A stretch of DNA of 64,000 nt, from assembly GCA_029194535.1 (NCBI GenBank), contig JARFXR010000002.1, positions 744,001-808,000 on the forward strand. Reading direction: 5' to 3'. Below, piece after piece: positions 1-64,000 of this stretch. The DNA comes from Nitrospira sp. (GTDB taxonomy: Bacteria > Nitrospirota > Nitrospiria > Nitrospirales > Nitrospiraceae). The first letter of the stretch is position 1; each line of letters opens with the position of its first letter. The position numbers were made by a program, and so were the translations under genes. The notes under the pieces were generated by a model that ran no database searches, was not told the DNA's origin, and worked only from the letters and a program-made list of their open reading frames with translations.

Positions 1-234
1 AGGATCGTCGCGAAGGGCCTGGATCTTGGGAATCGCCTCCTGCAGTCGATTCTCGCCGGCAAGCCGCAATCCCGCCGCAACTGCTTCGCGAACACGTTCG
101 GCGGAAACCGCTTTGGTGGCCGCCACCAGTCGGACACTGTCCGGTTCACGGCCGACGGCCACCGCAACCTGCCTGATGCGATCCATCACGGCCTTGACGC
201 GATCTGCGATTGAATCGGCCGTCCACACAGCCAT
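1..234 (-). CDS. yggS: YggS/PROSC-family PLP homeostasis protein, N-terminal part (cut by window edge)
   Basis: The first 78 codons of a gene that runs off the left edge. The protein begins MAVWTADSIADRV and contains LVAATKAVSAERVREAV and GENRLQEAIPKI. These match the start of the YggS/YlmE/PROSC family: the LVAxxK segment carries the PLP-binding lysine and GEN follows it. Family members bind pyridoxal 5'-phosphate without a known catalytic reaction and buffer PLP levels in the cytoplasm. The ATG at 232-234 follows an AGGGG ribosome-binding site. The frame is open further upstream, but no better start is visible. It is the last visible gene downstream of ftsZ and pgeF, a common position for this family in dcw clusters. 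The C-terminal half cannot be judged. Confidence 0.9.
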   Translation of the reverse strand, partial: MAVWTADSIADRVKAVMDRIRQVAVAVGREPDSVRLVAATKAVSAERVREAVAAGLRLAGENRLQEAIPKIQALRDDP

Positions 235-288
235 GCGCGCGAAGCCCCTACTCCCACAAACACAATCTAGCCCGGCCACTGGCGAGCG

Positions 289-1023
289 TTAGCGGCGCGA
301 CATCAATGCTATGCCGCTGACCATCGTGCCGTTCACGCGTCCTTCCCGGCGATAAGAGTAGAACAGATCGTCATGACAAATCGTACATAGATTGACGGCG
401 GTGACCTGCGCCGGTGCAATGCCGATCCGTTCCACCTGACGGCGAACCAGCTGCTTCAGATCCAGCCGCGCCCTGGCACCCCCGGCGCCCCGGACGACGG
501 ACTCCCATTCCGGCATCCGTTGCCGCAACGCACTCAGGACTGGCTCGTCAACCTCGTAGCAACAGGGTCCGGCCGAGGGACCGATGCTGACGCGAAGCTC
601 CGCCGACATCACGCGAAACCGTTCAACGAGCAGGGTGATCGTCTTGGGGACGATTTCCGCTACCGCGCCGCGCCATCCCGCATGAATGGCCGCCACCGCC
701 CGCCGCTGACGGTCATAGATCAGGACCGGCACGCAGTCCGCTGTTCGGACGGTCACGGTCACGCCCGGCTGATCCGTGATCAGTGCGTCCCACCCTCCGT
801 CGAATCGATCGTCTTCGGTCAGCGGTCGGTTGAGAATCAACGCGTCGGTGCCGTGCACCTGCTTGACAGACAATAACCATCCCCTGCCGCGTGGACCCGC
901 AGCCGGTACGCCGACTTCGAGCGCCAGGCTGTCGGCGTGACGGCGCGTACCGAAGAAATGACGGACGCCGTCCTGGGAGGAGGCGAATGCCGGCACGGTG
1001 ATAACCGGACTGTTGGTGTGCAC
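289..1023 (-). CDS. pgeF: Peptidoglycan editing factor PgeF (YfiH / laccase-domain family)
   Basis: A 244-aa cytoplasmic protein of the DUF152/YfiH family. The family motifs are present: VKQVHGT near residue 53, RTADCVPVL near 93 and HAGWRGA near 117. They supply the His and Cys residues of the zinc site. Family members are multicopper-like enzymes reported as purine nucleoside phosphorylases or adenosine deaminases. In E. coli PgeF prevents wrong residues entering the peptidoglycan stem peptide. The GTG start at 1021-1023 is preceded by AAAGG at a good distance. It starts 16 bp after the ftsZ stop, so it is probably co-transcribed with ftsZ, which fits a role in cell-wall quality control. 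The substrate is not decided by the sequence. Confidence 0.9.
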   Translation of the reverse strand: MHTNSPVITVPAFASSQDGVRHFFGTRRHADSLALEVGVPAAGPRGRGWLLSVKQVHGTDALILNRPLTEDDRFDGGWDALITDQPGVTVTVRTADCVPVLIYDRQRRAVAAIHAGWRGAVAEIVPKTITLLVERFRVMSAELRVSIGPSAGPCCYEVDEPVLSALRQRMPEWESVVRGAGGARARLDLKQLVRRQVERIGIAPAQVTAVNLCTICHDDLFYSYRREGRVNGTMVSGIALMSRR

Positions 1024-1039
1024 CGGACAACCTTTCCGA

Positions 1040-2218
1040 TCAATCGGCTTGTTTTCTCAAGAACGTCGGCACATCCCATTCGTCCTCAGCCGGAAGCGCC
1101 GCCCGATCCATCGACTGGACCAGTTCACTCCGGCGCAAGAACGTCGGCCGATCGATGTCTTTGTGATGCCGGTTCGCCACGGGCGTTCCACCTCCGTTCA
1201 TCGCCTGCGAGGTTGTCCGTGACGCGCGGGCCGCCCCCACCGGCACGGCCGCCGACTGTTCCTCGCGTTCGAACCCGGTCGCAATCACCGTGACGACCAG
1301 ATCATCGCCCATATCGGGATTGATGACCTGCCCGACGATGATGTTGGCCTCCGGATCCGCGGTCTGCTGAATGATCGACGCAGCCTCCTCAATTTCATGC
1401 AGCGACATATTGGGACCGCCCGTGATATTCAGCAGCACGCCGCGAGCCCCCTCAACGCTTCCTTCTTCCAGCAATGGACTGCAGATCGCTTTCTGCGCCG
1501 CCTCGATGGCCCGATTGGTGCCGCGTGACACACCCATGCCCATCACGGCGCGGCCGGTGTGCGACATGATCGTGCGGACGTCGGCAAAATCCACGTTCAC
1601 ATGGCCGGTCGTGGTGATCACATCCGCGATGCCTTGAATCGCCTGACGCAAAACATCGTCGGCCACCTTGAACGCTTCCAGCAATGGCGTCGTCTTATCG
1701 ACGATGCCGAGCAAGCGCTGGTTCGGGATCACCAACAGGGTGTCGACATGACGCCTCAGATCTCTGATGCCCTCATCGGCGTGCAACATCCGCCGGTGTC
1801 CCTCATACTGGAACGGCTTCGTCACCACTCCGACGGTCAAAATACCCAATTCCCTGGCGATGCTCGCGACAATCGGCGCCGCACCCGTTCCGGTCCCGCC
1901 GCCCATGCCGGCGGTCACGAAAACCATGTCCGCTCCTTCCAGACATTCACGCACTTGGTCCTTGCTCTCCAACGCCGATTCTTTTCCGATTTCCGGCTTC
2001 GCGCCGGCCCCGAGGCCGCGCGTCCTCTCAGGTCCCAACTGAACCTTGAAGGCGGCTCGTGATCGATCCAGCGCTTGCAAATCGGTGTTCGCGGCGATGA
2101 AATCGACACGCGCCAGCCCCGATGCAATCATGGTATTGACCGCATTGCACCCCGCTCCCCCGACCCCGATGACTTTGATCCGTACGGGGGAGAGGACATC
2201 TTCTTGAAATGAGAACAT
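1040..2218 (-). CDS. ftsZ: Cell division GTPase FtsZ
   Basis: A 392-aa tubulin homologue that polymerises at mid-cell into the Z ring. The nucleotide-binding [11 protein letters not shown] is at residues 18-28 and the tubulin signature GGGTGTG at 106-112, followed by the T7-loop region with NVDFADV. After the globular domain comes a linker of about 40 residues. Unusually, two segments there resemble the conserved C-terminal peptide that binds Fts[11 protein letters not shown] at 354-363 and [12 protein letters not shown] at 381-392. The last one is close to the E. coli tail. The gene lies 53 bp downstream of ftsA in the same operon. The ATG start at 2216-2218 has a purine-rich GGGAGG upstream. 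Confidence 0.98.
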
Positions 2219-2271
2219 CAGGGCACCTCCCTTGAGCTAGCCGCGTGGCGGCCTTGCACCGCACGCGAGCG

Positions 2272-3507
2272 TTAAAAGAACTCAAACATCCAAGACTTCA
2301 TCCGATCCAGTACCCGGCTGAGGGGCCGCCCGCTGCGCAGACCCGCCGCCGCCATTTCCTCAGTGTGCCGCCGTGCGTGCATCAACAGCCCTACGCCCGT
2401 CGCATGCATGGGATTGCTCACGATGTCACGAAGCCCGCCGATACCCCCAGGCACGCCGCGACGCGCCGGCAGATTGAGGACATGCTCGGCGGCATCGGGC
2501 ATCCCGTCCAACAGCGAGGTCCCGCCTGTAATGACCACCCCGGCCCCCAGCATGCCTTCGTAGCCCGCCCGAGCAATCTCCCGGCGAACCAATTCGAACA
2601 TTTCGTCGACGCGGGGTTCGAGAATCTCCGCGATATCGCGCCGCGAAAACGTTCGGGCCGGTCGGTCCCCCACCGAAGGTACTTCCACACGTTCATGGCC
2701 GTGAACGAGATCCGTGCGGGCTAGGCCGTACTGGACCTTGATCTTTTCCGCCTCCGTCTGCGACGTCAGCAGGCCGATGGCCAAATCTTTGGTGAGATTC
2801 TGCCCCCCGATAGGAAGCACGGCTGAGTGTCTGATGCTGCCGTCGAGGAAGATGGCCAGATCGGTCGTGCCACCGCCGAGATCCACCATGGCCACACCGA
2901 GATCCCGTTCTTCCTGACCGAGGACGGCTTCGCTGGAAGCCAGAGGTTGCAGAATAATGTCCACGACGTCGAGACCGGCGCGGTTGACGCTCTTGATGAT
3001 GTTTTGAGCGGACGTGACCGCTCCCGTAATGACGTGCACGTTGACTTCGAGCCGATTGCCGGAAAGCCCGAGCGGCTCGCGAACTCCCTCTTGACCATCC
3101 ACCATGAATTCTCTCGGGAGTACGTGGAGAATCCGGCGTTCGTGAGGAATCACGGCGAGCGTTCTGGCGCTTTCGATCGCGCGCTGTACGTCGTCACGGG
3201 TCACCTCGGATTTCTTCAGCGCCACCACGCCCTTGCAATTTTCGGCGGAAATGTGGCTGCCCGCGATCCCCGTGTAGACGGAGTTGATCTGGACCGCCGC
3301 CATGAGTTCCGCCTCTTCCACCGCTTTCTTGATCGATTCCACCGTGCTCTCGATGTCCACCACCACGCCTTTGCGGAGACCGCGGGAAGGGCTCGATCCC
3401 ACACCGATGATGCTGAGCGACCCATCGTCCATGATCTCGGAGACGATGGCGCAGATCTTCGTGGTCCCGATGTCCAACCCCACGAGAATTTGATCCCGCT
3501 TCGCCAC
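2272..3507 (-). CDS. ftsA: Cell division protein FtsA
   Basis: An actin-fold ATPase of 411 aa that tethers FtsZ to the membrane and recruits later divisome proteins. The phosphate-1 motif LVGLDIGTTK is near the N-terminus, MVDLGGGTTDLAIF in the middle and GVVITGGTSLLDGM near the C-terminal third. The tail DRMKSWMFEFF fits the membrane-binding amphipathic helix. The reading frame extends 26 codons further upstream. The GTG at 3505-3507 is preferred because GGGGGT stands in front of it, the protein then begins MAKRDQILVGLDIG as in homologues, and it leaves a 4-bp gap after ftsQ. Co-transcription with ftsQ and ftsZ is very likely. Confidence 0.97.
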   Translation of the reverse strand: MAKRDQILVGLDIGTTKICAIVSEIMDDGSLSIIGVGSSPSRGLRKGVVVDIESTVESIKKAVEEAELMAAVQINSVYTGIAGSHISAENCKGVVALKKSEVTRDDVQRAIESARTLAVIPHERRILHVLPREFMVDGQEGVREPLGLSGNRLEVNVHVITGAVTSAQNIIKSVNRAGLDVVDIILQPLASSEAVLGQEERDLGVAMVDLGGGTTDLAIFLDGSIRHSAVLPIGGQNLTKDLAIGLLTSQTEAEKIKVQYGLARTDLVHGHERVEVPSVGDRPARTFSRRDIAEILEPRVDEMFELVRREIARAGYEGMLGAGVVITGGTSLLDGMPDAAEHVLNLPARRGVPGGIGGLRDIVSNPMHATGVGLLMHARRHTEEMAAAGLRSGRPLSRVLDRMKSWMFEFF

Positions 3508-3511
3508 AGCC

Positions 3512-4381
3512 CTACCCCCTTTCCCGCACGATGACGCGATTGTCGTACCGCAGGTCCACTTCGCCGAGTTCGCGCTTCGGGCCATCGAGGGTACCGGGCT
3601 TGAACACGGCCTTCACCATGCGGAAGCGATTCCACTGATCCAATAAGGCATCGTGACCGAACTGGAAACGCATTCCCTTGATCGACGCGACAAGATTCAG
3701 CGGGTCGGAGACATCGATTTCCACACGCCCCTCGACGCTATGCGCCATCGTCCTGGCCAATTCAATCGACGACTGCACGGTCCGTCGCAGCTCGGACTCC
3801 CCCTGTATGAGGAGTTGCTGACCCGCCCCCATGATCAGCGGAAGCGACGGTTGGTCCCCATCGCCGAGACGCGTCAGCACGATTCCTTCTTCATCCAGCA
3901 GCAGATATTCCCACCCGACTCGCGCAATGGCGGCCGGCTGGCGCTCCACCACGGTGACCCTCAGGGTGTGCAACGGCAAACGCTCCAGCGTGGCCTCCTT
4001 GATCCACGCGATCGTCCGCAGTCGCTCAGCCAAAAAGAGAAGGCTGACCCGGTGCAGTGCCGTTCCGTTTTTCAGTGCCAACCGCTCGAATACCTCCTCA
4101 CGCGCGACATGGTGGATGCCTTGGATCTGAATCTCTCGAATTTCCAGGCCGCGTTCGATGATCGGTGCGAGGTGGCGCATTCCCAGCACTCCCACCCATA
4201 GGCTCATCGCGAAGCCTGCCGCCCACGCGGCAATCCGTATTTTCGGATGCCAGGTCGCTCTGACACGTGCCCAGCGCCGGTGCCGACGCTCGCTCTCGAC
4301 TTGGCCTCGCGACTCTCTCCAGCGGTTTTGCCGATAGGTGGGTTGTTCGGCTTTCGGCTTTCTTCTGAACAGGCGCATCAT
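3512..4381 (-). CDS. ftsQ: Cell division protein FtsQ
   Basis: A 289-aa bitopic membrane protein. A long basic cytoplasmic N-terminus of about 45 residues is followed by one membrane segment (about residues 49-70) and a periplasmic POTRA domain beginning IREIQIQGIHHVAREEVFER. The FtsQ domain follows with LPLHTLRVTVVERQPAA and a typical YLLLDEEGIVL. FtsQ links FtsB/FtsL to the early divisome. It overlaps ddl by 4 bp (ATGA) and is followed after 4 bp by ftsA, the classic ddl-ftsQ-ftsA-ftsZ order. Sequence conservation in this family is weak, but size, topology and position agree. Confidence 0.95.
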   Translation of the reverse strand: MMRLFRRKPKAEQPTYRQNRWRESRGQVESERRHRRWARVRATWHPKIRIAAWAAGFAMSLWVGVLGMRHLAPIIERGLEIREIQIQGIHHVAREEVFERLALKNGTALHRVSLLFLAERLRTIAWIKEATLERLPLHTLRVTVVERQPAAIARVGWEYLLLDEEGIVLTRLGDGDQPSLPLIMGAGQQLLIQGESELRRTVQSSIELARTMAHSVEGRVEIDVSDPLNLVASIKGMRFQFGHDALLDQWNRFRMVKAVFKPGTLDGPKRELGEVDLRYDNRVIVRERG

Positions 4382-5370
4382 ACCCGTCGCGTCCTTCCCT
4401 TCGATCTTTGAGGGGACATCCGTGCCACGGCTGATTCCAGGATCCGTTCCGTCAGGTCGTCGTAGCCGATCCCCGCTTGGGCCGCGGCCATCGGAAGGAG
4501 GCTCGTCTCGGTCATGCCCGGCGCCGTATTGATCTCCAACACATAGGGACGCCCGCGCGGCGTAATGCGAAAGTCAACACGGGCGGCCCCGGCGCAATTC
4601 AGGACTTCATACGCGCGCAACGCCAGCGAGCGGATCTTCCCGATGACGGGCTCCGGAAGCGGCGCCGGACAGAGATAGCGGGTCTTTCCCTTCTCGTACT
4701 TCGCGGAGTAGTCGTAAAAGCCACCGGGGGCGACGATTTCCACCGCCGGCAACGCGAGCGGTGCCCGTCCTGCTCGACCGAGCAACGAAACCGTGACCTC
4801 ATGCCCGGGAATGTACGCTTCGACCACCGCATCTCGATCGTAGCGGTGGGCCAGAGCCAGAGCCTTGTTCCATTGTGCTCGTTGTTTCACGATGGTCACG
4901 CCGATCGTCGACCCTTCGGATGCCGGCTTCACGACCACCGGCCAGCGTAGTTTCGCCTTCCTCAAGGCTTGGTCGTCCGACAGAACCTGTCCGCGCTTCA
5001 GCACCAAGCCGGGAGGCACCGGAATGCCATGCGCCGCCAAAATCGTCTTGGTCGTGACTTTGTGCATGCCGACAGAGCTGGCTTGGACACCCGATCCCGT
5101 ATAGGGGATGCCAAGGGTCTCGAGAAAACCTTGAATGGATCCGTCTTCTCCTCCCGGCCCATGCAGAGCCAGGAATGCGACAGCAATCCGATGCTTCTCA
5201 AGATCTCGACTTAAGCCGGAGCCGACGTCGATCGCGACGGCGTCGTATCCTCTCCGGCGCAGGGCACGATGAACAGCCGATCCGGTACGGAGCGACACCT
5301 CCCGCTCCGAAGACTGTCCTCCCATCAGGACTCCGATCCGACCCCTGGTCAGTAGGGAACGTTGGGGCAT
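4378..5370 (-). CDS. ddl: D-alanine--D-alanine ligase
   Basis: A 330-aa ATP-grasp enzyme that joins two D-Ala for the peptidoglycan stem peptide. Visible motifs are GVLMGGQSSEREVSLRTG near the N-terminus, FLALHGPGGEDGSIQGFLE, the ATP-grasp segment PVVVKPASEGSTIGV and the C-terminal RVDFRITPRGRPYVLEINTAPGMTETSLLP. The last part holds the Mg-binding Glu/Asn and the TExSL loop. Length is slightly over the usual 300-320 aa because of a basic C-terminal tail. The stop overlaps the ftsQ start by 4 bp, indicating translational coupling. The 69 bp between murB and ddl are the largest gap in this part of the cluster. Confidence 0.97.
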   Translation of the reverse strand: MPQRSLLTRGRIGVLMGGQSSEREVSLRTGSAVHRALRRRGYDAVAIDVGSGLSRDLEKHRIAVAFLALHGPGGEDGSIQGFLETLGIPYTGSGVQASSVGMHKVTTKTILAAHGIPVPPGLVLKRGQVLSDDQALRKAKLRWPVVVKPASEGSTIGVTIVKQRAQWNKALALAHRYDRDAVVEAYIPGHEVTVSLLGRAGRAPLALPAVEIVAPGGFYDYSAKYEKGKTRYLCPAPLPEPVIGKIRSLALRAYEVLNCAGAARVDFRITPRGRPYVLEINTAPGMTETSLLPMAAAQAGIGYDDLTERILESAVARMSPQRSKGRTRRV

Positions 5371-5439
5371 CGTGTTAGTTCAGTCGTCGACCTTTATCGA
5401 AGGTCGCGGCTGCCATCCGATCGTGACATCCGTAAACGC

Positions 5440-6393
5440 TCACCGTCCGGCCTCCCCGACGATCCGGAGTTCGAGATCCAATCGCACACCAGTCTGTCGC
5501 TTGATCGCCCGCCGGACTTTTCCGATCAAGGCGATGACGTCGGCGGCCTGCGCTCGCCCGCGATTGACGATGAAATTGCCGTGTCTGGTCGACACTTCCG
5601 CATCGCCCACGCGCAACCCCTTGAGTTGCATCATCTCGATCAGGCGGCCCGCTGAATCGTTCGCCGGATTCTTGAAGACGCACCCGGCGCTGGGCATCGT
5701 GAGCGGTTGCGTATCACGCCGATACTGGAGATACTCTTTGACCACCCGCTCGATGTCTCCCCTGATCCCCTTGCGCAGTTGCAGCCACACGCCGACCACG
5801 ATGCCCTTGGGCAACTTGGCGTGCCGGTACTCGAAAGGAATCGCCCAGGCCGGAATGTCCTGGATCAAGCCGGCGGAGGTCACGACGCGCACGGCTTTCA
5901 GCGCATCCTTCATCTCGCCCAGCCTGGTTCCCGCATTCATGACGACGCAACCCGCGACAGTGCCGGGAATTCCCGCCGCCCATTCGAGTCCGGCGAGAGC
6001 CCGCCGGACGGCATAGCCGATCAACGTCGGCATTCCCACACCCCCTTCGGCGTACAACACCTCTCCTGGCTCTTCTCTGATCGTACGGAACTTCCCCAAG
6101 TGCACCACGATCCCCCGGATGCCGCCGTCGCGGATCAAGAGGTTCGTGCCGCCCACGACAAACAGAGGGATACCGTGTGCGCGTGCTTGCATGGCCAGGC
6201 GACAGACATCGTCCACGTCGGCCGGTTCGACCACGACGTCGGCCGGCCCTCCGATCTTGAACGACGTATAGGAGTCCAGCGGAACATCAAAGCGCACCGT
6301 TCCTCTGACCTGCGCCACAGCCGCTCGGATGTCCTTCTTCTGAAACTTCGCGCCGGCATGTTTTGCACCGCCCCGCAATCTCGCGCGATTCAT
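5440..6393 (-). CDS. murB: UDP-N-acetylenolpyruvoylglucosamine reductase
   Basis: A 317-aa FAD-dependent cytoplasmic reductase that converts UDP-GlcNAc-enolpyruvate to UDP-MurNAc. FAD-binding segments YTSFKIGGPADVVVEP and GGTNLLIRDGGIRG lie in the first third, GIPGTVAGCVVMNAG in the middle, and PSAGCVFKNP and STRHGNFIVN in the substrate domain. The residue that acts as proton donor, Ser in E. coli, is Cys here (SAGC). This is common in the short MurB type, which also lacks the extra loop of E. coli MurB. The gene starts 4 bp after the murC stop. Its position between murC and ddl is standard. Confidence 0.97.
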   Translation of the reverse strand: MNRARLRGGAKHAGAKFQKKDIRAAVAQVRGTVRFDVPLDSYTSFKIGGPADVVVEPADVDDVCRLAMQARAHGIPLFVVGGTNLLIRDGGIRGIVVHLGKFRTIREEPGEVLYAEGGVGMPTLIGYAVRRALAGLEWAAGIPGTVAGCVVMNAGTRLGEMKDALKAVRVVTSAGLIQDIPAWAIPFEYRHAKLPKGIVVGVWLQLRKGIRGDIERVVKEYLQYRRDTQPLTMPSAGCVFKNPANDSAGRLIEMMQLKGLRVGDAEVSTRHGNFIVNRGRAQAADVIALIGKVRRAIKRQTGVRLDLELRIVGEAGR

Positions 6394-6397
6394 CGTG

Positions 6398-7789
6398 TCA
6401 TGTACCGGGAGCCAGCCTCGACAGCAAGACGGGCCCAGATTTCCAAATATCGCCGGCGCCCAGGGTTAACACCAGATCTCCCGGTTTGATCTCCGGTAAC
6501 ACCCGATCCACCAAGTCCTCTTTCCGCTCCACGAATGTCACCGACGGATGGCCTGCCGTCCGGATCGCCTCGGCCAACCTGGCCCCGGAAATGCCCGGAA
6601 GCGGTTGTTCACTGGCCGCATAGATGTCCGTCAGGAACAACCGGTCGGCATCGACGAAGGCGCGTGAAAAGTCCTCCAGCAGATCTCTCGTTCTCGTATA
6701 ACGATGCGGTTGGAAGAGGACGATCAAGCGCCGGTCGGTCCATCCCTGTTTGGCTGCCGCCAGCGTGGCCTTGATCTCCGTCGGATGATGGCCGTAGTCG
6801 TCCACCACCATGATGCCCGCTGCTTCTCCCCGCAGATGGAACCGTCGCTCGACGCCCGTAAAGGCCGCCAGCGCCTTGCGGATTAAGTCCGTCGGCACGT
6901 CCAATTCGATCCCGATGGCGATCGCCGCCAGCGCGTTGGAGACGTTGTGAATGCCCGGAACCGAGAGGCGGAACGGACCGAGATTGCGTCCTCGAAAGAA
7001 GGCGCGAAATTCGGCCCCCCACTGTTTGAGGCTGATGTCGGTCGCCCGGAAATCCGGCGAGATCCCGTCGGCCTCACGCAATCCATAGGTTTGATACCGC
7101 TTCACGATTTTCGGGAACAACGCTCGAAGCCGGTCGTCGTCAGAGCAGAGAACCGCCAAACCATAAAACGGCACCTTGTTGATGAACTCAAGAAAGCTTT
7201 CGTTGATCCGCTCCATACTGCCGTAATGGTCGAGATGCTCTCTGTCCAGATTCGTCACGGCGACGACTGTCGGAGACAATCGTAGAAATGAGCCGTCGCT
7301 TTCGTCCGCTTCCGCTACCAACAGGTCACCTCGCCCCAGCCGCGCATGGCTTCCGAGCGCGTTGACCTTGCCGCCGATGACCATTGTGGGATCCAATCCA
7401 CCCTGTGCGAGCACGTTGGCCACCATCGATGTGGTCGTGGTCTTGCCATGGGCACCGGCAATCGCCACGCCGAATTTCAGCCGCATCAACTCGGCCAGCA
7501 TCTCTGCCCGCGGGATCACCGGGACCTGTTTCGCCTTGGCGAAACTGACCTCCGGGTTCGTGGGAGAAACCGCGGACGAAATCACGACGACCTGCGCATC
7601 GCCTACATTGGACTCCTGGTGACCGATGAAGATGCGCCCGCCCAATTCTTCCAAACGTCGTGTGGTATCGGAGGCCTGCAGATCCGAACCGCTGACTTTG
7701 TAGCCGAGCGTGAGCAGCACCTCGGCGATCCCGCTCATACCCGCCCCCCCGATTCCTACCAGATGAATCTGTTGTGTCTTCCTGAACAT
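6398..7789 (-). CDS. murC: UDP-N-acetylmuramate--L-alanine ligase
   Basis: A Mur ligase of 463 aa that adds L-Ala to UDP-MurNAc. The N-terminal Rossmann motif is VGIGGAGMSGIAEVL and the P-loop is AGAHGKTTTTSMVAN. The central domain has VAEADESDGSFLRL and NLDREHLDHYGS, and VDDYGHHPTEI marks the C-terminal domain and is typical of MurC. The frame extends 38 codons upstream into murG. The ATG at 7787-7789 is chosen because GAGG lies about ten bases upstream and the protein then begins MFRKTQQIHLVG like other MurC proteins. This leaves a 70-bp spacer after murG. Confidence 0.96.
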   Translation of the reverse strand: MFRKTQQIHLVGIGGAGMSGIAEVLLTLGYKVSGSDLQASDTTRRLEELGGRIFIGHQESNVGDAQVVVISSAVSPTNPEVSFAKAKQVPVIPRAEMLAELMRLKFGVAIAGAHGKTTTTSMVANVLAQGGLDPTMVIGGKVNALGSHARLGRGDLLVAEADESDGSFLRLSPTVVAVTNLDREHLDHYGSMERINESFLEFINKVPFYGLAVLCSDDDRLRALFPKIVKRYQTYGLREADGISPDFRATDISLKQWGAEFRAFFRGRNLGPFRLSVPGIHNVSNALAAIAIGIELDVPTDLIRKALAAFTGVERRFHLRGEAAGIMVVDDYGHHPTEIKATLAAAKQGWTDRRLIVLFQPHRYTRTRDLLEDFSRAFVDADRLFLTDIYAASEQPLPGISGARLAEAIRTAGHPSVTFVERKEDLVDRVLPEIKPGDLVLTLGAGDIWKSGPVLLSRLAPGT

Positions 7790-7859
7790 CGGTGGTTGCC
7801 TCAAGCGGCTGATCGGCTGCGATGGATTGAACCCCCGTCCGTTTTGCTGTCTGGTACCA

Positions 7860-8987
7860 TCAGAGTGCCCACGCTCCAAGAGACTGACGCTTATCATGCC
7901 CACCTCCTACGAGTGCGTAGCATTCGCGGACGATCGTCTCGGCCGCGTCGGTTCGTCTCAACGACAGGCTTGCCATCGCCATGGCATTCAGCCGCTCGGA
8001 ATCATCGGCCAGCGCACCGACGAGGCGCGCCAGCTTCTCGCCCGTGAGTTCGGCCTGCGGCAGCAGCACGGCGGCACCGGCCGCTTCCATGACCTTTGCG
8101 TTCTTGGTCTGGTGATCATAAATAGCCGTAGGCAGCGGAATGAGGACCGCCGGCTTCCCGCATGTGGTCAACTCCGCCACCGTCATGGCGCCGGCGCGCG
8201 CCACTATCAGATCCGCTGCCCCAATCGCCGTCGGCATATCGTAGATGAAAGGCGTGACGGAGGCTGAGATTCCGGCGCAACGATAGGCTTCCGTCACTCG
8301 AGCGTGGTCGGGTTCGCCCGTCTGGTGTGTGATGGTCAGTCGCACTCGCGCGTTGCGCATCATCTGAAGTCCCTCGATGACGGCGCTGTTGATGGCTTTC
8401 GCCCCCTGGCTGCCGCCGAAGATCAACAGACGGAACTCTCCCGGCTCGCGGCGCATTCGAGGAACCCTGGAGGCCGCCTCGACAAACGAGCTCCGTATGG
8501 GCGTGCCCACGACGCGAACCTTGGTTCGGTCGAACCCCTCGGTGGCCGACTCGAACGCCAGAAAAATCCGCTGTGCGAACGGACCGACCGCCTTATTCGC
8601 CATCCCCGAATTCGCGTTAGGTTCAAGAATCACACGCGCCACTCCAGCCGCGGCTGCCGCGGTTACCATCATGGGACTCGTATACCCACCGACCCCGATC
8701 ACCAGACGCGCCCGCCGATCGCGCAGAATCCTGAGGCATTGCCAGAAACTCAGCGGCATCGCGGCCAGGCCCTTCAGCATGCCAACCGGTCCCGTCCCCA
8801 TGACCGGTTTGGCGCTGATCAACGCCAATTCGAAACCTTCGTGTGCCAGCACCTTGGATTCCAAACCTCGGGACGTTCCTACAAACAGCACCTGCACGGC
8901 AGGATCGCGCCGGAGAAACTCCTGCGCCAGCGCGACGGCCGGATAGAGATGGCCGCCCGTTCCTCCCGCCGCAATGATGATCGTCAT
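7860..8987 (-). CDS. murG: UDP-GlcNAc--lipid I N-acetylglucosaminyltransferase MurG
   Basis: A 375-aa peripheral membrane GT-B glycosyltransferase that turns lipid I into lipid II. It begins MTIIIAAGGTGGHLYPAVAL with the first glycine loop, has GVGGYTSPMMVTAAAAAG around residue 100 and the second loop FGGSQGAKAIN near residue 190. The UDP-GlcNAc site is seen in ADLIVARAGAMTVAELTTCGKPAVLIPLP. Its start overlaps the ftsW stop by 4 bp (ATGA), so the flippase-like protein and the glycosyltransferase are probably translated together. Confidence 0.97.
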   Translation of the reverse strand: MTIIIAAGGTGGHLYPAVALAQEFLRRDPAVQVLFVGTSRGLESKVLAHEGFELALISAKPVMGTGPVGMLKGLAAMPLSFWQCLRILRDRRARLVIGVGGYTSPMMVTAAAAAGVARVILEPNANSGMANKAVGPFAQRIFLAFESATEGFDRTKVRVVGTPIRSSFVEAASRVPRMRREPGEFRLLIFGGSQGAKAINSAVIEGLQMMRNARVRLTITHQTGEPDHARVTEAYRCAGISASVTPFIYDMPTAIGAADLIVARAGAMTVAELTTCGKPAVLIPLPTAIYDHQTKNAKVMEAAGAAVLLPQAELTGEKLARLVGALADDSERLNAMAMASLSLRRTDAAETIVRECYALVGGGHDKRQSLGAWAL

Positions 8988-10180
8988 CCGTGATCCAAGT
9001 CACCGCGCCCGCCTTTGATGCCTCCGGCATGGCGATCCCGCGAAATGCTCAAGAGGATACCGACGCCGACAAAATTCACGATGAGTGACGACCCTCCGTA
9101 GCTGACGAACGGCAAGGTCAGGCCCTTGGTCGGCAACATACCGGTCACAACTGCGGCATTGACCAGCGCTTGAATCCCGATCAGAAGGGTGATACCCAAG
9201 CCGAGAAACCTGCCGAACGGGGCGCGCGCACGCGCGGCAATTACAAATCCTCGCCAGACAAAGACCGCAAACAGCAGAATGACGGTTGCCGTGCCGGCCA
9301 GCCCCAATTCTTCGCCGACGAGTGCGAGAACAAAATCGGTATGGGCTTCCGGCAGGAAAAACAGTTTTTGTTTCCCTTCGCCCAATCCCACTCCCAATGG
9401 TCCGCCGCTGCCGAAGGCCAGAAACGATTGAGTGATCTGAAAACCCGCGTCGGACGCGTCCTTCCACGGCGCCAGAAATGTCATCAATCGGTGTCGTCGA
9501 TAGCTCGAGCCCAGCACGAGGGCGGCCATGATCGGAATCGCGCAAAGACTCAAACCCGCCAAATGGGAAACCTTGGCTCCGCCGAGAAACAAGAGCCCCA
9601 AAGTCACGAACCCCATGACAACAACCGTACCCAGGTCCGGCTGGAGCAGCACGAGCCCGCTCAGGAGTCCCATCACGATCAGCACGGGCAGCAGCCCTTT
9701 GCCGAACAGCGCGACCTTCTCCTTCTTCTTCGTCAGGTAGTAGGCGAGATAAATGACGGCAGCAAGCTTGACCATTTCGGCGGGCTGAACCGAAATCGGT
9801 CCGGCCCGAAACCACCGTCTCGCTCCCTTTGTCACGACGCCGACTCCCGGGATCAAGACCACGATCAGGAGTGCCGCCATACAGATCAGGATGGGGATAG
9901 CCAGCTTCTTCCACAACATGTAGTCCACGCGCGACATGCCGTGCATCAGGAGCACACCCAATCCAAGCCAGGCGACCTGACGCTTGAGAAAAAATTCCGG
10001 ATCCTGGAAACGGTTTGCCGCCATAATCGCGCTGGCGCTGAACACCATGACCAATCCCACCAACGCCAACGTGAGCGTCACGACCAGCACCGTGTGATCG
10101 ATGGGCACACGTTGTTTGCTCGACCGTTGACCGGCTGTCTGCCATGGCAGAGACAGCGTACCCGCAGCCCGCGATGCCAT
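8984..10180 (-). CDS. ftsW: SEDS-family peptidoglycan glycosyltransferase FtsW
   Basis: A 398-aa integral membrane protein with about ten transmembrane helices and a short basic N-terminus. SEDS hallmarks are FSASAIMAANRF after helix 1, VTKGARRWFRAGPISVQPAEMVKLA and the C-terminal GMLPTKGLTLPFVSYGGSSLIVN. FtsW polymerises septal glycan strands from lipid II together with the class B PBP FtsI, encoded nearby. It could be called RodA from sequence alone, but its place between murD and murG makes FtsW the better name. It is 32 bp downstream of murD. Confidence 0.96.
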   Translation of the reverse strand: MASRAAGTLSLPWQTAGQRSSKQRVPIDHTVLVVTLTLALVGLVMVFSASAIMAANRFQDPEFFLKRQVAWLGLGVLLMHGMSRVDYMLWKKLAIPILICMAALLIVVLIPGVGVVTKGARRWFRAGPISVQPAEMVKLAAVIYLAYYLTKKKEKVALFGKGLLPVLIVMGLLSGLVLLQPDLGTVVVMGFVTLGLLFLGGAKVSHLAGLSLCAIPIMAALVLGSSYRRHRLMTFLAPWKDASDAGFQITQSFLAFGSGGPLGVGLGEGKQKLFFLPEAHTDFVLALVGEELGLAGTATVILLFAVFVWRGFVIAARARAPFGRFLGLGITLLIGIQALVNAAVVTGMLPTKGLTLPFVSYGGSSLIVNFVGVGILLSISRDRHAGGIKGGRGDLDHG

Positions 10181-10212
10181 CGTGTTGCTCCACCCCTCCC
10201 AAGTCGCGCCCG

Positions 10213-11622
10213 CTACGCCGGTAAGGACAGGACCGCATCCTTAAATTGACGGCCTCGGTCCTGATAGTCCCTGAACATGTCGAAGCTGGCGCAGGCCGGC
10301 GAGAGCAGGATGACCTCGCCGGCCGAGGCTTCCCGCGCCGCATATTCGACGGCCTCGCGCAGGGAGCCGGCATCGATCATCGCCGTCGCGTCGTGCCAAG
10401 CACGCCGAAGCAGCGGCGCCGCCTCTCCGATAAGAATCGCGTGTTTGACCCGCCGGCGGACCGCGTCGGTGAGACGGGAAAAATCTCCCCCCTTGTCACG
10501 CCCCCCGGCAATCAACCAGATCGGATGATCAATGCCCTCAAGCGCCTTCAGCGTGGCATCGACGTTTGTTCCTTTGGAATCGTTGACGAACCGGACGCCG
10601 CGGCGTTCGCGGACGAACTCCAAGGCGTGTTCAAGACCGGGAAAGGCGGTCACAGTTTTCCTGATTGTATCGAGCGGGCACCCACAGAGCGCGGCATAGG
10701 TCGAAGCCGCCATGATGTTCTCCACGTTGTGGCTCCCCAGCATCCGGACCTCGCTCGCTCGGCAGACGGCCTGGCGCGACCCGGTCACTGTCGTGACGAT
10801 GGTCTCGCCGTCGAGAAATGTCCCGCGCTCGACGCCTGAGTCAATCCTTCCCGTCCGGGTGAAGCCGACGCGACGCGAGCGGACCTGCCCCTTGAGTGCC
10901 GATACCCTGGGATCATCCAGATTGAAGAGCGCGTAATCCTCCGCGGTTTGATTCTCGAAAATTCTAGCTTTGGCCGCGAGATAATCATTCAGCGAGTCGT
11001 AGCGGTCCTGGTGATCGACGGTGATGTTGAGGATGCCCGCGATCCAAGGGTGGAATTGATCGACCGTCTCCAGTTGAAAGCTCGAGACCTCTACGACCAG
11101 GTAATCGAACGGATCCGCTCGCCCTTCCTTCTTCGCTTTCACCGACGTGCATGCCGCGTCGCTGAGGGCGGTGCCGAGATTCCCGCCGACAAAGACGCGC
11201 TTGCCCTGCTCCGTCAACATCTTGCCGACCAAGGTGACGGTCGTGCTCTTGCCGTTGGTCCCAGTGACGGCCAGCATGGGTGCAACGAGAAATCGCGACG
11301 CCAACTCCAACTCGCTGATCACTTTGACCCCGCGCCGGCGGACGCGTTCGAGGGATTCCATACGATAAGGAACACCCGGACTGATCACCACCAGATCGGC
11401 GGCCTCGAGCGAGGTCTCATAGTTCAATCCGACGGCCACCTCTACTGCCTCACAATCGATGTCTCCGAGCGCCGATTGAAGTTCGCTCGGTTCCTTGCGG
11501 TCTGAGACCGTGACGCGGGCGCCGACCTCCAGCAGGAGACGGCAGGCCGCCACACCGCTTCGAGCCAACCCCATGACCGTGACGCGAGCCCCTGTGAGAC
11601 TTGTTTGCTCCACTGCCACCAT
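10213..11622 (-). CDS. murD: UDP-N-acetylmuramoyl-L-alanine--D-glutamate ligase
   Basis: A 469-aa Mur ligase that adds D-Glu to UDP-MurNAc-L-Ala. Motifs are VTVMGLARSGVAACRLL at the N-terminus, the P-loop AVTGTNGKSTTVTLVG, NITVDHQDRYDSLNDY in the central domain, and FVNDSKGTNVDATLKAL with IAGGRDKGGDF, which are typical of MurD, in the C-terminal domain. The frame extends further upstream into mraY. The ATG at 11620-11622 is chosen because GGTGAG lies upstream and the start falls 5 bp after the mraY stop. It belongs to the dcw operon. Confidence 0.97.
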   Translation of the reverse strand: MVAVEQTSLTGARVTVMGLARSGVAACRLLLEVGARVTVSDRKEPSELQSALGDIDCEAVEVAVGLNYETSLEAADLVVISPGVPYRMESLERVRRRGVKVISELELASRFLVAPMLAVTGTNGKSTTVTLVGKMLTEQGKRVFVGGNLGTALSDAACTSVKAKKEGRADPFDYLVVEVSSFQLETVDQFHPWIAGILNITVDHQDRYDSLNDYLAAKARIFENQTAEDYALFNLDDPRVSALKGQVRSRRVGFTRTGRIDSGVERGTFLDGETIVTTVTGSRQAVCRASEVRMLGSHNVENIMAASTYAALCGCPLDTIRKTVTAFPGLEHALEFVRERRGVRFVNDSKGTNVDATLKALEGIDHPIWLIAGGRDKGGDFSRLTDAVRRRVKHAILIGEAAPLLRRAWHDATAMIDAGSLREAVEYAAREASAGEVILLSPACASFDMFRDYQDRGRQFKDAVLSLPA

Positions 11623-11627
11623 GGCAC

Positions 11628-12704
11628 TCACCGCAGCTTCAATGTACTCAGGCTCAGCAATGCGAGAAGGATGGCGATAATCCACAGCCGGACCACAACC
11701 TTCGGCTCCTCCCAGCCCTTCATTTCAAAGTGATGGTGAATCGGTGCCATCAGAAAAATTCGTTTACCCCGTGACTTGAACGAGATGACTTGAAAAATGA
11801 CGGAGATCGCCTCAATGACGAAGACACCACCCACCAGGAGCAGCAGCAATTCATGCTTGCTGATGACGGCGACCGTGCCCAGTGCCGCTCCCAAGGGTAG
11901 GGAGCCGACGTCTCCCATGAATACGGTGGCCGGATAGGCGTTGAACCAGAGAAAGCCCAAGCTCGACCCGAGGATGGCGGCCGTGAACACCGCGATTTCT
12001 CCAGCTCCCTCTATGTGCGGAATCAGTAGATAGTCCGACATGATTCGATGACCGGCCACGTACGCCACGATCGTATAGGCCAAGGAGGCGATCATGACCG
12101 GGCCAATGGCCAGTCCGTCCAATCCGTCGGTCAGATTCACGGCGTTGGAACTGCCCACGATCACCAGGACGACGAATATTACATAGAACCAGCCGAGGTC
12201 CGGCATGACGTTCTTGAAAAACGGCACGCTCAGCCTTGTCGTGTATCCCGGCGTGAAATAGAGGGCGACCGCGATGATGAGCGCAATACCGACCTGCGCA
12301 CTGAACTTCTGTCCGGCCGTCAAACCCTTCGAGCGCGCCTTGATGAATTTCAGATAGTCGTCTGCGAACCCGATGGCGCCGAATCCCAGTGTGGCGACCA
12401 TCACAAGCCAGACATAGGCCCTGGTGATGTCAGCCCAGAGCAACGTCGACAGCAGAACGGCGAAAATAATCAGTACTCCCCCCATGGTGGGCGTTCCGCT
12501 CTTCGCCAGATGCCGCCTGGGCCCGTCGTCACGGATTTGCTGCCCGAGCTTGATCTCCTGCAACTTCCTGATCAGCCATGGCGTCAGAACAAAGGCGATC
12601 AGAAACGCCGTCACCGCCGCATAGATGATGCGGAAGCTCAGGTAGCGAAACACGTTCAGAAACGAATACTCCGTATGAAACGGATAGAGCCAGATATAGA
12701 GCAT
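11628..12704 (-). CDS. mraY: Phospho-N-acetylmuramoyl-pentapeptide transferase MraY
   Basis: A 358-aa polytopic membrane enzyme with about ten helices that transfers phospho-MurNAc-pentapeptide to undecaprenyl phosphate to form lipid I. The family motifs are intact: GTPTMGGVLII near the second helix, FADDYLKFIKARSKGL with the catalytic Asp pair, NLTDGLDGLAIGPVM, FMGDVGSLPLGAALG and the C-terminal MAPIHHHFEMKGWEEPKVVVR. It lies between murF (32 bp upstream) and murD (5 bp downstream). Length matches the family norm of about 360. Confidence 0.98.
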   Translation of the reverse strand: MLYIWLYPFHTEYSFLNVFRYLSFRIIYAAVTAFLIAFVLTPWLIRKLQEIKLGQQIRDDGPRRHLAKSGTPTMGGVLIIFAVLLSTLLWADITRAYVWLVMVATLGFGAIGFADDYLKFIKARSKGLTAGQKFSAQVGIALIIAVALYFTPGYTTRLSVPFFKNVMPDLGWFYVIFVVLVIVGSSNAVNLTDGLDGLAIGPVMIASLAYTIVAYVAGHRIMSDYLLIPHIEGAGEIAVFTAAILGSSLGFLWFNAYPATVFMGDVGSLPLGAALGTVAVISKHELLLLLVGGVFVIEAISVIFQVISFKSRGKRIFLMAPIHHHFEMKGWEEPKVVVRLWIIAILLALLSLSTLKLR

Positions 12705-12736
12705 GCACCCTTTCGATTGGAACGGACCTTCAGCTC

Positions 12737-14179
12737 CTACGACGCTTCTTTCGTCATCGCTCTCATACCCGTCAGTCTTTGGACGACCTGCTCCATCTTC
12801 ATGCCGCGCGAGGCTTTGACCAACACAACGTCACCCTGCCGAACCTCAGCCACGAGGAGATCGGCGGCGGTTGCGGCATCCGCGACCTCGGTGGTGGCCG
12901 CTCCGGGCATGCCGCCCTGCCTGGCTCCCTCGGCAATCTCCCGTCCCAAGGACCCGCACGCGATCAAGCGGGTCACCTCTCGACCGGCCAGAAACGCCCC
13001 GACCTCGCGATGCAACGCTTGGGTTTGCGTTCCGAGTTCCAGCATGTCTCCCAGTACCGCTACGCGGGCCCGGGCCGGAGTCCACTTCGACAAAAGTTCG
13101 ATTGCGGCTTTCATTGAAGCGGGATTGGCGTTGTAGCAGTCGTTGATGATCTGAACGCCATGATGCGCGACGACCTGCGAGCGCATCGCGGCCGGACGGA
13201 ACGCGGCCAACCCTTCCGAAATGGTTGTGCCCGATAGATTCAATGCAAGGCCGGTCGCAGCGGCTGAGAGGGCGTTGAGCACGTTATGGGCACCGTGAAC
13301 CTTCATGGTCACGCCGACGGGACGCTCCCTGCCCGGCAGCAGCAGTTCGAATCTGGTTCCGCTCCTGACATCGAACGCCACCCGCGCGGCGCGCACGTCT
13401 GCCTTCTCCGACAGCCCGAAGGACACAACGCGAGAACGAGCGCGCGAGGCCAAATAGTCGAAATAGGGATCGTCTGCGTTCAGGACGACCGTACCGTCCA
13501 CGGGAAGCAAGTCCAGCAGCTCCGCCTTGGCCTGGGCCGATCCCTCCATGCTCCCGAAGAACTCTAGATGATCTGGGCCGATGTTGGTGATGATGCCGAT
13601 CGTGGGACGGACGATCTCGCCCAATCGCGTCGTCTGCCCGCGTGCGTCCACACCCATTTCAACGACCGCTGCTTGATGCCGGCGCGTCAACCGGAACAGC
13701 GTATGAGGGACTCCGATCCGATTGTTGTAGTTGCCTTCGGTTTTCAGCGTCCGCCATCGCCGGCCCAGCACCGCGGCGGTCATCTCCTTGGTCGTCGTCT
13801 TGCCGTTGCTGCCCGTCACGGCCACCACCGGAATCTCGAACCGGCTCCGGTGATGCATCGCCAATTGCTGATAGGCGAACAGCGGGTCGCGAACTCCCAA
13901 CAGAAAGGGGACAGATCGACTGTCCCGACGTTTGGAGGCCGCAGGTCGGTATTGGTCGTGCACGATGGCTCCGATCGCGCCTTGCGCGAAGGCCGCAGCC
14001 ACAAACTCATGACCGTCGAACCGTTCGCCCTGCAAAGCCACGAACAGATCCCCGCGCCTGATCGATCTTGAATCGGTGCTGATGTTCCTGATCCGTCGCT
14101 TGGCCGACGGAGCGGCCTCGCCGGCCAGGACCTTGACGCTGATGACCTCCCTCAGCTCTTCAATCGTAAAAAGGGTCAT
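12737..14179 (-). CDS. murF: UDP-N-acetylmuramoyl-tripeptide--D-alanyl-D-alanine ligase
   Basis: A 480-aa Mur ligase that adds the D-Ala-D-Ala dipeptide made by Ddl. The N-terminal domain has NISTDSRSIRRGDLFVALQGERFDG, the P-loop is VTGSNGKTTTKEM, and NIGPDHLEFFGSMEG and QIINDCYNANPASMKAAI are MurF marks. The open frame reaches into murE. The ATG at 14177-14179 is preferred because AGGTGAGG stands eight bases ahead. The gene order murE-murF-mraY is standard for dcw clusters. Confidence 0.96.
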   Translation of the reverse strand: MTLFTIEELREVISVKVLAGEAAPSAKRRIRNISTDSRSIRRGDLFVALQGERFDGHEFVAAAFAQGAIGAIVHDQYRPAASKRRDSRSVPFLLGVRDPLFAYQQLAMHHRSRFEIPVVAVTGSNGKTTTKEMTAAVLGRRWRTLKTEGNYNNRIGVPHTLFRLTRRHQAAVVEMGVDARGQTTRLGEIVRPTIGIITNIGPDHLEFFGSMEGSAQAKAELLDLLPVDGTVVLNADDPYFDYLASRARSRVVSFGLSEKADVRAARVAFDVRSGTRFELLLPGRERPVGVTMKVHGAHNVLNALSAAATGLALNLSGTTISEGLAAFRPAAMRSQVVAHHGVQIINDCYNANPASMKAAIELLSKWTPARARVAVLGDMLELGTQTQALHREVGAFLAGREVTRLIACGSLGREIAEGARQGGMPGAATTEVADAATAADLLVAEVRQGDVVLVKASRGMKMEQVVQRLTGMRAMTKEAS

Positions 14180-14220
14180 CGGTGGAGCCTCACCTCTCCA
14201 TCGTCCACCATGCTGGACGT

Positions 14221-15723
14221 TCACGCGCAATTCCTCAACTGCCGGATGGCTTCTCGTGCGACCTCGCGATCGTCGAAATGAATCTTCGTCGTTCCGATGA
14301 TCTGATAATCCTCGTGGCCCTTGCCGGCGATCAGAACCATATCCCCTGAACCGGCCATACGGATCGCTGCGGCGATCGCCTCACGCCGATCGGCAACAAG
14401 ATGGTATTCCACGTGCTTTCGCCGCTGGAGCGCCTCATGGACGCCCACCTCAACTTCGCGCAGGATCGCCAGGGGATCTTCGGTGCGCGGGTTGTCGGAC
14501 GTCAGGATGACGACATCGCTGTATTCAACCGCCGCGCGTCCCATCTTCGGACGCTTTCCTCGATCACGGTCTCCGCCGCATCCGAACACCGTGATGATTC
14601 GATGAATCTTGAGTTCGTGTGCCGCTGCCAACAGTCGCCGCAGCGCGTCTTCTGTATGAGCGTAATCCACGACCACGGTGAAGTCCTGACCAGCAGACAC
14701 CCGCTCGAAACGCCCCGGGACATTGTTGACCTGCATGACTGCCTCGCGCACCTCGTCGCAGGTCGCCCCGGCGTGCAACGCAACACCGATCGCCCCTAGC
14801 AGGTTGTAGACGTTGTGCTCGCCGACCAATCGGCTCTCCACGGGAAACGTCCCGGCCGGAGTCCCCACGGTAAAGCTCGTGCCGGCGAGGGACAGCCGGA
14901 TCCGCTCAGCCTTGAGTTCCGGGGTTCCGGTCATGCCGTAGCCCCAGACCGGCACTCGACAGGCGGCACGGACCTGGGGTCCGCGAGGATCGTCCATGTT
15001 GACCACCGCGCGCTGGCCAGATTTTCTTCCGTGCCCCAGTTCCGTAAAGAGCCGCAACTTGGCCTGGAAGTACTCTTCCATCGTTGTATGAAAATCCAGA
15101 TGGTCCTGTGTCAAATTCGTGAAGACGGCCGCGTCGTACTCGCAGCCGGCGGTGCGATCCAAGGCCAAGGCATGAGATGAAACTTCCATTACGACGGTAT
15201 TCAGCCCTGCCTTGAGCATCCTGGCTAAGAGACTCTGCAATGTGAGAGCGCCCGGAGTCGTGTGCGACGCCGCGATGGCTTCCTCTCCGATTTGGTAGGC
15301 GACCGTGCCGATTAAGCCGACCTTTCGCCCGATGCCTTCGAGCAACCCTTTGCACAAATAGGTCGTCGTCGTTTTCCCATTGGTCCCGGTTACCCCGACC
15401 ATCGTCAATTTCGACGACGGATCCCCGTAGAAGCAACTACCGAGGATACCGAGTGCCTTTCGAGAGTCGGCGACACGGACGAGTGGAGTGCCGCCTGTCT
15501 CGACGGAGGATTGCGCGATCACCGCCACGGCGCCGCCATGCAAGGCCTTCGCGACGAACTCGTGGCCGTCGACCCGCTCCCCCTTGACCGCCACGAACAG
15601 ACTGCCGGACACCACGGCCCGCGAATCATCCGTCACCATGACGATCGGTACCTGCAGGTCGCCGCGTTGCCCGACGATCTCCATCTGCCCTCGTGCAGCC
15701 GCGACCAGGTCCTCCGCCGTCAT
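14221..15723 (-). CDS. murE: UDP-N-acetylmuramoyl-L-alanyl-D-glutamate--2,6-diaminopimelate ligase
   Basis: A 500-aa Mur ligase adding the third residue of the stem peptide. VTDDSRAVVSGSLFVAVKGE is in the N-terminal domain, the P-loop is GVTGTNGKTTTTYLCKG, and NLTQDHLDFHTTMEEYF is in the core. The substrate motif is DNPRTEDP. DNPR is the signature of enzymes that choose meso-diaminopimelate over lysine, so the wall is predicted to be the DAP type. Two starts are possible: an ATG at 15744 overlapping the ftsI stop, and the ATG at 15721-15723 used here, which has AAGGAG eight bases upstream. Both are coupled to ftsI. Confidence 0.96.
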   Translation of the reverse strand: MTAEDLVAAARGQMEIVGQRGDLQVPIVMVTDDSRAVVSGSLFVAVKGERVDGHEFVAKALHGGAVAVIAQSSVETGGTPLVRVADSRKALGILGSCFYGDPSSKLTMVGVTGTNGKTTTTYLCKGLLEGIGRKVGLIGTVAYQIGEEAIAASHTTPGALTLQSLLARMLKAGLNTVVMEVSSHALALDRTAGCEYDAAVFTNLTQDHLDFHTTMEEYFQAKLRLFTELGHGRKSGQRAVVNMDDPRGPQVRAACRVPVWGYGMTGTPELKAERIRLSLAGTSFTVGTPAGTFPVESRLVGEHNVYNLLGAIGVALHAGATCDEVREAVMQVNNVPGRFERVSAGQDFTVVVDYAHTEDALRRLLAAAHELKIHRIITVFGCGGDRDRGKRPKMGRAAVEYSDVVILTSDNPRTEDPLAILREVEVGVHEALQRRKHVEYHLVADRREAIAAAIRMAGSGDMVLIAGKGHEDYQIIGTTKIHFDDREVAREAIRQLRNCA

Positions 15724-15743
15724 AAAGGGGCTCCTTGCGTCCA

Positions 15744-17459
15744 TCAGTCATACGTCGCTGCCGAGGCGATTTTGATTTGATCGTCTCGTGAGACACCCAG
15801 ATAGGTCAGAACCTGTTCGCCCACCCGCCGGAACACCGGAGCAGAGACCACACCTCCCCAGGATTCGCCCTGGGGCTCGTCGATGACGACGATCATCGCC
15901 AAGCGCGGAGCATCAGCCGGCACATACCCGACGAACGAGGCGATCAGCTGCGTACTAGAATACGTCCCGGTTTTCGGATCGATCTTCTGCGCCGTGCCGG
16001 TTTTGCCCGCCACGCGAAAGCCCGGAATGGCCGCCTTCGCCCCAGTTCCATCCGTCACAACCCCTTCCAGTACCGCCGTCAGCGTTCTAGCGGTTTCAGG
16101 AGACACAACCCGCCGTTTCGCTTGCGGCATGATTTCTTTCTGGAGCGAACCTTTCGCATCTCTGATCTCCGACACCACATACGGCTTCATCATGACACCA
16201 TGATTGGCGATGGCCGCGACGGCGGACACCAATTGCAAGGGGGTAACGCCGATTTCCTGCCCCATGGAAATCGAAGCCAAGGATCGACGCCCCCAGTCTT
16301 TGGGGATTTTGAGCAGTCCGCCGGCCTCTCCCGGCAGATCGATGTCGGTTCGCTGGCCGAAGCCGAAGGCCCGGAGATACCGAAAGAACCGCTGTTCACC
16401 CAACGCCATTCCTGTTTTCGCCGCGCCGATGTTGCTGGATTTTTGGATCATTTGGGCAAAGGTCATCCATCCCATTTTTTCGTGATCGTGGATCACCGTG
16501 TTGGCGACGGCCATTCGACCGTTCTCCCCAAATATCATGGTGCCGGGCATCATGACCTTCTCTTCAAGAGCCGCCGCCGCGAGAATCACCTTCATCGTGG
16601 AGCCGGGCTCATATACATCGGTCAGTGCGCGGTTACGCCAGCGATCCGGCGTCAACGCGCCGACGGCATTCGGGTCGAACCGCGGATTGACGGCCATGGC
16701 CAGGATGGCTCCCGTCTGGGGCTCCATCACGATGATGGCACCTCCCTTGGCATGGGCGCGGGTGACGGCTTCCTCGATCTCCTTCTCGGCGATGTATTGA
16801 ATCACTTCGTCGATGGTCAACGTGAGCGCACTGCCCGGGGTCGGAGGTTTCTCGGCCAATCCCTTCGGAAAGACCGTGCGGCCCAAGGCGTCACGCTGGA
16901 GAATGGTGACGCGCTTCTCGCCGTGGAGTTGACTTTCATATCGGTGCTCCAATCCTTCCAGTCCCTGTCCATCCATACCAGCGAATCCGAGGACATGGGA
17001 AAGCAGCGGGCCCTTAGGATAGAAGCGGCGCCCCTCCATGACCACACCGATGCCATCCAAAGACAGGCGCTCCAGGCGTTGGCCTTGCTCAAGTTCCACT
17101 TTGCGGGCCAGCCACACGAAGCTTTTGTCCTGACGCAACTTCCGTTCAAGCTCATCGCGGCGAACGTGAAGAACGGGGGACAGATACCGCGCCGCTCGAG
17201 ACGGGCTTTCCAGCGCGGCCGGCACCCCGAAGACCGACGGCACCTCCATGTTCATGGCGAGCACCTTCCCGTGGCGGTCCGTCACTGAACCTCTCGCTCC
17301 TTCGAAGGTGACGCTCTTTTGGTGCTGTCGGTCTGCTCTTGCCGTCAATTCCGCAGCCTGCAGAACTTGCAGAGATACCAACCTAGCCAGAATCCCGCAG
17401 AACCCCAAGAAGAGCAGACACAGCGTGACGTACCGTCTCCGGGAAAGCACGCCCATCAC
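15744..17459 (-). CDS. ftsI: Septal peptidoglycan transpeptidase FtsI (PBP3, class B)
   Basis: A 571-aa class B penicillin-binding protein. It has a short cytoplasmic N-terminus, one membrane segment (about residues 10-32), a pedestal domain with RGSVTDRHGKVLA at 56-68, and a C-terminal transpeptidase domain. The active-site motifs are complete: STMK with the nucleophile Ser287, SSN at 341-343 and KTG at 486-488. There is no PASTA domain. The protein cross-links septal wall together with FtsW. The start abuts the ftsL stop, sharing one base, and the stop overlaps the alternative murE start. Confidence 0.97.
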   Translation of the reverse strand: MMGVLSRRRYVTLCLLFLGFCGILARLVSLQVLQAAELTARADRQHQKSVTFEGARGSVTDRHGKVLAMNMEVPSVFGVPAALESPSRAARYLSPVLHVRRDELERKLRQDKSFVWLARKVELEQGQRLERLSLDGIGVVMEGRRFYPKGPLLSHVLGFAGMDGQGLEGLEHRYESQLHGEKRVTILQRDALGRTVFPKGLAEKPPTPGSALTLTIDEVIQYIAEKEIEEAVTRAHAKGGAIIVMEPQTGAILAMAVNPRFDPNAVGALTPDRWRNRALTDVYEPGSTMKVILAAAALEEKVMMPGTMIFGENGRMAVANTVIHDHEKMGWMTFAQMIQKSSNIGAAKTGMALGEQRFFRYLRAFGFGQRTDIDLPGEAGGLLKIPKDWGRRSLASISMGQEIGVTPLQLVSAVAAIANHGVMMKPYVVSEIRDAKGSLQKEIMPQAKRRVVSPETARTLTAVLEGVVTDGTGAKAAIPGFRVAGKTGTAQKIDPKTGTYSSTQLIASFVGYVPADAPRLAMIVVIDEPQGESWGGVVSAPVFRRVGEQVLTYLGVSRDDQIKIASAATYD

Positions 17460-17794
17460 TATTCTCCCAACCCCGGCCGCTGATGGTTGCGAGCGACTCG
17501 AATTTGCGCGACGACCGGCGATTCCGGCATCGGCGCTTCCGGCTGCTGACGGACCAGAAAGACCTGGCCCTGCTGAGGAGGAAGCAACCCGAGCTTCTCC
17601 GTGGCCACCTTGGCGATCCGCTCAGGAGCGGCAAGCGCAGATACTCTTACCTGGAGTTGATCTCGCTCGCGGATCAACAGGATTTTCTGAGCCTTCAATC
17701 GCTCGATCTGATAACCCAGGCGGACGACATCCACCCGTTCCCAGACGAAGAGAAAGATCAAACCCAGACCCAACAGCATCATCGTCGCCTTCAT
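17459..17794 (-). CDS. ftsL: Cell division protein FtsL-like
   Basis: A 111-aa protein with one N-terminal membrane helix (about residues 3-18) and then a heptad-rich stretch (RLGYQIERLKAQKILLIRERDQLQVRVSAL region, residues 25-54) that should form a coiled coil. After that comes APERIAKVATEKLGLLPP, a segment typical of FtsL and related proteins, and a Pro-rich tail. FtsL pairs with FtsB and FtsQ and activates FtsWI. Primary sequence is poorly conserved in this family, so the call rests on topology, the ERIA...LGL segment and the position between rsmH (4-bp overlap) and ftsI. Confidence 0.88.
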   Translation of the reverse strand: MKATMMLLGLGLIFLFVWERVDVVRLGYQIERLKAQKILLIRERDQLQVRVSALAAPERIAKVATEKLGLLPPQQGQVFLVRQQPEAPMPESPVVAQIRVARNHQRPGLGE

Positions 17795-18726
17795 GATGAT
17801 GTCACCTCGTGAGTTCGTTCCGCGACGCGAAGCTTCGCGCTCCTGGACCGTGGATTGTGAGCCATCTCTTCCTGCGTGGGCCGTAGCGGCTTCTTCGTTC
17901 TGATGGTCAGTTGCGTGTCGGACAATGAACGGAAAGTACGCTTGACGATGCGATCTTCAAGCGAGTGGAACGAGAGCACGCAAAGCCGTCCTCCCGGCTC
18001 CAGCACATCTGCGGCTTCGCGCAACGCACGCTCCAGATAGTCAAGCTCTTCATTGACCGCGATTCGAAGCGCCTGAAACGTCCGTGTAGCACAATGGAGG
18101 CGGCCTCGCCGATACGGAACAGGAACCGCGCCTTCGATGGTCGAGACCAGCTCTTCGGTCGTTTCCAGCGGCTTTCGCATTCGGTCCCGGACGATCGCTC
18201 TGGCGATCCGCCGGGAGAACCGCTCTTCTCCGAACTCAAAGATCATCCTGGCGAGGTCCGCTTCATCCGCATGGTTGACGATTTCCGCTGCGGTTCTTCC
18301 AACGGACTGATCCATCCGCATGTCGAGTGGGCCACTCGCCTGAAAACTAAAACCGCGCGCGGGCTCATCAAGCTGGGGAGACGACACGCCGAGATCGAAT
18401 AGCACACCGCTCACTTTCAAGACGCCGCGGTCGGCGAGATGCCGTTTCAAATCGACAAAGTGTCCCCTGACCAATTCGAGTCGTCCCCCGAAGCGACATA
18501 GTTGCGCTTCAGAGGCGTAAATCGCGCGAGGATCACGATCAATTCCGATCAGTCGTCCAGTGGGTGCACTCGATCCCAGGATACTTGCAGCATGCCCACA
18601 ATAACCCACCGTACAATCAAGCACGACAGTATCTGGGCTGGGTCTTAGCCAAAACAAGATCTCAGTCGGCATGACCGGAACATGCCTCAATGATTCAGAA
18701 AATGTCCTGATTCCAGGTTCACCCAC
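17791..18726 (-). CDS. rsmH: 16S rRNA (cytosine1402-N4)-methyltransferase RsmH (MraW)
   Basis: A SAM-dependent methyltransferase that modifies C1402 of 16S rRNA, first gene of the dcw operon. It shows RHVPVMPTEILFWL, VLDCTVGYCGHAASIL (SAM loop), GIDRDPRAI, GVLFDLGVSSPQLDEPARGFSF and the C-terminal LSFHSLEDRIVKRTFR, all typical. The frame is open to a TTG at 18774, but that codon lies inside the -35 element of the promoter described at 18747-18774, so it cannot start the main product. The GTG at 18724-18726 is used; it has no good ribosome-binding site, and a TTG twelve codons further in is the other option. The 3' end is certain, the start is not. Confidence 0.9.
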   Translation of the reverse strand: MGEPGIRTFSESLRHVPVMPTEILFWLRPSPDTVVLDCTVGYCGHAASILGSSAPTGRLIGIDRDPRAIYASEAQLCRFGGRLELVRGHFVDLKRHLADRGVLKVSGVLFDLGVSSPQLDEPARGFSFQASGPLDMRMDQSVGRTAAEIVNHADEADLARMIFEFGEERFSRRIARAIVRDRMRKPLETTEELVSTIEGAVPVPYRRGRLHCATRTFQALRIAVNEELDYLERALREAADVLEPGGRLCVLSFHSLEDRIVKRTFRSLSDTQLTIRTKKPLRPTQEEMAHNPRSRSAKLRVAERTHEVTSS

Positions 18727-18736
18727 TTTCTCCCAC
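18720..18736 (-). promoter_or_regulatory. MraZ-operator-like direct repeats
   Basis: Reading the minus strand, GTGGGAGAAAGTGGGTG contains two TGGGN boxes separated by exactly five bases, a 10-bp period. This matches the operator described for the dcw repressor MraZ in E. coli and Mycoplasma. It lies a few bases downstream of the predicted transcription start of rsmH. No mraZ gene is found upstream of rsmH in this window. Confidence 0.55.
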
Positions 18737-18746
18737 TCTTCGGCGG

Positions 18747-18774
18747 AGTATACTCCAGCCAAAAGTGTTGTCAA
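18747..18774 (-). promoter_or_regulatory. Sigma-70-type promoter of the dcw operon
   Basis: On the minus strand a perfect -35 hexamer TTGACA (18769-18774) is followed after 16 bases by TATACT (18747-18752), one mismatch from the -10 consensus. It points into rsmH and would start transcription near 18740. It is the best promoter-like sequence seen ahead of the 17-gene cluster. Confidence 0.7.
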
Positions 18775-19076
18775 CAGAAATTCAGAGACTTATACACCTG
18801 CGTCCCGTAAGTAGTTTTTCACTCTTACACGCGCCCGACGAGCGTTATATTCGTATACCTTATTATGGAGCCCACAAGAGATCCATTTGAAGCCTGCCCG
18901 TCGAAGCGGCCATGTGCGAGGGAAACAGGACGTGATCAGAGAGGAGGACCCTCCTGCGGCATTTTGACTCGGTATTGGCGGACAGGTCACCGTGATGCCT
19001 GGGATCATCGAACCGAGCACTGCGATGAATCCGCCAACTCCTTGACAGATTCGAGATCGAACGAGACACTGCGACC
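18775..19076. other. Divergent intergenic region between rsmH and a secreted-protein gene
   Basis: About 300 bp with no credible gene. It is AT-richer near 18790-18870, next to the dcw promoter. On the plus strand a TTGACA lies at 19042-19047, but no matching -10 box is at a normal distance before the start at 19077. No mraZ remnant is recognisable here. Confidence 0.5.
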
Positions 19077-20147
19077 ATGATGATCATCCCTGTTCTCGAC
19101 CAGGCAACCGTCTCGACAGGCGGACACGCCAGACTCGCAGCCGTCCTGTTGATTTTGGCCCCCCTCCTGCCGTGTGGCCAGGACGCATTCGCAGCGCCAC
19201 CCATGGAATTTTGCGCAGGGCGGCCGGCCGATCAACAGTTGCGAGCGTCACAAGGGAAAGGGGCGACCGAGGGACCTTGCGTACCGCTGGTAGAGAAAAC
19301 CGAGGGAACCGGACAGACTGAGACGACCGGTCGCACCCTGGGTCGACAGCTGAAAGTCGACAACATTGAAGCGGAGGTCGCTTCGTTTCTTCAGCGCTAC
19401 AACAAATTTCTCGCCTGCTGCAAGACCGATCTCGCTGAACTGGAAGCGGTGGAGGCGATGGGAGACGAGGTCAACGAGTTGCTCGCCCTTGCACAGTCAG
19501 GGCTTTTCAGCGAACAGATTAAGGTACGCGGATGGACGATCGGCGAACTGATTCCTCCGGTTGCGCAGGCGCGCGCTGACCTGAAAAAACTTCATGCGCA
19601 GCTCGACGAGATTGCGAGAACGCGGGAGCGGCTGGCCAATGGAAATTCCGACACAGCGGCGAGCAACTCCCGCAAGATTCACGAGATCGAGGATGCCATT
19701 CAGCGCGATTTTCAACCTCGCCCGGCTCAGGCCGCCCCCAAGACCGGTACGGGAATCGGAGCGAGCCCGTCGGTGGGAACAGGAATCGGCATGACGCCGA
19801 AAACCGGAAGCGACATCGGCAGAGGAGGCACGACCGGAGCGGACTTCGGAGTCACCCCCAAAACCGGCCTCGACATCGGGGCGACCGGACCGGTGGGATT
19901 CGAAATCGGAACGACGGGACGCGCCGGGGCCGCCGTAGGCGAATCCACTTTGAATACGGATCAGTCCGCGGTCGGCTCCAGCCTTCGCCCGTCTTCCGTG
20001 GGATCAAGTCTTTCGGACTCCACGGTCGGATCTACCCTGGGAGGGTCCACGATCGGCTCAGGAATCAGCGACAGCACGATCGGCTCCACCTTAGGTGGCT
20101 CGTCCGTCGGGTCAAGCCTTCAGAATCGCGGAACATCTCCCCAGTGA
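19077..20147 (+). CDS. Secreted protein of unknown function with decapeptide and nonapeptide repeats
   Basis: A 356-aa protein not recognised as any known family. An N-terminal hydrophobic stretch (about residues 18-32) followed by CGQDAFA-APP looks like a cleaved signal peptide. Residues 95-185 are helical with FLACCK and a charged stretch, possibly a coiled coil. Residues 222-291 form seven ten-residue units of the type xxGxxIGxxx. Residues 298-351 form six nine-residue units of the type (S/T)(V/I)GS(S/T)LxxS. Such short-period Gly/Ser/Ile repeats may fold as a beta-solenoid or stay extended. It is transcribed divergently from the dcw operon. No ribosome-binding site is clear at the ATG, so the start may be elsewhere. 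Confidence 0.75.
   Translation: MMIIPVLDQATVSTGGHARLAAVLLILAPLLPCGQDAFAAPPMEFCAGRPADQQLRASQGKGATEGPCVPLVEKTEGTGQTETTGRTLGRQLKVDNIEAEVASFLQRYNKFLACCKTDLAELEAVEAMGDEVNELLALAQSGLFSEQIKVRGWTIGELIPPVAQARADLKKLHAQLDEIARTRERLANGNSDTAASNSRKIHEIEDAIQRDFQPRPAQAAPKTGTGIGASPSVGTGIGMTPKTGSDIGRGGTTGADFGVTPKTGLDIGATGPVGFEIGTTGRAGAAVGESTLNTDQSAVGSSLRPSSVGSSLSDSTVGSTLGGSTIGSGISDSTIGSTLGGSSVGSSLQNRGTSPQ
19740..19949 (+). repeat. Seven 30-bp coding repeats (decapeptide xxGxxIGxxx)
   Basis: Seven consecutive ten-codon units in the secreted protein gene, for example KTGTGIGASP, SVGTGIGMTP and KTGLDIGATG. Gly at position 3 and Ile, Phe or Val then Gly at positions 6-7 are constant. The DNA units have diverged, so this is an old rather than a freshly expanded array. 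Confidence 0.85.
19968..20129 (+). repeat. Six 27-bp coding repeats (nonapeptide (S/T)(V/I)GS(S/T)LxxS)
   Basis: Six nine-codon units directly after the decapeptide array, for example SVGSSLSDS, TVGSTLGGS and TIGSGISDS. Units ending in SDS alternate with units ending in GGS, suggesting an 18-residue higher-order unit. Only five residues follow before the stop. Confidence 0.85.
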
Positions 20148-20172
20148 GGCACTTCTCTCCAACCTCCTTCGC

Positions 20173-21213
20173 TCATTGCCGACCTCTGTCCGGCATGATC
20201 GCCGGCATGCCTCCCCAGGTCTCCCCGCCGTCTCCGCTCCGATAGAGGCCGCTGCCGTTGGTTCCAGCATAGAATACTCTCGGATCGGTCGAACTCTGGA
20301 CAATGCATCGGACGTTGGTGGTGGCAAGCCCTTGGTTCATTGTTCGCCAGGTCAACCCGCCGTCCTCGCTTCGATGGACTCCGTCGCGTCCAGCAAGGTA
20401 GATGACCCCCTGCTTCGACCGGTCCAGAATCATGGCGATAATCATTTGATCGGCGAGCGATTCTCCGATTCGTGCCCAAGACTTCGCTCCGTCGGTCGTT
20501 CTGTAAAGCCCTGCCAACGTCGCGGCATAAATCGTGTCCGATGCGAACGGATCGACCACAACCGCGGTCACATTGAGCGCGCGCGAAGTCTTGACCATAC
20601 CGGGCGCCACCAGCCCGTTGTTGACCTTGTCCCAACGGGCCGCCTTGTTCGCGGTTTTATAGACCCCGCCGCTCGTACCGGCGTACAGGATCTCCGGCCT
20701 CGAGGCATCCATACCGAGCGTCACCACCATCAGGACTTCCTTCATCCCCTCCATTTTCTTGATCCAGCTGTCCCCGCCGTTGTTCGTCTCAAACACGCCC
20801 ATCGTCGTGGCGAGATAGATGTGATTGCTGTCCGCCGGATCGAACACGAACTGATTCACGACCGAGGAAATCGTGGCGTCGTCCAACCCGGAACGCATCG
20901 AAGTCCAGCGCTGTCCGCCGTCATGACTCTTGAACACGGCGTCCCCTTTCGTCCCTGCGTAGACGGTCGCCGGGTACGTCGGATCCACGGCCATTGAAAT
21001 GACGCGTGAATGACTCATGCCTTGCGACAGGTTAACCCAAGTCCGTCCTCCATCGCGCGTCTTGTAAATATAGTCGTTCGTCGCCACGTACATAATGTCC
21101 GGATTCGTCGGATGGAGTTGGATAAGGACGATCGGATCACTGCGATCGCACCCTTCACATACGACGAGGAAGAGCAGCAGGAGGCAGGTACGTATGGTGG
21201 AGAGGCGCGGCAC
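20173..21213 (-). CDS. Asp-box (BNR/YCF48-like) beta-propeller lipoprotein
   Basis: A 346-aa exported protein. The N-terminus is basic then hydrophobic (CLLLLFLVV) and ends VCEGC, a weak lipobox. The rest is a series of Asp-box motifs: TRDGGRTW, SHDGGQRW, NNGGDSW, TTDGAKSW, SEDGGLTW and SGDGGETW. Between them lie DPTYPATVYAGT-type strands, the pattern of sortilin/BNR and YCF48-like propellers. Binding partner unknown; YCF48 relatives help assemble membrane complexes, but the family is broad. The GTG at 21211-21213 lies eight bases after the yajQ stop and directly behind AGGAG, so translation may be coupled to yajQ. The frame stays open upstream inside yajQ, but that part is low-complexity and basic and looks like a shadow. 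Confidence 0.75.
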   Translation of the reverse strand: MPRLSTIRTCLLLLFLVVCEGCDRSDPIVLIQLHPTNPDIMYVATNDYIYKTRDGGRTWVNLSQGMSHSRVISMAVDPTYPATVYAGTKGDAVFKSHDGGQRWTSMRSGLDDATISSVVNQFVFDPADSNHIYLATTMGVFETNNGGDSWIKKMEGMKEVLMVVTLGMDASRPEILYAGTSGGVYKTANKAARWDKVNNGLVAPGMVKTSRALNVTAVVVDPFASDTIYAATLAGLYRTTDGAKSWARIGESLADQMIIAMILDRSKQGVIYLAGRDGVHRSEDGGLTWRTMNQGLATTNVRCIVQSSTDPRVFYAGTNGSGLYRSGDGGETWGGMPAIMPDRGRQ

Positions 21214-21220
21214 CTCCTGG

Positions 21221-21718
21221 TCACCGATAGTTCGTAAACCGGAGATCGATCCCGAAGTCTTTTCCCCTGAGGAACGCGATGGCCCCCTGCAACTCATCCT
21301 TGCTCTTGCCGAGGATCCGCACTTGCTCCCCTTGAATCTGAGCCTGCACTTTGAGCTTCGACTCCTTGATCGACTTGGCAATCTCTTTCGCTTTGTCCGT
21401 GGCCAGGCCACTTTGGATCTTCGACACCTGCCGAACCGTCCCGCTGAGGGCCGGCTCGACGCTCCCATGCGTAAACGCTCGTAAGGAGACTCCGCGCTTC
21501 ACGCACTTCACCTTGATGATTTCCTGGACCGCGGTCAGCTTGTACTCGTCGTCCGAGACGACCACCAGCTCCATCTCCTTTTCCTTCAGCAGAATCTCGG
21601 TCTTGGAATCCTTGAAATCAAACCGTTGCTTGATCTCTTTCGTCGCCTGGTCAAGGGCGTTCTTGAGTTCCTGCATATCGACCTCCGAGACGACGTCAAA
21701 CGAGAACTGATCAGCCAC
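21221..21718 (-). CDS. yajQ: YajQ-family nucleotide-binding protein
   Basis: A 165-aa cytoplasmic protein of the UPF0234/YajQ family. It begins MADQFSFDVVSEVDMQELKNALDQATKEI and carries FDFKDSKTEI, QEIIKVKCVKRGVSLRAF and the C-terminal VRILGKSKDELQGAIAFLR followed by DLRFTNYR, typical end to end. Family members bind nucleotides, and some (Xanthomonas) bind cyclic-di-GMP. With four PilZ genes in this window, a c-di-GMP link is possible but not shown. Length and both termini fit the family exactly. Confidence 0.95.
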   Translation of the reverse strand: MADQFSFDVVSEVDMQELKNALDQATKEIKQRFDFKDSKTEILLKEKEMELVVVSDDEYKLTAVQEIIKVKCVKRGVSLRAFTHGSVEPALSGTVRQVSKIQSGLATDKAKEIAKSIKESKLKVQAQIQGEQVRILGKSKDELQGAIAFLRGKDFGIDLRFTNYR

Positions 21719-21741
21719 GTGCGCCTCCTCTCACTTCAATG

Positions 21742-23748
21742 TCAGCAGCAGCCGCCGAACGGGAGGTTAAAGCCGCGCCGGACGTCCTCATCCTGAATAG
21801 CCGGCTGCACCCTCCTCGCAGTGCCTCCACCTGCCATGACGATGACCTCGCTGCTCGTAAACGGCTTCTTCCGAATCACGTATCCGTACCACTGCCTGAA
21901 GCTATCCCCCAGGACGATGAGGCCCAAGCTTGCGACCGCCACGACAAGCACCGCGTCCAGATACAGAGAGAATGCCTCACCTCCTGCGACCTTTCCCGCT
22001 TTGCCCAAAAACATTCCAAACAGTTCGTACGAGCCGCTGAGGGTGACGACGCCCACAAAGCACATCGGCACAGCCGTCACCCAGAGATATGGTGACTTCC
22101 ACATTTTAATGAGAACTGTGGTACCGATGCAGAGCGCCAGCGTGCCCAGGAGTTGATTGGCCGCGCCGAACATCGGCCAGATTGTAGAAATATTCCCGGT
22201 CCCAATCAGGTAGGCCCAAGCACCCACCACGATAACACTCGTTGCAAAAGCCCCGGGCCACCAGTTCATTTGTCGGAACGGAGCGTATACCCGACCCATC
22301 ATCTCCTGCACAAGATAGCGTGCGACCCGCGTTCCTGTATCGATGGTCGTCAGGATGAACAGCGCCTCAAAGACTAGCGCGAACTGATACCAGTATGCCA
22401 TCAGACCGCCCATGCCAGGCAGGGCGGCGAAGATCGACGCCATACCCACGGCCAACGACACTGCCCCACCCGGGCGCCCTTCGATCTCTGTTCCCACCAA
22501 GCGAGCGAGTTCAGCAATGTGTACTGGCGCAAACCCCATCGCCGTCAGCGCATCGGCAGAAAGTGTCGTGTTGATCGCCAGATAGTCTCCAGGAATCAGG
22601 ACCGACGCTGCGATGAGCGCCATCACGCCGACGAAGCTCTCTAGAAGCATGGCTCCGTACCCCACCATCGCATGCGATTCATGCTCGATCATCTTCGGAG
22701 TGGTTCCGGACGATACCAGGGAATGGAACCCTGAGACCGCACCACATGCAATCGTGATAAATAAGAAGGGGAACAGCGAGCCGGGAATGATCGGCCCGCC
22801 TCCGAGCGCAAATCTCGTCACCCGCGGCATTTCGATGATAGGCGCCATGAGGATAACGCCGAAGCCCAGAAGAAACACGACCCCGAGCTTCATGAACGTG
22901 GAGAGATACCCGCGCGGTACAAGCAACATCCAGCCCGGCAGCACCGAGGCCAAGAGCCCGTAGCCGGCAAGGAACCAAATGAGCGTGACCTTGTCGAGTT
23001 CAAACATCCATGCATACACCGACTGGGCAACCATGCGGCCGCCCAGCACGGCCAGAATCAGGAGCCCGACCCCCAGGACGGTCACCTCCGCAACGGCCCC
23101 CGGGCGAAGCCTATGGAGGTAGAATCCCATCACGAATCCGATGGGAATCGTCATAGCGATCGTAAATGTCCCCCAGGCATTGTGATAGAGGGCATTCACC
23201 ACGGCGAAGCCGAGCCCCGCCAGCGCCACCACCACGATGAAGAGCACCGCCACGGCCGTGGCCGTTCCCGTAATCGGTCCCAACTCGTCATGCGCGATCT
23301 GCGGCAAAGACCGGCCGTTTCGTCGCATCGAGGCAACAAGAACGATGAAGTCCTGCACCGCTCCCGCAAGCACCGCCCCGACGACGAGCCAGAGAAATCC
23401 CGGAAGAAATCCGAACTGTGCCGCCAGCACCGGCCCCAAAAGAGGCCCGGCTCCTGCGATGGCCGCGAAATGATGACCGAACAGGACGTACTTGTTGGTC
23501 GGGTGAAAATTCACACCGTCGTTCAAACGGACGGCAGGGGTGACCCGCCGATCATTCAACTCTGCGACCTGACAGGCAAGCCAGCGCCCGTAATACCGGA
23601 AAGCCAGTACGTATAGGCATGCGGCCGCCACGACAAGCCAGAGACCGTTCACTTTTTCTGTGGGATTGATCAGACCGCCCACGTAACCGAAAGCCACTGC
23701 TCCCAGTCCAGCGAGCAATATCCAGATCGCACGCATCATGACCGACAT
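21742..23748 (-). CDS. cstA: Carbon starvation protein CstA-type transporter
   Basis: A 668-aa membrane protein with at least 15 hydrophobic segments. CstA-family marks include INPTEKVNGLWLVV near the start, FHPTNKYVLFGHHFAAIAGAGPLLGPVLAAQ, VGAVLAGAVQDFIVL, SRNG-like RRNGRSLPQIA and SGFHSLVSSGTTPKMI. Relatives import pyruvate (BtsT/YjiY) or peptides (CstA). Substrate is not decidable here. An upstream extension of 70 codons is rejected. The ATG at 23746-23748 has TAGGA eight bases upstream and starts at MSVMMRAIWILL. It is 23 bp upstream of yajQ on the same strand. Confidence 0.93.
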   Translation of the reverse strand: MSVMMRAIWILLAGLGAVAFGYVGGLINPTEKVNGLWLVVAAACLYVLAFRYYGRWLACQVAELNDRRVTPAVRLNDGVNFHPTNKYVLFGHHFAAIAGAGPLLGPVLAAQFGFLPGFLWLVVGAVLAGAVQDFIVLVASMRRNGRSLPQIAHDELGPITGTATAVAVLFIVVVALAGLGFAVVNALYHNAWGTFTIAMTIPIGFVMGFYLHRLRPGAVAEVTVLGVGLLILAVLGGRMVAQSVYAWMFELDKVTLIWFLAGYGLLASVLPGWMLLVPRGYLSTFMKLGVVFLLGFGVILMAPIIEMPRVTRFALGGGPIIPGSLFPFLFITIACGAVSGFHSLVSSGTTPKMIEHESHAMVGYGAMLLESFVGVMALIAASVLIPGDYLAINTTLSADALTAMGFAPVHIAELARLVGTEIEGRPGGAVSLAVGMASIFAALPGMGGLMAYWYQFALVFEALFILTTIDTGTRVARYLVQEMMGRVYAPFRQMNWWPGAFATSVIVVGAWAYLIGTGNISTIWPMFGAANQLLGTLALCIGTTVLIKMWKSPYLWVTAVPMCFVGVVTLSGSYELFGMFLGKAGKVAGGEAFSLYLDAVLVVAVASLGLIVLGDSFRQWYGYVIRKKPFTSSEVIVMAGGGTARRVQPAIQDEDVRRGFNLPFGGCC

Positions 23749-24026
23749 TCGCGGCATCCTACCATAAAGATTCGGAGGGAAAAGAGAGAAGATTGCCACT
23801 GAGTCTCGCACGCTCAGTATCAGGCTCAACTTCTGCCGTCTTGTCGGAAGGTTGCCGAAGGGGTGTGCGATTGCGCAGATCGTTCCGTTTTCACGCGAAT
23901 CCACTAGGCTGGGTGTGGAAGAAGTACGCTGAAGAGTTATACTTATTCCACTTTGCAATCGACTTTGGAGCGTTCGCCGCCAAGCCTAGGGTAATCCCGC
24001 GGACATGCGGCGACCGATTTGACACG

Positions 24027-25040
24027 ATGCGATGGCTGATTCGCTCTGTCGTAGCAGTGTTGCTGCTCATCTTGCTGGGCGCTGCGTATCAAGCCGTTGA
24101 CATGGCACTGGACAGTCAACGATATCCGCCCCCGGGAAGACTCATTGACGTCGGTGGGCACGAGCTTCACCTCTATTGTACGGGCGAAGGCAGTCCCACT
24201 GTCGTCCTCGAATCGGCGAGTATCGGCTGGTCGGTCTATTGGACGAAGATCCAATCCGATCTGACCCGGCTCACACGTATTTGCTCGTATGACCGAGCCG
24301 GACTGGGTTGGAGTGAGCGTGGACCATCGCCGCGAACGGGGCGGCGGATTGCGGATGAGCTTCACACCCTGCTCGCTCGCGCCAGAGTATCAGGACCCTA
24401 TATTTTCGTCGGCCATTCGCTCGGAGGGTTCGTGGCCAGGCTGTACCACGAATCCTACCGGGAGGACGTCGTCGCGATGGTATTGGTCGATGCTGACCAC
24501 GAACGGCAGTTTGACGAAGCGGAGTTCCGGAAATTCATCGCTTCAGCCAAGACGGCTTTCCCGATCCTCGGAGCGGCCACCACGCTCGGGATCACACGGC
24601 TCCTGCTGACGTTGGATGTCCTGCCGCCGCTGTTTGCCAGACAGGAGGAGCGCGCCCCTCCGGAGATCCGCCCCATGTTGCGGGCCGGCTGGGCAAGAAC
24701 CCGCTACTTCGCCACCATGGCGGATGAGCAAGCCTCGCTGGAAGAAACCTCGTCCCAGGTCAAGCGCTCGGGTCGGCTCGGCGACCTTCCACTCATCGTC
24801 GTGACTGCGACGGGACCGACGTGGTGGCCCGACATGCCGCAAGGATTGGATAGCTCACGATTTCGTCATATGCGGCTCAATCTCCAGGCCGATCTATTGA
24901 AGCTTTCCACCAACAGTCGCCAGATCTTTGCAGACCGAAGCAGTCACTTTGTCAACTTCGACCAACCCGAGATTATCGTCGAGCAAGTCAGACAACTGGT
25001 CGAGTTCCGCAGACTCGTACAACGAACGGGTGGCAGGTAG
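24027..25040 (+). CDS. Membrane-anchored alpha/beta hydrolase
   Basis: A 337-aa protein with one N-terminal hydrophobic helix (residues 5-22) and an alpha/beta hydrolase fold outside the membrane. The nucleophile elbow is GHSLGG with the serine near residue 132. DRAGLGWSERGPSPRTGR precedes it, and the likely catalytic His is in DRSSHFVNFDQPE near residue 313. The fold is typical of broad esterase or haloperoxidase-like relatives, so no substrate is assigned. The frame is open about 230 bases further upstream, but the ATG at 24027 gives a normal N-terminal anchor. It stands alone, divergent from cstA. Confidence 0.85.
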   Translation: MRWLIRSVVAVLLLILLGAAYQAVDMALDSQRYPPPGRLIDVGGHELHLYCTGEGSPTVVLESASIGWSVYWTKIQSDLTRLTRICSYDRAGLGWSERGPSPRTGRRIADELHTLLARARVSGPYIFVGHSLGGFVARLYHESYREDVVAMVLVDADHERQFDEAEFRKFIASAKTAFPILGAATTLGITRLLLTLDVLPPLFARQEERAPPEIRPMLRAGWARTRYFATMADEQASLEETSSQVKRSGRLGDLPLIVVTATGPTWWPDMPQGLDSSRFRHMRLNLQADLLKLSTNSRQIFADRSSHFVNFDQPEIIVEQVRQLVEFRRLVQRTGGR

Positions 25041-25224
25041 CAGACTGAGCTCGCTTGAGCCGGCATCGGTGGATCTCGCCCCTGAAAATCGTCGCCCTCT
25101 ACGCCTGCGGTGGGCCTCTATGTGGAATCGGCCGGCGTGAGCCGCCAGCCGTCCTTGAGCGGTCCGCTCCCCCCTTACGGGGAATATTCGATGGTGGCGG
25201 GAACCGATTAGACTCCTGCCGATC

Positions 25225-25587
25225 ATGGACATCGTCCGACCCTACCATCGTGGGCTCTACCGTCTGTCGGTCAGCTACCCAGCAATGTATTGCCTGCTCT
25301 CGACGATCGGAGAAGGCGTCATCGTCAATCTGTCGGCTCTAGGTTGTACGATGCAGACCGACAGGCCCATGCCTCCAGGACGCAGCGTCTCGCTCAGGTT
25401 GCTTCTGCCGGATCGCCATGAATCTCTTCCCATCGATCTCGGGCAAGTGCGATGGGTTGACGGCAACCGGGCGGGAATCGAATTCACGAAGGTCGACCGG
25501 AGCGCGAATCTTCGCCTGCACAGTTTCGTGTGGGATCTGATGGTCGAGCGGATCCATTGCATTCAGCGTGAGCGCGTCACCTCCTAG
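25225..25587 (+). CDS. PilZ-domain protein
   Basis: A 120-aa single-domain protein. The N-terminal part has HRGLYRLSVSYPAMY (the RxxxR-type region), followed by VIVNLSALGCTMQTD (the (D/N)xSxxG element), and QVRWVDGNRAGIEF closes the barrel. These are the parts of a PilZ domain that bind cyclic-di-GMP. Its role is likely as a c-di-GMP receptor acting on a partner protein. Its stop codon overlaps the stop of the convergent gene in the sequence CTAG at 25584-25587. Related PilZ genes sit at 33.8-35.0 kb. Confidence 0.8.
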   Translation: MDIVRPYHRGLYRLSVSYPAMYCLLSTIGEGVIVNLSALGCTMQTDRPMPPGRSVSLRLLLPDRHESLPIDLGQVRWVDGNRAGIEFTKVDRSANLRLHSFVWDLMVERIHCIQRERVTS

Positions 25588-26573
25588 GCGTCATTCGTCG
25601 ACCCTCCTGGCTTGCCGATCAGCGCTAGGCACAGCAACCCGACGGAGATCCACACCAGTTCACGAAAGCGCCGCAAGAGCGCGAAGGCGACTCCGACAAC
25701 CTCGCTATAGCCGAATGCCCGCAGCAGCAACAGATTGCCTGCATCCTGGGCACCCAGACTTCCGGGAATGAAGAATGTTCCTCCCTTGATCAAGACCGAC
25801 AATGCGCCGATCGAAACCGCCGACAGCATGTCGGCCGGACCGCCGAGGCAATAGATAATGACGTAGACTTCGATCGCTTCCGCAAGCCATCCCAGTAAGT
25901 ACAGCCCCGTGGAGATGTAGAACATGAGCCGGCGTTCCGTATAGAAGTTCAAGATTGTCCGGTCGAGCGATCGGAGTTGCTCTGCCCGACGCTCCAGAAC
26001 CTCTAACCGCCACCCGAGCTTCCGGATCAGTTCCAGCGTCCAGGTGAAGAGACCCCGCCGCTGCACCAGCACGAACGCCGCCGTCCCGAAAAGCAATAAT
26101 CCCACACTCAGAATGGCGCCCGTGACGATCTGACCGGACGACCCGGTCGGGCCCAGAACCCACAGGCCGATGGCGATCCCCACGATAATGAACAACACCT
26201 GGGCGATCGTCATGGTGGTCTTAGCGATGACCACGGATGCCAACCCCTCGACCACGGGCACTCCGTCCCGCTGGAGGAGGTAGGCCTTCAATGGCTCTCC
26301 CCCGACGTAGGCAGTCGGAGTAGTCATGTTGACTACTTCCCCCGCCATCCGGATCATCAAAAGACGCCAGAATGGGACCCGTTCCGATCCCTCGAGCGCG
26401 ACCTTCCAGCCGTAGCCCTCGACCAGATACATGAGGAGTGAAGGCGCGAGAATCGACAGGAGCGCCGCCGGACCGAGCCTGTGAACTGCGCGGTAAATCT
26501 CCGTTGGGCCGATGTACCAGACGAGAAACGCAAGCGTGAAGAGACCGATAACGAGAAGCAGCCGCTTAACCAC
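25584..26573 (-). CDS. Flippase-like integral membrane protein (lysylphosphatidylglycerol synthase TM / UPF0104 family)
   Basis: A 329-aa protein with about eight membrane helices and the family segments TTPTAYVGGEPLKAYLLQRDG, VVIAKTTM and KGGTFFIPGSLGAQDAGNLLLL. The last one, with PGxxGxxE/D-like spacing, is the hallmark of the LPG-synthase transmembrane region (TIGR00374/HpnL type). Relatives are thought to move lipids or modified lipids across the membrane. It overlaps the upstream CDP-alcohol phosphatidyltransferase gene by 8 bp, so it probably belongs to the phosphonate/lipid operon and may translocate its product. That role is inference. The start codon is GTG. Confidence 0.85.
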   Translation of the reverse strand: MVKRLLLVIGLFTLAFLVWYIGPTEIYRAVHRLGPAALLSILAPSLLMYLVEGYGWKVALEGSERVPFWRLLMIRMAGEVVNMTTPTAYVGGEPLKAYLLQRDGVPVVEGLASVVIAKTTMTIAQVLFIIVGIAIGLWVLGPTGSSGQIVTGAILSVGLLLFGTAAFVLVQRRGLFTWTLELIRKLGWRLEVLERRAEQLRSLDRTILNFYTERRLMFYISTGLYLLGWLAEAIEVYVIIYCLGGPADMLSAVSIGALSVLIKGGTFFIPGSLGAQDAGNLLLLRAFGYSEVVGVAFALLRRFRELVWISVGLLCLALIGKPGGSTNDA

Positions 26574-27951
26574 GGCCGGTCGAGGGAAACCGAACCACCC
26601 AGAGCATAATCGCCGCGAAGGTCAAGGATCCGATCGCCGCGAGCCACAGAAACCAGTCCAGCTTGCCGAGGAGGGCGAACAACAGGACGATGACAGAAAA
26701 ATCCCGGCTCGCCACATTCTGCAGAATGAATTCGGAGCGCGCTGCATGCGCGAGACTCTTCCACCCGTTCGTTGCTCTGATCCTCTGGGCCTTGCCCACC
26801 AGTACGAATGACAGGGCATTTCCCAGAATTGCGGCAGCCCCCAAGGCTAACGGCGCCCAAGCGTACGGGAACCCCGAGCCGGCAATATAGCTCCCCCAGG
26901 CGATTCCTCCGAAGATCGCCATATGGACGACATTATCCATGGCAATGTCGAGCCAGGCTCCGAACGACGACTCGGTGAAGGTCAGCCGCGCGATTTCACC
27001 GTCGCTGCAGTCGATGACCGCAGCCAACTGGAAGAGCACCGCTGCGGCGAGACCAGCGGCGTACGTCCCCCTCGCAAATCCCGCCGCCGCTGCCAGACCC
27101 ACAAAAGTGGCCAGCATGGTCACAGTGTTCGGCGATAACCCGAGCGCGAGAAAGACCCGTGTGAACCTTCGGGACAGAATCCGATTGAAATACCGGTCGA
27201 CGACGCCTTCGAGGTCGCTTCTGAGCGATGCAAACAGCTGACTCTCGGCCGCTCGCAGGTCACGGGAGTTCCGTACCGCCCGGTACCACTGAGCCTGGTT
27301 CGAGTCGGTCGAAAAGACACGTAACCGGCCGGTCGCCGCCGCCTGCTCGATCCATCGACGAACAGGAACGGTACCGGACTGGCACATCGCCGGTCCTGTG
27401 GCGCTCAACAGGCTCGCCGGCAGCACCACCAGATCCGCTGCCTCGGCCACGCTCGATTCCGCGAACCGGCGGATCGACTCGACATCGCCCTGAATCGTCC
27501 CCTGGTGATGCCGCCGGAGCCCGACGACAATCGCCTGTCCTTCCTGAACGTCCCGTCGGAGCTGTTCGACCAACTCACGCGAAAAGATACCGGCTGCTCC
27601 GGACACCAGACAGAAGCCGCGAACCTCAGCGGCCAACGCTTCCCAAGTCCGAGGGTCATCCAACGGAAATTCCCGAACGGGCATCCAACGGACCGGGATC
27701 GTCACGCGAGGTCCCTTGCCGAGAGCTTGCTTGAGCGCGTCTTCCTCCACCCCGGCTACCACAATCAGCTGCCGGATGCCCGCGCGTTGAAAGGTCAACA
27801 CGGCGCGCTGGAACAGGCCGATGCCCACAATCGGCGTCAGCGGCCCGACTGCTCCGCCGACCGGCGCCCCGGACAGGTCCACAGACGGGAGCAGGATGGC
27901 GGTTGAGAGCCCCTGCAGATCGGCCTGTTGGTCAAGCAAACTCTCGCCCAT
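26566..27951 (-). CDS. Nucleotidyltransferase-like / CDP-alcohol phosphatidyltransferase fusion protein
   Basis: A 461-aa two-domain protein. Residues 15-240 resemble a sugar-phosphate nucleotidyltransferase fold but lack the usual GxGxR loop: GPLTPIVGIGLFQRAVL stands where that region should be. Residues 250-461 are a membrane CDP-alcohol phosphatidyltransferase. Its motif is complete: Asp317-Gly318, Ala321-Arg322, Gly331, Asp335 and Asp339, exactly the DGxxAR-x8-GxxxDxxxD spacing. The layout recalls IPCT-DIPPS fusions of inositol-phosphate metabolism. Placed after phosphonate genes, it probably transfers a CMP-activated head group (for example CMP-2-aminoethylphosphonate) to a lipid alcohol, or uses CDP-diacylglycerol. 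The ATG at 27949-27951 has AGAGGA eight bases upstream; ten extra codons upstream lack one. Confidence 0.88.
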   Translation of the reverse strand: MGESLLDQQADLQGLSTAILLPSVDLSGAPVGGAVGPLTPIVGIGLFQRAVLTFQRAGIRQLIVVAGVEEDALKQALGKGPRVTIPVRWMPVREFPLDDPRTWEALAAEVRGFCLVSGAAGIFSRELVEQLRRDVQEGQAIVVGLRRHHQGTIQGDVESIRRFAESSVAEAADLVVLPASLLSATGPAMCQSGTVPVRRWIEQAAATGRLRVFSTDSNQAQWYRAVRNSRDLRAAESQLFASLRSDLEGVVDRYFNRILSRRFTRVFLALGLSPNTVTMLATFVGLAAAAGFARGTYAAGLAAAVLFQLAAVIDCSDGEIARLTFTESSFGAWLDIAMDNVVHMAIFGGIAWGSYIAGSGFPYAWAPLALGAAAILGNALSFVLVGKAQRIRATNGWKSLAHAARSEFILQNVASRDFSVIVLLFALLGKLDWFLWLAAIGSLTFAAIMLWVVRFPSTGRG

Positions 27952-28011
27952 GTCGGGCTGTCCTCTTAGGTTGTGCACCATCGCGACAGGAAATCGCGAG
28001 ATGAATGCGCA

Positions 28012-28731
28012 TCACAATTTCGGCAGCACATCCCGCTCGGCTTTCTCCACGTCCTCGGCGAAATCGATCTCGGTCCAGGGCAAGCCCCCGATTTTTTCAT
28101 GCCCCACTTTCACATCCCTGAAGAATTCCAGTAACGCATCTTCGTACTCCATCTGCCAGGCTTCCCGGTCCACGTACCTCCTGAGAGATGCAACGATATG
28201 TGGAGTATCCGCCGCTCTGACCCTGAGAAACCCGACGCCTTCTCCCGCATAGTCGTAATGCAGCGGCAGACGCTTGGTCAGCGCGACGACGCGACCGCCC
28301 TCGACGACCACCATACATTCTTCTCCGGTCTGTTTGACCGATTCATCCATCAGCAGGGCGTTGGGATACTCGGACTGCACGAGTCTTCGGAGGATCTCAC
28401 GATGAAACAGCACGTCCGCATCCATAATGACGACGTCATCGTCCAAGACCGTACGCGCCTCCCACAGAGAAGAAATGCTGCCGCGATGGAATTGCTCATT
28501 GACGAGGAAGTTCACCCGCACCCCGTGGGAATTGGCATCCACGGCCGCCCGAATCATCTCCTGTTTGTATCCGACGACGATATCCGCTCGGGCCACACCG
28601 ACCTCTCCCAGTGATCGCAGATAGCGGTGAAGCAGACTCCGGCCGCCGATCTCGATCAGACATTTGGGGCGATGCTGTGTCAGAGGCCAGAGCCGCTTGC
28701 CGACGCCGGCGGCGAGAATGACGGCTTTCAT
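28012..28731 (-). CDS. Sugar-nucleotidyltransferase-family protein, probable phosphonate cytidylyltransferase
   Basis: A 239-aa nucleotidyltransferase. The N-terminal motif is intact: AVILAAGVGKRLWPLT then RPKCLIEIGG, giving the GxGxR loop and the PK lysine. VVIMDADVLFH supplies the metal-binding Asp, and GLPWTEIDFAEDVEKAE near the C-terminus is typical of choline-phosphate or phosphonate cytidylyltransferases (LicC/PntC type). It overlaps the 2-aminoethylphosphonate transaminase gene by 4 bp (ATGA). In some bacteria these two enzymes are fused, so CTP + 2-aminoethylphosphonate to CMP-2-aminoethylphosphonate is the likely reaction. The substrate is inferred from context. Confidence 0.85.
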   Translation of the reverse strand: MKAVILAAGVGKRLWPLTQHRPKCLIEIGGRSLLHRYLRSLGEVGVARADIVVGYKQEMIRAAVDANSHGVRVNFLVNEQFHRGSISSLWEARTVLDDDVVIMDADVLFHREILRRLVQSEYPNALLMDESVKQTGEECMVVVEGGRVVALTKRLPLHYDYAGEGVGFLRVRAADTPHIVASLRRYVDREAWQMEYEDALLEFFRDVKVGHEKIGGLPWTEIDFAEDVEKAERDVLPKL

Positions 28732-29810
28732 GCGGGCGCGCAAATCCGTTCCACGGCGTCGAGAAATGCCGTGAACTGTGCTTCGGTCAATGCTCCCATG
28801 TTGGCCACCCGAAAAATCTTGTTCTCCAGATTACCCTGACCGGCATAGATGACATACCCCTGCGCCTTCAATTGATCATGGAGAACCTGGTAGGACAACC
28901 CCTCCGGCAGATAGTAGGCGGTGATCGTGTTGGATTGGCGATCCGGCGTCAGAACCGGTTTCAGGCCGAGTTTGGCCATTCGCTCTCGGATCAACGTCGC
29001 CATCTTCTTATAGCGCTGGATGCGCCGGGAGACCCCTTCTTCCAGCAGTTCATTGAGCGCCTCGTCAAATGCATAATACAGCTGCACCGCCGGCGTGAAC
29101 GGGATGATACCTTGTCCTTGATCGTTCACATAATGGGTGAGATGGAGATACCAGGAGCGCTTGGGATACGCCCGCATCCGTTCCAGGAATCCCCGACGCA
29201 GGAGCACAAACGACACGCCCGGAAATCCCTGGATGCACTTCCCCGCGGTCCCGCCGACCATGTAGATGTGATTGCCGGCGATGTCGAGCGGTTCACCGCC
29301 CAAAGCGCTGACGGCGTCCAGTATGAACACACGGTTTTGACTGTCGACGACCTCCGCGATTTCCTTGACCGGATTGATCAAACCGGTCGTAGTCTCATGA
29401 TGCACCATCGCCACCGCATGGACTTCCGGATGCTGTCTGAGGGCCAGCCGCAATCGCTCGGGGTCCGGCGGCACGGTCCACTCGTATTTCAGTTCGGAGA
29501 CGCCCAAACGATGAATGCCCACCATCTGGGAAAGCCGCTCGCCATACACTCCATTGTTCAGGACCAGCATGCGTTTACCGTGCGGGAGAGAGGACAGTAC
29601 GGCGGCTTCGACGGCAGACGTTCCGGAGCCCGTGATCAGCACGGCGGCATAGTCGCCTTCCACTCCCGGCACGAAGGCCTTCAGCAGCTTGGATTGAATC
29701 CCGGCCAGGAGATCGGAGAATTCCGATTCCCGGTGACATATGTCCTGCCGAAGGAGAGCCTGCCTGACCCTGTCGGACACGTTCACAGGCCCCGGATTCA
29801 ACAACATCAT
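28728..29810 (-). CDS. phnW: 2-aminoethylphosphonate--pyruvate transaminase-type aminotransferase
   Basis: A 360-aa class V PLP-dependent aminotransferase. It begins MLLNPGPVNVSDRVRQALL, has the ICHRESEF stretch, ITGSGTSAVEAAV for phosphate binding, VFILDAVSALGGEP with the PLP-ring Asp165, and the Schiff-base lysine Lys191 in GGTAGKCIQGFPG. Together these are characteristic of AEP transaminase. In a pathway with PEP mutase and phosphonopyruvate decarboxylase it should run in the biosynthetic direction, turning phosphonoacetaldehyde into 2-aminoethylphosphonate. It lies 16 bp after the decarboxylase beta gene and is coupled to the next gene by a 4-bp overlap. Confidence 0.93.
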   Translation of the reverse strand: MMLLNPGPVNVSDRVRQALLRQDICHRESEFSDLLAGIQSKLLKAFVPGVEGDYAAVLITGSGTSAVEAAVLSSLPHGKRMLVLNNGVYGERLSQMVGIHRLGVSELKYEWTVPPDPERLRLALRQHPEVHAVAMVHHETTTGLINPVKEIAEVVDSQNRVFILDAVSALGGEPLDIAGNHIYMVGGTAGKCIQGFPGVSFVLLRRGFLERMRAYPKRSWYLHLTHYVNDQGQGIIPFTPAVQLYYAFDEALNELLEEGVSRRIQRYKKMATLIRERMAKLGLKPVLTPDRQSNTITAYYLPEGLSYQVLHDQLKAQGYVIYAGQGNLENKIFRVANMGALTEAQFTAFLDAVERICAPA

Positions 29811-29826
29811 GGTGCGGTTCTACTCC

Positions 29827-30405
29827 TTACTCTATGGCTTTCATGAATCGCTTGGTTAAGTCCGGCGGCTCGAGCAAGACACGGCCGGCATCCTCGGCAA
29901 ACTCGTTGACCTTGACCAGCAACATGCTGGGCCCGTCCTTTTTGAGCATATCCTTGAACTCGTAGACAAGGTCCTCGCGATCACGCACACGCTCAACGTT
30001 CACATAGCCCGCGGCCTTGGCCACTCTGTCCAGCGGCACCACATTCGAGATCGTCGGTTGATTTCCGGTCGTCCCGTAGACCTCATTATCGAAGACGACA
30101 TGGATGAAGTTCTTCGGCTTCAGGGCGCCGACTGTGGCCAGAGTACCCATTCCCATGAGCACATTGCCGTCTCCGTCGAAGGTGACGACCTGCTTGTTCG
30201 GCTTGGCCAGCGCCACACCCAGCGCGATCGCCGGCGCATTGCCCATGGAGCCGATCATGTAAAAATGCGTTGCCCTATCCGCAATCTTGTGCGCTTCGCG
30301 CGACGGAAATCCATTACAAATGATGACGGGCTGATCCGTCAACAATTCCAGGAGGGCGCCGATGGCCTGAGCCCGGCTGATCAACGTTCCTTGCTCCGGT
30401 CTCAT
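29827..30405 (-). CDS. Phosphonopyruvate decarboxylase, TPP-binding (beta/C-terminal) subunit
   Basis: A 192-aa protein matching only the C-terminal thiamine-diphosphate half of phosphonopyruvate or sulfopyruvate decarboxylases. FYMIGSMGNAPAIALGVALA and TFDGDGNVLMGMGTLATVG form the GDG...N motif that binds Mg and TPP, and FDNEVYGTTGNQPT follows. The usual single-chain enzyme is about 375 aa; here the two halves are separate genes, as in ComD/ComE. The phosphonate neighbours favour phosphonopyruvate over sulfopyruvate as substrate. The ATG at 30403-30405 has AAAGGA upstream. Confidence 0.9.
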   Translation of the reverse strand: MRPEQGTLISRAQAIGALLELLTDQPVIICNGFPSREAHKIADRATHFYMIGSMGNAPAIALGVALAKPNKQVVTFDGDGNVLMGMGTLATVGALKPKNFIHVVFDNEVYGTTGNQPTISNVVPLDRVAKAAGYVNVERVRDREDLVYEFKDMLKKDGPSMLLVKVNEFAEDAGRVLLEPPDLTKRFMKAIE

Positions 30406-30472
30406 GGCATCGTTCCTTTCATCACAGTGTTCCGATCAAGCCCAGCATGGCATCCCGCCCGAGCGCAACCGT

Positions 30473-30970
30473 TCACGGGTGCAGTCCCTTGACAACCCCC
30501 TTACCAATGAAGAGGGCGACGGGAATCCGCTGCTTCATAAATATCTCCGCCACCCATTTGAAGTCCTCGACGGCGGTCTTCTCCGTCAGCGTTCGGTGAG
30601 GAATCTTCATCGTATCGAGAAGTTGTGGCATTGTCTCTCCCATGACGAGATGTTCCGGCGCATCCTTTCCTCCTTGTCCGCGCCACGACACGATGAGGAT
30701 ACAGGGCTGCCGGTAAATCATATTGAGCGAAATGAGCGTATTGAGCGACGTGCCGAGCCCTGAATTCTGCATCAGCACCACGGGGATCTTGCCGGCCATG
30801 TATGCTCCGGCGGCCATCGCGACGGCTTCATCCTCACGCACCGCCGGCGTATACAGGTGCCGATCGATCAGTTCGGCGATGATGCCGCCCAGCAATGAAT
30901 CGGGCACTCCTGTAAAGAAATCCACGCCCATATCCTGCATCGCCCGTACAAACGCATCGCTGTCGATCAT
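30473..30970 (-). CDS. Phosphonopyruvate decarboxylase, pyrimidine-binding (alpha/N-terminal) subunit
   Basis: A 165-aa protein matching the N-terminal PYR half of the same decarboxylase family. GVDFFTGVPDSLLGGIIAEL, the catalytic Glu region AVREDEAVAMAAGAYMAG, LMQNSGLGTSLNTLISLN and SWRGQGGKDAPEHLVMG are all family marks. It pairs with the TPP-binding subunit encoded 67 bp downstream; the active site needs both. The frame runs on to 31018, but the ATG at 30968-30970 begins MIDSDAFVRAMQ as in homologues. It is the first gene of the minus-strand phosphonate operon. Confidence 0.9.
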   Translation of the reverse strand: MIDSDAFVRAMQDMGVDFFTGVPDSLLGGIIAELIDRHLYTPAVREDEAVAMAAGAYMAGKIPVVLMQNSGLGTSLNTLISLNMIYRQPCILIVSWRGQGGKDAPEHLVMGETMPQLLDTMKIPHRTLTEKTAVEDFKWVAEIFMKQRIPVALFIGKGVVKGLHP

Positions 30971-31113
30971 CGGCTCTCGTTCCTCGTTATAGGGTCCGAA
31001 CAGGAAAAACGCGCGCATTATATGCCATGCACCGAGGTGTTCTCAAGAAATCTGGACGGTTGCACCTTGTGCCCTTGCATGTTAGCGTGCTCCATGAATA
31101 CCGGTGGCCATCC

Positions 31114-31629
31114 GTGAAACGGCGCGCGGGACATGTCTTCATTCTGACGCTTGTGTTCTTCTGGTCAGTCGAAGCCGTTCATGCCGTGCCGATGACCAAG
31201 GACCCGAAGGGCTTTCGCGACATCGCCTGGGGCTCGTCGCTGTCGGCACGACCGGACCTGATGGTCAAGCATACAGGACACCATCTCCGGGAATATGAGT
31301 TCACCCGCGATGCTCCGTCATTTGGAGGAATCCCGGTTGATAGTGTTCGATTGACGTCCATCGATGAACAGTTCGCGCGCGTCACGATTCGCTACAAAGG
31401 CGACCAGATTCACAAGCGGATTCTCCTGTATCTTGAAGAAGAGTTCGGTCCGCTTGAACGCCTTCCTGGGCAGATGGTGCGTGGACTGAATCAGCAGTAC
31501 AATTGGCGAGGGACCGATTCGGAAATCAACATGACCTACCAGGCGTCCACTGAGCGCGGATTCATTTTTATCGACAGCCGAACCCTAGCGCCTCTGTTCA
31601 ATGATCAGATCGCCGACACAGCGGACTAA
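31114..31629 (+). CDS. Exported protein of unknown function
   Basis: A protein of about 171 aa beginning with a GTG at 31114. The N-terminus has a basic start (KRRAGH), a hydrophobic core (VFILTLVFFWSV) and AVHA-VP, which looks like a signal peptide. The mature part has DPKGFRDIAWGSSL near its start, a motif shared with the truncated paralogue that follows. It resembles small periplasmic proteins often annotated only as hypothetical. A longer start at 31027 is possible but would put about 30 residues in front of the signal peptide. Function unknown. Confidence 0.65.
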   Translation: MKRRAGHVFILTLVFFWSVEAVHAVPMTKDPKGFRDIAWGSSLSARPDLMVKHTGHHLREYEFTRDAPSFGGIPVDSVRLTSIDEQFARVTIRYKGDQIHKRILLYLEEEFGPLERLPGQMVRGLNQQYNWRGTDSEINMTYQASTERGFIFIDSRTLAPLFNDQIADTAD

Positions 31630-31631
31630 GC

Positions 31632-31817
31632 ATGCCTCTGTCTCCGTATTGCGGCCTGCTTCTGCGGGTGCTGATTCTGACGGCGTCGGCCGCGATGGTG
31701 TCCGGCCTGGTCGCCCTTGCGATTCCCATTCAGCATGATCCGAATGGATTCGAGGGCATCCCGTGGGGAACGGCGCAGTCGGAATCTGAGGTCTTCGGCA
31801 CGCCGGCCACTCTCTAG
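31632..31817 (+). pseudogene. Truncated paralogue of the preceding exported protein
   Basis: A 61-codon frame two bases after the previous stop. It encodes a signal-peptide-like N-terminus and HDPNGFEGIPWGTAQSESE, which matches DPKGFRDIAWGSSLSARPD of the gene before it. It then ends abruptly at GTPATL, where the paralogue continues for another 130 residues. The rest is not found in the 75 bases before the PEP-mutase gene, so this looks like a tandem duplicate that lost its 3' part. A very short expressed peptide cannot be excluded. Confidence 0.55.
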
Positions 31818-31896
31818 CGGGCTTTTGAAACGCGCGATTCGGCCGCAAACTTTCGGTTGACAAGTGGAACGCGCTTTCGCATCATGCGAGGTCATC

Positions 31897-33576
31897 ATGA
31901 CAAACGCCGCCAAGCTCCGAGCCGCCCTCAAGAAACCCGGCGCATTGAAAGTCGTCGGGGCACACGATGCCCTCAGCGCCCGCCTCATTGAACGTGCGGG
32001 GTTCGACGGGGTATGGGCCTCCGGCTTCGCCATCTCCGCTTCGCTCAAATGCATTCCGGACGCGAGCTTCATCACGTCCAGCGAGCAACTCGAAGTTGAA
32101 CGAAACATCGCCGAAGCGGTCGGAATTCCTGTCATCGCCGATTGCGACACCGGCTACGGAAACGCGCTGAACGTCATGCGCACGGTCACCGACCGTGAGC
32201 GTGCGGGCGTCGCGGCGATTTGCATCGAAGACAACGTCTACCCGAAACGCTGCAGCTTTTACGCCGGCGTCCGCCGCGAACTCATTCCTCTCGACGAGCA
32301 TTGTGGAAAGATCAAGGCGGCGAAAGCGGCTCAGCTTTCCCCCGATTTCATGGTAATCGCCAGGACCGAAGCCCTGATTGCCGGATGGGGGCAGGAGGAA
32401 GCGCTCAAGCGGGCGGAAGCCTACGCAGAGGCAGGCGCCGATGCCGTCTTGATCCATTCCAAGTCAAGGAAGTTCGATGAACTTCGAGCGGTCTACAAGG
32501 CCTGGTCCGGGCGCGTTCCACTGGTGGTGGTTCCGACGATCTTCGACCAGACAACCGCCGCAGAAATGGAAGAAGCAGGCGCAAAGATCATCATCTACGC
32601 CAACCAGCCGGTACGCGCGGCGATTCGGGCCATGCGCGATGCGCTGGACCTCATCAAACGAGACACTAGACCCGGCGCCGCGAATGACCGCATTGTGACC
32701 TTGCCTGAGGTCTACGACATCGTTGGAGTTCCGCAGATGGAGGAAGACGAGCGACAGTTCCTCCCCGTCGGCGGGGAACAGATCACGGCGATCATCCCGG
32801 CCGCAGGCTTTGAGAAGCAGTTGCTTCCCCTCATCGAAGACATGCCCAAATGCCTGCTGGACATCAAGGGCAAGACAATTCTGGAACGTCAGATATCCGC
32901 GCTGAACGAATGCAATATCAAGCAGATCGCCCTCATCCGCGGCTATAAGAAGGAGGCGATCACCCTGCCGAACATCCGGTACTATGACAACGACCGGTAT
33001 GAAGAAACCGGGGATCTGTTCTCAATTTTCTGCGCCGAGAGCGAGATGAAGGGCCGGACGATCATCCTGTACGGCGATATTGTCTTTGACAACACCATCC
33101 TCGAAAAGCTCCTGAAGAGCCCGGCGGACATGGCGCTGGTCGTGGATCTGGCTTGGCCGGAGGAACGCCAGCGTGACCGGCAGCCGGTCCATCTCAACCC
33201 CGACTTGGTCCGCCTCGCCGAATCTCCCGGCAGAAGCTATCTGTCGCGGTTCGTCATGCCGGAAGGTGAGCATCGTGTGGCAAAAATCGGGCGACATCTA
33301 CCCCATGACGAAGCTCACGGCGAATTCATCGGCATGGCCATGTTTTCCGAGAGAGGCATTGCGGCATTCAAATCCGGATATCGAGCCGCGCTTGATCGCT
33401 ACCGATCCGATGGGTTCCACGAGGCGGGTGCCGTTGCCAAAGCCTCGTTTACCGATCTGATTCAGGAATTGATCGATCACGGCCAGCGAGTCGAAGCCGT
33501 GCCCATCTTCAAGGGCTGGGTCGAAGTCGATTCGTTTGAAGAATACCAAAAAGCCTGGGCGAAGCTGCGCCAATAG
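31897..33576 (+). CDS. PEP mutase-family enzyme fused to a nucleotidyltransferase-like domain
   Basis: A 559-aa fusion. Residues 1-285 are an isocitrate-lyase/PEP-mutase barrel with ADCDTGYGN (metal-binding Asp), ICIEDNVYPKRCSF at 108-121 and VIARTEALIAGWG. Mutases that make phosphonopyruvate from PEP usually show EDKxFPKxNS; here the Lys is Asn113 and the key Asn is Cys119. Residues 296-559 are a nucleotidyltransferase fold, but IPAAGFEKQLLPLIEDMPK lacks the GxGxR loop. Despite these changes, the neighbouring decarboxylase, transaminase and cytidylyltransferase strongly suggest that it feeds a phosphonate pathway. The frame starts 11 codons earlier; the ATG at 31897 begins MTNAAKLRAAL as expected. 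Confidence 0.88.
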   Translation: MTNAAKLRAALKKPGALKVVGAHDALSARLIERAGFDGVWASGFAISASLKCIPDASFITSSEQLEVERNIAEAVGIPVIADCDTGYGNALNVMRTVTDRERAGVAAICIEDNVYPKRCSFYAGVRRELIPLDEHCGKIKAAKAAQLSPDFMVIARTEALIAGWGQEEALKRAEAYAEAGADAVLIHSKSRKFDELRAVYKAWSGRVPLVVVPTIFDQTTAAEMEEAGAKIIIYANQPVRAAIRAMRDALDLIKRDTRPGAANDRIVTLPEVYDIVGVPQMEEDERQFLPVGGEQITAIIPAAGFEKQLLPLIEDMPKCLLDIKGKTILERQISALNECNIKQIALIRGYKKEAITLPNIRYYDNDRYEETGDLFSIFCAESEMKGRTIILYGDIVFDNTILEKLLKSPADMALVVDLAWPEERQRDRQPVHLNPDLVRLAESPGRSYLSRFVMPEGEHRVAKIGRHLPHDEAHGEFIGMAMFSERGIAAFKSGYRAALDRYRSDGFHEAGAVAKASFTDLIQELIDHGQRVEAVPIFKGWVEVDSFEEYQKAWAKLRQ

Positions 33577-33766
33577 GCCGGCGCGACTGTTTCATTCACG
33601 ATTCTCCGGGCACCTCACCAGCCCGTCTCCGTCTTCTCCTCAACCCCCACCGAACGATGGGTCTCGTTTCCCTCTCCCTGGGGATGGGCAAATCCAGGAA
33701 ATCCGCTACTCTTCAACTGTCGCCTGGCAGTCGATAGACGAAGCCTCTAGGGAGGGAAACCACTCG

Positions 33767-34183
33767 ATGAAATCGCGAATCTTTGATCTGGGGATCGACT
33801 TGAGGGGCGCATACGCCCCATTGGACCGCCGTTATGCAGAACGCGCCGCCTTTCAGGCCCGAGTGCTGTACGCGAGCGAGGACGGGGCCAGGCTCCTCAA
33901 GGCTGAGGGGGCATTGACTGACCTCTCAAAATCAGGCTGCAAAATCCAAGGCACGGTCTCGCCACTGGAAGGCAGCCATGTCACGCTGTTTCTGTATCTC
34001 GGGGACGGCCAACCGCCTCTGTGCCTGACCGAGGCGACAATCTCTTGGGTCAGGGGATCGGCCTTTGCGGCCAAATTCCCCGACCTGACACCGGAAGAGC
34101 GGAAACGGATTCAGGAACTCATCTGGAAGCACGTCACCCTTTCTTTGTCAAACCCGCGGCGAGCAGGGTTTCGCATCGTCTGA
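33767..34183 (+). CDS. PilZ-domain protein (first of three)
   Basis: A 138-aa protein with one PilZ domain. RRYAERAAFQARVLY carries the RxxxR-type element and ALTDLSKSGCKI the (D/N)xSxxG element; TISWVRGSAFAAKF is the closing strand. Both parts of the c-di-GMP site are present, so binding is plausible. The ATG at 33767 has GGAGGG upstream; the open frame before it contains low-complexity sequence and is rejected. It heads a group of three similar genes in a row. Confidence 0.8.
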   Translation: MKSRIFDLGIDLRGAYAPLDRRYAERAAFQARVLYASEDGARLLKAEGALTDLSKSGCKIQGTVSPLEGSHVTLFLYLGDGQPPLCLTEATISWVRGSAFAAKFPDLTPEERKRIQELIWKHVTLSLSNPRRAGFRIV

Positions 34184-34227
34184 CGTTGGAGCCGATCGCC
34201 GCCAACATGCAGCAGAGGGAGTTAATC

Positions 34228-34617
34228 ATGAACGCTTGCCCGTCCGACCATCCGAATGACCATCCTGCCGCCTTCAGACTCACCCGCCGCACTACCGAGC
34301 GAGTCCCAACCCATTTTGCCGTGATGTATTCGGGAATGCAGTCGGGGTTCATGCTGATGGGGGACGGATTGACCGCCAACCTCTCTGATCGCGGCGTCGG
34401 GATCTGCGGCAACCAATGCGTAACCCGGGGGATGGAACTCGCTCTCTTTATCATGCTTCCCGGCATGGAAGATCCGATCTGCCTCCCGCAGTGCCGGGTT
34501 TCCTGGGTGTCCGGCCTCCGCTTCGGCGTGGAAATGCTCTTGCTTTCGCCTGAGACTCTGAACCAACTGCGTTTTCACACCTGGAATTCATCCTCCCGTC
34601 CATCCATCGGGCGATGA
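34228..34617 (+). CDS. PilZ-domain protein (second of three)
   Basis: A 129-aa PilZ protein. RLTRRTTERVPTHFAVMYS gives the arginine element, LTANLSDRGVGICG the NxSxxG element, and CRVSWVSGLRFGVEML the last strands. It is similar to the third gene (ELALFIMLPGMEDPI versus ELALFLYLPDGQDPL), pointing to tandem duplication. The ATG at 34228 has GAGGGAG seven bases upstream; an alternative ATG is at 34207. Confidence 0.8.
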   Translation: MNACPSDHPNDHPAAFRLTRRTTERVPTHFAVMYSGMQSGFMLMGDGLTANLSDRGVGICGNQCVTRGMELALFIMLPGMEDPICLPQCRVSWVSGLRFGVEMLLLSPETLNQLRFHTWNSSSRPSIGR

Positions 34618-34639
34618 TCGTTATTGAAGGAGGTGACTC

Positions 34640-35032
34640 ATGCGATGCAACAAACTCCGTTCGAACAGGGTCCTTCGACCGCAGACCACTCCGTGTAACC
34701 GACGTGAACACGCTAGGATTCCGGTCGAGTTCAGCATCATGTACTCGGCACAACCGGAGGGAGGGAACGTCCTGGTCGGCGACGGCACGGTCACATCTTT
34801 GTCCCGGCAAGGCCTGGGAATCAGAGGAAACCGGTCGGTCAGAATCGGAATGGAATTGGCGCTGTTCCTGTATCTCCCCGACGGACAGGATCCGTTGTTC
34901 GTGACCGCAGCCAGGGTCGCCTGGACCGCCGGCCACCGATTCGGCGTCATCATCACAGGGATGAACGTTCGCGAGCAGAATCGGCTCCGCTACTTCGTAG
35001 CCGGCCAGCATCGCCAAGAGCGCGACCACTAG
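34640..35032 (+). CDS. PilZ-domain protein (third of three)
   Basis: A 130-aa PilZ protein with CNRREHARIPVEFSIMYS and TVTSLSRQGLGIRG. In the second element the usual Asp or Asn is Ser (SLSRQG), so c-di-GMP affinity may be reduced. AAGGAGGTGA lies just before the ATG, the best ribosome-binding site of the three. The closing strand is ARVAWTAGHRFGVII. It is 22 bp downstream of the second PilZ gene. Confidence 0.8.
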   Translation: MRCNKLRSNRVLRPQTTPCNRREHARIPVEFSIMYSAQPEGGNVLVGDGTVTSLSRQGLGIRGNRSVRIGMELALFLYLPDGQDPLFVTAARVAWTAGHRFGVIITGMNVREQNRLRYFVAGQHRQERDH

Positions 35033-35196
35033 TCGGTTATAGATCAGCTGGGCTTAGACGTCCGGCCTTGTGTGGTTTCCTTCGCCGCAGTCCCTTCAAT
35101 CCGCTTCGGTTCTCAACCCTCCCCCCGCCCTTTGCCAGCCGCCACGCTCACGGTCCGCAGTCGCCGACAAGGGAACTACGGCCACTCGGCCGTTCA

Positions 35197-35247
35197 TTGT
35201 CAGCGAACACGGCTTCGTGCTACTGTACGTGGTGAGTGAATACTCAC
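35197..35247 (+). promoter_or_regulatory. Promoter and TetR-type operator of the efflux operon
   Basis: TTGTCA at 35197-35202 and TACTGT at 35221-35226 (18-base spacer) form a plausible promoter. A perfect inverted repeat GTGAGT-GAAT-ACTCAC follows at 35232-35247, starting six bases after the -10 box. Its place 17 bases ahead of the tetR start suggests that the regulator represses its own operon. Confidence 0.65.
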
Positions 35248-35264
35248 TTACTGAGCCAGTCTCA

Positions 35265-35909
35265 ATGAAGATAATCAAACGAAGCCGTTCTTCCGGTCAA
35301 GAGCGACAGGCTGGGTTGATCGCGGCAGCCGCTGCCCTCTTCGCCGCGAAGGGTTTCAACGGTACCACTACGCGCGAAATCGCCAAGGCTGCGGGAGTCA
35401 GCGAAGCGCTCGTCTTCAAACACTTTCCGACCAAACGAGCGCTGTACGCCGCGATCCTGGCAGAGAAGGTGTCCGTAGACGAGCTGCTTGGGGCGGTGGA
35501 AGAGTCCGCCAGGAAGCGAGACGACCGTCGGGTCTTTATGCTGATTGCGGGTTTTCGCATTAGACCCGGCGTCGATCCGACCCTCCTCCGGCTTCTCTTG
35601 TTCAGCGCGCTGGAAGGGCATGAACTGTCTGACATCTTCTTTGCCAAACACCACAAGGTCTTTTACGACCATCTGGCCACCTATATACAGCTGAGGATCG
35701 AAGAAGGGGCGTTCCGTGACGTCGATTCCCTGCTGGCGGCCCGCGCCTTCATCGGCATCGTTGTCCATCACCGGCTCCTGCACGAGATTTTCGGAGTCCC
35801 GATGCATCGATCGCACGACGAAACGGTCGCGACCTATGTCGAGTTGTTCCTCAACGGATTGGTTCGGCAAACCAACATCCACGGACGCAACCGGAGGCAG
35901 GGTCGATGA
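35265..35909 (+). CDS. TetR/AcrR-family transcriptional regulator
   Basis: A 214-aa repressor. The N-terminal DNA-binding domain has LIAAAAALFAAKGFNGTTTREIAKAAGVSEALVFKHFPTKRALY in standard TetR layout (residues about 17-60). The C-terminal ligand domain includes a region around TYIQLRIEEGAFRDVD and HHRLLHEIFG. The ATG at 35265 follows the inverted-repeat operator. Its stop overlaps the next gene start by 4 bp (ATGA), so regulator, adaptor and pump form one operon. The inducing ligand is unknown. Confidence 0.93.
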   Translation: MKIIKRSRSSGQERQAGLIAAAAALFAAKGFNGTTTREIAKAAGVSEALVFKHFPTKRALYAAILAEKVSVDELLGAVEESARKRDDRRVFMLIAGFRIRPGVDPTLLRLLLFSALEGHELSDIFFAKHHKVFYDHLATYIQLRIEEGAFRDVDSLLAARAFIGIVVHHRLLHEIFGVPMHRSHDETVATYVELFLNGLVRQTNIHGRNRRQGR

Positions 35910-37081
35910 ACCCCGTCCGCCGACACCCGATCGTGACGCTCGGCGTGATCATCTTTTTCGCCGTGACGGCACTCGTCGTCTTCCGGCTGAGCAGCGGAGC
36001 CAAGAGCGATCCAAAGAAAACTCGGACGATTACCGTCGGAACGGTCCGCCCTCTCAAGCAGGACCTGGACATCAGGCTCGCGTATACGGCGGACATCACG
36101 CCCCATCAAGTCGTCAATATCTTCTCGCGCGTCGACGGTTATATCTCCAAGCTCTATGTCGACAAGGGAGACTTCGTCCAAGCCAATCAATTGCTGGTCG
36201 AAATCGATCACACCGATTACCACCATGCCGTCAACCAAGCCAAGGCCAACCTGGCGGCCGCCCGCGCCAAGGTGACCCAGCAGGACGCCTCCGTCCGCAA
36301 TGCCAAACTCACTCTGGACCGCATGCGGGCGCTGATTAAGGATCAATTCGTGTCCCAGCAGGATCTGGACAATGCGGAGGTGAACACCGACGCGGCCGTC
36401 GCCGCGCAGGAATCGCTGCGGGCGCAGGTCAAACAGATGGAAGTGGCATTGGCTCAGGCGGAAACCAATCTGGCCTACTCATATATCCGTGCCCCTTTCT
36501 CCGGCTACATCGCAGAACGCAATCTCGATCTTGGCGCCTACGTCACCGGAGCGGCAACCAGCACGTCGACGACATCCAGGGGAATCCTCAGCCTTCACGA
36601 CATCGAAGTCGTTCGGACGCTGATCGAAGTGGTTGAAAAGGATGTGCCGTTGATTAAGCTCGGCCAGAAAGCCGAGGTCCGAGCCGAAGCCTACCCTGAC
36701 CGGGCGTTCGAAGGGACGGTCACCCGCGTCGTCCAGGCTCTGAATCGCGCCACGCGGACCATGACGGTCGAATTGGATCTTCCCAACAAGGATCATCTCC
36801 TAAAAGGTGGGATGTTCGCGCGCGTCGAAGTGTTGGTGGGAAAACACGCCGACGCGTTGCAGATTCCGATCGATGCAGTGAGCCGGCTCGAGGATGCGCA
36901 GTACGTGTACATCGTTCGGGACGGAAAAGCCGAGCGGGTTCCCGTCGATATCGGCGTGCGGGATGAAAACCGGGTCGAGATCATCAAAGGATTGATCGGC
37001 GACGAGCAGGTCATCGTGTCGGGCAAGGACTTGGTCCATTCCGGGACGCCTGTGCAGGCACAATCGCTTCCTCAGTCCTGA
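35906..37081 (+). CDS. RND efflux periplasmic adaptor (HlyD/MFP family)
   Basis: A 391-aa protein with an N-terminal membrane anchor (about residues 9-28). A biotinyl-lipoyl-like half (VDGYISKLYVDKGDFVQANQLLVEID) comes next, then a helical hairpin rich in Ala, Lys and Gln (residues 110-185), then the second lipoyl half (YIRAPFSGYIAERNLDLGAYVT). The beta-barrel segment VVEKDVPLIKLGQKAEV and a membrane-proximal domain follow. It bridges the inner-membrane pump encoded next to an outer-membrane channel, which is not encoded in this window. No lipobox is visible, so it is anchored by its helix. Confidence 0.93.
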   Translation: MNPVRRHPIVTLGVIIFFAVTALVVFRLSSGAKSDPKKTRTITVGTVRPLKQDLDIRLAYTADITPHQVVNIFSRVDGYISKLYVDKGDFVQANQLLVEIDHTDYHHAVNQAKANLAAARAKVTQQDASVRNAKLTLDRMRALIKDQFVSQQDLDNAEVNTDAAVAAQESLRAQVKQMEVALAQAETNLAYSYIRAPFSGYIAERNLDLGAYVTGAATSTSTTSRGILSLHDIEVVRTLIEVVEKDVPLIKLGQKAEVRAEAYPDRAFEGTVTRVVQALNRATRTMTVELDLPNKDHLLKGGMFARVEVLVGKHADALQIPIDAVSRLEDAQYVYIVRDGKAERVPVDIGVRDENRVEIIKGLIGDEQVIVSGKDLVHSGTPVQAQSLPQS

Positions 37082-37175
37082 GTGCTGAGTTGCTGCGGAA
37101 GTTTGAGTTGGACGGTGTTACGACGATGTTCCATGTTCTTCGCTCAGCATCCGGCACTCCTAACTCAGCACTAAC
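37071..37175. repeat. Intergenic repeat with inverted ACTCAGCACT-type words
   Basis: The 3' end of the adaptor gene and the 97-bp spacer before the pump gene contain CTGAGTGCTGAGTT on the left (37078-37091) and AACTCAGCACTAACT on the right. They are nearly inverted copies, able to form a long hairpin. A related repeat occurs at 61925-62077. The right part sits within ten bases of the next start codon, where a ribosome-binding site is expected but not seen. Confidence 0.6.
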
Positions 37176-37178
37176 TGT

Positions 37179-40100
37179 ATGTGGCTAACGCTGCTCGCCC
37201 TCCGCAACCGCATCGGGATTCTGATGCTGTCGCTCGCCATGGTCGTGCTCGGCGCCACATCTCTCAACCGGCTACCGGTCGACCTGTTCCCTAATATCCA
37301 GGTTCCTGTGGCGTTCGTGGGCGTCCTCTACAAAGGTGCGCCGCCGCTCGACATCGAACAAAGCGTCGTCTATCCGATCGAAAAGGCTGTCAGCTCCGCC
37401 TCGAACGTCGAGCACGTCGAGTCCTTTGCCAAACAAGGCATCGGAGCCGTCCAAGTCTGGTTCAATTGGGGCGCCGACATCAATGTCGGGCAGATGGAGG
37501 TGATGCAGCGCATTACCCAGATCTTGAACAGCCTGCCCCCCGGCATCCTGCAGCCGTTCATCGTCAAGTTCGATGTCTCGAACATCCCGGTGTCGTTCGT
37601 CACGGTTTCCAGCGAGGCGCTCGACGAACGGGCGCTGTACGATCTCGCCTTCAACACGATCGCCCCGCAGATCGAACAGATCGCCAACGTCGCCGCCGCA
37701 ACCGTCGAGGGCGGAAAGATCCGCCAGATCAACATCAACCTGGACCCTGCTCTGCTCAATGCCCGCGGACTCTCGATTCTGGACGTGGTCAAGGCCGTGA
37801 AGGCCGCGAATCTCATTCTCCCCTCCGGCAACCTGAAGGCCGGGAATTTGGACTACAATGTTTTCACGAACAATCAGTTCCGCACCGTCGAGCCCATCCA
37901 GGACGTGATCGTCAAGGTGAACCAGACGGGTAATCCGGTGCGCGTGCGCGATCTCGGCACAGTCACCGACTCCTCGGACATTCAGACCAACATCGTGCGG
38001 ACCGATGGGAATCGGGCGGTCTACCTCAGAGTGAACAAGCAACCGGTCGCCAATACCGTCGAAGTGGTCGATGCACTCCGAGCCGCGCTTCCCAAAATGA
38101 TCGGCATTCCGCCCGGCGTCAAGCTCGGCATCTCCTTCGATCAATCGGTCTACATCCGCCAATCCATCAGCAATCTGATCGAACAGGCCATGCACGGCTC
38201 CCTGTTGGCCGCAGCCGTCATTCTGGTCTTTCTCAGAAATCTCACGAGCACCCTGATCATTTCGGCGGCGATCCCGCTGTCGATCATGGTGACCTTCATC
38301 GTGCTCTATTTCACGGGACAAACGCTGAACGTGTTCACCCTTGGAGGCCTGGCGCTCGGTATCGGGCGCCTGGTCGACGACTCGATTGTGGAGTTGGAAA
38401 ACATCCAGCGACACCTGAATGCCACCCCCAGACGATGGGACGCCATCCTGGAAGCGGCGCGCGAGGTGGCGATGCCTATCTTAGCCTCTACCGTCACGAC
38501 CGTGGTGGTGTTCCTTCCGATTTTTTTCGTGGTGGGCATCGCCAGGCTCCTGTTGATTCCGCTGACGCTCACCATCGCGATCTCGCTCTTCACCTCGTTC
38601 TTCGTCTCGCGCACCGTCACGCCCGCGCTCTGCTACAAGTTTCTGAAGCCGGAGCACGAATCCCATCGCCGGATGCCCGGTTGGTTCGTACGGCTCATGG
38701 ACTGGAGCCGCGAGCGGTACGAGTCGCTGGACCGCGGCTATGAGGACTCTCTGCGGTGGGTGTTGGGTCATCGCAGGATCTTCATTGTCGGCGTCGTGGC
38801 CATTTTCGGCTTCAGCCTCGCGCTGGTTCCGCTGATCGGCACGGAATTTCTTCCCGTGTCGGACGAGAGTCAGTTCCGCATCGTCCTGAGGGCGCCGGTC
38901 GGCCAGCGCGTGGAGAAGACCGAGCAACAGGTGGCGCAAGTCGAACGGCTCCTGCGCCAGAACATCCCGCCGCAAGAGCTTGAAACCATCGTGTCCAGCA
39001 CGGGCGTCCTCGCGCAAGGCCGTTCGTCTCTGTTCAATCCCAACACGGGTCCGCACACGTCGGTCATTTCGGTGTACTTGACCTCACCGGACAAGCGAAG
39101 CCGCAACCAGGTCCAGATCATGAATGACGTGCGACCGACAATCCTCAAGTTGTTTCCCGGCGTGGCGATGTTTTTCGACCCCGGAGGGCTGGTCAAGCGG
39201 GTGACGAGCTTCGGCTCGCAAAAGGCGGTGGACGTGGAGATCTACGGTTACGATTTTGAGAAGGCCCGGGGCGTGATCAGAGAGGTCGAGGCGCTCATGC
39301 ACCAGACTCCCGGACTGGCGGACATCGAAGTCAGCCGTGAAGAGAACTATCCCGAAGTGAACGTCGTCGTGGACCGGGAAAAGGCCGCGTTACTGGGAAT
39401 CAGCGAAACGGACATCGCCAACGCCGTGCTGTTCTCGCTGAACGGTAACGGACAAACAGATCCCATCATTTACACAGACCCGCAGAACGGCAACGAGTAC
39501 TACATCAGCGCCTGGCTTGCCGAAGAACATCGAAAAGACCTGACCGACCTGGAGAACATCATCCTCACCGCCAGCAACAAGGAACCGGTGCTCTTGAAAA
39601 ACGTCGCCTCGCTCAAACTCAATGCCGGGCCGGTCAAGATCGATCGCAAGTATTTCCAACGGGTCATTCATATCACGGCCAACCCCCTGAACCGAGACCT
39701 GGGTGCCATCGCAGCCGATCTCGAAGCAGGATTCTCCCGGCTACAGTTGCCGACCGGCTTCAGCATCAGGATGGCGGGACAGATCCAGCAACAGCGGGAG
39801 ACCTTCACCGGCCTGCTGTTCGCCACCGTGCTGGCGTTGGTCCTCGTCTATATGGTCATGGCGGCCCAATTCAAATCGCTGGTCGATCCGTTCATCATCA
39901 TGTTCTCGGTTCCGATGGGATTTCCCGGCGTCATTTTGGCGCTGTTCCTGACCGATACCACCGTGTCCACCACGTCGATGATGGGCATCATCATGACGTT
40001 GGGTATCGTCGTGTCCAACGGCGTGTTGCTCGTAGATTACACGAACGTCTTGCGACGAAAGGGGAACGCGCTTGGCCACGCCGTAGTCACGGCCGCCAGA

Positions 40101-40370
40101 ACCAGACTCCGTCCGATTCTGATGACGTCCTTGGCCACCGTGTTCGGACTGATTCCCATGGCGATCGGCTGGGGAACCGGCGGCGAGACCAATGCTCCCC
40201 TGGCTCGAGCGGTAGTGGGAGGGTTGAGCGTCTCCACCCTACTGACGCTCTTTCTGGTGCCGACGATGTATATGATGCTCGAGGAGCGGTTTCCGAGGCC
40301 TCTCTCGGACGAACAGAAGCTCGCCGAAGGCCGGCCGGCGGAATCCTCGATGGAGCCGGCGGGAGGATAG
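37179..40370 (+). CDS. RND multidrug efflux permease (AcrB/HAE1-like)
   Basis: A 1063-aa inner-membrane transporter of the usual RND size. There are twelve membrane helices in two halves, with large periplasmic loops after helix 1 and helix 7. It starts MWLTLLALRNRIGILMLSLAMVVLG. Helix 4 has GGLALGIGRLVDDSIVELENIQRHL, the proton-relay Asp pair, and GIIMTLGIVVSNGVLLVDYTN lies in the second half. The C-terminus is short and polar. With its adaptor it exports hydrophobic compounds using the proton gradient; the substrate is unknown. Heavy-metal (CusA) type is less likely because the metal-pathway Met residues are not evident. Confidence 0.93.
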   Translation: MWLTLLALRNRIGILMLSLAMVVLGATSLNRLPVDLFPNIQVPVAFVGVLYKGAPPLDIEQSVVYPIEKAVSSASNVEHVESFAKQGIGAVQVWFNWGADINVGQMEVMQRITQILNSLPPGILQPFIVKFDVSNIPVSFVTVSSEALDERALYDLAFNTIAPQIEQIANVAAATVEGGKIRQININLDPALLNARGLSILDVVKAVKAANLILPSGNLKAGNLDYNVFTNNQFRTVEPIQDVIVKVNQTGNPVRVRDLGTVTDSSDIQTNIVRTDGNRAVYLRVNKQPVANTVEVVDALRAALPKMIGIPPGVKLGISFDQSVYIRQSISNLIEQAMHGSLLAAAVILVFLRNLTSTLIISAAIPLSIMVTFIVLYFTGQTLNVFTLGGLALGIGRLVDDSIVELENIQRHLNATPRRWDAILEAAREVAMPILASTVTTVVVFLPIFFVVGIARLLLIPLTLTIAISLFTSFFVSRTVTPALCYKFLKPEHESHRRMPGWFVRLMDWSRERYESLDRGYEDSLRWVLGHRRIFIVGVVAIFGFSLALVPLIGTEFLPVSDESQFRIVLRAPVGQRVEKTEQQVAQVERLLRQNIPPQELETIVSSTGVLAQGRSSLFNPNTGPHTSVISVYLTSPDKRSRNQVQIMNDVRPTILKLFPGVAMFFDPGGLVKRVTSFGSQKAVDVEIYGYDFEKARGVIREVEALMHQTPGLADIEVSREENYPEVNVVVDREKAALLGISETDIANAVLFSLNGNGQTDPIIYTDPQNGNEYYISAWLAEEHRKDLTDLENIILTASNKEPVLLKNVASLKLNAGPVKIDRKYFQRVIHITANPLNRDLGAIAADLEAGFSRLQLPTGFSIRMAGQIQQQRETFTGLLFATVLALVLVYMVMAAQFKSLVDPFIIMFSVPMGFPGVILALFLTDTTVSTTSMMGIIMTLGIVVSNGVLLVDYTNVLRRKGNALGHAVVTAARTRLRPILMTSLATVFGLIPMAIGWGTGGETNAPLARAVVGGLSVSTLLTLFLVPTMYMMLEERFPRPLSDEQKLAEGRPAESSMEPAGG

Positions 40371-40379
40371 TCGGCCCGT

Positions 40380-40715
40380 CTATGACCCGATGCCGGGAAA
40401 GAGCGCGCGGAGCTGGAGGGCCAGCCCCAGATCTCCCATGATCCGCAGCTTGCCCGACATGGCGGCCATCTGACCGCTCAACTGACCGGTCAGGACCTTG
40501 ATGCAATCCTCACCCGCCATCGCCAACGTCACATGCGGATCGTCATGCTTCCCTTCGTTGACCCGACACACGCCCTGGCTGACCGTCAGAACGTATTGCC
40601 CGCCGTCGGTGCCGCTCAAATCGAACTGATACACAGCCTCCAAGCCCTCGGCTGCGTCCGAATCGAGTTTCTCGGGCAAATGCCGGAAGAATTCTTTGAG
40701 TGTCGGAGCCTTCAT
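40380..40715 (-). CDS. SCP2 sterol-binding domain protein
   Basis: A 111-aa single-domain protein. It begins MKAPTLKEFFRHLPEKLDSDAAEGLEAVYQFDLSG, with GGQYVLTVSQGVCRVNEG, DPHVTLAMAGEDCIKVLTGQLSGQMAAMSGKLRIMGD and a C-terminal LALQLRALFPG. This is the SCP2 pattern of a lipid-binding pocket, with the signature Gly-Lys-(L/I)-x-(I/V)-x-Gly-(D/N). Proteins like this bind fatty acyl or isoprenoid lipids. The ATG at 40713-40715 is preferred over a long upstream extension. It ends 10 bp from the convergent pump gene. Confidence 0.87.
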   Translation of the reverse strand: MKAPTLKEFFRHLPEKLDSDAAEGLEAVYQFDLSGTDGGQYVLTVSQGVCRVNEGKHDDPHVTLAMAGEDCIKVLTGQLSGQMAAMSGKLRIMGDLGLALQLRALFPGIGS

Positions 40716-40780
40716 GAGGTGACGTGAGGGTGGAGGTAGCGCGGAGCCGGGAGCCGCCGGTGCGGCTCCCGACGCGCTCG

Positions 40781-41224
40781 TCAGTATCGAAGCGTGACCG
40801 TCGACCTGCTGCGTCCGGCCTTGAAAAACTCCTTCGAAAAGGCCTCGACGACGGCAGGGTCGTACCCCTTGCAGCTGAAGATATCTAAGTATGCGTTGTT
40901 GGTATCGTTGGCAAAATGGCCACTGATCAGCGAGGTCGAAATCAATTGCACCATCGAATAACCGGCTACGCGGCCCGAGCCGAAATCGACGACCTGACAC
41001 TCGCCGAACCGCTTCATGTCGATCAGTTCACAGAGTTCCACGACATAACGGCGAATATGCTCCGCGTTGCGAATCAAATCCGGCTGGCAGTCTTGGAGAT
41101 CCACGGCGGTGCAGAGTCCCCACGCCTTCCCCTCTCCCACCATTTCGTGAGTCTGAACGGGGGAGGAAGTCGTCGGGGCGCTCGATGGCAAAATCGTCGA
41201 TTCCGATCCAACGGTTACGCTCAT
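40781..41224 (-). CDS. S-adenosylmethionine decarboxylase-like (SpeD family) protein
   Basis: A 147-aa protein. The C-terminal 110 residues match bacterial AdoMet decarboxylase: GLCTAVDLQDCQPDLI, GYSMVQLISTSLISGHF and NNAYLDIFSCKG. Aligned to the classic ESHISIH motif, Ser98 (self-cleaving pyruvoyl residue), His103 and Cys118 are kept, but the residue after the serine is Leu instead of His and the Glu before it is Thr. It may be an AdoMet decarboxylase or one of the SpeD relatives known to act on other amino acids. A polyamine synthase gene is not near. The ATG at 41222-41224 has AGGCGGA upstream; the N-terminal 30 residues look disordered. Confidence 0.8.
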   Translation of the reverse strand: MSVTVGSESTILPSSAPTTSSPVQTHEMVGEGKAWGLCTAVDLQDCQPDLIRNAEHIRRYVVELCELIDMKRFGECQVVDFGSGRVAGYSMVQLISTSLISGHFANDTNNAYLDIFSCKGYDPAVVEAFSKEFFKAGRSRSTVTLRY

Positions 41225-41395
41225 AGGATGATCCGCCTTTCTGTGAAGTGGGTGGGAAAACCGTTCGAGTGCCTGCACTATAACATGATTCGTTCGGACG
41301 CAGTGTCCGGTGGGGAAAAAAAGTTCTCTCTCGTCTCCTGCGCCATCGCAACGATTGGTTGACAAGGTTCTCGGCGCTCGGAGACAATACTCCGC

Positions 41396-41596
41396 ATGTC
41401 GAACGCAACCCCGCCCCCCTCCGGAACGTCGCCGGTCCTCTTCGAGCTTCCCGAGCGCCTGTGCACCTGGTGCAAGATTGCCATGAAGAAACGCGTGGTG
41501 GGAGGCGGCCAATTCGTCCACTACACCTGTCCAAAGTGCATCTTCCAGCACACCAGCCGGTTGGGACCGAAACCTCAGGCACCGGCCAAACATTAG
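41396..41596 (+). CDS. Small zinc-ribbon-like protein
   Basis: A 66-aa protein with two Cys pairs, CTWC (residues 23-26) and CPKC (45-48), about 18 residues apart. This is a typical four-Cys zinc ribbon with MKKRVVGGGQFVHYT in between. The N-terminus is Pro/Ser-rich and the C-terminus basic (TSRLGPKPQAPAKH). Function unknown; such mini-ribbons bind nucleic acids or act as protein adaptors. It ends three bases before the 154-bp repeat element, divergent from the SpeD-like gene. Confidence 0.7.
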   Translation: MSNATPPPSGTSPVLFELPERLCTWCKIAMKKRVVGGGQFVHYTCPKCIFQHTSRLGPKPQAPAKH

Positions 41597-41598
41597 TC

Positions 41599-41752
41599 TA
41601 GAACCTATCTCAACACTCCTTCATGATGGGATGGGGTCCGTTGTCGTCATTCCCGTGCAAGCGGGAATCCAGTATTTCAGATCATTCTGGATGCCCGCTT
41701 TCGCGGGCATGACCAGTTCTGACCGGAACACCCATTCTTGAGATAGGTTCTA
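41599..41752. mobile_element. 154-bp MITE-like element, copy 1
   Basis: A non-coding element bounded by perfect 15-bp terminal inverted repeats, TAGAACCTATCTCAA at 41599-41613 and TTGAGATAGGTTCTA at 41738-41752. Inside are two GC-rich hairpins: TCATTCCCG...CGGGAATCCAG and CTGGATGCCCGC...GCGGGCATGA. An equal-length copy lies at 52581-52734 in the opposite orientation. The right terminal repeat supplies the stop codon of the adjacent reductase gene. It encodes no transposase, so any movement would need one in trans. Confidence 0.85.
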
Positions 41753-42457
41753 GTAGTACTTCTCCCGATAGATCGGGCACAGTCCTTTCGCCTGAAGCAG
41801 GGCCGTCACGTCTTTGATCATCGCGCCGTTGCCGCACAGATACCCGGCAAGGTCGCGGACGGAACCCACCCGTTCCTTGACCAGCTCCGTGACTCGGCCC
41901 CTGGCCCCCGTCCAACTCGGCCCGGGCTGCGAGAGGCAAGTGACGAACGAAAACCTCGGGAAGCGGGACGTCCACGCCTCCAGTTCTTCCCGGTAATAGA
42001 GATCACGTTCATATCGCAACCCCCAGAAGAGAGTGACCGGTTGCAGACTCTGCCGTTCTAGTTCCGTAGCGATCATGGACCGGAGAGGGGCGATTCCCGT
42101 CCCTGTGGCGACACAGAGCATCTGCCGCTTTGCATCTTCCCGAAGATAGAATGAACCGGCAGGTCCTTTGAACCGGACGGCGTCGCCAGTTCGTAGTCCG
42201 TAGAGATACTGTGAACCGGGGCCTCGCTGCACCAAATTGAAGACCAGGGTCACCCGATCGTCGATCGACGGCGGAGAGGCGATGGAATAGGGACGGACCA
42301 CAGGATGAGGCAGTCCGTGCTTCGGCACATCGAACGAAATGAATTGCCCCGCCTTGAAGGAAAGGCGCGGCGGTTCGCGCAAGACCAATTCCAATTCGCG
42401 AACGTCATGCGTCAAGTCCCGAATTCGACTGACTTCCGCTTGATAGGTCGTCGTCAT
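41750..42457 (-). CDS. Ferredoxin-NADP(+) reductase-type FAD/NAD(P)H oxidoreductase
   Basis: A 235-aa two-domain flavoprotein. The FAD domain has GQFISFDVPKHG and RPYSIASPPSIDD (the RxYS motif); the NAD domain has MLCVATGTGIAPLRSMI (the GTGIAP motif), VTLFWGLRYERDLYY and GYLCGNGAMIKDV. It is a short FNR/CDR-type reductase passing electrons between NAD(P)H and an unknown partner. It begins at an ATG at 42455-42457 (MTTTYQAEVSRI). The last codons read IYREKYY and the stop TAG at 41750-41752 is formed by the first bases of the 154-bp repeat element, so the natural end may have been slightly altered by the insertion. Confidence 0.9.
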   Translation of the reverse strand: MTTTYQAEVSRIRDLTHDVRELELVLREPPRLSFKAGQFISFDVPKHGLPHPVVRPYSIASPPSIDDRVTLVFNLVQRGPGSQYLYGLRTGDAVRFKGPAGSFYLREDAKRQMLCVATGTGIAPLRSMIATELERQSLQPVTLFWGLRYERDLYYREELEAWTSRFPRFSFVTCLSQPGPSWTGARGRVTELVKERVGSVRDLAGYLCGNGAMIKDVTALLQAKGLCPIYREKYY

Positions 42458-42552
42458 CCGTGTTCCCGCCTCCCACCACAGCCTACTCCGAAATACCGTA
42501 CCACAGACATCCGGGGGTCGCCTGAGGCCGAGGCGGCTGATTTTCACGAGAT

Positions 42553-42915
42553 CTACATCTTTCCGTCGATCAGGCTTCTGATCTGTTCCATTCGACGGCG
42601 GTTGATCCCGAAATCACCGTAGCCGACGCGGGAAGCGGAGCGGAAGTGGACCAGGCGGCGCTGGTCATCGAAGAAAAACTCCACATCATCGACGAAACGA
42701 AAAATCAGGCTCGTGAATTCGTAGTGGAGGTAGGCTTCGTCTTCTTCAACCAGCTTGGTGCGAGCCAAGGTCCCGAGCGCCGTCTTCAGCGCTTCCTTGG
42801 CCTCGGCTCGAGGTTTCGTATAGCCAAACGGGGCGATGGCGTGGCCTTCATCCTCCGCCAGCGTCGATACACAGTTGGGACTGGAAGGGCAGGGCGACAA
42901 CCGTCGATCCGCCAT
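42553..42915 (-). CDS. DUF1499 family protein
   Basis: A 120-aa protein with the DUF1499 hallmarks CPSSPNCVST near the N-terminus, AYLHYEFTSLIFRFVDDVEFFFDD in the middle and FRSASRVGYGDFGINRRRMEQIR near the end. There is no signal peptide, so it appears cytoplasmic, unlike some lipoprotein members. The biochemical function of the family is not established. It lies 95 bp upstream of the reductase gene on the same strand. Confidence 0.88.
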   Translation of the reverse strand: MADRRLSPCPSSPNCVSTLAEDEGHAIAPFGYTKPRAEAKEALKTALGTLARTKLVEEDEAYLHYEFTSLIFRFVDDVEFFFDDQRRLVHFRSASRVGYGDFGINRRRMEQIRSLIDGKM

Positions 42916-43085
42916 GGGGACTCCACCTCCCTGTTCCGCTATCCGTCCGGCGCCTCAGATTGGACCACTCATCCAGCGAGGTCGCGGAGCTTCAAGGAAC
43001 GAGACAATGCCGGTCGCCGGCGCGAAACGACGGCCGATGTTATCCAAAAGGGCTCTGGAAAGCCATGCGACACATCCTTGCCTGG

Positions 43086-44192
43086 CTAGTACACGGTGGT
43101 GGCCAGCGGCACAGCGTCGTCGCCCTGTTCGACGGTGACGGCGACCCGCCCGATGATACGGCCGTCTTCCGATTCCACGTCAACGCGCCAGTCCCCGGGA
43201 TCGAGTCGCTGCTTGAACGTGTACGCCCGGTATCCGCCTTCCCGCCCTCCGGAAATCCTGACCGGGATGCGATCGGCATGGGTGAACGGTTTGTCGCGCT
43301 GGGATCTGAAATACCAGTGGTGATACACCGTCGTATTGAGCGCCACCGGCGCGAAGACCGCCGTGAAGCAATACACCGGCTCGTTCGCGGGAAAGACGGT
43401 GTCCGATCGCTTCCACACTTCGTACCACTTTTTGGCGTAGGACAACTCAAACCGGTCGTCGCTCCTCTTCACCTCGTGATAGATGCCCCCGAACTTCAGC
43501 GACAGCGGCACCGGCGGGATCCAGTTGAGAAAGTAGAACGACACCAGCAGGGTGATCAGCGCCAGGGCAGGCGCGGTGACTCCGACCGCCTCACGCCGCG
43601 AACGGTCGGGATTGTTCCGATAGATCAGTTCTACGACCCGCAAAGTGACCAGCCCGCTCAATCCCGCGCCGAGCAGAAACATCGTCGCGTTCATCAAGCC
43701 GGTCATGACCGGGAGGAAGAAAGTGAAGAACGAAAAACACACGAGGGCATAGAGGCTGACGGTCAGCCGCAGATTCGACAGTCGGTCGCGCAGAAACTCG
43801 TTACCGACCAACAGCAGGACCAGCAAGCCGAAGAACACGGCGGTGCCGGTCAGCGAAGCGCTGCGTGAATAGAAGACCGTGTAGGCGCTGAAGAGCCCGC
43901 CGAGCAAAAACTGGCTGGCCATCGGATAGTAGGGCCGGCTACGGAGCATCCATCGGATGAACGGCGGGACTGAGGCCAATTGCTCGCGGTCCGGGGGAGG
44001 CTCGATCCCCACCCGGCCGGTCAGCACGATCAAGGCGCCGAGCAGCAACATGTAGAGCAGCAGTAACAAGTTATCCTGCAACCGGTCGATGCGCGTCAGG
44101 GTCAGCGTGTCATAGGTCACGCCGGCGAGAAAAAACACGGCCGGCATGAACGGCTTGGCGAGAACCGATTGAACCTTCCCGAGCGGGCTCAT
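43086..44192 (-). CDS. DUF2914-domain membrane protein
   Basis: A 368-aa protein. The first two thirds hold eight or so hydrophobic helices. The C-terminal 110 residues form a soluble DUF2914-like domain with VYCFTAVFAPVALNTTVYHHWYF, RIPVRISGGREGGYRAYTFK and DPGDWRVDVESEDGRIIGRV. The domain resembles a beta-sandwich, but its role is unknown. There is a 170-bp gap to the DUF1499 gene downstream. It is one of a long series of minus-strand genes from 51.7 kb down to 41.7 kb. Confidence 0.85.
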   Translation of the reverse strand: MSPLGKVQSVLAKPFMPAVFFLAGVTYDTLTLTRIDRLQDNLLLLLYMLLLGALIVLTGRVGIEPPPDREQLASVPPFIRWMLRSRPYYPMASQFLLGGLFSAYTVFYSRSASLTGTAVFFGLLVLLLVGNEFLRDRLSNLRLTVSLYALVCFSFFTFFLPVMTGLMNATMFLLGAGLSGLVTLRVVELIYRNNPDRSRREAVGVTAPALALITLLVSFYFLNWIPPVPLSLKFGGIYHEVKRSDDRFELSYAKKWYEVWKRSDTVFPANEPVYCFTAVFAPVALNTTVYHHWYFRSQRDKPFTHADRIPVRISGGREGGYRAYTFKQRLDPGDWRVDVESEDGRIIGRVAVTVEQGDDAVPLATTVY

Positions 44193-44527
44193 GCACCCAC
44201 TGTGCGAAATCGGCGCAAATTGATCAATGAAAAATATTATTTACGATTCGCCTATGGAGATTTTCCGTACAGAATGTTCAAAAAGTCCGCGGGAAAGCCG
44301 CCGCGAGGTCCGTGACGCAAGGCACAACGAGCGTCATGTCTGCAGAGGGGCGCGAGGTTCACGCTGCGCCGCATAAGGCGCGGCAAGTTTGTGAATGTCC
44401 GCGAGATGGTGAGCGGGCCGTGTCCCGTGAGCGCCCAGTGTCTTAACCCCGAGGTGTACATTTTGCCCGTACACCGGAGGGGAGGAGCGATGTAAGAGCG
44501 CAGCCGACGACCTGTTTCTGCAGCCCG
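44193..44527. other. Non-coding stretch with degenerate repeat-like sequence
   Basis: About 335 bp without a credible gene. It contains short inverted words such as GCGCC-GCATAA-GGCGC around 44366-44386. A 69-codon frame here lacks protein-like composition and a ribosome-binding site. It may be a decayed dispersed repeat; only one copy is in this window, so this is not proven. Confidence 0.45.
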
Positions 44528-45589
44528 CTAGACAAAGGCGGGGAGCGGCGCATAGACGACCGGATATCCAAGCAGGCGCTCCAACCATCCTGCCATCTGC
44601 TCCTCGGGGAGCGGAGCGCGATTCAAGCGAACCTCCAAGTGGAAGCCTGCGCCGGCCCCCACGACCCCCACGATGGCCGATGCGTCGTCTCGTTCGGGAA
44701 TTAAGTCCTGGGTTTGAAATTCGCAGAGTGTGGCATAGAGACGACCCTCCGGCTCGATTACGCTCCGGATTTCCGGCAGGTCGTCCAAGGGGCAGTGCAC
44801 CGAGCACCGGTAGGCCAGGCCGGCCCGGGGCTCGATCGCCGCAAATTCGGCGAGCGCCTCTTCGGAAAAGCCGGTCAGATAGGCGCGCACGCCGGACGGC
44901 TCCGGTGCGAAGGTCGCGGCTAAGCGGCTTGCCGGGACCAAAAACTCGTAGGCATCCGTGGTGTTGTATTCGAACTGACAAGGACCGAAGGCATCGGGCC
45001 AGGAGCAGAAAAACGGCACTTGCGGATCGGCCGGCCGCAGGACGACCTGCTGCTTCTCGATCGCCGTTTCGATCGGCACTTCGAGCACGGTAATGGCCTC
45101 AAGAAACGCGGCCCGGCGTTCTTCCAGCCATTGCTCCCGCTGGTCGTCGCCCCTGGTCTCACCGGGGCTGATGACCTCCTTGGTCTGGAGCCGCACACGC
45201 ACAAACGAATGGGCATGGCGAAATCCCAGCCAGAGCATGCTGCGGCTCTCGTGATGGACCAGCGGTTCGCGATTGCGCCAAGGATGGCTGATCGAACAGT
45301 AGGTGCCGATATTCTGATGGCGTTCGTAGACCGTATGATAGGCCCCCGCCAGCAGGAAAAAATCCCCCCGCCATCCACTTCGCACATGAACCAGGGTGAC
45401 GTCTTCCGTGGCCCAGGCGTCGAGGCCGTCCAAATCCTCAGCCGCCTCGACCTTCCAATCCTCGACATAGCAGATGACGTCCTTGGCCGCGACCGCCGGT
45501 TTCAGCCCCAGCGAAGCCAACCGTTCTCCCACGACCAGCACCTGTCCGAACGACAGCGGCGCGGTCGTTTCCCACCGACGTTCCCGCAC
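44528..45589 (-). CDS. Conserved-looking protein of unknown function
   Basis: A 353-aa soluble protein, not recognised. Features seen: no signal peptide or membrane helix, an acidic composition, SGWRGDFFLLAGAYHTVYERH and WLGFRHAHSFVRVRLQTKEV in the first half, and QVPFFCSWPDAFGPCQFEYNT in the middle. The GTG start is directly preceded by GGAGG with a short spacer. It is followed upstream by a lipoprotein gene 26 bp away, so the two are probably in one transcript. No function is proposed. Confidence 0.65.
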   Translation of the reverse strand: MRERRWETTAPLSFGQVLVVGERLASLGLKPAVAAKDVICYVEDWKVEAAEDLDGLDAWATEDVTLVHVRSGWRGDFFLLAGAYHTVYERHQNIGTYCSISHPWRNREPLVHHESRSMLWLGFRHAHSFVRVRLQTKEVISPGETRGDDQREQWLEERRAAFLEAITVLEVPIETAIEKQQVVLRPADPQVPFFCSWPDAFGPCQFEYNTTDAYEFLVPASRLAATFAPEPSGVRAYLTGFSEEALAEFAAIEPRAGLAYRCSVHCPLDDLPEIRSVIEPEGRLYATLCEFQTQDLIPERDDASAIVGVVGAGAGFHLEVRLNRAPLPEEQMAGWLERLLGYPVVYAPLPAFV

Positions 45590-45615
45590 TGGCCTCCTCC
45601 TCTGCCATCGCTCTC

Positions 45616-46263
45616 CTAGCGGCTGGGACGGAGCGTGCGCTGTGAAATCGTTGTATCCTCAACGTACCGATCGATCGTGTCCTTGATAGTCGCGGTGAGC
45701 AGTTTCTGCACGTCGCTGTCGGTGAACCAGAAGACGGTGTCGGTCTGCGCGCCCTCGATCGTTCGATTGGTGGTAGTTTTGTCCCCGTTGTTGTTCGCGG
45801 AAATCGTCACCTTGCTGCCTGACGTGAGTGCCGTCGAAAACATCCGGCTCTTGGCGTTGGCGGACAAGTCCACGATCTGCCCGGTGATCACGATGTCCGC
45901 TCCGTTCTCCGGAGCGGCAGGCAGGACGCGGACATCCCACGACCGGTCATGCCATCCTCTGGCTCGCAACCGTTCGGCCAGCGCCTGCGCATAAGCGTCG
46001 CCCGGCTTGTCGCCCTTCACGTTGAAGTAAGTGACTCCGCCCCAGAGATGCGTCCGCATACCGACGCGGTTCTTCTCCATACGCCGGTCCTCGAACGGGA
46101 TGACCACGATCTTGACGGCCTCAGGCTCCGCCATCTGAGCCGGCATCGGTTTGGGAACGACATCCAAATGCACGGTCTTTCCGCTTCCCCCGCAACCGGA
46201 CCCGATCAACCCGCCGACCAGCAACACTATTACCGCCCCAGCACGCATCAACACCGTATCCAT
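45616..46263 (-). CDS. Outer-membrane-type lipoprotein (YajG-like)
   Basis: A 215-aa lipoprotein. The signal peptide MDTVLMRAGAVIVLLVGGLIGSGC ends in the lipobox IGSGC, with the lipidated Cys at residue 24 followed by GGSGK. The mature part has VKIVVIPFEDRRMEKNRVGMRTH, then ALAERLRARGW and DIVITGQIVDLSANAKSRMF, a layout common to YajG and similar putative assembly lipoproteins. The position of Gly rather than Asp at +2 predicts outer-membrane sorting. Function unknown. Confidence 0.75.
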   Translation of the reverse strand: MDTVLMRAGAVIVLLVGGLIGSGCGGSGKTVHLDVVPKPMPAQMAEPEAVKIVVIPFEDRRMEKNRVGMRTHLWGGVTYFNVKGDKPGDAYAQALAERLRARGWHDRSWDVRVLPAAPENGADIVITGQIVDLSANAKSRMFSTALTSGSKVTISANNNGDKTTTNRTIEGAQTDTVFWFTDSDVQKLLTATIKDTIDRYVEDTTISQRTLRPSR

Positions 46264-46360
46264 TTGACCTCCTTGCGCATCAACGACCGCATGATTGAGT
46301 CCGAGAGAAAGAACGGCGCTAGTCTACCGAAATCCCTATGCCTTCACAAACAGGGAAATT

Positions 46361-46981
46361 TCACGAGGAGACGATGGGGCTCATGGCGGCAAACGCCTCC
46401 CGGGCGAGCATGGCCAGGTCCCCCTGCCGGACCCTGGCATCACCGAGAGAGACATATCGCCCGATTTTTAGAAACCCCCGCTCAGCCAGGACGGCGGCCG
46501 TCGTCGCCTTGCGGTCATGGGTGAGAGGAACCGTATACCCCTCCCCGCATTTCCATTCCCAGAGGGTCGGAGCCGTGGACAATTCCAAGTGCCGGCCTGC
46601 GACGGAATGGAACCGGTCGACCAGATTCTTCTTGTATTGCTTGACGAGCGCCCCCTCCAGAATCCAGGCGAAGACCACATGATGGCCCCACCAGATGAGC
46701 GTTCGGAAGGTGCACTTGTCGGAACCCTGAAAGTGCTTGGGGCAATCAAGGTACTGATACGGACAGGATTCGAGATGTTCGCCCTTCACGAACTGGTGAT
46801 GCGAGCGGTCGAACTCGGACGGAGCCAACAGCCGCGAGCGAGTCAGCTCGTCGTTGAGGGCGAGGTGAACGGCCTCCAACATCATTCGAATCTTCGCAGA
46901 GACCCGCTGCTTCTTGCGAAAGGACTCGCCGTCGGCGAGGAGAGCGGTTTCCTCGTCGGTGAAACAGACAGGATCGTTCAT
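46361..46981 (-). CDS. Protein of unknown function with Cys cluster
   Basis: A 206-aa soluble protein, not recognised. It begins MNDPVCFTDEETALLADGE. A middle section has ESCPYQYLDCPKHFQGSDKC, with three Cys that could bind metal, and next to it TFRTLIWWGHHVVFAWILEG. The C-terminal part has GEGYTVPLTHDRKATTAAVLAERGFLKIGRYVSLGDA. Neither a signal peptide nor a membrane span is clear. It has its own 97-bp gap to the downstream lipoprotein. Confidence 0.65.
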   Translation of the reverse strand: MNDPVCFTDEETALLADGESFRKKQRVSAKIRMMLEAVHLALNDELTRSRLLAPSEFDRSHHQFVKGEHLESCPYQYLDCPKHFQGSDKCTFRTLIWWGHHVVFAWILEGALVKQYKKNLVDRFHSVAGRHLELSTAPTLWEWKCGEGYTVPLTHDRKATTAAVLAERGFLKIGRYVSLGDARVRQGDLAMLAREAFAAMSPIVSS

Positions 46982-47105
46982 CGTACTCTGCTCCGAACAC
47001 CGAACACGATTGAGACGCGTCCCATTCGAGGCGTCCCCGAACCGGCGACCAAGACCAGGCGACCCACATGTGTCGGTGTGTCGGATGGGATCCGCCCCAT
47101 CCCCA

Positions 47106-47480
47106 TCACTTGTGGTGCGTCTCGAAGGCCGTCACCGCCAAGGCATAATGTCGCCGGCATTCCGCGCAGCGGATCAGCGCTTGATCCCTGAACACATCCA
47201 TGTCCCGGAGCGACAGGGCCGCCGCGTGGGCCTGGAGACATTCCGTCAGCCGAGCTCCCCCGTCATCGGCCTCGCCCGGCCGTTCGGTGTCCTGCGGATC
47301 AGCCGACACCACCGAAGCCCGCACCGTGACCGGCCCCAGCGCCAAGTGATGAACGGACCGGCAGGAGCTGCAGCTGAGAATCAGCGTGCGGTCGTCCACC
47401 AGCCGTTTGACCGCGATGCAGAGCGGATGCACCGACCAGCATTGCTGAAGAAACGCCCCACTGCGAAAGACCTGGGCCAT
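47106..47480 (-). CDS. Small protein with paired cysteines
   Basis: A 124-aa protein with CSSC (residues 37-40) and CAEC near residues 105-108, so a zinc ribbon built from distant parts is possible. RDQALIRCAECRRHYALAV is the second half. The N-terminus (FRSGAFLQQCWSVHPLCIAVKRLVDD) adds two more Cys. Not recognised as a known family. The ATG at 47478-47480 is used. Neighbouring genes also carry Cys pairs, so this group may share a theme. Confidence 0.55.
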   Translation of the reverse strand: MAQVFRSGAFLQQCWSVHPLCIAVKRLVDDRTLILSCSSCRSVHHLALGPVTVRASVVSADPQDTERPGEADDGGARLTECLQAHAAALSLRDMDVFRDQALIRCAECRRHYALAVTAFETHHK

Positions 47481-47548
47481 TGACTCTCTTTCGGCCGCAC
47501 AACCCGGTGGCCGAGTGCGGCACGCCCGCCGGCTCCGTTACGAACCGT

Positions 47549-47881
47549 TTACAGCTTCCACAGCGCCACCATAATCATGGCGCCCACCATGTAGGGAATC
47601 ACGCAGGCATACAGCAGGACTGCGCGCGCCCGCTCGTGCGATCCGGTTTTCGCTCGATGTTCCTTATAGACAAATTCGTAGCACAGCACGAGCAACGTCA
47701 GCGTCAAGGCCGCAGCCCGACTCGTTCTCGGCCAGGTGTACTGGCCGCTGATGAGGAAATTCGCCGTGAAGAAGCCGCTGGACAGGAGAATCATCGGGGC
47801 CAGCACGTAGCGCACGCTCTGCGCCAGAACCTGCTGCCACCTCGTGTCATCGGAGGACCGGCCTGAGTCGGGATCGGTCAC
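47549..47881 (-). CDS. Small integral membrane protein
   Basis: A 110-aa protein with a polar N-terminus (TDPDSGRSSDDTRW) and three predicted membrane helices, about residues 22-42, 54-68 and 86-106. It is coupled to the zinc-finger gene before it by a 4-bp GTGA overlap, with the GTG at 47879-47881 as start. A longer frame to 48004 would lie on top of that gene and is rejected. Function unknown. Confidence 0.65.
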   Translation of the reverse strand: MTDPDSGRSSDDTRWQQVLAQSVRYVLAPMILLSSGFFTANFLISGQYTWPRTSRAAALTLTLLVLCYEFVYKEHRAKTGSHERARAVLLYACVIPYMVGAMIMVALWKL

Positions 47882-48162
47882 GAGCCCACGGCCGCCGGAT
47901 GATCCGCCGTCGGGGTGGCGGACGCCGCACTTTCCGCAGCGCGGCAGGTCTTGCAGATACGAGGTCGGGCCTTGAGGAACGACACCTTGCCGCTGGCCAG
48001 GCAACTATAGTGGACGAACTCGTCGCAGACGCTGCAGCGGGACCAACCGCCACGGAGCATCGTTTTGTCGCGATAGAGTCCCTGCCGGCACACCTTACAC
48101 TGTCGCGGCTCGATCGGCAGCAGCATCGGCTCCCAATCACCGCCGGCTTTTCTGATGCTCAT
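47878..48162 (-). CDS. Zinc-finger protein (PHD/FYVE-like Cys pattern)
   Basis: A 94-aa protein with CKVC, CSVC, FVHYSC and CKTC in order (residues about 22-25, 43-46, 50-54 and 70-73). That gives eight potential metal ligands including one His, a cross-brace arrangement resembling a PHD or FYVE finger. The C-terminus is Ala-rich and disordered. Such folds are rare in bacteria, so a treble-clef ribbon with an extra knuckle is an alternative. It begins at the ATG at 48160-48162 and is coupled to the membrane protein gene. It lies 91 bp downstream of the FAD oxidoreductase gene, possibly in the same transcript. Confidence 0.65.
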   Translation of the reverse strand: MSIRKAGGDWEPMLLPIEPRQCKVCRQGLYRDKTMLRGGWSRCSVCDEFVHYSCLASGKVSFLKARPRICKTCRAAESAASATPTADHPAAVGS

Positions 48163-48253
48163 AACAGGGGAGTATAGCGGGGCGGCCGACCGAATGACAA
48201 GCGCTGCGGGACCGGCCATTGACCGTGACCGGCCATCTCGGCCGCGGCAACCG

Positions 48254-49594
48254 TCACAGCTTGAGCACACATTTCTCATAGAGACTTTTCAACCGGTGCC
48301 CCGAATCGTAACGGTCCTTGAGGCGACGATAGGCCTCGCCGTTGTACAGCCGATCGAACTCTTCTCGAGAGTAGTACGAGGTCGAGTACAGCGACTTGTG
48401 CCCGTGGAGGTCCAGAACCGCGGCCTCGACCAGCTTGTTGAAATGCCCGTCGCCGTGGCGGCTCTTCACGGTATCCCAGAAACCGAAATTGACGTAGATC
48501 GTGCGCGGTGTCATGGGATACAAGCTATATGAGCGGGAGGGATCGCGCGCCGCGACGGGGCAGAGCCAGACGGGCGTGATGCCGATGCGCTCGTTGAAGA
48601 ACCGCGCAAAGCGAGGCGCCTGTTCGATCGGGATCTCCACATCTTGAATGACTGCCTCCTGCCGGCCCTGGATCATCTTCAACGCCGATTGCGCAACCGG
48701 AGAGGCGTGAGCCCGCTTCCACAGTCGCCAGTACACCGTCGAATTGAGCCGCTCCTTGCCCCACAGCCGCCGCATGATCGGATACTGCAGCAAGAAGTGT
48801 TTGGAGCACCAGAACCAATCCGTGTCCCAACGCCACAGATAGTCATGCGCAATCAGGTAATCCGTCGCCTTCTCCGTCACGGACCGGTAGTACATCCGAA
48901 GATACGTGTAATCGCTCAGCCATTCGGCCCGATCCACGAAGACTCCGGTCGTCAAATAGAACGTCTCCGCGTCGAACATCGTGCCGTCCACGAAATCGGC
49001 GTCGCCCGAACGGCAGGCCTCGGACATGGCCTCAAAGTATCGGTCCGGATCCGTAAAGCGGCGGTGCGTGAGCCTCACGAAGGGTTTGATCGGAATCAGC
49101 TCGACGACGGTCCGCAGCGCATAACCCAGCGTGCCGTAGGAATTGGGAAATCCGAAGAATAGCTCACGATGGTCGTTGTCGGCGGTCGCCGTGACGACGC
49201 GACCGTCGGCGAGCAGGACATCGATCTCGCGCATCGTCTCGTGGACGAACCCCTGCCTGAAGGATGAGGATTCGATGCCGATCCCGGCGATCGCGCCGCC
49301 GACCGTGATGGACTTGAGCTGCGGCACCACCGCCGGCATCAATTGGAACGGCAAGGTTTCCCGGACCAGTTCCTCGTAGGTCGTCAGGGCTTCCACGTCC
49401 GCCGTCCGGCTCTGCTCATCGATCCGGAGGACATGTCGGAACTCCCGCAAGTCAAGCCGGCGTCCCGTCGGTCCGGTGCGATGCCGAAAGAGATTGGACG
49501 TGGATTTCTCCAGTGAAAGTCCCTCGGAACCGAGGGCCTGCATGCTGGCGGCGGCACGCGCCCGCTTCTCGGCATACGCATCAAAAGGAATCAT
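48254..49594 (-). CDS. FAD-binding oxidoreductase (DHCR24/BfaA-TmsA type)
   Basis: A 446-aa protein with an N-terminal PCMH-type FAD domain. Its residues include DVEALTTYEELVRET, PQLKSITVGGAIAGIGIESSSFRQGFVHE and ELFFGFPNSYGTLGYALRT, the usual FAD-binding walls. The C-terminal part is a cap domain rich in Trp and Tyr with WRWDTDWFWCSKHF. Relatives include plant DIMINUTO, DHCR24 and the bacterial proteins that reduce a methylene to a methyl group on fatty acyl chains (BfaA/TmsA). It starts 4 bp after a Cfa-type methyltransferase gene and shares the operon with a desaturase, so the same step is proposed here. The ATG is at 49592-49594. Confidence 0.85.
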   Translation of the reverse strand: MIPFDAYAEKRARAAASMQALGSEGLSLEKSTSNLFRHRTGPTGRRLDLREFRHVLRIDEQSRTADVEALTTYEELVRETLPFQLMPAVVPQLKSITVGGAIAGIGIESSSFRQGFVHETMREIDVLLADGRVVTATADNDHRELFFGFPNSYGTLGYALRTVVELIPIKPFVRLTHRRFTDPDRYFEAMSEACRSGDADFVDGTMFDAETFYLTTGVFVDRAEWLSDYTYLRMYYRSVTEKATDYLIAHDYLWRWDTDWFWCSKHFLLQYPIMRRLWGKERLNSTVYWRLWKRAHASPVAQSALKMIQGRQEAVIQDVEIPIEQAPRFARFFNERIGITPVWLCPVAARDPSRSYSLYPMTPRTIYVNFGFWDTVKSRHGDGHFNKLVEAAVLDLHGHKSLYSTSYYSREEFDRLYNGEAYRRLKDRYDSGHRLKSLYEKCVLKL

Positions 49595-49598
49595 GCGC

Positions 49599-50708
49599 CT
49601 ATCGTACGGGTTCGTAGCCGCCCAACACACCGTGCTTGGAGAGTACGACCTGCCACAGGTGGATGCGGCGGGCGCGGAAAGCCCCAGCCAGCGATAAGAG
49701 GTAGTAGCGCCACATGCGGCTGAACCGTTCGTCGAATTTGGCCTTGAGCTCTTCCCAATGCCGGTCCACGTTCTCCTGCCAGGCCACGAGTGTGCGGTCG
49801 TAGTCGGGACCGAAATTGTGCCAGTCTTCCAGCACCAGAAGCCCGTCCATCGCCGCGCTGAGTTGCGCAACGGACGGGAGCATGCCGCCGGGGAAAATGT
49901 ACTTGTCGAACCAGGGATCGGCCGTCGAGACCGAGGCGTTGTTCCCGATCGTATGGAGCAGAAAGAGGCCTCGGCGTTTCAGCGTCCGATGGACCGTCTC
50001 CATGAGCGTCCGGTAATTCTTGTATCCGACGTGTTCGCACAAGCCGATCGCCGCGACCTTGTCGAATTCGCCGACCGCTTCCCGGTAGTCGCCATGAATC
50101 ACCTCGACGGGGAGATCCTCGCACCACTTACGCGCGTAGCTGACTTGTTGCTCCGAAATGTTATAGGCGGTCACGTGGCATCCGTAGTGGGTGGAGGCAT
50201 AGCGGGCGAAGCCGCCCCATCCGCAACCGAGTTCGAGCACCCGATCCCCCTTCTGAAGATGCAGCTTTCTGCAGACGAGATCCAGCTTATGCTTCTGCGC
50301 CGTCTCCAGATCCTGGGCCCGCTTCCAATAAGCGCAGGTATACTGCATGTACGGGCCCAGCATTTTCTCATAAAACGCACTGTCCAGATCGTAGTGCTGC
50401 TGGGCGACACGCCTCGACAGCCGCCTGTTCTGCATGTTGAACAGCCGCGCCTTCAGCGCGTTCATGATGAGGTACTTGTCGACGACGGCGTGGTCCAACG
50501 ACACGTCGTGAAACCTGGCGAAGAATTCGTCCAAACGCCGCGCGTCCCACCAGCCGTCCATGTAGGATTCGCCGAGCCCTAGCGAGCCCTCCGCCAAGAC
50601 ACGGGCATAAAAGCGGTCGTCGTGGACGAGAATGTCCCCCGACTCCGGCCCGTCGATTCGAATACGGGCTTTCTCCAGCAAACTCTCGATCGTCGATTTC
50701 TGGTTCAT
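49599..50708 (-). CDS. Cfa-type fatty-acyl-phospholipid methyltransferase
   Basis: A 369-aa SAM-dependent enzyme similar along its length to cyclopropane-fatty-acyl-phospholipid synthase. The SAM loop VLELGCGWGG is at 157-166, the active-site cysteine in MQYTCAYW (Cys125), with AYNISEQQVSYAR and IGLCEHVGYKNYR as further family marks. It adds a methyl or methylene group to a double bond of a membrane fatty acid. With the following reductase it would give a mid-chain methyl group; without it, a cyclopropane ring. It is 42 bp downstream of the desaturase gene. Start ATG at 50706-50708. Confidence 0.92.
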   Translation of the reverse strand: MNQKSTIESLLEKARIRIDGPESGDILVHDDRFYARVLAEGSLGLGESYMDGWWDARRLDEFFARFHDVSLDHAVVDKYLIMNALKARLFNMQNRRLSRRVAQQHYDLDSAFYEKMLGPYMQYTCAYWKRAQDLETAQKHKLDLVCRKLHLQKGDRVLELGCGWGGFARYASTHYGCHVTAYNISEQQVSYARKWCEDLPVEVIHGDYREAVGEFDKVAAIGLCEHVGYKNYRTLMETVHRTLKRRGLFLLHTIGNNASVSTADPWFDKYIFPGGMLPSVAQLSAAMDGLLVLEDWHNFGPDYDRTLVAWQENVDRHWEELKAKFDERFSRMWRYYLLSLAGAFRARRIHLWQVVLSKHGVLGGYEPVR

Positions 50709-50750
50709 GATCCGCCGTTCAGAATGGCCGCTGGATTTCCGCTTTGCGAC

Positions 50751-51665
50751 CTACCGGAGGGCGGCCGGTGCCTGGGAGCCGTGCGATCGAAAGGACTGCT
50801 CGACGGCGATAGTCGCGGCTTTGACCTGCGGGGGCGGTGTGCGGATGTCCCACACAAGCCCGACCCACGACAGCGCGACCAGGACGTAGTAGGACAGATC
50901 CACCTCCCACCAGAACCAGCCCTGATTGGCCGCAATCTGATAATGGTGATGGTTGTTGTGCCAGCCTTCTCCACAACAGAGAAGGGCGAGGATGAAACTG
51001 TTTCTGCTCCCGTCGCCGGATCGGTAGCGAACGGTCCCGAACAGATGGGTCAGTGAGTTGATGAAGAACGTGCAATGGTAGAGAGCCGTCGTGGAGACGA
51101 AGAAGCCCCAGACCAGCCCCGGAAATCCCCAGAGCAGGTAGAGCAGGCCGCCGTACACGACCGGGGGAAGAAAATAGAACCGATCCAGGTATCGAATTTC
51201 AGGATAGCGGCTGAGGTCCTTCACCAGGCTCAAATCCGTCTTCACATGATCATCCGAGAGGATCCAGCCGATGTGCGAATACCAGAATCCCCGCTGCAGG
51301 GGAGAATGGAAATCTTCTTCCCGGTCTGAATACTTATGGTGATGGCGGTGATGGGCGGCCCACCAGAGCACCCCCTTCTGGGCGGACGTCATCGCCCAAA
51401 ACGCCAGCAGAAATTGAAACACCCGGCTGGTCTTGAACGAGCGGTGCGAGAAATAGCGGTGATATCCCGCCGTGACGCCGATCATCCTCACGTAGTAGCT
51501 CCCCACGGCGAGAACGACCCATTCCCATCGAACGCCCGTCTGGATCGCGGCGAGGCAGAGCAGATGGATCGCGATGAACGGGAATGACTCCCACGAAAGC
51601 CCAAGAGACTTGAGCGGAGCCGACTGACCAGGACGGGCAGCTACCACGGGGACCTCTGAGAGCAT
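50751..51665 (-). CDS. Membrane-bound acyl desaturase
   Basis: A 304-aa integral membrane di-iron desaturase. All three histidine boxes are present: HRYFSH (69-74), HRHHH (106-110) and HNNHH (236-240). Around them are four hydrophobic segments and EDFHSPLQRGFWYSHIGWIL, typical of stearoyl-CoA-type desaturases. It introduces a double bond into an acyl chain, which the next gene's product can methylate. The ATG at 51663-51665 gives the usual short cytoplasmic N-terminus; an extension to 51758 is possible but has no homology-like content. First gene of the lipid operon. Confidence 0.93.
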   Translation of the reverse strand: MLSEVPVVAARPGQSAPLKSLGLSWESFPFIAIHLLCLAAIQTGVRWEWVVLAVGSYYVRMIGVTAGYHRYFSHRSFKTSRVFQFLLAFWAMTSAQKGVLWWAAHHRHHHKYSDREEDFHSPLQRGFWYSHIGWILSDDHVKTDLSLVKDLSRYPEIRYLDRFYFLPPVVYGGLLYLLWGFPGLVWGFFVSTTALYHCTFFINSLTHLFGTVRYRSGDGSRNSFILALLCCGEGWHNNHHHYQIAANQGWFWWEVDLSYYVLVALSWVGLVWDIRTPPPQVKAATIAVEQSFRSHGSQAPAALR

Positions 51666-51858
51666 CTGCCGACCGCCGACAGCACCACTTTTCGTCCGAC
51701 TCTTTCTCTCAACGGGCCCCAATTCATCACATGGATACTCGGAAACAGCATGACCCACGCGGCTCCGAACACATCCTTCCCAGGCCTTGCCAAGGCCGGC
51801 GCGTCAGCACCGCGAATCTACGTGCTCAGATAAAGGTGCTTGTTCACTCCCGGACTCG

Positions 51859-52029
51859 CTACACAATCATCCACCACCGTAGCGCGACGACAACGGCGCT
51901 AAACAGGAGTAGTGCCGTGACTTGGTGGGCGTTAAGCCGCTCCTGATCACCCGGCGGGATGGGATGAACTGTAAAATATCTGTTTTTGAAATACAAGACC
52001 AGAGCGATCGGAATGAGCAGAAATCCCAA
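51859..52029 (-). CDS. Possible 56-aa membrane protein
   Basis: A short frame with hydrophobic ends: GFLLIPIALVLYF and VTALLLFSAVVVAL, separated by a polar loop NRYFTVHPIPPGDQERLNAH. This is a believable two-helix membrane protein. The only start is a TTG inside a run of eight T (minus strand), without a ribosome-binding site, directly next to the fragment resembling ribonucleotide reductase. It may be the intact 3' end of a gene whose front has been lost, or a real small gene. The TAG stop is at 51859-51861. Confidence 0.4.
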   Translation of the reverse strand: MGFLLIPIALVLYFKNRYFTVHPIPPGDQERLNAHQVTALLLFSAVVVALRWWMIV

Positions 52030-52101
52030 AAAAAAGACTCGACCACGACGTGGCCAAGGAGCCGAAGCCCTCGAGCAGGCGGGGCGGCAGTCCGAACGGG
52101 G

Positions 52102-52506
52102 TCAACAGTTGCTCGTGCTTCGTCCCGGCATTGAACAGAGTCGGCGAGCTTGGGAGGTATTCCAGAGGCGACACCGATCAGTGCCAAGCACGCGCGCCTG
52201 GACATTCGATCGATATTCGAACGCGACGCGGTAGAGGGCCGGGACCATTTCCACGCCCAACTGCGCCAACTTGGCTTGCATCGGCGTCACGCTCTTTTCA
52301 TAGGCCTTCCAGTAGATCTCTTCGTTTTCCCAGATCGCGATGTTGATAAAGTTGAACTTACTGTCGGGCTTGAGGCTGCGATGGAACTTGCCGCTGATGA
52401 AGCCGGGCTGTGCGGTAATATCGGCCTTCACGTCCTCCCACCATTTCACGAACGCCTCTTCCTGCCCTTTCGGAACCGAGAACACGTTGATCAGCGTCAC
52501 CGCCAT
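52102..52506 (-). CDS. Antibiotic biosynthesis monooxygenase (ABM)-fold protein with altered C-terminus
   Basis: A 134-aa protein. The first 98 residues are an ABM domain: AVTLINVFSVPKGQEEAFVKWW, ITAQPGFISGKFHRSL and FINIAIWENEEIYWKAYEKS. Such small dimeric ferredoxin-like proteins often oxidise or bind hydrophobic ring compounds. The usual family end is near VPALYRVAFEY; here the frame runs on for 36 residues that look random and cover the ribonucleotide-reductase-like fragment. The natural stop seems lost at a recombination junction. The ATG at 52504-52506 has GGAGGTG upstream. Confidence 0.8.
   Translation of the reverse strand: MAVTLINVFSVPKGQEEAFVKWWEDVKADITAQPGFISGKFHRSLKPDSKFNFINIAIWENEEIYWKAYEKSVTPMQAKLAQLGVEMVPALYRVAFEYRSNVQARVLGTDRCRLWNTSQARRLCSMPGRSTSNC
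52105..52174 (-). pseudogene. Fragment resembling ribonucleotide reductase large subunit
   Basis: On the minus strand, in a frame different from the ABM protein, the DNA encodes PLEYLPSSPTLFNAGTKHEQ. This closely matches the conserved NSPTLFNAGT region of class I/II ribonucleotide reductase large subunits. No other part of such a gene is nearby; the sequence diverges after KHEQL. It seems to be a gene scrap left by recombination. The match is short, so moderate certainty only. Confidence 0.45.
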
Positions 52507-52580
52507 GATGCACCTCCCCATGATCCATACAGCAGACCGACCGGACCGTGCCCCAATTATGCAGCACGATACCGGGAGAC

Positions 52581-52734
52581 TAGAACCTATCTCAAGATGG
52601 GTGTTCCGCTCAGAACCAGTCATGCCCGTGAAAGCGGGCATCCAGAGTGACCTGAAAAGTCTGGATTCCCGCCTGCGCGGGAATGACGACAACAGACCTC
52701 ATCCCGTCATGAACGAATTTTGAGATAGGTTCTA
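52581..52734. mobile_element. 154-bp MITE-like element, copy 2
   Basis: The same element as at 41599-41752 but inverted. The terminal repeats TAGAACCTATCTCAA (52581-52595) and TTGAGATAGGTTCTA (52720-52734) are identical to copy 1, the length is identical, and the internal double hairpin is conserved. It sits between the ABM gene and the type I restriction locus. With copy 1 it forms a pair of inverted repeats enclosing about 10.8 kb. Confidence 0.85.
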
Positions 52735-53003
52735 AAGAGGTCGGAGTTCGTCCGAGCAATGGGAACGGTGCGGATCCTGCCGTCGATCACCGCTCGGTCC
52801 GGCCGCCTCACCATCTCGGCGACGCACACAAGCGTGGCGCTCTTTATTCATCGCGCCGTGCGCCCTCTTACCCCGCCCGGTGTAGGCACCCCGCTGCGGG
52901 CGAGCGGCAGATCAACGTCACCCACAACAACAGATGGAAGCTAATACGGCGCCCAAGCTTCGCACAGGTCGCGTGCTCGGCATCCCATCCTCGACAGAGT
53001 TCC

Positions 53004-54266
53004 TTGAGTCTCGGGAGAGGCCCGCTCATCTCCGACCTGTGGAACGCCGCAGATCACCTCCGCGCGAACTCCAAGCTGACCTCCAGCGATTATTGTATGC
53101 CCGTCCTGGGCGTGATCTTCTTGCGCCACGCGGCCAATCGGTTTGAGGCGGCGCAGCGGCAGATCGATGCTGACCAGGCGAGCGGCAAGATGCCGAAGCG
53201 CAAGGTGCGCCCGGAGGACTATATCGCCCGGCGTGCGCTCTTTCTGCCGAAGAACGCCCGCTACGAGTGGATGATTCAGCAGGCTGCCGTGAGCGGTGTC
53301 GATTTCCCCAAGCTCGTCACTGACGCCATGACCGCGATCGAGGATACGTTTCCGCCGCTCAAGGGCGTGCTGCCGAAAGACTACGGCATTTTCGAACCGA
53401 AAGTATTGGAAGACCTGATGCGGCTCTTCAACAGCGAGCAGGTCAGGCAGGCCACCGGCGATGTATTCGGCCGCATCTATGAATACTTCCTTGCCGAATT
53501 CTCAGTGCAAAAAGCCCACGACAACGGAGAATTCTTCACGCCTCCGTCGCTGGTGCAGACGATCGTGAACGTCATCGAACCGGACCATGGCCTCGTGTTC
53601 GATCCGGCAAGCGGGTCCGGCGGCATGTTTGTCCAGTCCAGCCACTTCATCGAACATAAGGGCGGCGACACGGCAAAGAAGGTGGTGTTTTATGGGCAGG
53701 AGAAGAACCGCGACACCATCCACATCGCGAAGATGAATCTCGCCGTGCACGGGCTGGAAGGCAAGATTGCCGAGGCGATCCTCGGTCTCGTCAAGCAAGT
53801 GGACTTGCTCTACAAGCTCGCCGCGCGGGTCGCGGACCTCGGCAATGAGATGTCCCTCGCCCCCGGCAACGGGGGAGAGGGCAAGGGTGAGGGGCTGACT
53901 TATGACCGCCGCTCGACTGGCAAGTTGATCAAACAGCTTGATGAGCAGCGCAAAACTGCCGTCGAGCAGATGAAGCAAGCTGCCTATGTCCACCGCCAAG
54001 TCCTGTGGCTTCAGGACCGGTTTCCAAAAGCGGAACTGGAGGATGTGCCGGGGCTGGTGAAACTGGTGGATCGAAAAGAGATCGAGGCCGCTGACTGGAG
54101 CCTCACGCCCGGCCGCTATGTCGGCGTCGCCCCGCCGGAAGAGGACGAGGACTTCGACTTCGAGCAGACCCTGCGCGACATCCACACCGAGCTGGCCGAC
54201 CTGAACAAGGAAACGGCCGAGCTGGCGGCGAAGATTCAGGAGAACTTCGAGGAGCTGGGGGCATGA
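53004..54266 (+). pseudogene. hsdM: Type I restriction-modification DNA methylase HsdM with internal in-frame deletion
   Basis: A 420-codon open frame. It matches N6-adenine methylase subunits at both ends: GPLISDLWNAADHLRANSKL, GEFFTPPSLVQTIVNVI and SAM motif I FDPASGSGGMF (199-209) at the front; KQAAYVHRQVLWLQDRFP and the acidic tail EEDEDFDFEQTLRDIH at the back. After GLEGKIAEA (about residue 258) the sequence jumps to LGLVKQVDLLYKL, so the part with the catalytic NPPF motif is missing; full-length members of this family are near 700 aa. Residues 284-298 (SLAPGNGGEGKGEGL) look like a translated G-rich repeat. The start is a TTG. Methylation activity is not expected. It overlaps hsdS by 4 bp. 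Confidence 0.85.
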
Positions 54267-55483
54267 GCTGGCGGACGCTGACCATCGGTGATCTGGTGGA
54301 CGATGACGGCGCTGAAATACAGACGGGGCCATTCGGAACGCAGCTGAAGGCCAGTGACTACGTGGATGACGGCACTCCTGTGATCAATGTCCGCAACATC
54401 GGCTATGGGCGGCTGAAGCCAGAGAAGCTTGAGTTCGTGAGCGAGGAAACCGCGGAGCGCCTCTCTTCTCATCTTCTCGAACCGTAGGACATCGTGTTTG
54501 GTCGCAAAGGCGCCGTCGACCGACATCTTTTTGTTGGTGAGGAACAGGAGCATTGGATGCAGGGTTCCGACTGCATCCGCCTTCGCTTCCTGAATGCCGA
54601 TGTTGTGCCCCGCTTCGTTTCGTATTTATTCCTGACCGAGACTCATCAGAAATGGATGCTAGTGCAGGCAGGGAACAAGGCAACGATGGCATCTCTGAAC
54701 CACGACATCATCAGGCGGATCACATTGCGTCTTCCGCCTCCTCCGGTTCAAGCAGCTACGGTTAGCATCCTCTCCGCCTACGACGACCTCATCGAGAACA
54801 ACCGGCGGCGGATGGCATTGTTGGAGGAGGCGGCGCGGCAGCTCTACCGCGAGTGGTTTGTCTGCCTCCGCTTCCCCGGCTACGAGCACACCCGCATTAG
54901 AAACGGCGTGCCGGAGGGATGGGAACGGAAGACACTCGGTGAGTTGTGTGAGGAAGTTCGCGAACCTGTGAAGCCCAATGCACTTGAGCCATCCACGCCA
55001 TACATCGGCCTGGAACATATGCCTCGTCGGTCAATCTCTCTCAGTGAGTGGGGTACAGCCGAACAGATCACCAGTAACAAACACCGCTTCCGTCAGGGCG
55101 AGATCCTTTTCGGGAAGATACGCCCGTACTTCCATAAGGTAGGGATTGCTTTCGTTGATGGTGTCTCATCTTCCGACTCGATCGTCATCCGAGCAGGCGA
55201 CGCAGGGTACCACGGACTAGTTCTGATGACGGTATCGAGCGACCCCTTTGTGGCGCTGACGGCTCAGACCATGAAGGAAGGTTCGAAGATGCCGAGGGCC
55301 GATTGGAAGCAAATGCAAGCTTACCCGGTGCCTTCGCCCCCTCACGGATTGCTGAGCAGCTTCGAGAGTGTCGTTCGCTCCACTGTCGAGCAATTGAAGA
55401 CCCTCACATTCTTGAACCAGAAGCTCCGCGCGGCCCGTGACCTCCTATTGCCCCGCCTGATGAGCGGCGAAATCGCCGTCTAA
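54263..55483 (+). pseudogene. hsdS: Type I restriction-modification specificity subunit HsdS with premature stop
   Basis: The frame would encode about 406 aa with two target-recognition domains. The first has DGAEIQTGPFGTQLKASDY and FGRKGAVDRHLF; the second has GWERKTLGELCEEV, ILFGKIRPYFHKVGIAF and the C-terminal LLLPRLMSGEIAV. Codon 75 at 54485-54487 is TAG, in frame, at a spot where relatives continue LEPxDIVFGRKG. The rest of the frame is clean, so a single point mutation made it a pseudogene. Unless the amber codon is suppressed or a GTG at 54494 restarts translation, no complete subunit is made. Start overlaps hsdM by ATGA. Confidence 0.88.
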
Positions 55484-55558
55484 TTGCAATTCATCGGCGT
55501 TGCACACTAATATGCCCAAGTTCCCTACCAGGGGACTTACCGGTAATAGTGTGCAACG
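55484..55558 (+). promoter_or_regulatory. Promoter and nested inverted-repeat operator of the abiE module
   Basis: TTGCAA (55484-55489) and TAATAT (55508-55513) with an 18-base spacer form a promoter. Perfect 12-bp inverted repeats CGTTGCACACTA (55498-55509) and TAGTGTGCAACG (55547-55558) flank an inner imperfect pair AAGTTCCC/GGGGACTT (55518-55538). The right arm ends directly before the ATG. The left arm overlaps the -10 box. This fits autorepression by the AbiEi antitoxin, known for this family. Confidence 0.8.
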
Positions 55559-56359
55559 ATGAAGCAGATGCTCGGGAAACTGGAACGCCAGCTGTTCGCC
55601 TATGCGCAGATGCGCGGGTGGCGAACAGTGAAAACGGGCGACCTGACCAAGGCGCTCGGCATCTCGCGTGTCCAGGAAAAGAAGCTCTTCACGCGGCTCT
55701 CGAAGGGCCGCATGATCGCGCAGGCGCGCAGAGGCCTCTATCTGATTCCCCAGCGTCTTCCTCTGGGCGGAAGCTGGGCGCCCTCGGAAATTCTTGCGCT
55801 CAATACGCTGATCGGCGATCGGAAGGGACGGTACCAAATCTGCGGTCCCAACGCCTTCAATCGCTACGGCTATGACGAGCAGGTGCCGAATCGCATCTAC
55901 GCGTACAACAACCGTTTGTACGGAGAGCGGAGAGTCGGACCGGTGCAGCTCACCCTCATCAAGGTGGCAGATCGCCGATTGGGATCGACAGACGAGACGG
56001 TAACGGCGGATGGCGAACGGGAAGTCTATTCATCGAGAGTGCGAACCCTGCTCGATGCGGTCTATGATTGGTCTCGATTCGGCACAGTCCCGCGAGCCTA
56101 CGACTGGGTGCGCGCCGATTTGAAGATGCGGCGCGTGACGGCGCGAGACCTCGTGCAGGTCACGTTGCAGTACGGTGATATTGGATCGACCAGGCGCATG
56201 GGGTACTTGCTCGAACAAGAAGGGGTCGAGGCGTTGCTTCTCCGGAGGCTTGAGCGAGCGCTGAAGCCCACACGGAGCTTTATCCCGTGGATTCCGTCAA
56301 AACCCAAACGCGGCACCATCAATCGCCGATGGGGGGTGGTGAACAATGCGCGGGCCTGA
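55559..56359 (+). CDS. abiEi: Type IV toxin-antitoxin system antitoxin AbiEi
   Basis: A 266-aa protein. The N-terminal winged helix has MKQMLGKLERQLFAYAQMRGWRTVKTGDLTKALGISRVQEKKLFTRLSKGRMI followed by RRGLYLIPQRLP, the usual AbiEi start. The C-terminal domain (about residues 90-266) has YQICGPNAFNRYGYDEQVPNRIYAYNN and a late FIPWIPSKPKRG tail. The N-terminal part represses the promoter; the C-terminal part is needed for antitoxicity. The operator lies directly before the ATG. The gene overlaps abiEii by 14 bp and is undamaged, in contrast to the restriction genes on both sides. Confidence 0.9.
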   Translation: MKQMLGKLERQLFAYAQMRGWRTVKTGDLTKALGISRVQEKKLFTRLSKGRMIAQARRGLYLIPQRLPLGGSWAPSEILALNTLIGDRKGRYQICGPNAFNRYGYDEQVPNRIYAYNNRLYGERRVGPVQLTLIKVADRRLGSTDETVTADGEREVYSSRVRTLLDAVYDWSRFGTVPRAYDWVRADLKMRRVTARDLVQVTLQYGDIGSTRRMGYLLEQEGVEALLLRRLERALKPTRSFIPWIPSKPKRGTINRRWGVVNNARA

Positions 56360-57233
56360 GACCCGGCTGCTGCGCCATCATCACGATGCCGCCTTCTTCT
56401 CCGAGGCCATCGCGTTTACCTCGGCGCAACAAGGATTCGTATCGGCCTTGATCGAGAAGGACTATTTCTGCAGCGTGGTGTTGGCCTACCTCTCCGGATT
56501 GTCCGATGGAAACCTGGTCTTCAAAGGCGGCACCTGTCTGACGAAAGTGCATGCGGGGTTTTATCGTCTGAGCGAAGACCTCGACTTCACGATCTCCATG
56601 CCGGTCGATGCTTCGCGCGCGGAACGCAGCCGTCAGATCGAGCCGGTGAAACGGGCACTGCGCACGCTGTACAAGGCGATGCCCGAATTCCGTGAAGACG
56701 AACCCCTCAGAGGCGCGAACAGTTCCCGGCAATACGTCGGCAGCGTGAGCTATGAGTCGCCGCTTTACCGGCGGAGGGAGACGATCAAAATTGAAATCAG
56801 TTTGCGCGAGCTATTGGTCGAACAACCTGGGCAGAGCCACGCTGCCACGATTCTCAGGAATCCCCTCACCGGGGAGCCGTTAGTTCCTCCAATTAGGTTC
56901 GCGTGCATTGCCAAACGAGAAGCGTTGGCTGAGAAGTTTCGTGCCGCATTGACTCGTCGGGAGCCGGCTGTTCGGGATTATTTCGATGTCGATTACGCGG
57001 TTCAGCATCGACAGCTCGACCCCACCGATGCCGCGTGGCTTCGGATGGTCAAGGACAAGCTGCCTGTGCCGGGCAATGAACCTGTCGATATCTCCGAACG
57101 GCGATTGCGACTGTTGCGAGACCAGATCGGGCTGTTTCTGAAACCAGTCCTCCGAGTCGACGAGCTTCGAGACTTCGATCTCGATCGTGCGTTTGGTCTC
57201 GTGGCCAAAGTGGCCGTTGAGGCAGCAGCATGA
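56346..57233 (+). CDS. abiEii: Type IV toxin-antitoxin system toxin AbiEii (nucleotidyltransferase)
   Basis: A 295-aa nucleotidyltransferase. The motif FKGGTCLTKVHAGFYRLSEDLDFTI (residues 59-83) holds the GGT at 61-63, Lys67, Ser76-Glu77-Asp78 and Asp80, the catalytic pattern GGTxLxK...SeDxDl of DUF1814 proteins. Relatives transfer nucleotides to tRNA acceptor stems and stop growth. The active residues are intact. A later conserved part is IRFACIAKREALAEKFRAALTRREPAVRDYFDVDY. Its stop overlaps the hsdR start (ATGA at 57230-57233), so it is translationally linked to the restriction operon. Confidence 0.92.
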   Translation: MRGPETRLLRHHHDAAFFSEAIAFTSAQQGFVSALIEKDYFCSVVLAYLSGLSDGNLVFKGGTCLTKVHAGFYRLSEDLDFTISMPVDASRAERSRQIEPVKRALRTLYKAMPEFREDEPLRGANSSRQYVGSVSYESPLYRRRETIKIEISLRELLVEQPGQSHAATILRNPLTGEPLVPPIRFACIAKREALAEKFRAALTRREPAVRDYFDVDYAVQHRQLDPTDAAWLRMVKDKLPVPGNEPVDISERRLRLLRDQIGLFLKPVLRVDELRDFDLDRAFGLVAKVAVEAAA

Positions 57234-60200
57234 TCACCGACATCAACAGCGAAGATCGGCTGGTCCAGCAGACCTTCGCCGACTATCTGCGCGACCGGCT
57301 CGGCTGGGAGAGCTGCTACGCCTACAACCAGGAAACGTTCGGACCGGCCGGCACGCTGGGGCGCTTGTCCGAACGGGATGTCGTGCTGGTGCGCGATCTG
57401 CGCGCGGCGCTCGAACGACTCAATCCTGATCTGCCGGCATCGGCCCGGGAACAGGCGATCGAGAAGTTGACGCGCATCGACTTCGCCCGCTCACTCATCC
57501 AGCACAACCGCGAGTGCTATGGCTTCATCCGCGGTGGCGTGCCGGTCGAATGGCGGGAGCCTTCCGGTGAAAGCCGCCATGCGCGGGCGCAGGTGATCGA
57601 CTTCCGTCGTGTCGGCAACAACCGATTCCTGGCCGTGCGCGAGCTGAAGATTCAGGGAGTACGGGTCCCCCACTACAACTGGCGCGCCGACCTGGTCTGC
57701 TTCGTGAACGGTCTGCCGCTGGTTTTTGTCGAGCTCAAGGCGGTCTATCGAAATATCCGCGCCGGGTTCGACGACAATCTCACCGATTATTTGAGCGAGC
57801 ACAGCATCGCACAGGCGTTCCATCACAATGCCTTTCTCGTGGTGAGCAATGGAGACCGGGCTCGGTATGGCTCGATCACCAGTCAGTGGGAGCATTTTGT
57901 CGAGTGGAAGCGCAACGCGGAGCGCGAACCGGGCCGCGTGGATGCGCAGATCTTACTGGATGGGATGCTCGCCAAGGAGCGGCTGCTGGATCTGGTCGAG
58001 CACTTCATCTTGTTCGACGACAGCCGGGCAGGCGGCACCCGCAAGATCGTGGCGCGGAATCAGCAAGTCCTGGGCGTGAACAACGCCGTGGCATCGGTCA
58101 TTCGACAGGAGGAATTGAAGCGGGCGATCCCGGTTCGGGAACGTCTCGTCGAATACCGCGTTCCGATCGAAGATCATTTGCTAGCCGCCGATCGATCCTC
58201 ACGGTGCTGAGGCTGCCTCCCTTCTGACCAGCGGACCGCTGTCCGATGAGGTTCGCGAATTGCCTTTAGTCAAACGCGCTCATCCCGACCTCGGCCGGCT
58301 TGGCGTCTTCTGGCACACGCAAGGCAGCGGCAAGTCCTATTCGATGGCCTTCTTCACCGAAAAGGTCCGGCGTGTCGTGCCAGGCAACTTCACCTTCGTC
58401 CTGATGACCGACCGGGACGACTTGGACGATCAGATCTGGCGGACTTTCATCGGGTGCGGGGTGATCGATGAGAAGACCCCGCGCGCCGGTTCCGGAAAAG
58501 AGCTGCAAGGCTTGCTGCGCGGCAATCACCGATTCATCTTCAGCCTCATTCACAAGTTCAACCAGCCCGTCACCGAACCCTACAGCGAGCGGGACGACAT
58601 TATCGTCATCTCGGATGAGGCGCACCGGACGCAGGCGGGCAAGTTCGCGCGGAACATGTGGCTGGCTTTGCCCAACGCCTCGTTCATCGGCTTCACCGGC
58701 ACGCCGCTGTTCAAACACGATGAGCTGACCAAGCGCATCTTCGGCGGCTACATCTCCCGCTATGACTTCAAGCGGTCGGAGGAAGATCAGTCCACCGTCA
58801 AGCTGGTGTATGAGAATCGCGGCGAGAAGTTGGGGATCGCGCGGTTGGATTTGAACGATCGCATTGCGGGGGCCATCGAGCGAGCCGAGCTGAATCCGGA
58901 TCAACTGGCGCTGCTGGAGCAACTCCTCGGCAAGGATTACGAAGTGATCACCGCCGACGATCGGTTGGACAAGCTGGCGGACGACTTCGTCGAGCATTGC
59001 GCGACCCGTTGGCAGACGGGGAAATCCATGCTGGTCTGCATCGACAAGATCACCTGCGCGCGCATGTTGCAGCGCGTCGAGCCGCGCTGGCAGGCCAAGC
59101 TCGCGCACGTGAAGGAGCAGATTCCACTCACAGAGGCAGAGCTGGACGGAACTCGCGATAGCGACCGGCGGGAGCGGGTGATCAAGGAGCTGGAGTTCCT
59201 ACGCGGCCAGGCGGGATGGATGGACTCCACGATCATCGAACTCATCATCAGCGAGGCGCAGAACGAAGTCCGCGACTTCGCGAAGTGGGGCTTCGACATC
59301 ATTCCCCATCGTGTCGTCATGAAGACCGGATTTCAGACGGTGGACGGGAAGCGAGCGCCGGTGGATGAGGCGTTCAACGACCCGCAGCATCCCTTCCGCA
59401 TCGCGATCGTTTGCGCCATGTGGCTGACCGGTTTCGATGTGGAATGCCTGGCCACGCTCTACATCGACAAGCCGATGAAAGCCCACACCCTCATGCAAGC
59501 GATCGCGCGCGCCAATCGCGTCTATCCGGGAAAGGACTGCGGTGTGATCGTCGACTACAACGGCATGCTGAAGAGCCTCCGCGAGGCGTTGGCCCAGTAC
59601 GCAGTGGGCGATGAGGGCACTGACGACGGAGCAGACGAGATCGTGGCTCCAATTGAAGAATTGGTCGCGCTGCTCATGCAGGCGCTCGAAGCGGCGGAAC
59701 TCCATCTCAAGGACCTCAAGTTTGACCCGAGTCGGCTTCAGGGCGCCACCGGGTTCGCGCGGATCGAAGCCTTGCGGGATGCCGTGGATGCGCTCTACAC
59801 GTCGGATGAAGCGAAGCGCCGGTTCGAAATCATGGCGCGGCTGGTCTTCGCCCGGTTCAAGGCGCTGCTGATGGAACCAAGCGCCTTCCGGTATGCAGAA
59901 CGCCATGACAACATCGAAGCCATCTACAAGAAGTTGCAGGAGCGGCGCGATACCGCCGATGTGACGGAAGTTCTGAAGGAACTGCACCGTATCGTAAACG
60001 AGGCGATCCGCGCTCAGGAGCCGGGCACAGACCATGCCGAGGGCCTCAGGGTCGATCTGAGCGCCATTGACTTTGTCACGCTCCGGGATGAATTCGCCGC
60101 CAAGGTCAAACGCAAGCATGCGACTCTCCAGGATATTCGCGATGTCGTGGAAAGGAAACTGGCGCAGATGTTGGCGCGGAATCCGCTACGGATGGACTAC

Positions 60201-60640
60201 TACAAGAAGTACCAGGAGATCATCGCCGACTACAATCGGGAGAAGGACCGGGTCACGGTGGAAGAGACGTTCACTCGGCTTGTGCGCTGGCTCATACCCT
60301 TGACGCGGAGCACCGGCGCGCGGCGGAGGAAGGGCTCAGCGAGGACGAGCTGGCCCTCTTCGATTTGCTCTTTAAGGACAACATCACCAAGGCCGATCGT
60401 GAGCGTCTGAAGCAAGCCAGCAAGGCGTTACTCGCGTCATTGAAGTCGCTGCTCGAACCGATGCGCAACTGGACGGAAAACACCGCCACGCAGGCGGAGG
60501 TCAAAGTGTTCATTCTCGATAATCTCTGGCAGGCGCTGCCGCGACCGCCGTTCACCGAGGAAGAAGCCGAAGCGGTCGCGGGTAAGGTGTACGCCTATGT
60601 TTGGCAACGAAGCTCGGTAGGCCCTGGCTTACCCGCGTAG
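57230..60640 (+). pseudogene. hsdR: Type I restriction endonuclease subunit HsdR, two frameshifts
   Basis: Three overlapping pieces give a protein of about 1135 residues. Piece 1 (57230 to about 58195) has the nuclease site ADLVCFVNGLPLVFVELKA. Piece 2 has Walker A TQGSGKS, VISDEAHR and helicase motifs through ANRVYPGK. Piece 3 (from about 60286) has EEGLSEDELALFDLLFKDN and the C-terminal helices. The first break is a tandem GATCGATC at 58190-58197 that reads correctly if one GATC is removed (AADPHGAEAAS). The second is at about 60285, where one missing G restores LVALAHTLDAEH. The last residues after YAYVWQ look foreign. No functional enzyme is expected. Confidence 0.9.
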
Positions 60641-61010
60641 GAGACACGCTTTTTCCGTGGTTGCTCTTTCACTGCGCTCCTGTCACTCAAGCGCTCGGCT
60701 GAGAGCGGAGCACCTTCATCGACGGAAGCCTTCGTTCCTTTGCCTCGAAAGGAGGGTGGGCGCTTTGCGACTTGCGATGGGTCGCATGCCCTGTCGCTGC
60801 GGTCGTCACCGGCGATGGCGAGCACTGTCCGAGGTTCCATTAGACGAAGTCACAATGGAACAAGTTGCGCAGCCAAGTAGCGACTGTGACATGCGGTTTC
60901 ACCCATCGCCGGAGCAAACGGCCCATCATCCGCTCTTCGTTTGACTCCCCTCCACCCGTTTGTTACTCTCCGCCGGATTCACAATCCATCATCAACGAAT
61001 CTATTTCATT
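60641..61010. other. Intergenic region between hsdR remnant and polyprenyl synthase gene
   Basis: About 370 bp with no convincing gene. Frames of 81 and 95 codons exist, but they have Arg/Ser/Pro-rich composition and no ribosome-binding site. An AT-rich stretch at 60945-61010 before the tandem 10-bp repeat may hold the promoter of the next gene, but no clear boxes are seen. Confidence 0.5.
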
Positions 61011-61040
61011 TCCATGAACATCCATGAACATCCATGAACA
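61011..61040 (+). repeat. Three tandem 10-bp repeats TCCATGAACA over the start codon
   Basis: TCCATGAACA is repeated exactly three times, ending inside codon 3 of the polyprenyl synthase gene. Each copy carries an ATG, at 61014, 61024 and 61034, in three different frames; only the third opens the long gene. The first two give tiny peptides of about 7 and 15 codons. Confidence 0.9.
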
Positions 61041-61924
61041 TCACGGACTATCTCGAACACAAACGGGTTGATGTTGATCGATTTCTCGACCGGGTGACCC
61101 CAGCCGCCACGCTGCCCCCTACCACGCTGCACGAGAGCATGCGCTACAGTCTCATGGCCGGCGGGAAGCGGATCCGCCCAATTCTGGCGATTGCAGCGGC
61201 GGAGGCCGTGGAAACCAGCCCACCCGGTCTGATGGCTGTCGCCTGTTCCCTGGAATTCATCCATACCTACTCCCTGATCCACGACGATCTGCCATCAATG
61301 GACAACGACGATTTCCGCCGCGGCAAGCCCACCAACCACAAGGCCTACGGGGAAGCCATGGCGATCCTGGCCGGCGATGCGCTGCTCACGATGGCGTTCG
61401 ATCTTTGCAGCCGACCCGATCTGATGAAAGGCTGTGATCCAACCAGGCAGGTCCGCCTGATTCAGGAGTTGGCCTGCGGCTCCGGCCACGCCGGCATGGT
61501 CGGCGGCCAAGTCTTCGACATCCAGGCAGAAAATCAGGACATCGATCTGCCCACGCTGCAGAACATCCACAAACACAAGACCGGCATGTTGATCCGTGCC
61601 GCCGTGCGAATGGGCGCGATTGCCGCCGGTGCCACCGACCGTCAACTCGACGACATGACCGGCTATGCAGAGGACATCGGGCTGGCCTTTCAAGTCGCCG
61701 ACGACGTGCTCAACGTCACCGGCACCAGGGAAGAGCTGGGCAAAAATCCGAACACGGACGCCGAGCGCGGCAAGAAAACCTACCCGACTTTTTATGGGGT
61801 CGACGGTGCGAAGAGGTTCGCCGACGAGTGCGTGGCCCGGGCGATCGGCCGCCTGTCCTCCTTCGGCCCCTCGGCTGATCCGCTTCGTGAGATCGCGGGA
61901 TACATCACCTCACGCAAGAACTAG
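61034..61924 (+). CDS. ispA: Polyprenyl (farnesyl/geranylgeranyl) diphosphate synthase
   Basis: A 296-aa all-helical prenyltransferase. The first Asp-rich motif is HDDLPSMDNDDFRRGKPT and the second is QVADDVLNVTGTREELGKN. GGKRIRP near residue 44 binds the diphosphate and KTGMLIRAAVRMGAI lies between. It extends allylic diphosphates with IPP. Two residues between the Asp pairs of the first motif (DDLPSMDNDD) match the bacterial short-chain type. Farnesyl versus geranylgeranyl product cannot be decided. A downstream hopanoid-type epimerase and carotenoid gene suggest it supplies precursors. The start codon lies in a tandem repeat and has no clear Shine-Dalgarno sequence. Confidence 0.93.
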   Translation: MNITDYLEHKRVDVDRFLDRVTPAATLPPTTLHESMRYSLMAGGKRIRPILAIAAAEAVETSPPGLMAVACSLEFIHTYSLIHDDLPSMDNDDFRRGKPTNHKAYGEAMAILAGDALLTMAFDLCSRPDLMKGCDPTRQVRLIQELACGSGHAGMVGGQVFDIQAENQDIDLPTLQNIHKHKTGMLIRAAVRMGAIAAGATDRQLDDMTGYAEDIGLAFQVADDVLNVTGTREELGKNPNTDAERGKKTYPTFYGVDGAKRFADECVARAIGRLSSFGPSADPLREIAGYITSRKN

Positions 61925-62077
61925 CCCTGAGTGCTGCGTCATGACCGCTGAGTCTCAGAGAAGATATTCTGCGCTGCCTCCCTTCACTCGGCAGTCAGCA
62001 CCCCAAGCTCATCACTTTTCTCTAAAGCACTCAGCACACAACCCTCAGCACTCGGTACTCAGCACTCCGCACTCTTT
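61925..62077. repeat. Intergenic ACTCAGCACT-type repeat
   Basis: The 153-bp spacer is full of related words: CTGAGTGCTG and GCTGAGTCTC at the left, then CACTCAGCACAC, CCTCAGCACTCGG and ACTCAGCACTCCGCACTC at the right. Left and right parts are roughly inverted. The last copy ends four bases before the ATG of the next gene. It resembles the repeat at 37071-37175. Confidence 0.65.
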
Positions 62078-63061
62078 ATGAAGGTCCTGGTTACAGGCGC
62101 GACCGGATTTGTCGGAGGCGCGGTGGCGCGCGCGCTGGTCCGCGCAGGCGTGAGCATCCGCGTGCTCGCCCGACCCGAATCGGATCTCCGGAATCTCGAA
62201 GGCTTGGCGGTTGAACGGGTTGCCGGAGATTTGCGCGATCCGGCCTCGCTGCGCAAGGCCCTTGCAGGCTGCCGGCAGCTCTACCATGTCGCCGCCCACT
62301 ACGCCCTCTGGGCCAAAGACCCGTCCATTTTTTATGACATCAACGTGACCGGCACCAGAAACATTCTGGAAGCGGCCCGCGCGGTCGGCATCGAGCGTAC
62401 CGTCTATTGCAGTACGATCGGAGCCATCGGATTGCCTCCCGGAGGCGGCGTCGGCACGGAGGAGACACCCGTGTCGCTGGATCAGATGGTCGGGCACTAC
62501 AAACGATCCAAGTACTTGGCCGAGCAGGAGGTCCGAAAACTGGCGAAGGACGGGCTGCCCGTGGTGATCGTGAACCCGAGCGCGCCTGTGGGAGCCGGCG
62601 ACGTCAAACCGACGCCCACCGGACAAGTGATCGTCGATTTCATGAAAGGCCGCATGCCCGCCTATATTGAAACCGGCATGAACCTGATCGACGTCGATGA
62701 CGTGGCGGCCGGCCACCTGCTGGCCATGGAGAAGGGCCGGCAGGGCGAACGCTATATTCTGGGAAACAAGAATCTGATGCTGCGCGAAGTCTTCGAGATC
62801 CTCAACCGATTGACCGGGGTGAAGGCTCCCACCCTTAGGCTGCCGAGGCTTGCCGTGCTTCCGCTGGCGTACGGCAATCAATGGATCGCCGCGCTGACCG
62901 GCCGGACACCGCGCATTCCCCTTGAAGGCGTGAAGATGGCCAAGTACAAGATGCACTATGATTGCAGCAAGGCCGTGCGTGAACTCGGCCTTCCGCAAAC
63001 GCCTCCAGAGGTGGCGCTGGAAAAGGCGGTGAAGTGGTTTAGATCTCATGGCTACGCCTAA
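62078..63061 (+). CDS. hpnA: NAD-dependent sugar epimerase, hopanoid-associated HpnA type
   Basis: A 327-aa extended short-chain dehydrogenase. It begins MKVLVTGATGFVGGAVARAL (glycine-rich NAD loop), with HVAAHYALWAKDP, the catalytic Ser region YCSTIGAIG, and YKRSKYLAE, the YxxxK pair. NPSAPVGAGDVKPTPTG and IETGMNLIDVDDVAAGHLLAME are typical of HpnA, the putative hopanoid side-chain epimerase. Name is by family resemblance; other hpn genes are not in this window, so a hopanoid role is inferred. The ATG follows the ACTCAGCACT repeat directly. Confidence 0.88.
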   Translation: MKVLVTGATGFVGGAVARALVRAGVSIRVLARPESDLRNLEGLAVERVAGDLRDPASLRKALAGCRQLYHVAAHYALWAKDPSIFYDINVTGTRNILEAARAVGIERTVYCSTIGAIGLPPGGGVGTEETPVSLDQMVGHYKRSKYLAEQEVRKLAKDGLPVVIVNPSAPVGAGDVKPTPTGQVIVDFMKGRMPAYIETGMNLIDVDDVAAGHLLAMEKGRQGERYILGNKNLMLREVFEILNRLTGVKAPTLRLPRLAVLPLAYGNQWIAALTGRTPRIPLEGVKMAKYKMHYDCSKAVRELGLPQTPPEVALEKAVKWFRSHGYA

Positions 63062-63080
63062 TCGGATGCTTCAGTGGGTA

Positions 63081-63226
63081 GTGGGTCAGTTTCCTCTTGC
63101 GTCATGCCCGCGAAGGCGGGCATCCACTCCTCAATCACGACTCAATGCTGAGGAGAAGGCCTTGACTGGATTCCCGCTTCCGCGGGAATGACACACTTCA
63201 GTGCTTCTGATGGCAAACTGACCCAC
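63081..63226. mobile_element. 146-bp MITE-like element with different ends but the same hairpin core
   Basis: Terminal inverted repeats GTGGGTCAGTTT (63081-63092) and AAACTGACCCAC (63215-63226) bound an element with the same internal pair of hairpins as the 154-bp elements: GTCATGCCCGC...GCGGGCATCCA at 63101-63124 and CTGGATTCCCGC...GCGGGAATGAC near 63166-63192. The terminal repeats are unrelated to those of the other two copies. Confidence 0.75.
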
Positions 63227-63264
63227 GACCTTTCAGTGAGGCGAGTTGTAAGTCTTGAGTTTTG

Positions 63265-64000
63265 ATGGAACATTTCGATCTTCTCATCAAAACGGTTTTT
63301 CTCCGACCGTATGTCTTCATCTTCCTAGCCGGCTTCCTGGTCTCTGCGACTCCACTGATCGGCTGGTCGAGAACCTGGCGGCTCTGGCTGATCAGCTGGC
63401 TGACCGCTTTCCTGTGCGAGTTCTCTTCGACCAGAACAGGCCTCCCGTTCGGCTGGTACGTGTACACCGGCTCCACGGTCGGCCGGGAACTCTACATTTC
63501 CAACATTCCGTTCATGGATTCAATCTCGTTCAGCTTCCTGCTGTACGCCGCCTATTGCACGGCCTTGTGCTTTCTCCTGCCGCCTCAGGGAACCAACTCC
63601 GCCTCCCGCCTGCAACCGCTCCAGTTCGATCCCGCGGTCCGCAACGGTTGGCGGGTGCTCCTGCTGACGTCGCTGCTGTTCGCCGCGATCGACATGGTGA
63701 TCGATCCGGTGGCGTTGCAGGGTGACCGCTGGTTCTTGGGCAAACTCTACTACTATGCGGAGGACGGCGTTCACTTCGGCGTCCCTTTGTCCAATTACGT
63801 CGGCTGGATGGTGGTGGGCCTGATTTCCCTCGCCATCTATTTTCGGTTGGACCGCCGCCTGCCTCCCCTTGCCGCCCGGGACGGAACGGCGACCACCAAT
63901 CGAATCTTAATGGGAGTCGGCCTGTACTATGGAGTGCTGCTGTTCAATCTGGCCGTGACCTTCTGGATCGGCGAAACGACGCTCGGCCTTTCCGGCGTTC
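63265..64000 (+). CDS. Carotenoid biosynthesis membrane protein (DUF422/CruF-like), cut by window edge
   Basis: An open frame of at least 245 codons running off the right edge. It encodes a polytopic membrane protein starting MEHFDLLIKTVFLRPYVFIF, with TGLPFGWYVYTGSTVG, NIPFMDSISFSFLLYAAY and DMVIDPVALQGDRWFLGKLYYY, then GVPLSNYVGWMVVGL. These are signatures of the DUF422 family, which includes CruF, the carotenoid 1',2'-hydratase. It follows the prenyl synthase and epimerase genes and probably modifies a carotenoid or another C30-C50 isoprenoid. The ATG at 63265 lacks a strong Shine-Dalgarno sequence. Confidence 0.85.
   Translation, partial: MEHFDLLIKTVFLRPYVFIFLAGFLVSATPLIGWSRTWRLWLISWLTAFLCEFSSTRTGLPFGWYVYTGSTVGRELYISNIPFMDSISFSFLLYAAYCTALCFLLPPQGTNSASRLQPLQFDPAVRNGWRVLLLTSLLFAAIDMVIDPVALQGDRWFLGKLYYYAEDGVHFGVPLSNYVGWMVVGLISLAIYFRLDRRLPPLAARDGTATTNRILMGVGLYYGVLLFNLAVTFWIGETTLGLSGV

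Follow-up and report, generated by a model that had tools for sequence, protein, structure and literature searches.

Locus and gene content

The window, a 64,000-nucleotide stretch of a Nitrospira genome (3.98 Mb in 5 contigs), carries three minus-strand genes that run from a fatty acid desaturase through a methyltransferase to a FAD-dependent oxidoreductase (Table 1). The original prediction had described three tightly packed genes here, and their placement is confirmed, with gaps of 42 bp between desaturase and methyltransferase and 4 bp between methyltransferase and FAD protein. Pfam recognizes FA_desaturase (E = 3.5e-16), CMAS (6.8e-75) and FAD_binding_4 (4.3e-13) in the three products. 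The desaturase reading frame, with its stop at 50751, is open upstream as far as a GTG at 51758, but the start is probably the ATG at 51665, because homologues align from about there. For the FAD protein, a longer reading frame from a TTG at 49870 would overlap the methyltransferase, and homologues begin at the ATG at 49594.

Table 1. Features of the operon, in window coordinates
Feature	Position	Strand	Remarks
Fatty acid desaturase, SCD1-like (stearoyl-CoA Delta9 type)	50751..51665	-	Heads the operon; 304 aa; FA_desaturase, PDB matches and His boxes
Cfa-type SAM-dependent methyltransferase	49599..50708	-	369 aa; proposed methylene-branched acyl product
BfaA-type FAD-dependent methylene-fatty-acid reductase (assigned by homology)	48254..49594	-	446 aa
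Methyltransferase T124-C125 (E. coli Cfa S138-C139)	50334..50339	-	Thr beside the bicarbonate-ligand Cys; column scan
Methyltransferase L223-C224-E225 (E. coli Cfa M237-F238-E239)	50034..50042	-	Altered pair preceding the catalytic Glu

The order of the trio is kept in other Nitrospiraceae genera, where the flanking genes differ. Conservation of the flanks is limited to the window's own genus, and the trio is therefore the unit. A scan for promoters and terminators gave signal at chance level. Upstream of the operon, at 53004-55483, lies a pair of open reading frames that read as type I restriction-modification-like genes, HsdM-like then HsdS-like. The window also has a MITE-like element of 154 bp, with the inverted ends TAGAACCTATCTCAA, at 52581-52734 and again at 41599-41752; its end sequence has 27 copies in the genome, against 0 of a reversed control, and several of these form pairs 139 bp apart.

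The closest PDB matches of the desaturase are the acyl-CoA desaturases 4zyo and 4ymk (6e-29), and all three histidine boxes are present (HRYFSH, HHRHHH and HNNHHH). On the strength of this SCD1-like character, we expect an enzyme of Delta9 type, which would predict a 10-methyl and not an 11-methyl product. The Bfa and Tmp enzymes, however, take Delta9 to Delta11 chains (PMC7791843), so the branch position could differ from 10.

A BfaA-type reductase

Over 93-100% of its length, the FAD protein shows 44-53% identity to a Variovorax protein and to the FAD partners of actinobacterial operons, which we took as BfaA on the basis of operon, gene order, taxon and size. This full-length identity to the partners in bfaAB-type operons supports the earlier proposal that the protein is a BfaA-family reductase. 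When plasmid records were searched with it, only 8 matches were returned, including Variovorax, Nonomuraea, Prescottella, Tsukamurella and Nocardia, and the best 6 of the 8 align over 93-95% of the query, with 45-53% identity. A CMAS methyltransferase gene comes directly after the FAD protein gene in Tsukamurella, Nocardia and Nonomuraea; in Variovorax, the relative sits in methyltransferase-FAD pairs. The stretch WRWDTDWFWCS is nearly invariant across the family and serves as its mark, and FAD_binding_4 is the only Pfam match of the window protein.

Its AlphaFold model (pLDDT 88) has DprE1 and cytokinin oxidase as closest solved folds, a likeness that would be expected of a VAO-type flavoprotein. 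Another FAD_binding_4 enzyme, DHCR24, reduces a C=C bond, and with this precedent, C=C reduction by the FAD protein is chemically plausible. Furan fatty acid synthesis, the UfaM/UfaD/UfaO pathway, likewise begins with a CMAS-type methyltransferase. A furan or other oxidized-methylene pathway, in which the FAD protein would oxidize the methylene lipid instead of reducing it, could thus share the first step, and the two closest folds are indeed oxidases. Against this, the closest relatives in sequence belong to bfaAB-type operons, whose FAD partner reduces the methylene (PMC5660069, PMC7791843), and the Nitrospira operon holds no further oxygenase; we consider an oxidative route highly improbable.

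Nine gammaproteobacterial loci (L056, L061, L066, L075, L080, L081, L097, L103 and L107) carry a BfaA-type reductase with no adjoining methyltransferase, and the reductase might therefore have other substrates.

Distribution in Nitrospiraceae

Across 175 Nitrospiraceae genomes, the reductase was found in 26, the Cfa-type methyltransferase (at least 70% identity) also in 26, and both together in 25. The two exceptions are one genome with the methyltransferase alone, in which the locus is cut by a contig end (G246), and one with the reductase alone (G260). This co-occurrence has a Fisher p of 5e-28, a value uncorrected for shared ancestry. The two genes are adjacent, and the recurring order of the trio, together with co-occurrence in 25 of 27 genomes, indicates that the arrangement is more than chance. 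The trio-type desaturase (at least 62% identity) is present in 29 of the 175 genomes, 5 of which are without the methyltransferase-reductase pair, and it adjoins the pair in most genomes. A desaturase paralogue at about 53% identity is nearly universal in the set. The trio appears in the window's genus, including the genomes that we take to be N. japonica (G181) and strain KM1 (G183), and in scattered other Nitrospiraceae.

A Cfa-lineage methyltransferase with an altered active site

The original prediction had equated the methyltransferase with BfaB, an assignment that we do not retain. The protein matches E. coli Cfa (6bqc) across its whole length (1e-113; 48% identity) and is 31-37% identical to the methyltransferases of BfaB-type and Variovorax-type pairs. 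In a tree of 65 proteins it falls on the Cfa side, split from the BfaB side with support of 99/98; it is thus a member of the E. coli Cfa lineage and not an orthologue of BfaB. The same tree places the BfaB-type, Variovorax-type and Cfa-type partners in three separate groups, with all reductase-linked methyltransferases of the Nitrospiraceae in one clade. Except for one long branch (L095), the Cfa-type enzymes linked to a reductase form a group separate from stand-alone Cfa (95/98). The tree of the reductases sorts largely by the type of methyltransferase partner, which implies that the reductase switched partners at least twice. With NCBIfam PRK11705, the cyclopropane synthase model, the window enzyme scores 536 bits against a cut-off of 400, so it might still produce cyclopropanes.

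E. coli Cfa binds bicarbonate through C139, E239, H266, I268 and Y317 (PMC3132707), and the equivalents of all five ligands are intact in the window enzyme and in 71 of 71 reductase-linked enzymes. We anchored positions on C139 in an unbiased scan of every alignment column, comparing these 71 proteins with 57 unlinked CMAS proteins. E. coli Cfa positions 237 and 138, which lie beside E239 and C139, ranked first and second. Met237 is found in 57 of 57 unlinked proteins but in only 2 of the 71 linked ones, and Ser138 in 91% of the unlinked and 0% of the linked, which carry Thr where the position could be read. The residues at 237-238, just before the glutamate, differ by partner lineage, being L/I-C in Cfa-type, L-T in BfaB-type and T/V-L in Variovorax-type enzymes. 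Among the Nitrospiraceae copies, this pair is IC, LC or LT in 26 of 26, with Met237 lost in all, and Thr occupies position 138 in 23 of the 23 that are readable.

Five genomes were searched whole. There, CMAS paralogues away from the reductase all keep Met237, whereas the 3 that adjoin the reductase do not. Two of the five have a reductase without an adjacent methyltransferase, and there a distant CMAS paralogue combines Thr138 and Leu238 with Met237; these two belong to the gammaproteobacterial genomes described above. Together with the 2 of 71 linked enzymes that retain Met237, this makes the signature strong but not absolute. Met237 as a mark of cyclopropane synthases, where the window enzyme has Leu223, is furthermore a criterion derived in this analysis and not an accepted definition.

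One could instead take the methyltransferase for a standard cyclopropane fatty acid synthase, next to a FAD protein that does something unrelated or acts on a lipid with a cyclopropane ring or a double bond. Its descent from the lineage of E. coli Cfa at that level of identity, the PRK11705 score and the complete set of bicarbonate ligands would all fit. Yet an ordinary synthase would hardly account for a gene that adjoins, and almost perfectly co-occurs with, that of a BfaA-type reductase, for the replacement of Met237, Phe238 and Ser138, which are typical of unlinked Cfa, or for the separate grouping of linked and stand-alone enzymes, and we judge this explanation unlikely. The methyltransferase is more probably a Cfa-type enzyme that was re-tasked from cyclopropane to methylene chemistry, and residues 237 and 138 may be what decides between the two. 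They are mutable, and offer a testable cause of methylene release by a cyclopropane synthase.

Proposed pathway and relation to known systems

Gene content and gene order, co-occurrence, homology and the active-site changes lead us to regard the locus as a probable bfa-like operon, one whose products are membrane fatty acids with a methyl branch in mid-chain. A C16 or C18 acyl chain would first receive a cis double bond from the desaturase, most likely at Delta9; the Cfa-type methyltransferase would convert this into a methylene-branched chain, and reduction by the BfaA-type flavoprotein would then turn the exocyclic methylene into a methyl branch. We infer 10-methyl-hexadecanoate as the most likely product, or the 10-methyl C18 acid if oleate is used. 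Desaturation, methylenation and reduction were the logic originally proposed for the trio, and it is upheld in part: the BfaA-family reductase and an active-site signature common to its partner methyltransferases speak for it, whereas the identification of BfaB and the connection to N. moscoviensis (see below) fall away. It is our best reading of these sequences, with plain cyclopropane or furan products less likely.

Chemistry of this kind is known. In E. coli and yeast, bfaAB, which encodes a FAD-binding oxidoreductase and a SAM methyltransferase, turns oleate into 10-methylene- and 10-methyl-stearate (PMC5660069, PMC7791843), and M. smegmatis needs the methyltransferase of this operon to make tuberculostearic acid (PMC10127668). 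The actinobacterial bfaAB (tms) operons share with the Nitrospira operon a full-length homologous FAD_binding_4 reductase and an adjoining CMAS enzyme with an intact bicarbonate site and replaced Met237 and Ser138. They differ in that the reductase gene comes first, whereas Nitrospira has a desaturase at the head, a methyltransferase of Cfa lineage next and the reductase last. The tmpBA genes for 10-methylpalmitate in Desulfobacteraceae and gammaproteobacteria have the same methyltransferase-then-reductase order, and a C16 product is plausible in Nitrospira too, but TmpA is geranylgeranyl-reductase-like and not a homologue of BfaA (PMC7791843), unlike the BfaA-type FAD_binding_4 reductase found here, and TmpB forms its 10-methylene product with no BfaA involved. 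With E. coli Cfa, the window enzyme has in common the two-domain build, the overall identity and the five bicarbonate ligands; it differs in carrying L-C and T in place of M237-F238 and S138, and in having a reductase partner. The Variovorax and other Burkholderiales pairs, found in this analysis, have the same reductase family, the methyltransferase-reductase order and the residue signature, but their methyltransferase belongs to a third, separate lineage (about 33% identity). In part of the Nitrospiraceae, then, a BfaA-type reductase is paired with a Cfa-lineage methyltransferase; our search of the open-access literature turned up no paper in which these Nitrospira genes had been assigned.

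A broader reading, on which we are evenly divided, is that one reductase family joined different CMAS lineages on three or more separate occasions, and that the same two positions, Met237 and Ser138, changed each time. These positions would then switch enzymes of the superfamily in general between cyclopropane and methylene chemistry, and the reductase gene would mark mid-chain methyl-branched lipids in genomes well beyond actinobacteria, among them those of Nitrospira, Burkholderiales and acidobacteria. For cultured, globally important nitrite oxidizers the operon predicts 10-methyl branched membrane lipids.

A separate cluster on a Streptomyces virginiae plasmid (L245, 928-3625) tightly combines a desaturase, a protein of the nitroreductase/quinone-reductase family and a Cfa; perhaps a different reductase solves the same chemistry there.

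Nitrospira moscoviensis and other candidate clusters

We take genome G187 to be N. moscoviensis NSP M-1; the nearest match of its hydrogenase is Huc (7uus), a group 2a enzyme. A group 2a hydrogenase has been published for N. moscoviensis (PMC9381531). A search with the family alignment returned no BfaA-type reductase from G187 at E <= 0.01. G187, G110 and G055, the last of which we presume to be N. defluvii, were negative for the reductase both in this search and in a family-wide one, in which 26 other genomes were positive and which thus served as its positive control. Our search of the 175 Nitrospiraceae genomes likewise found no Cfa-type methyltransferase in G187, and none of its proteins scores as a geranylgeranyl-reductase-type TmpA above the TIGR02032 cut-off.

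The original prediction had offered the trio as an explanation for 11-methylhexadecanoic acid, which has been found in N. moscoviensis (PMC5516240). The general chemistry would be the same, and the acid does occur in that species. However, with both reductase and Cfa-type methyltransferase missing from G187, and no TmpA over the cut-off either, the trio cannot be the route to the acid there, and a Delta9-type desaturase would in any case predict a 10-methyl branch. We accordingly give this explanation almost no weight, and the marker lipid of Nitrospira needs another route.

A different cluster offers a candidate lead. In G187 (G187:C1, contig region 4136000-4152000; L207, 7674-11029), a desaturase gene is followed by genes for two CMAS-family methyltransferases of 301 and 432 aa, which might take part in the synthesis of 11-methylhexadecanoic acid. 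Many Nitrospira of lineage g2, for example at L208 and L212 (G241, G204), also carry a further CMAS gene about 5-6 kb from a desaturase paralogue, a possible second lipid-modification cluster.
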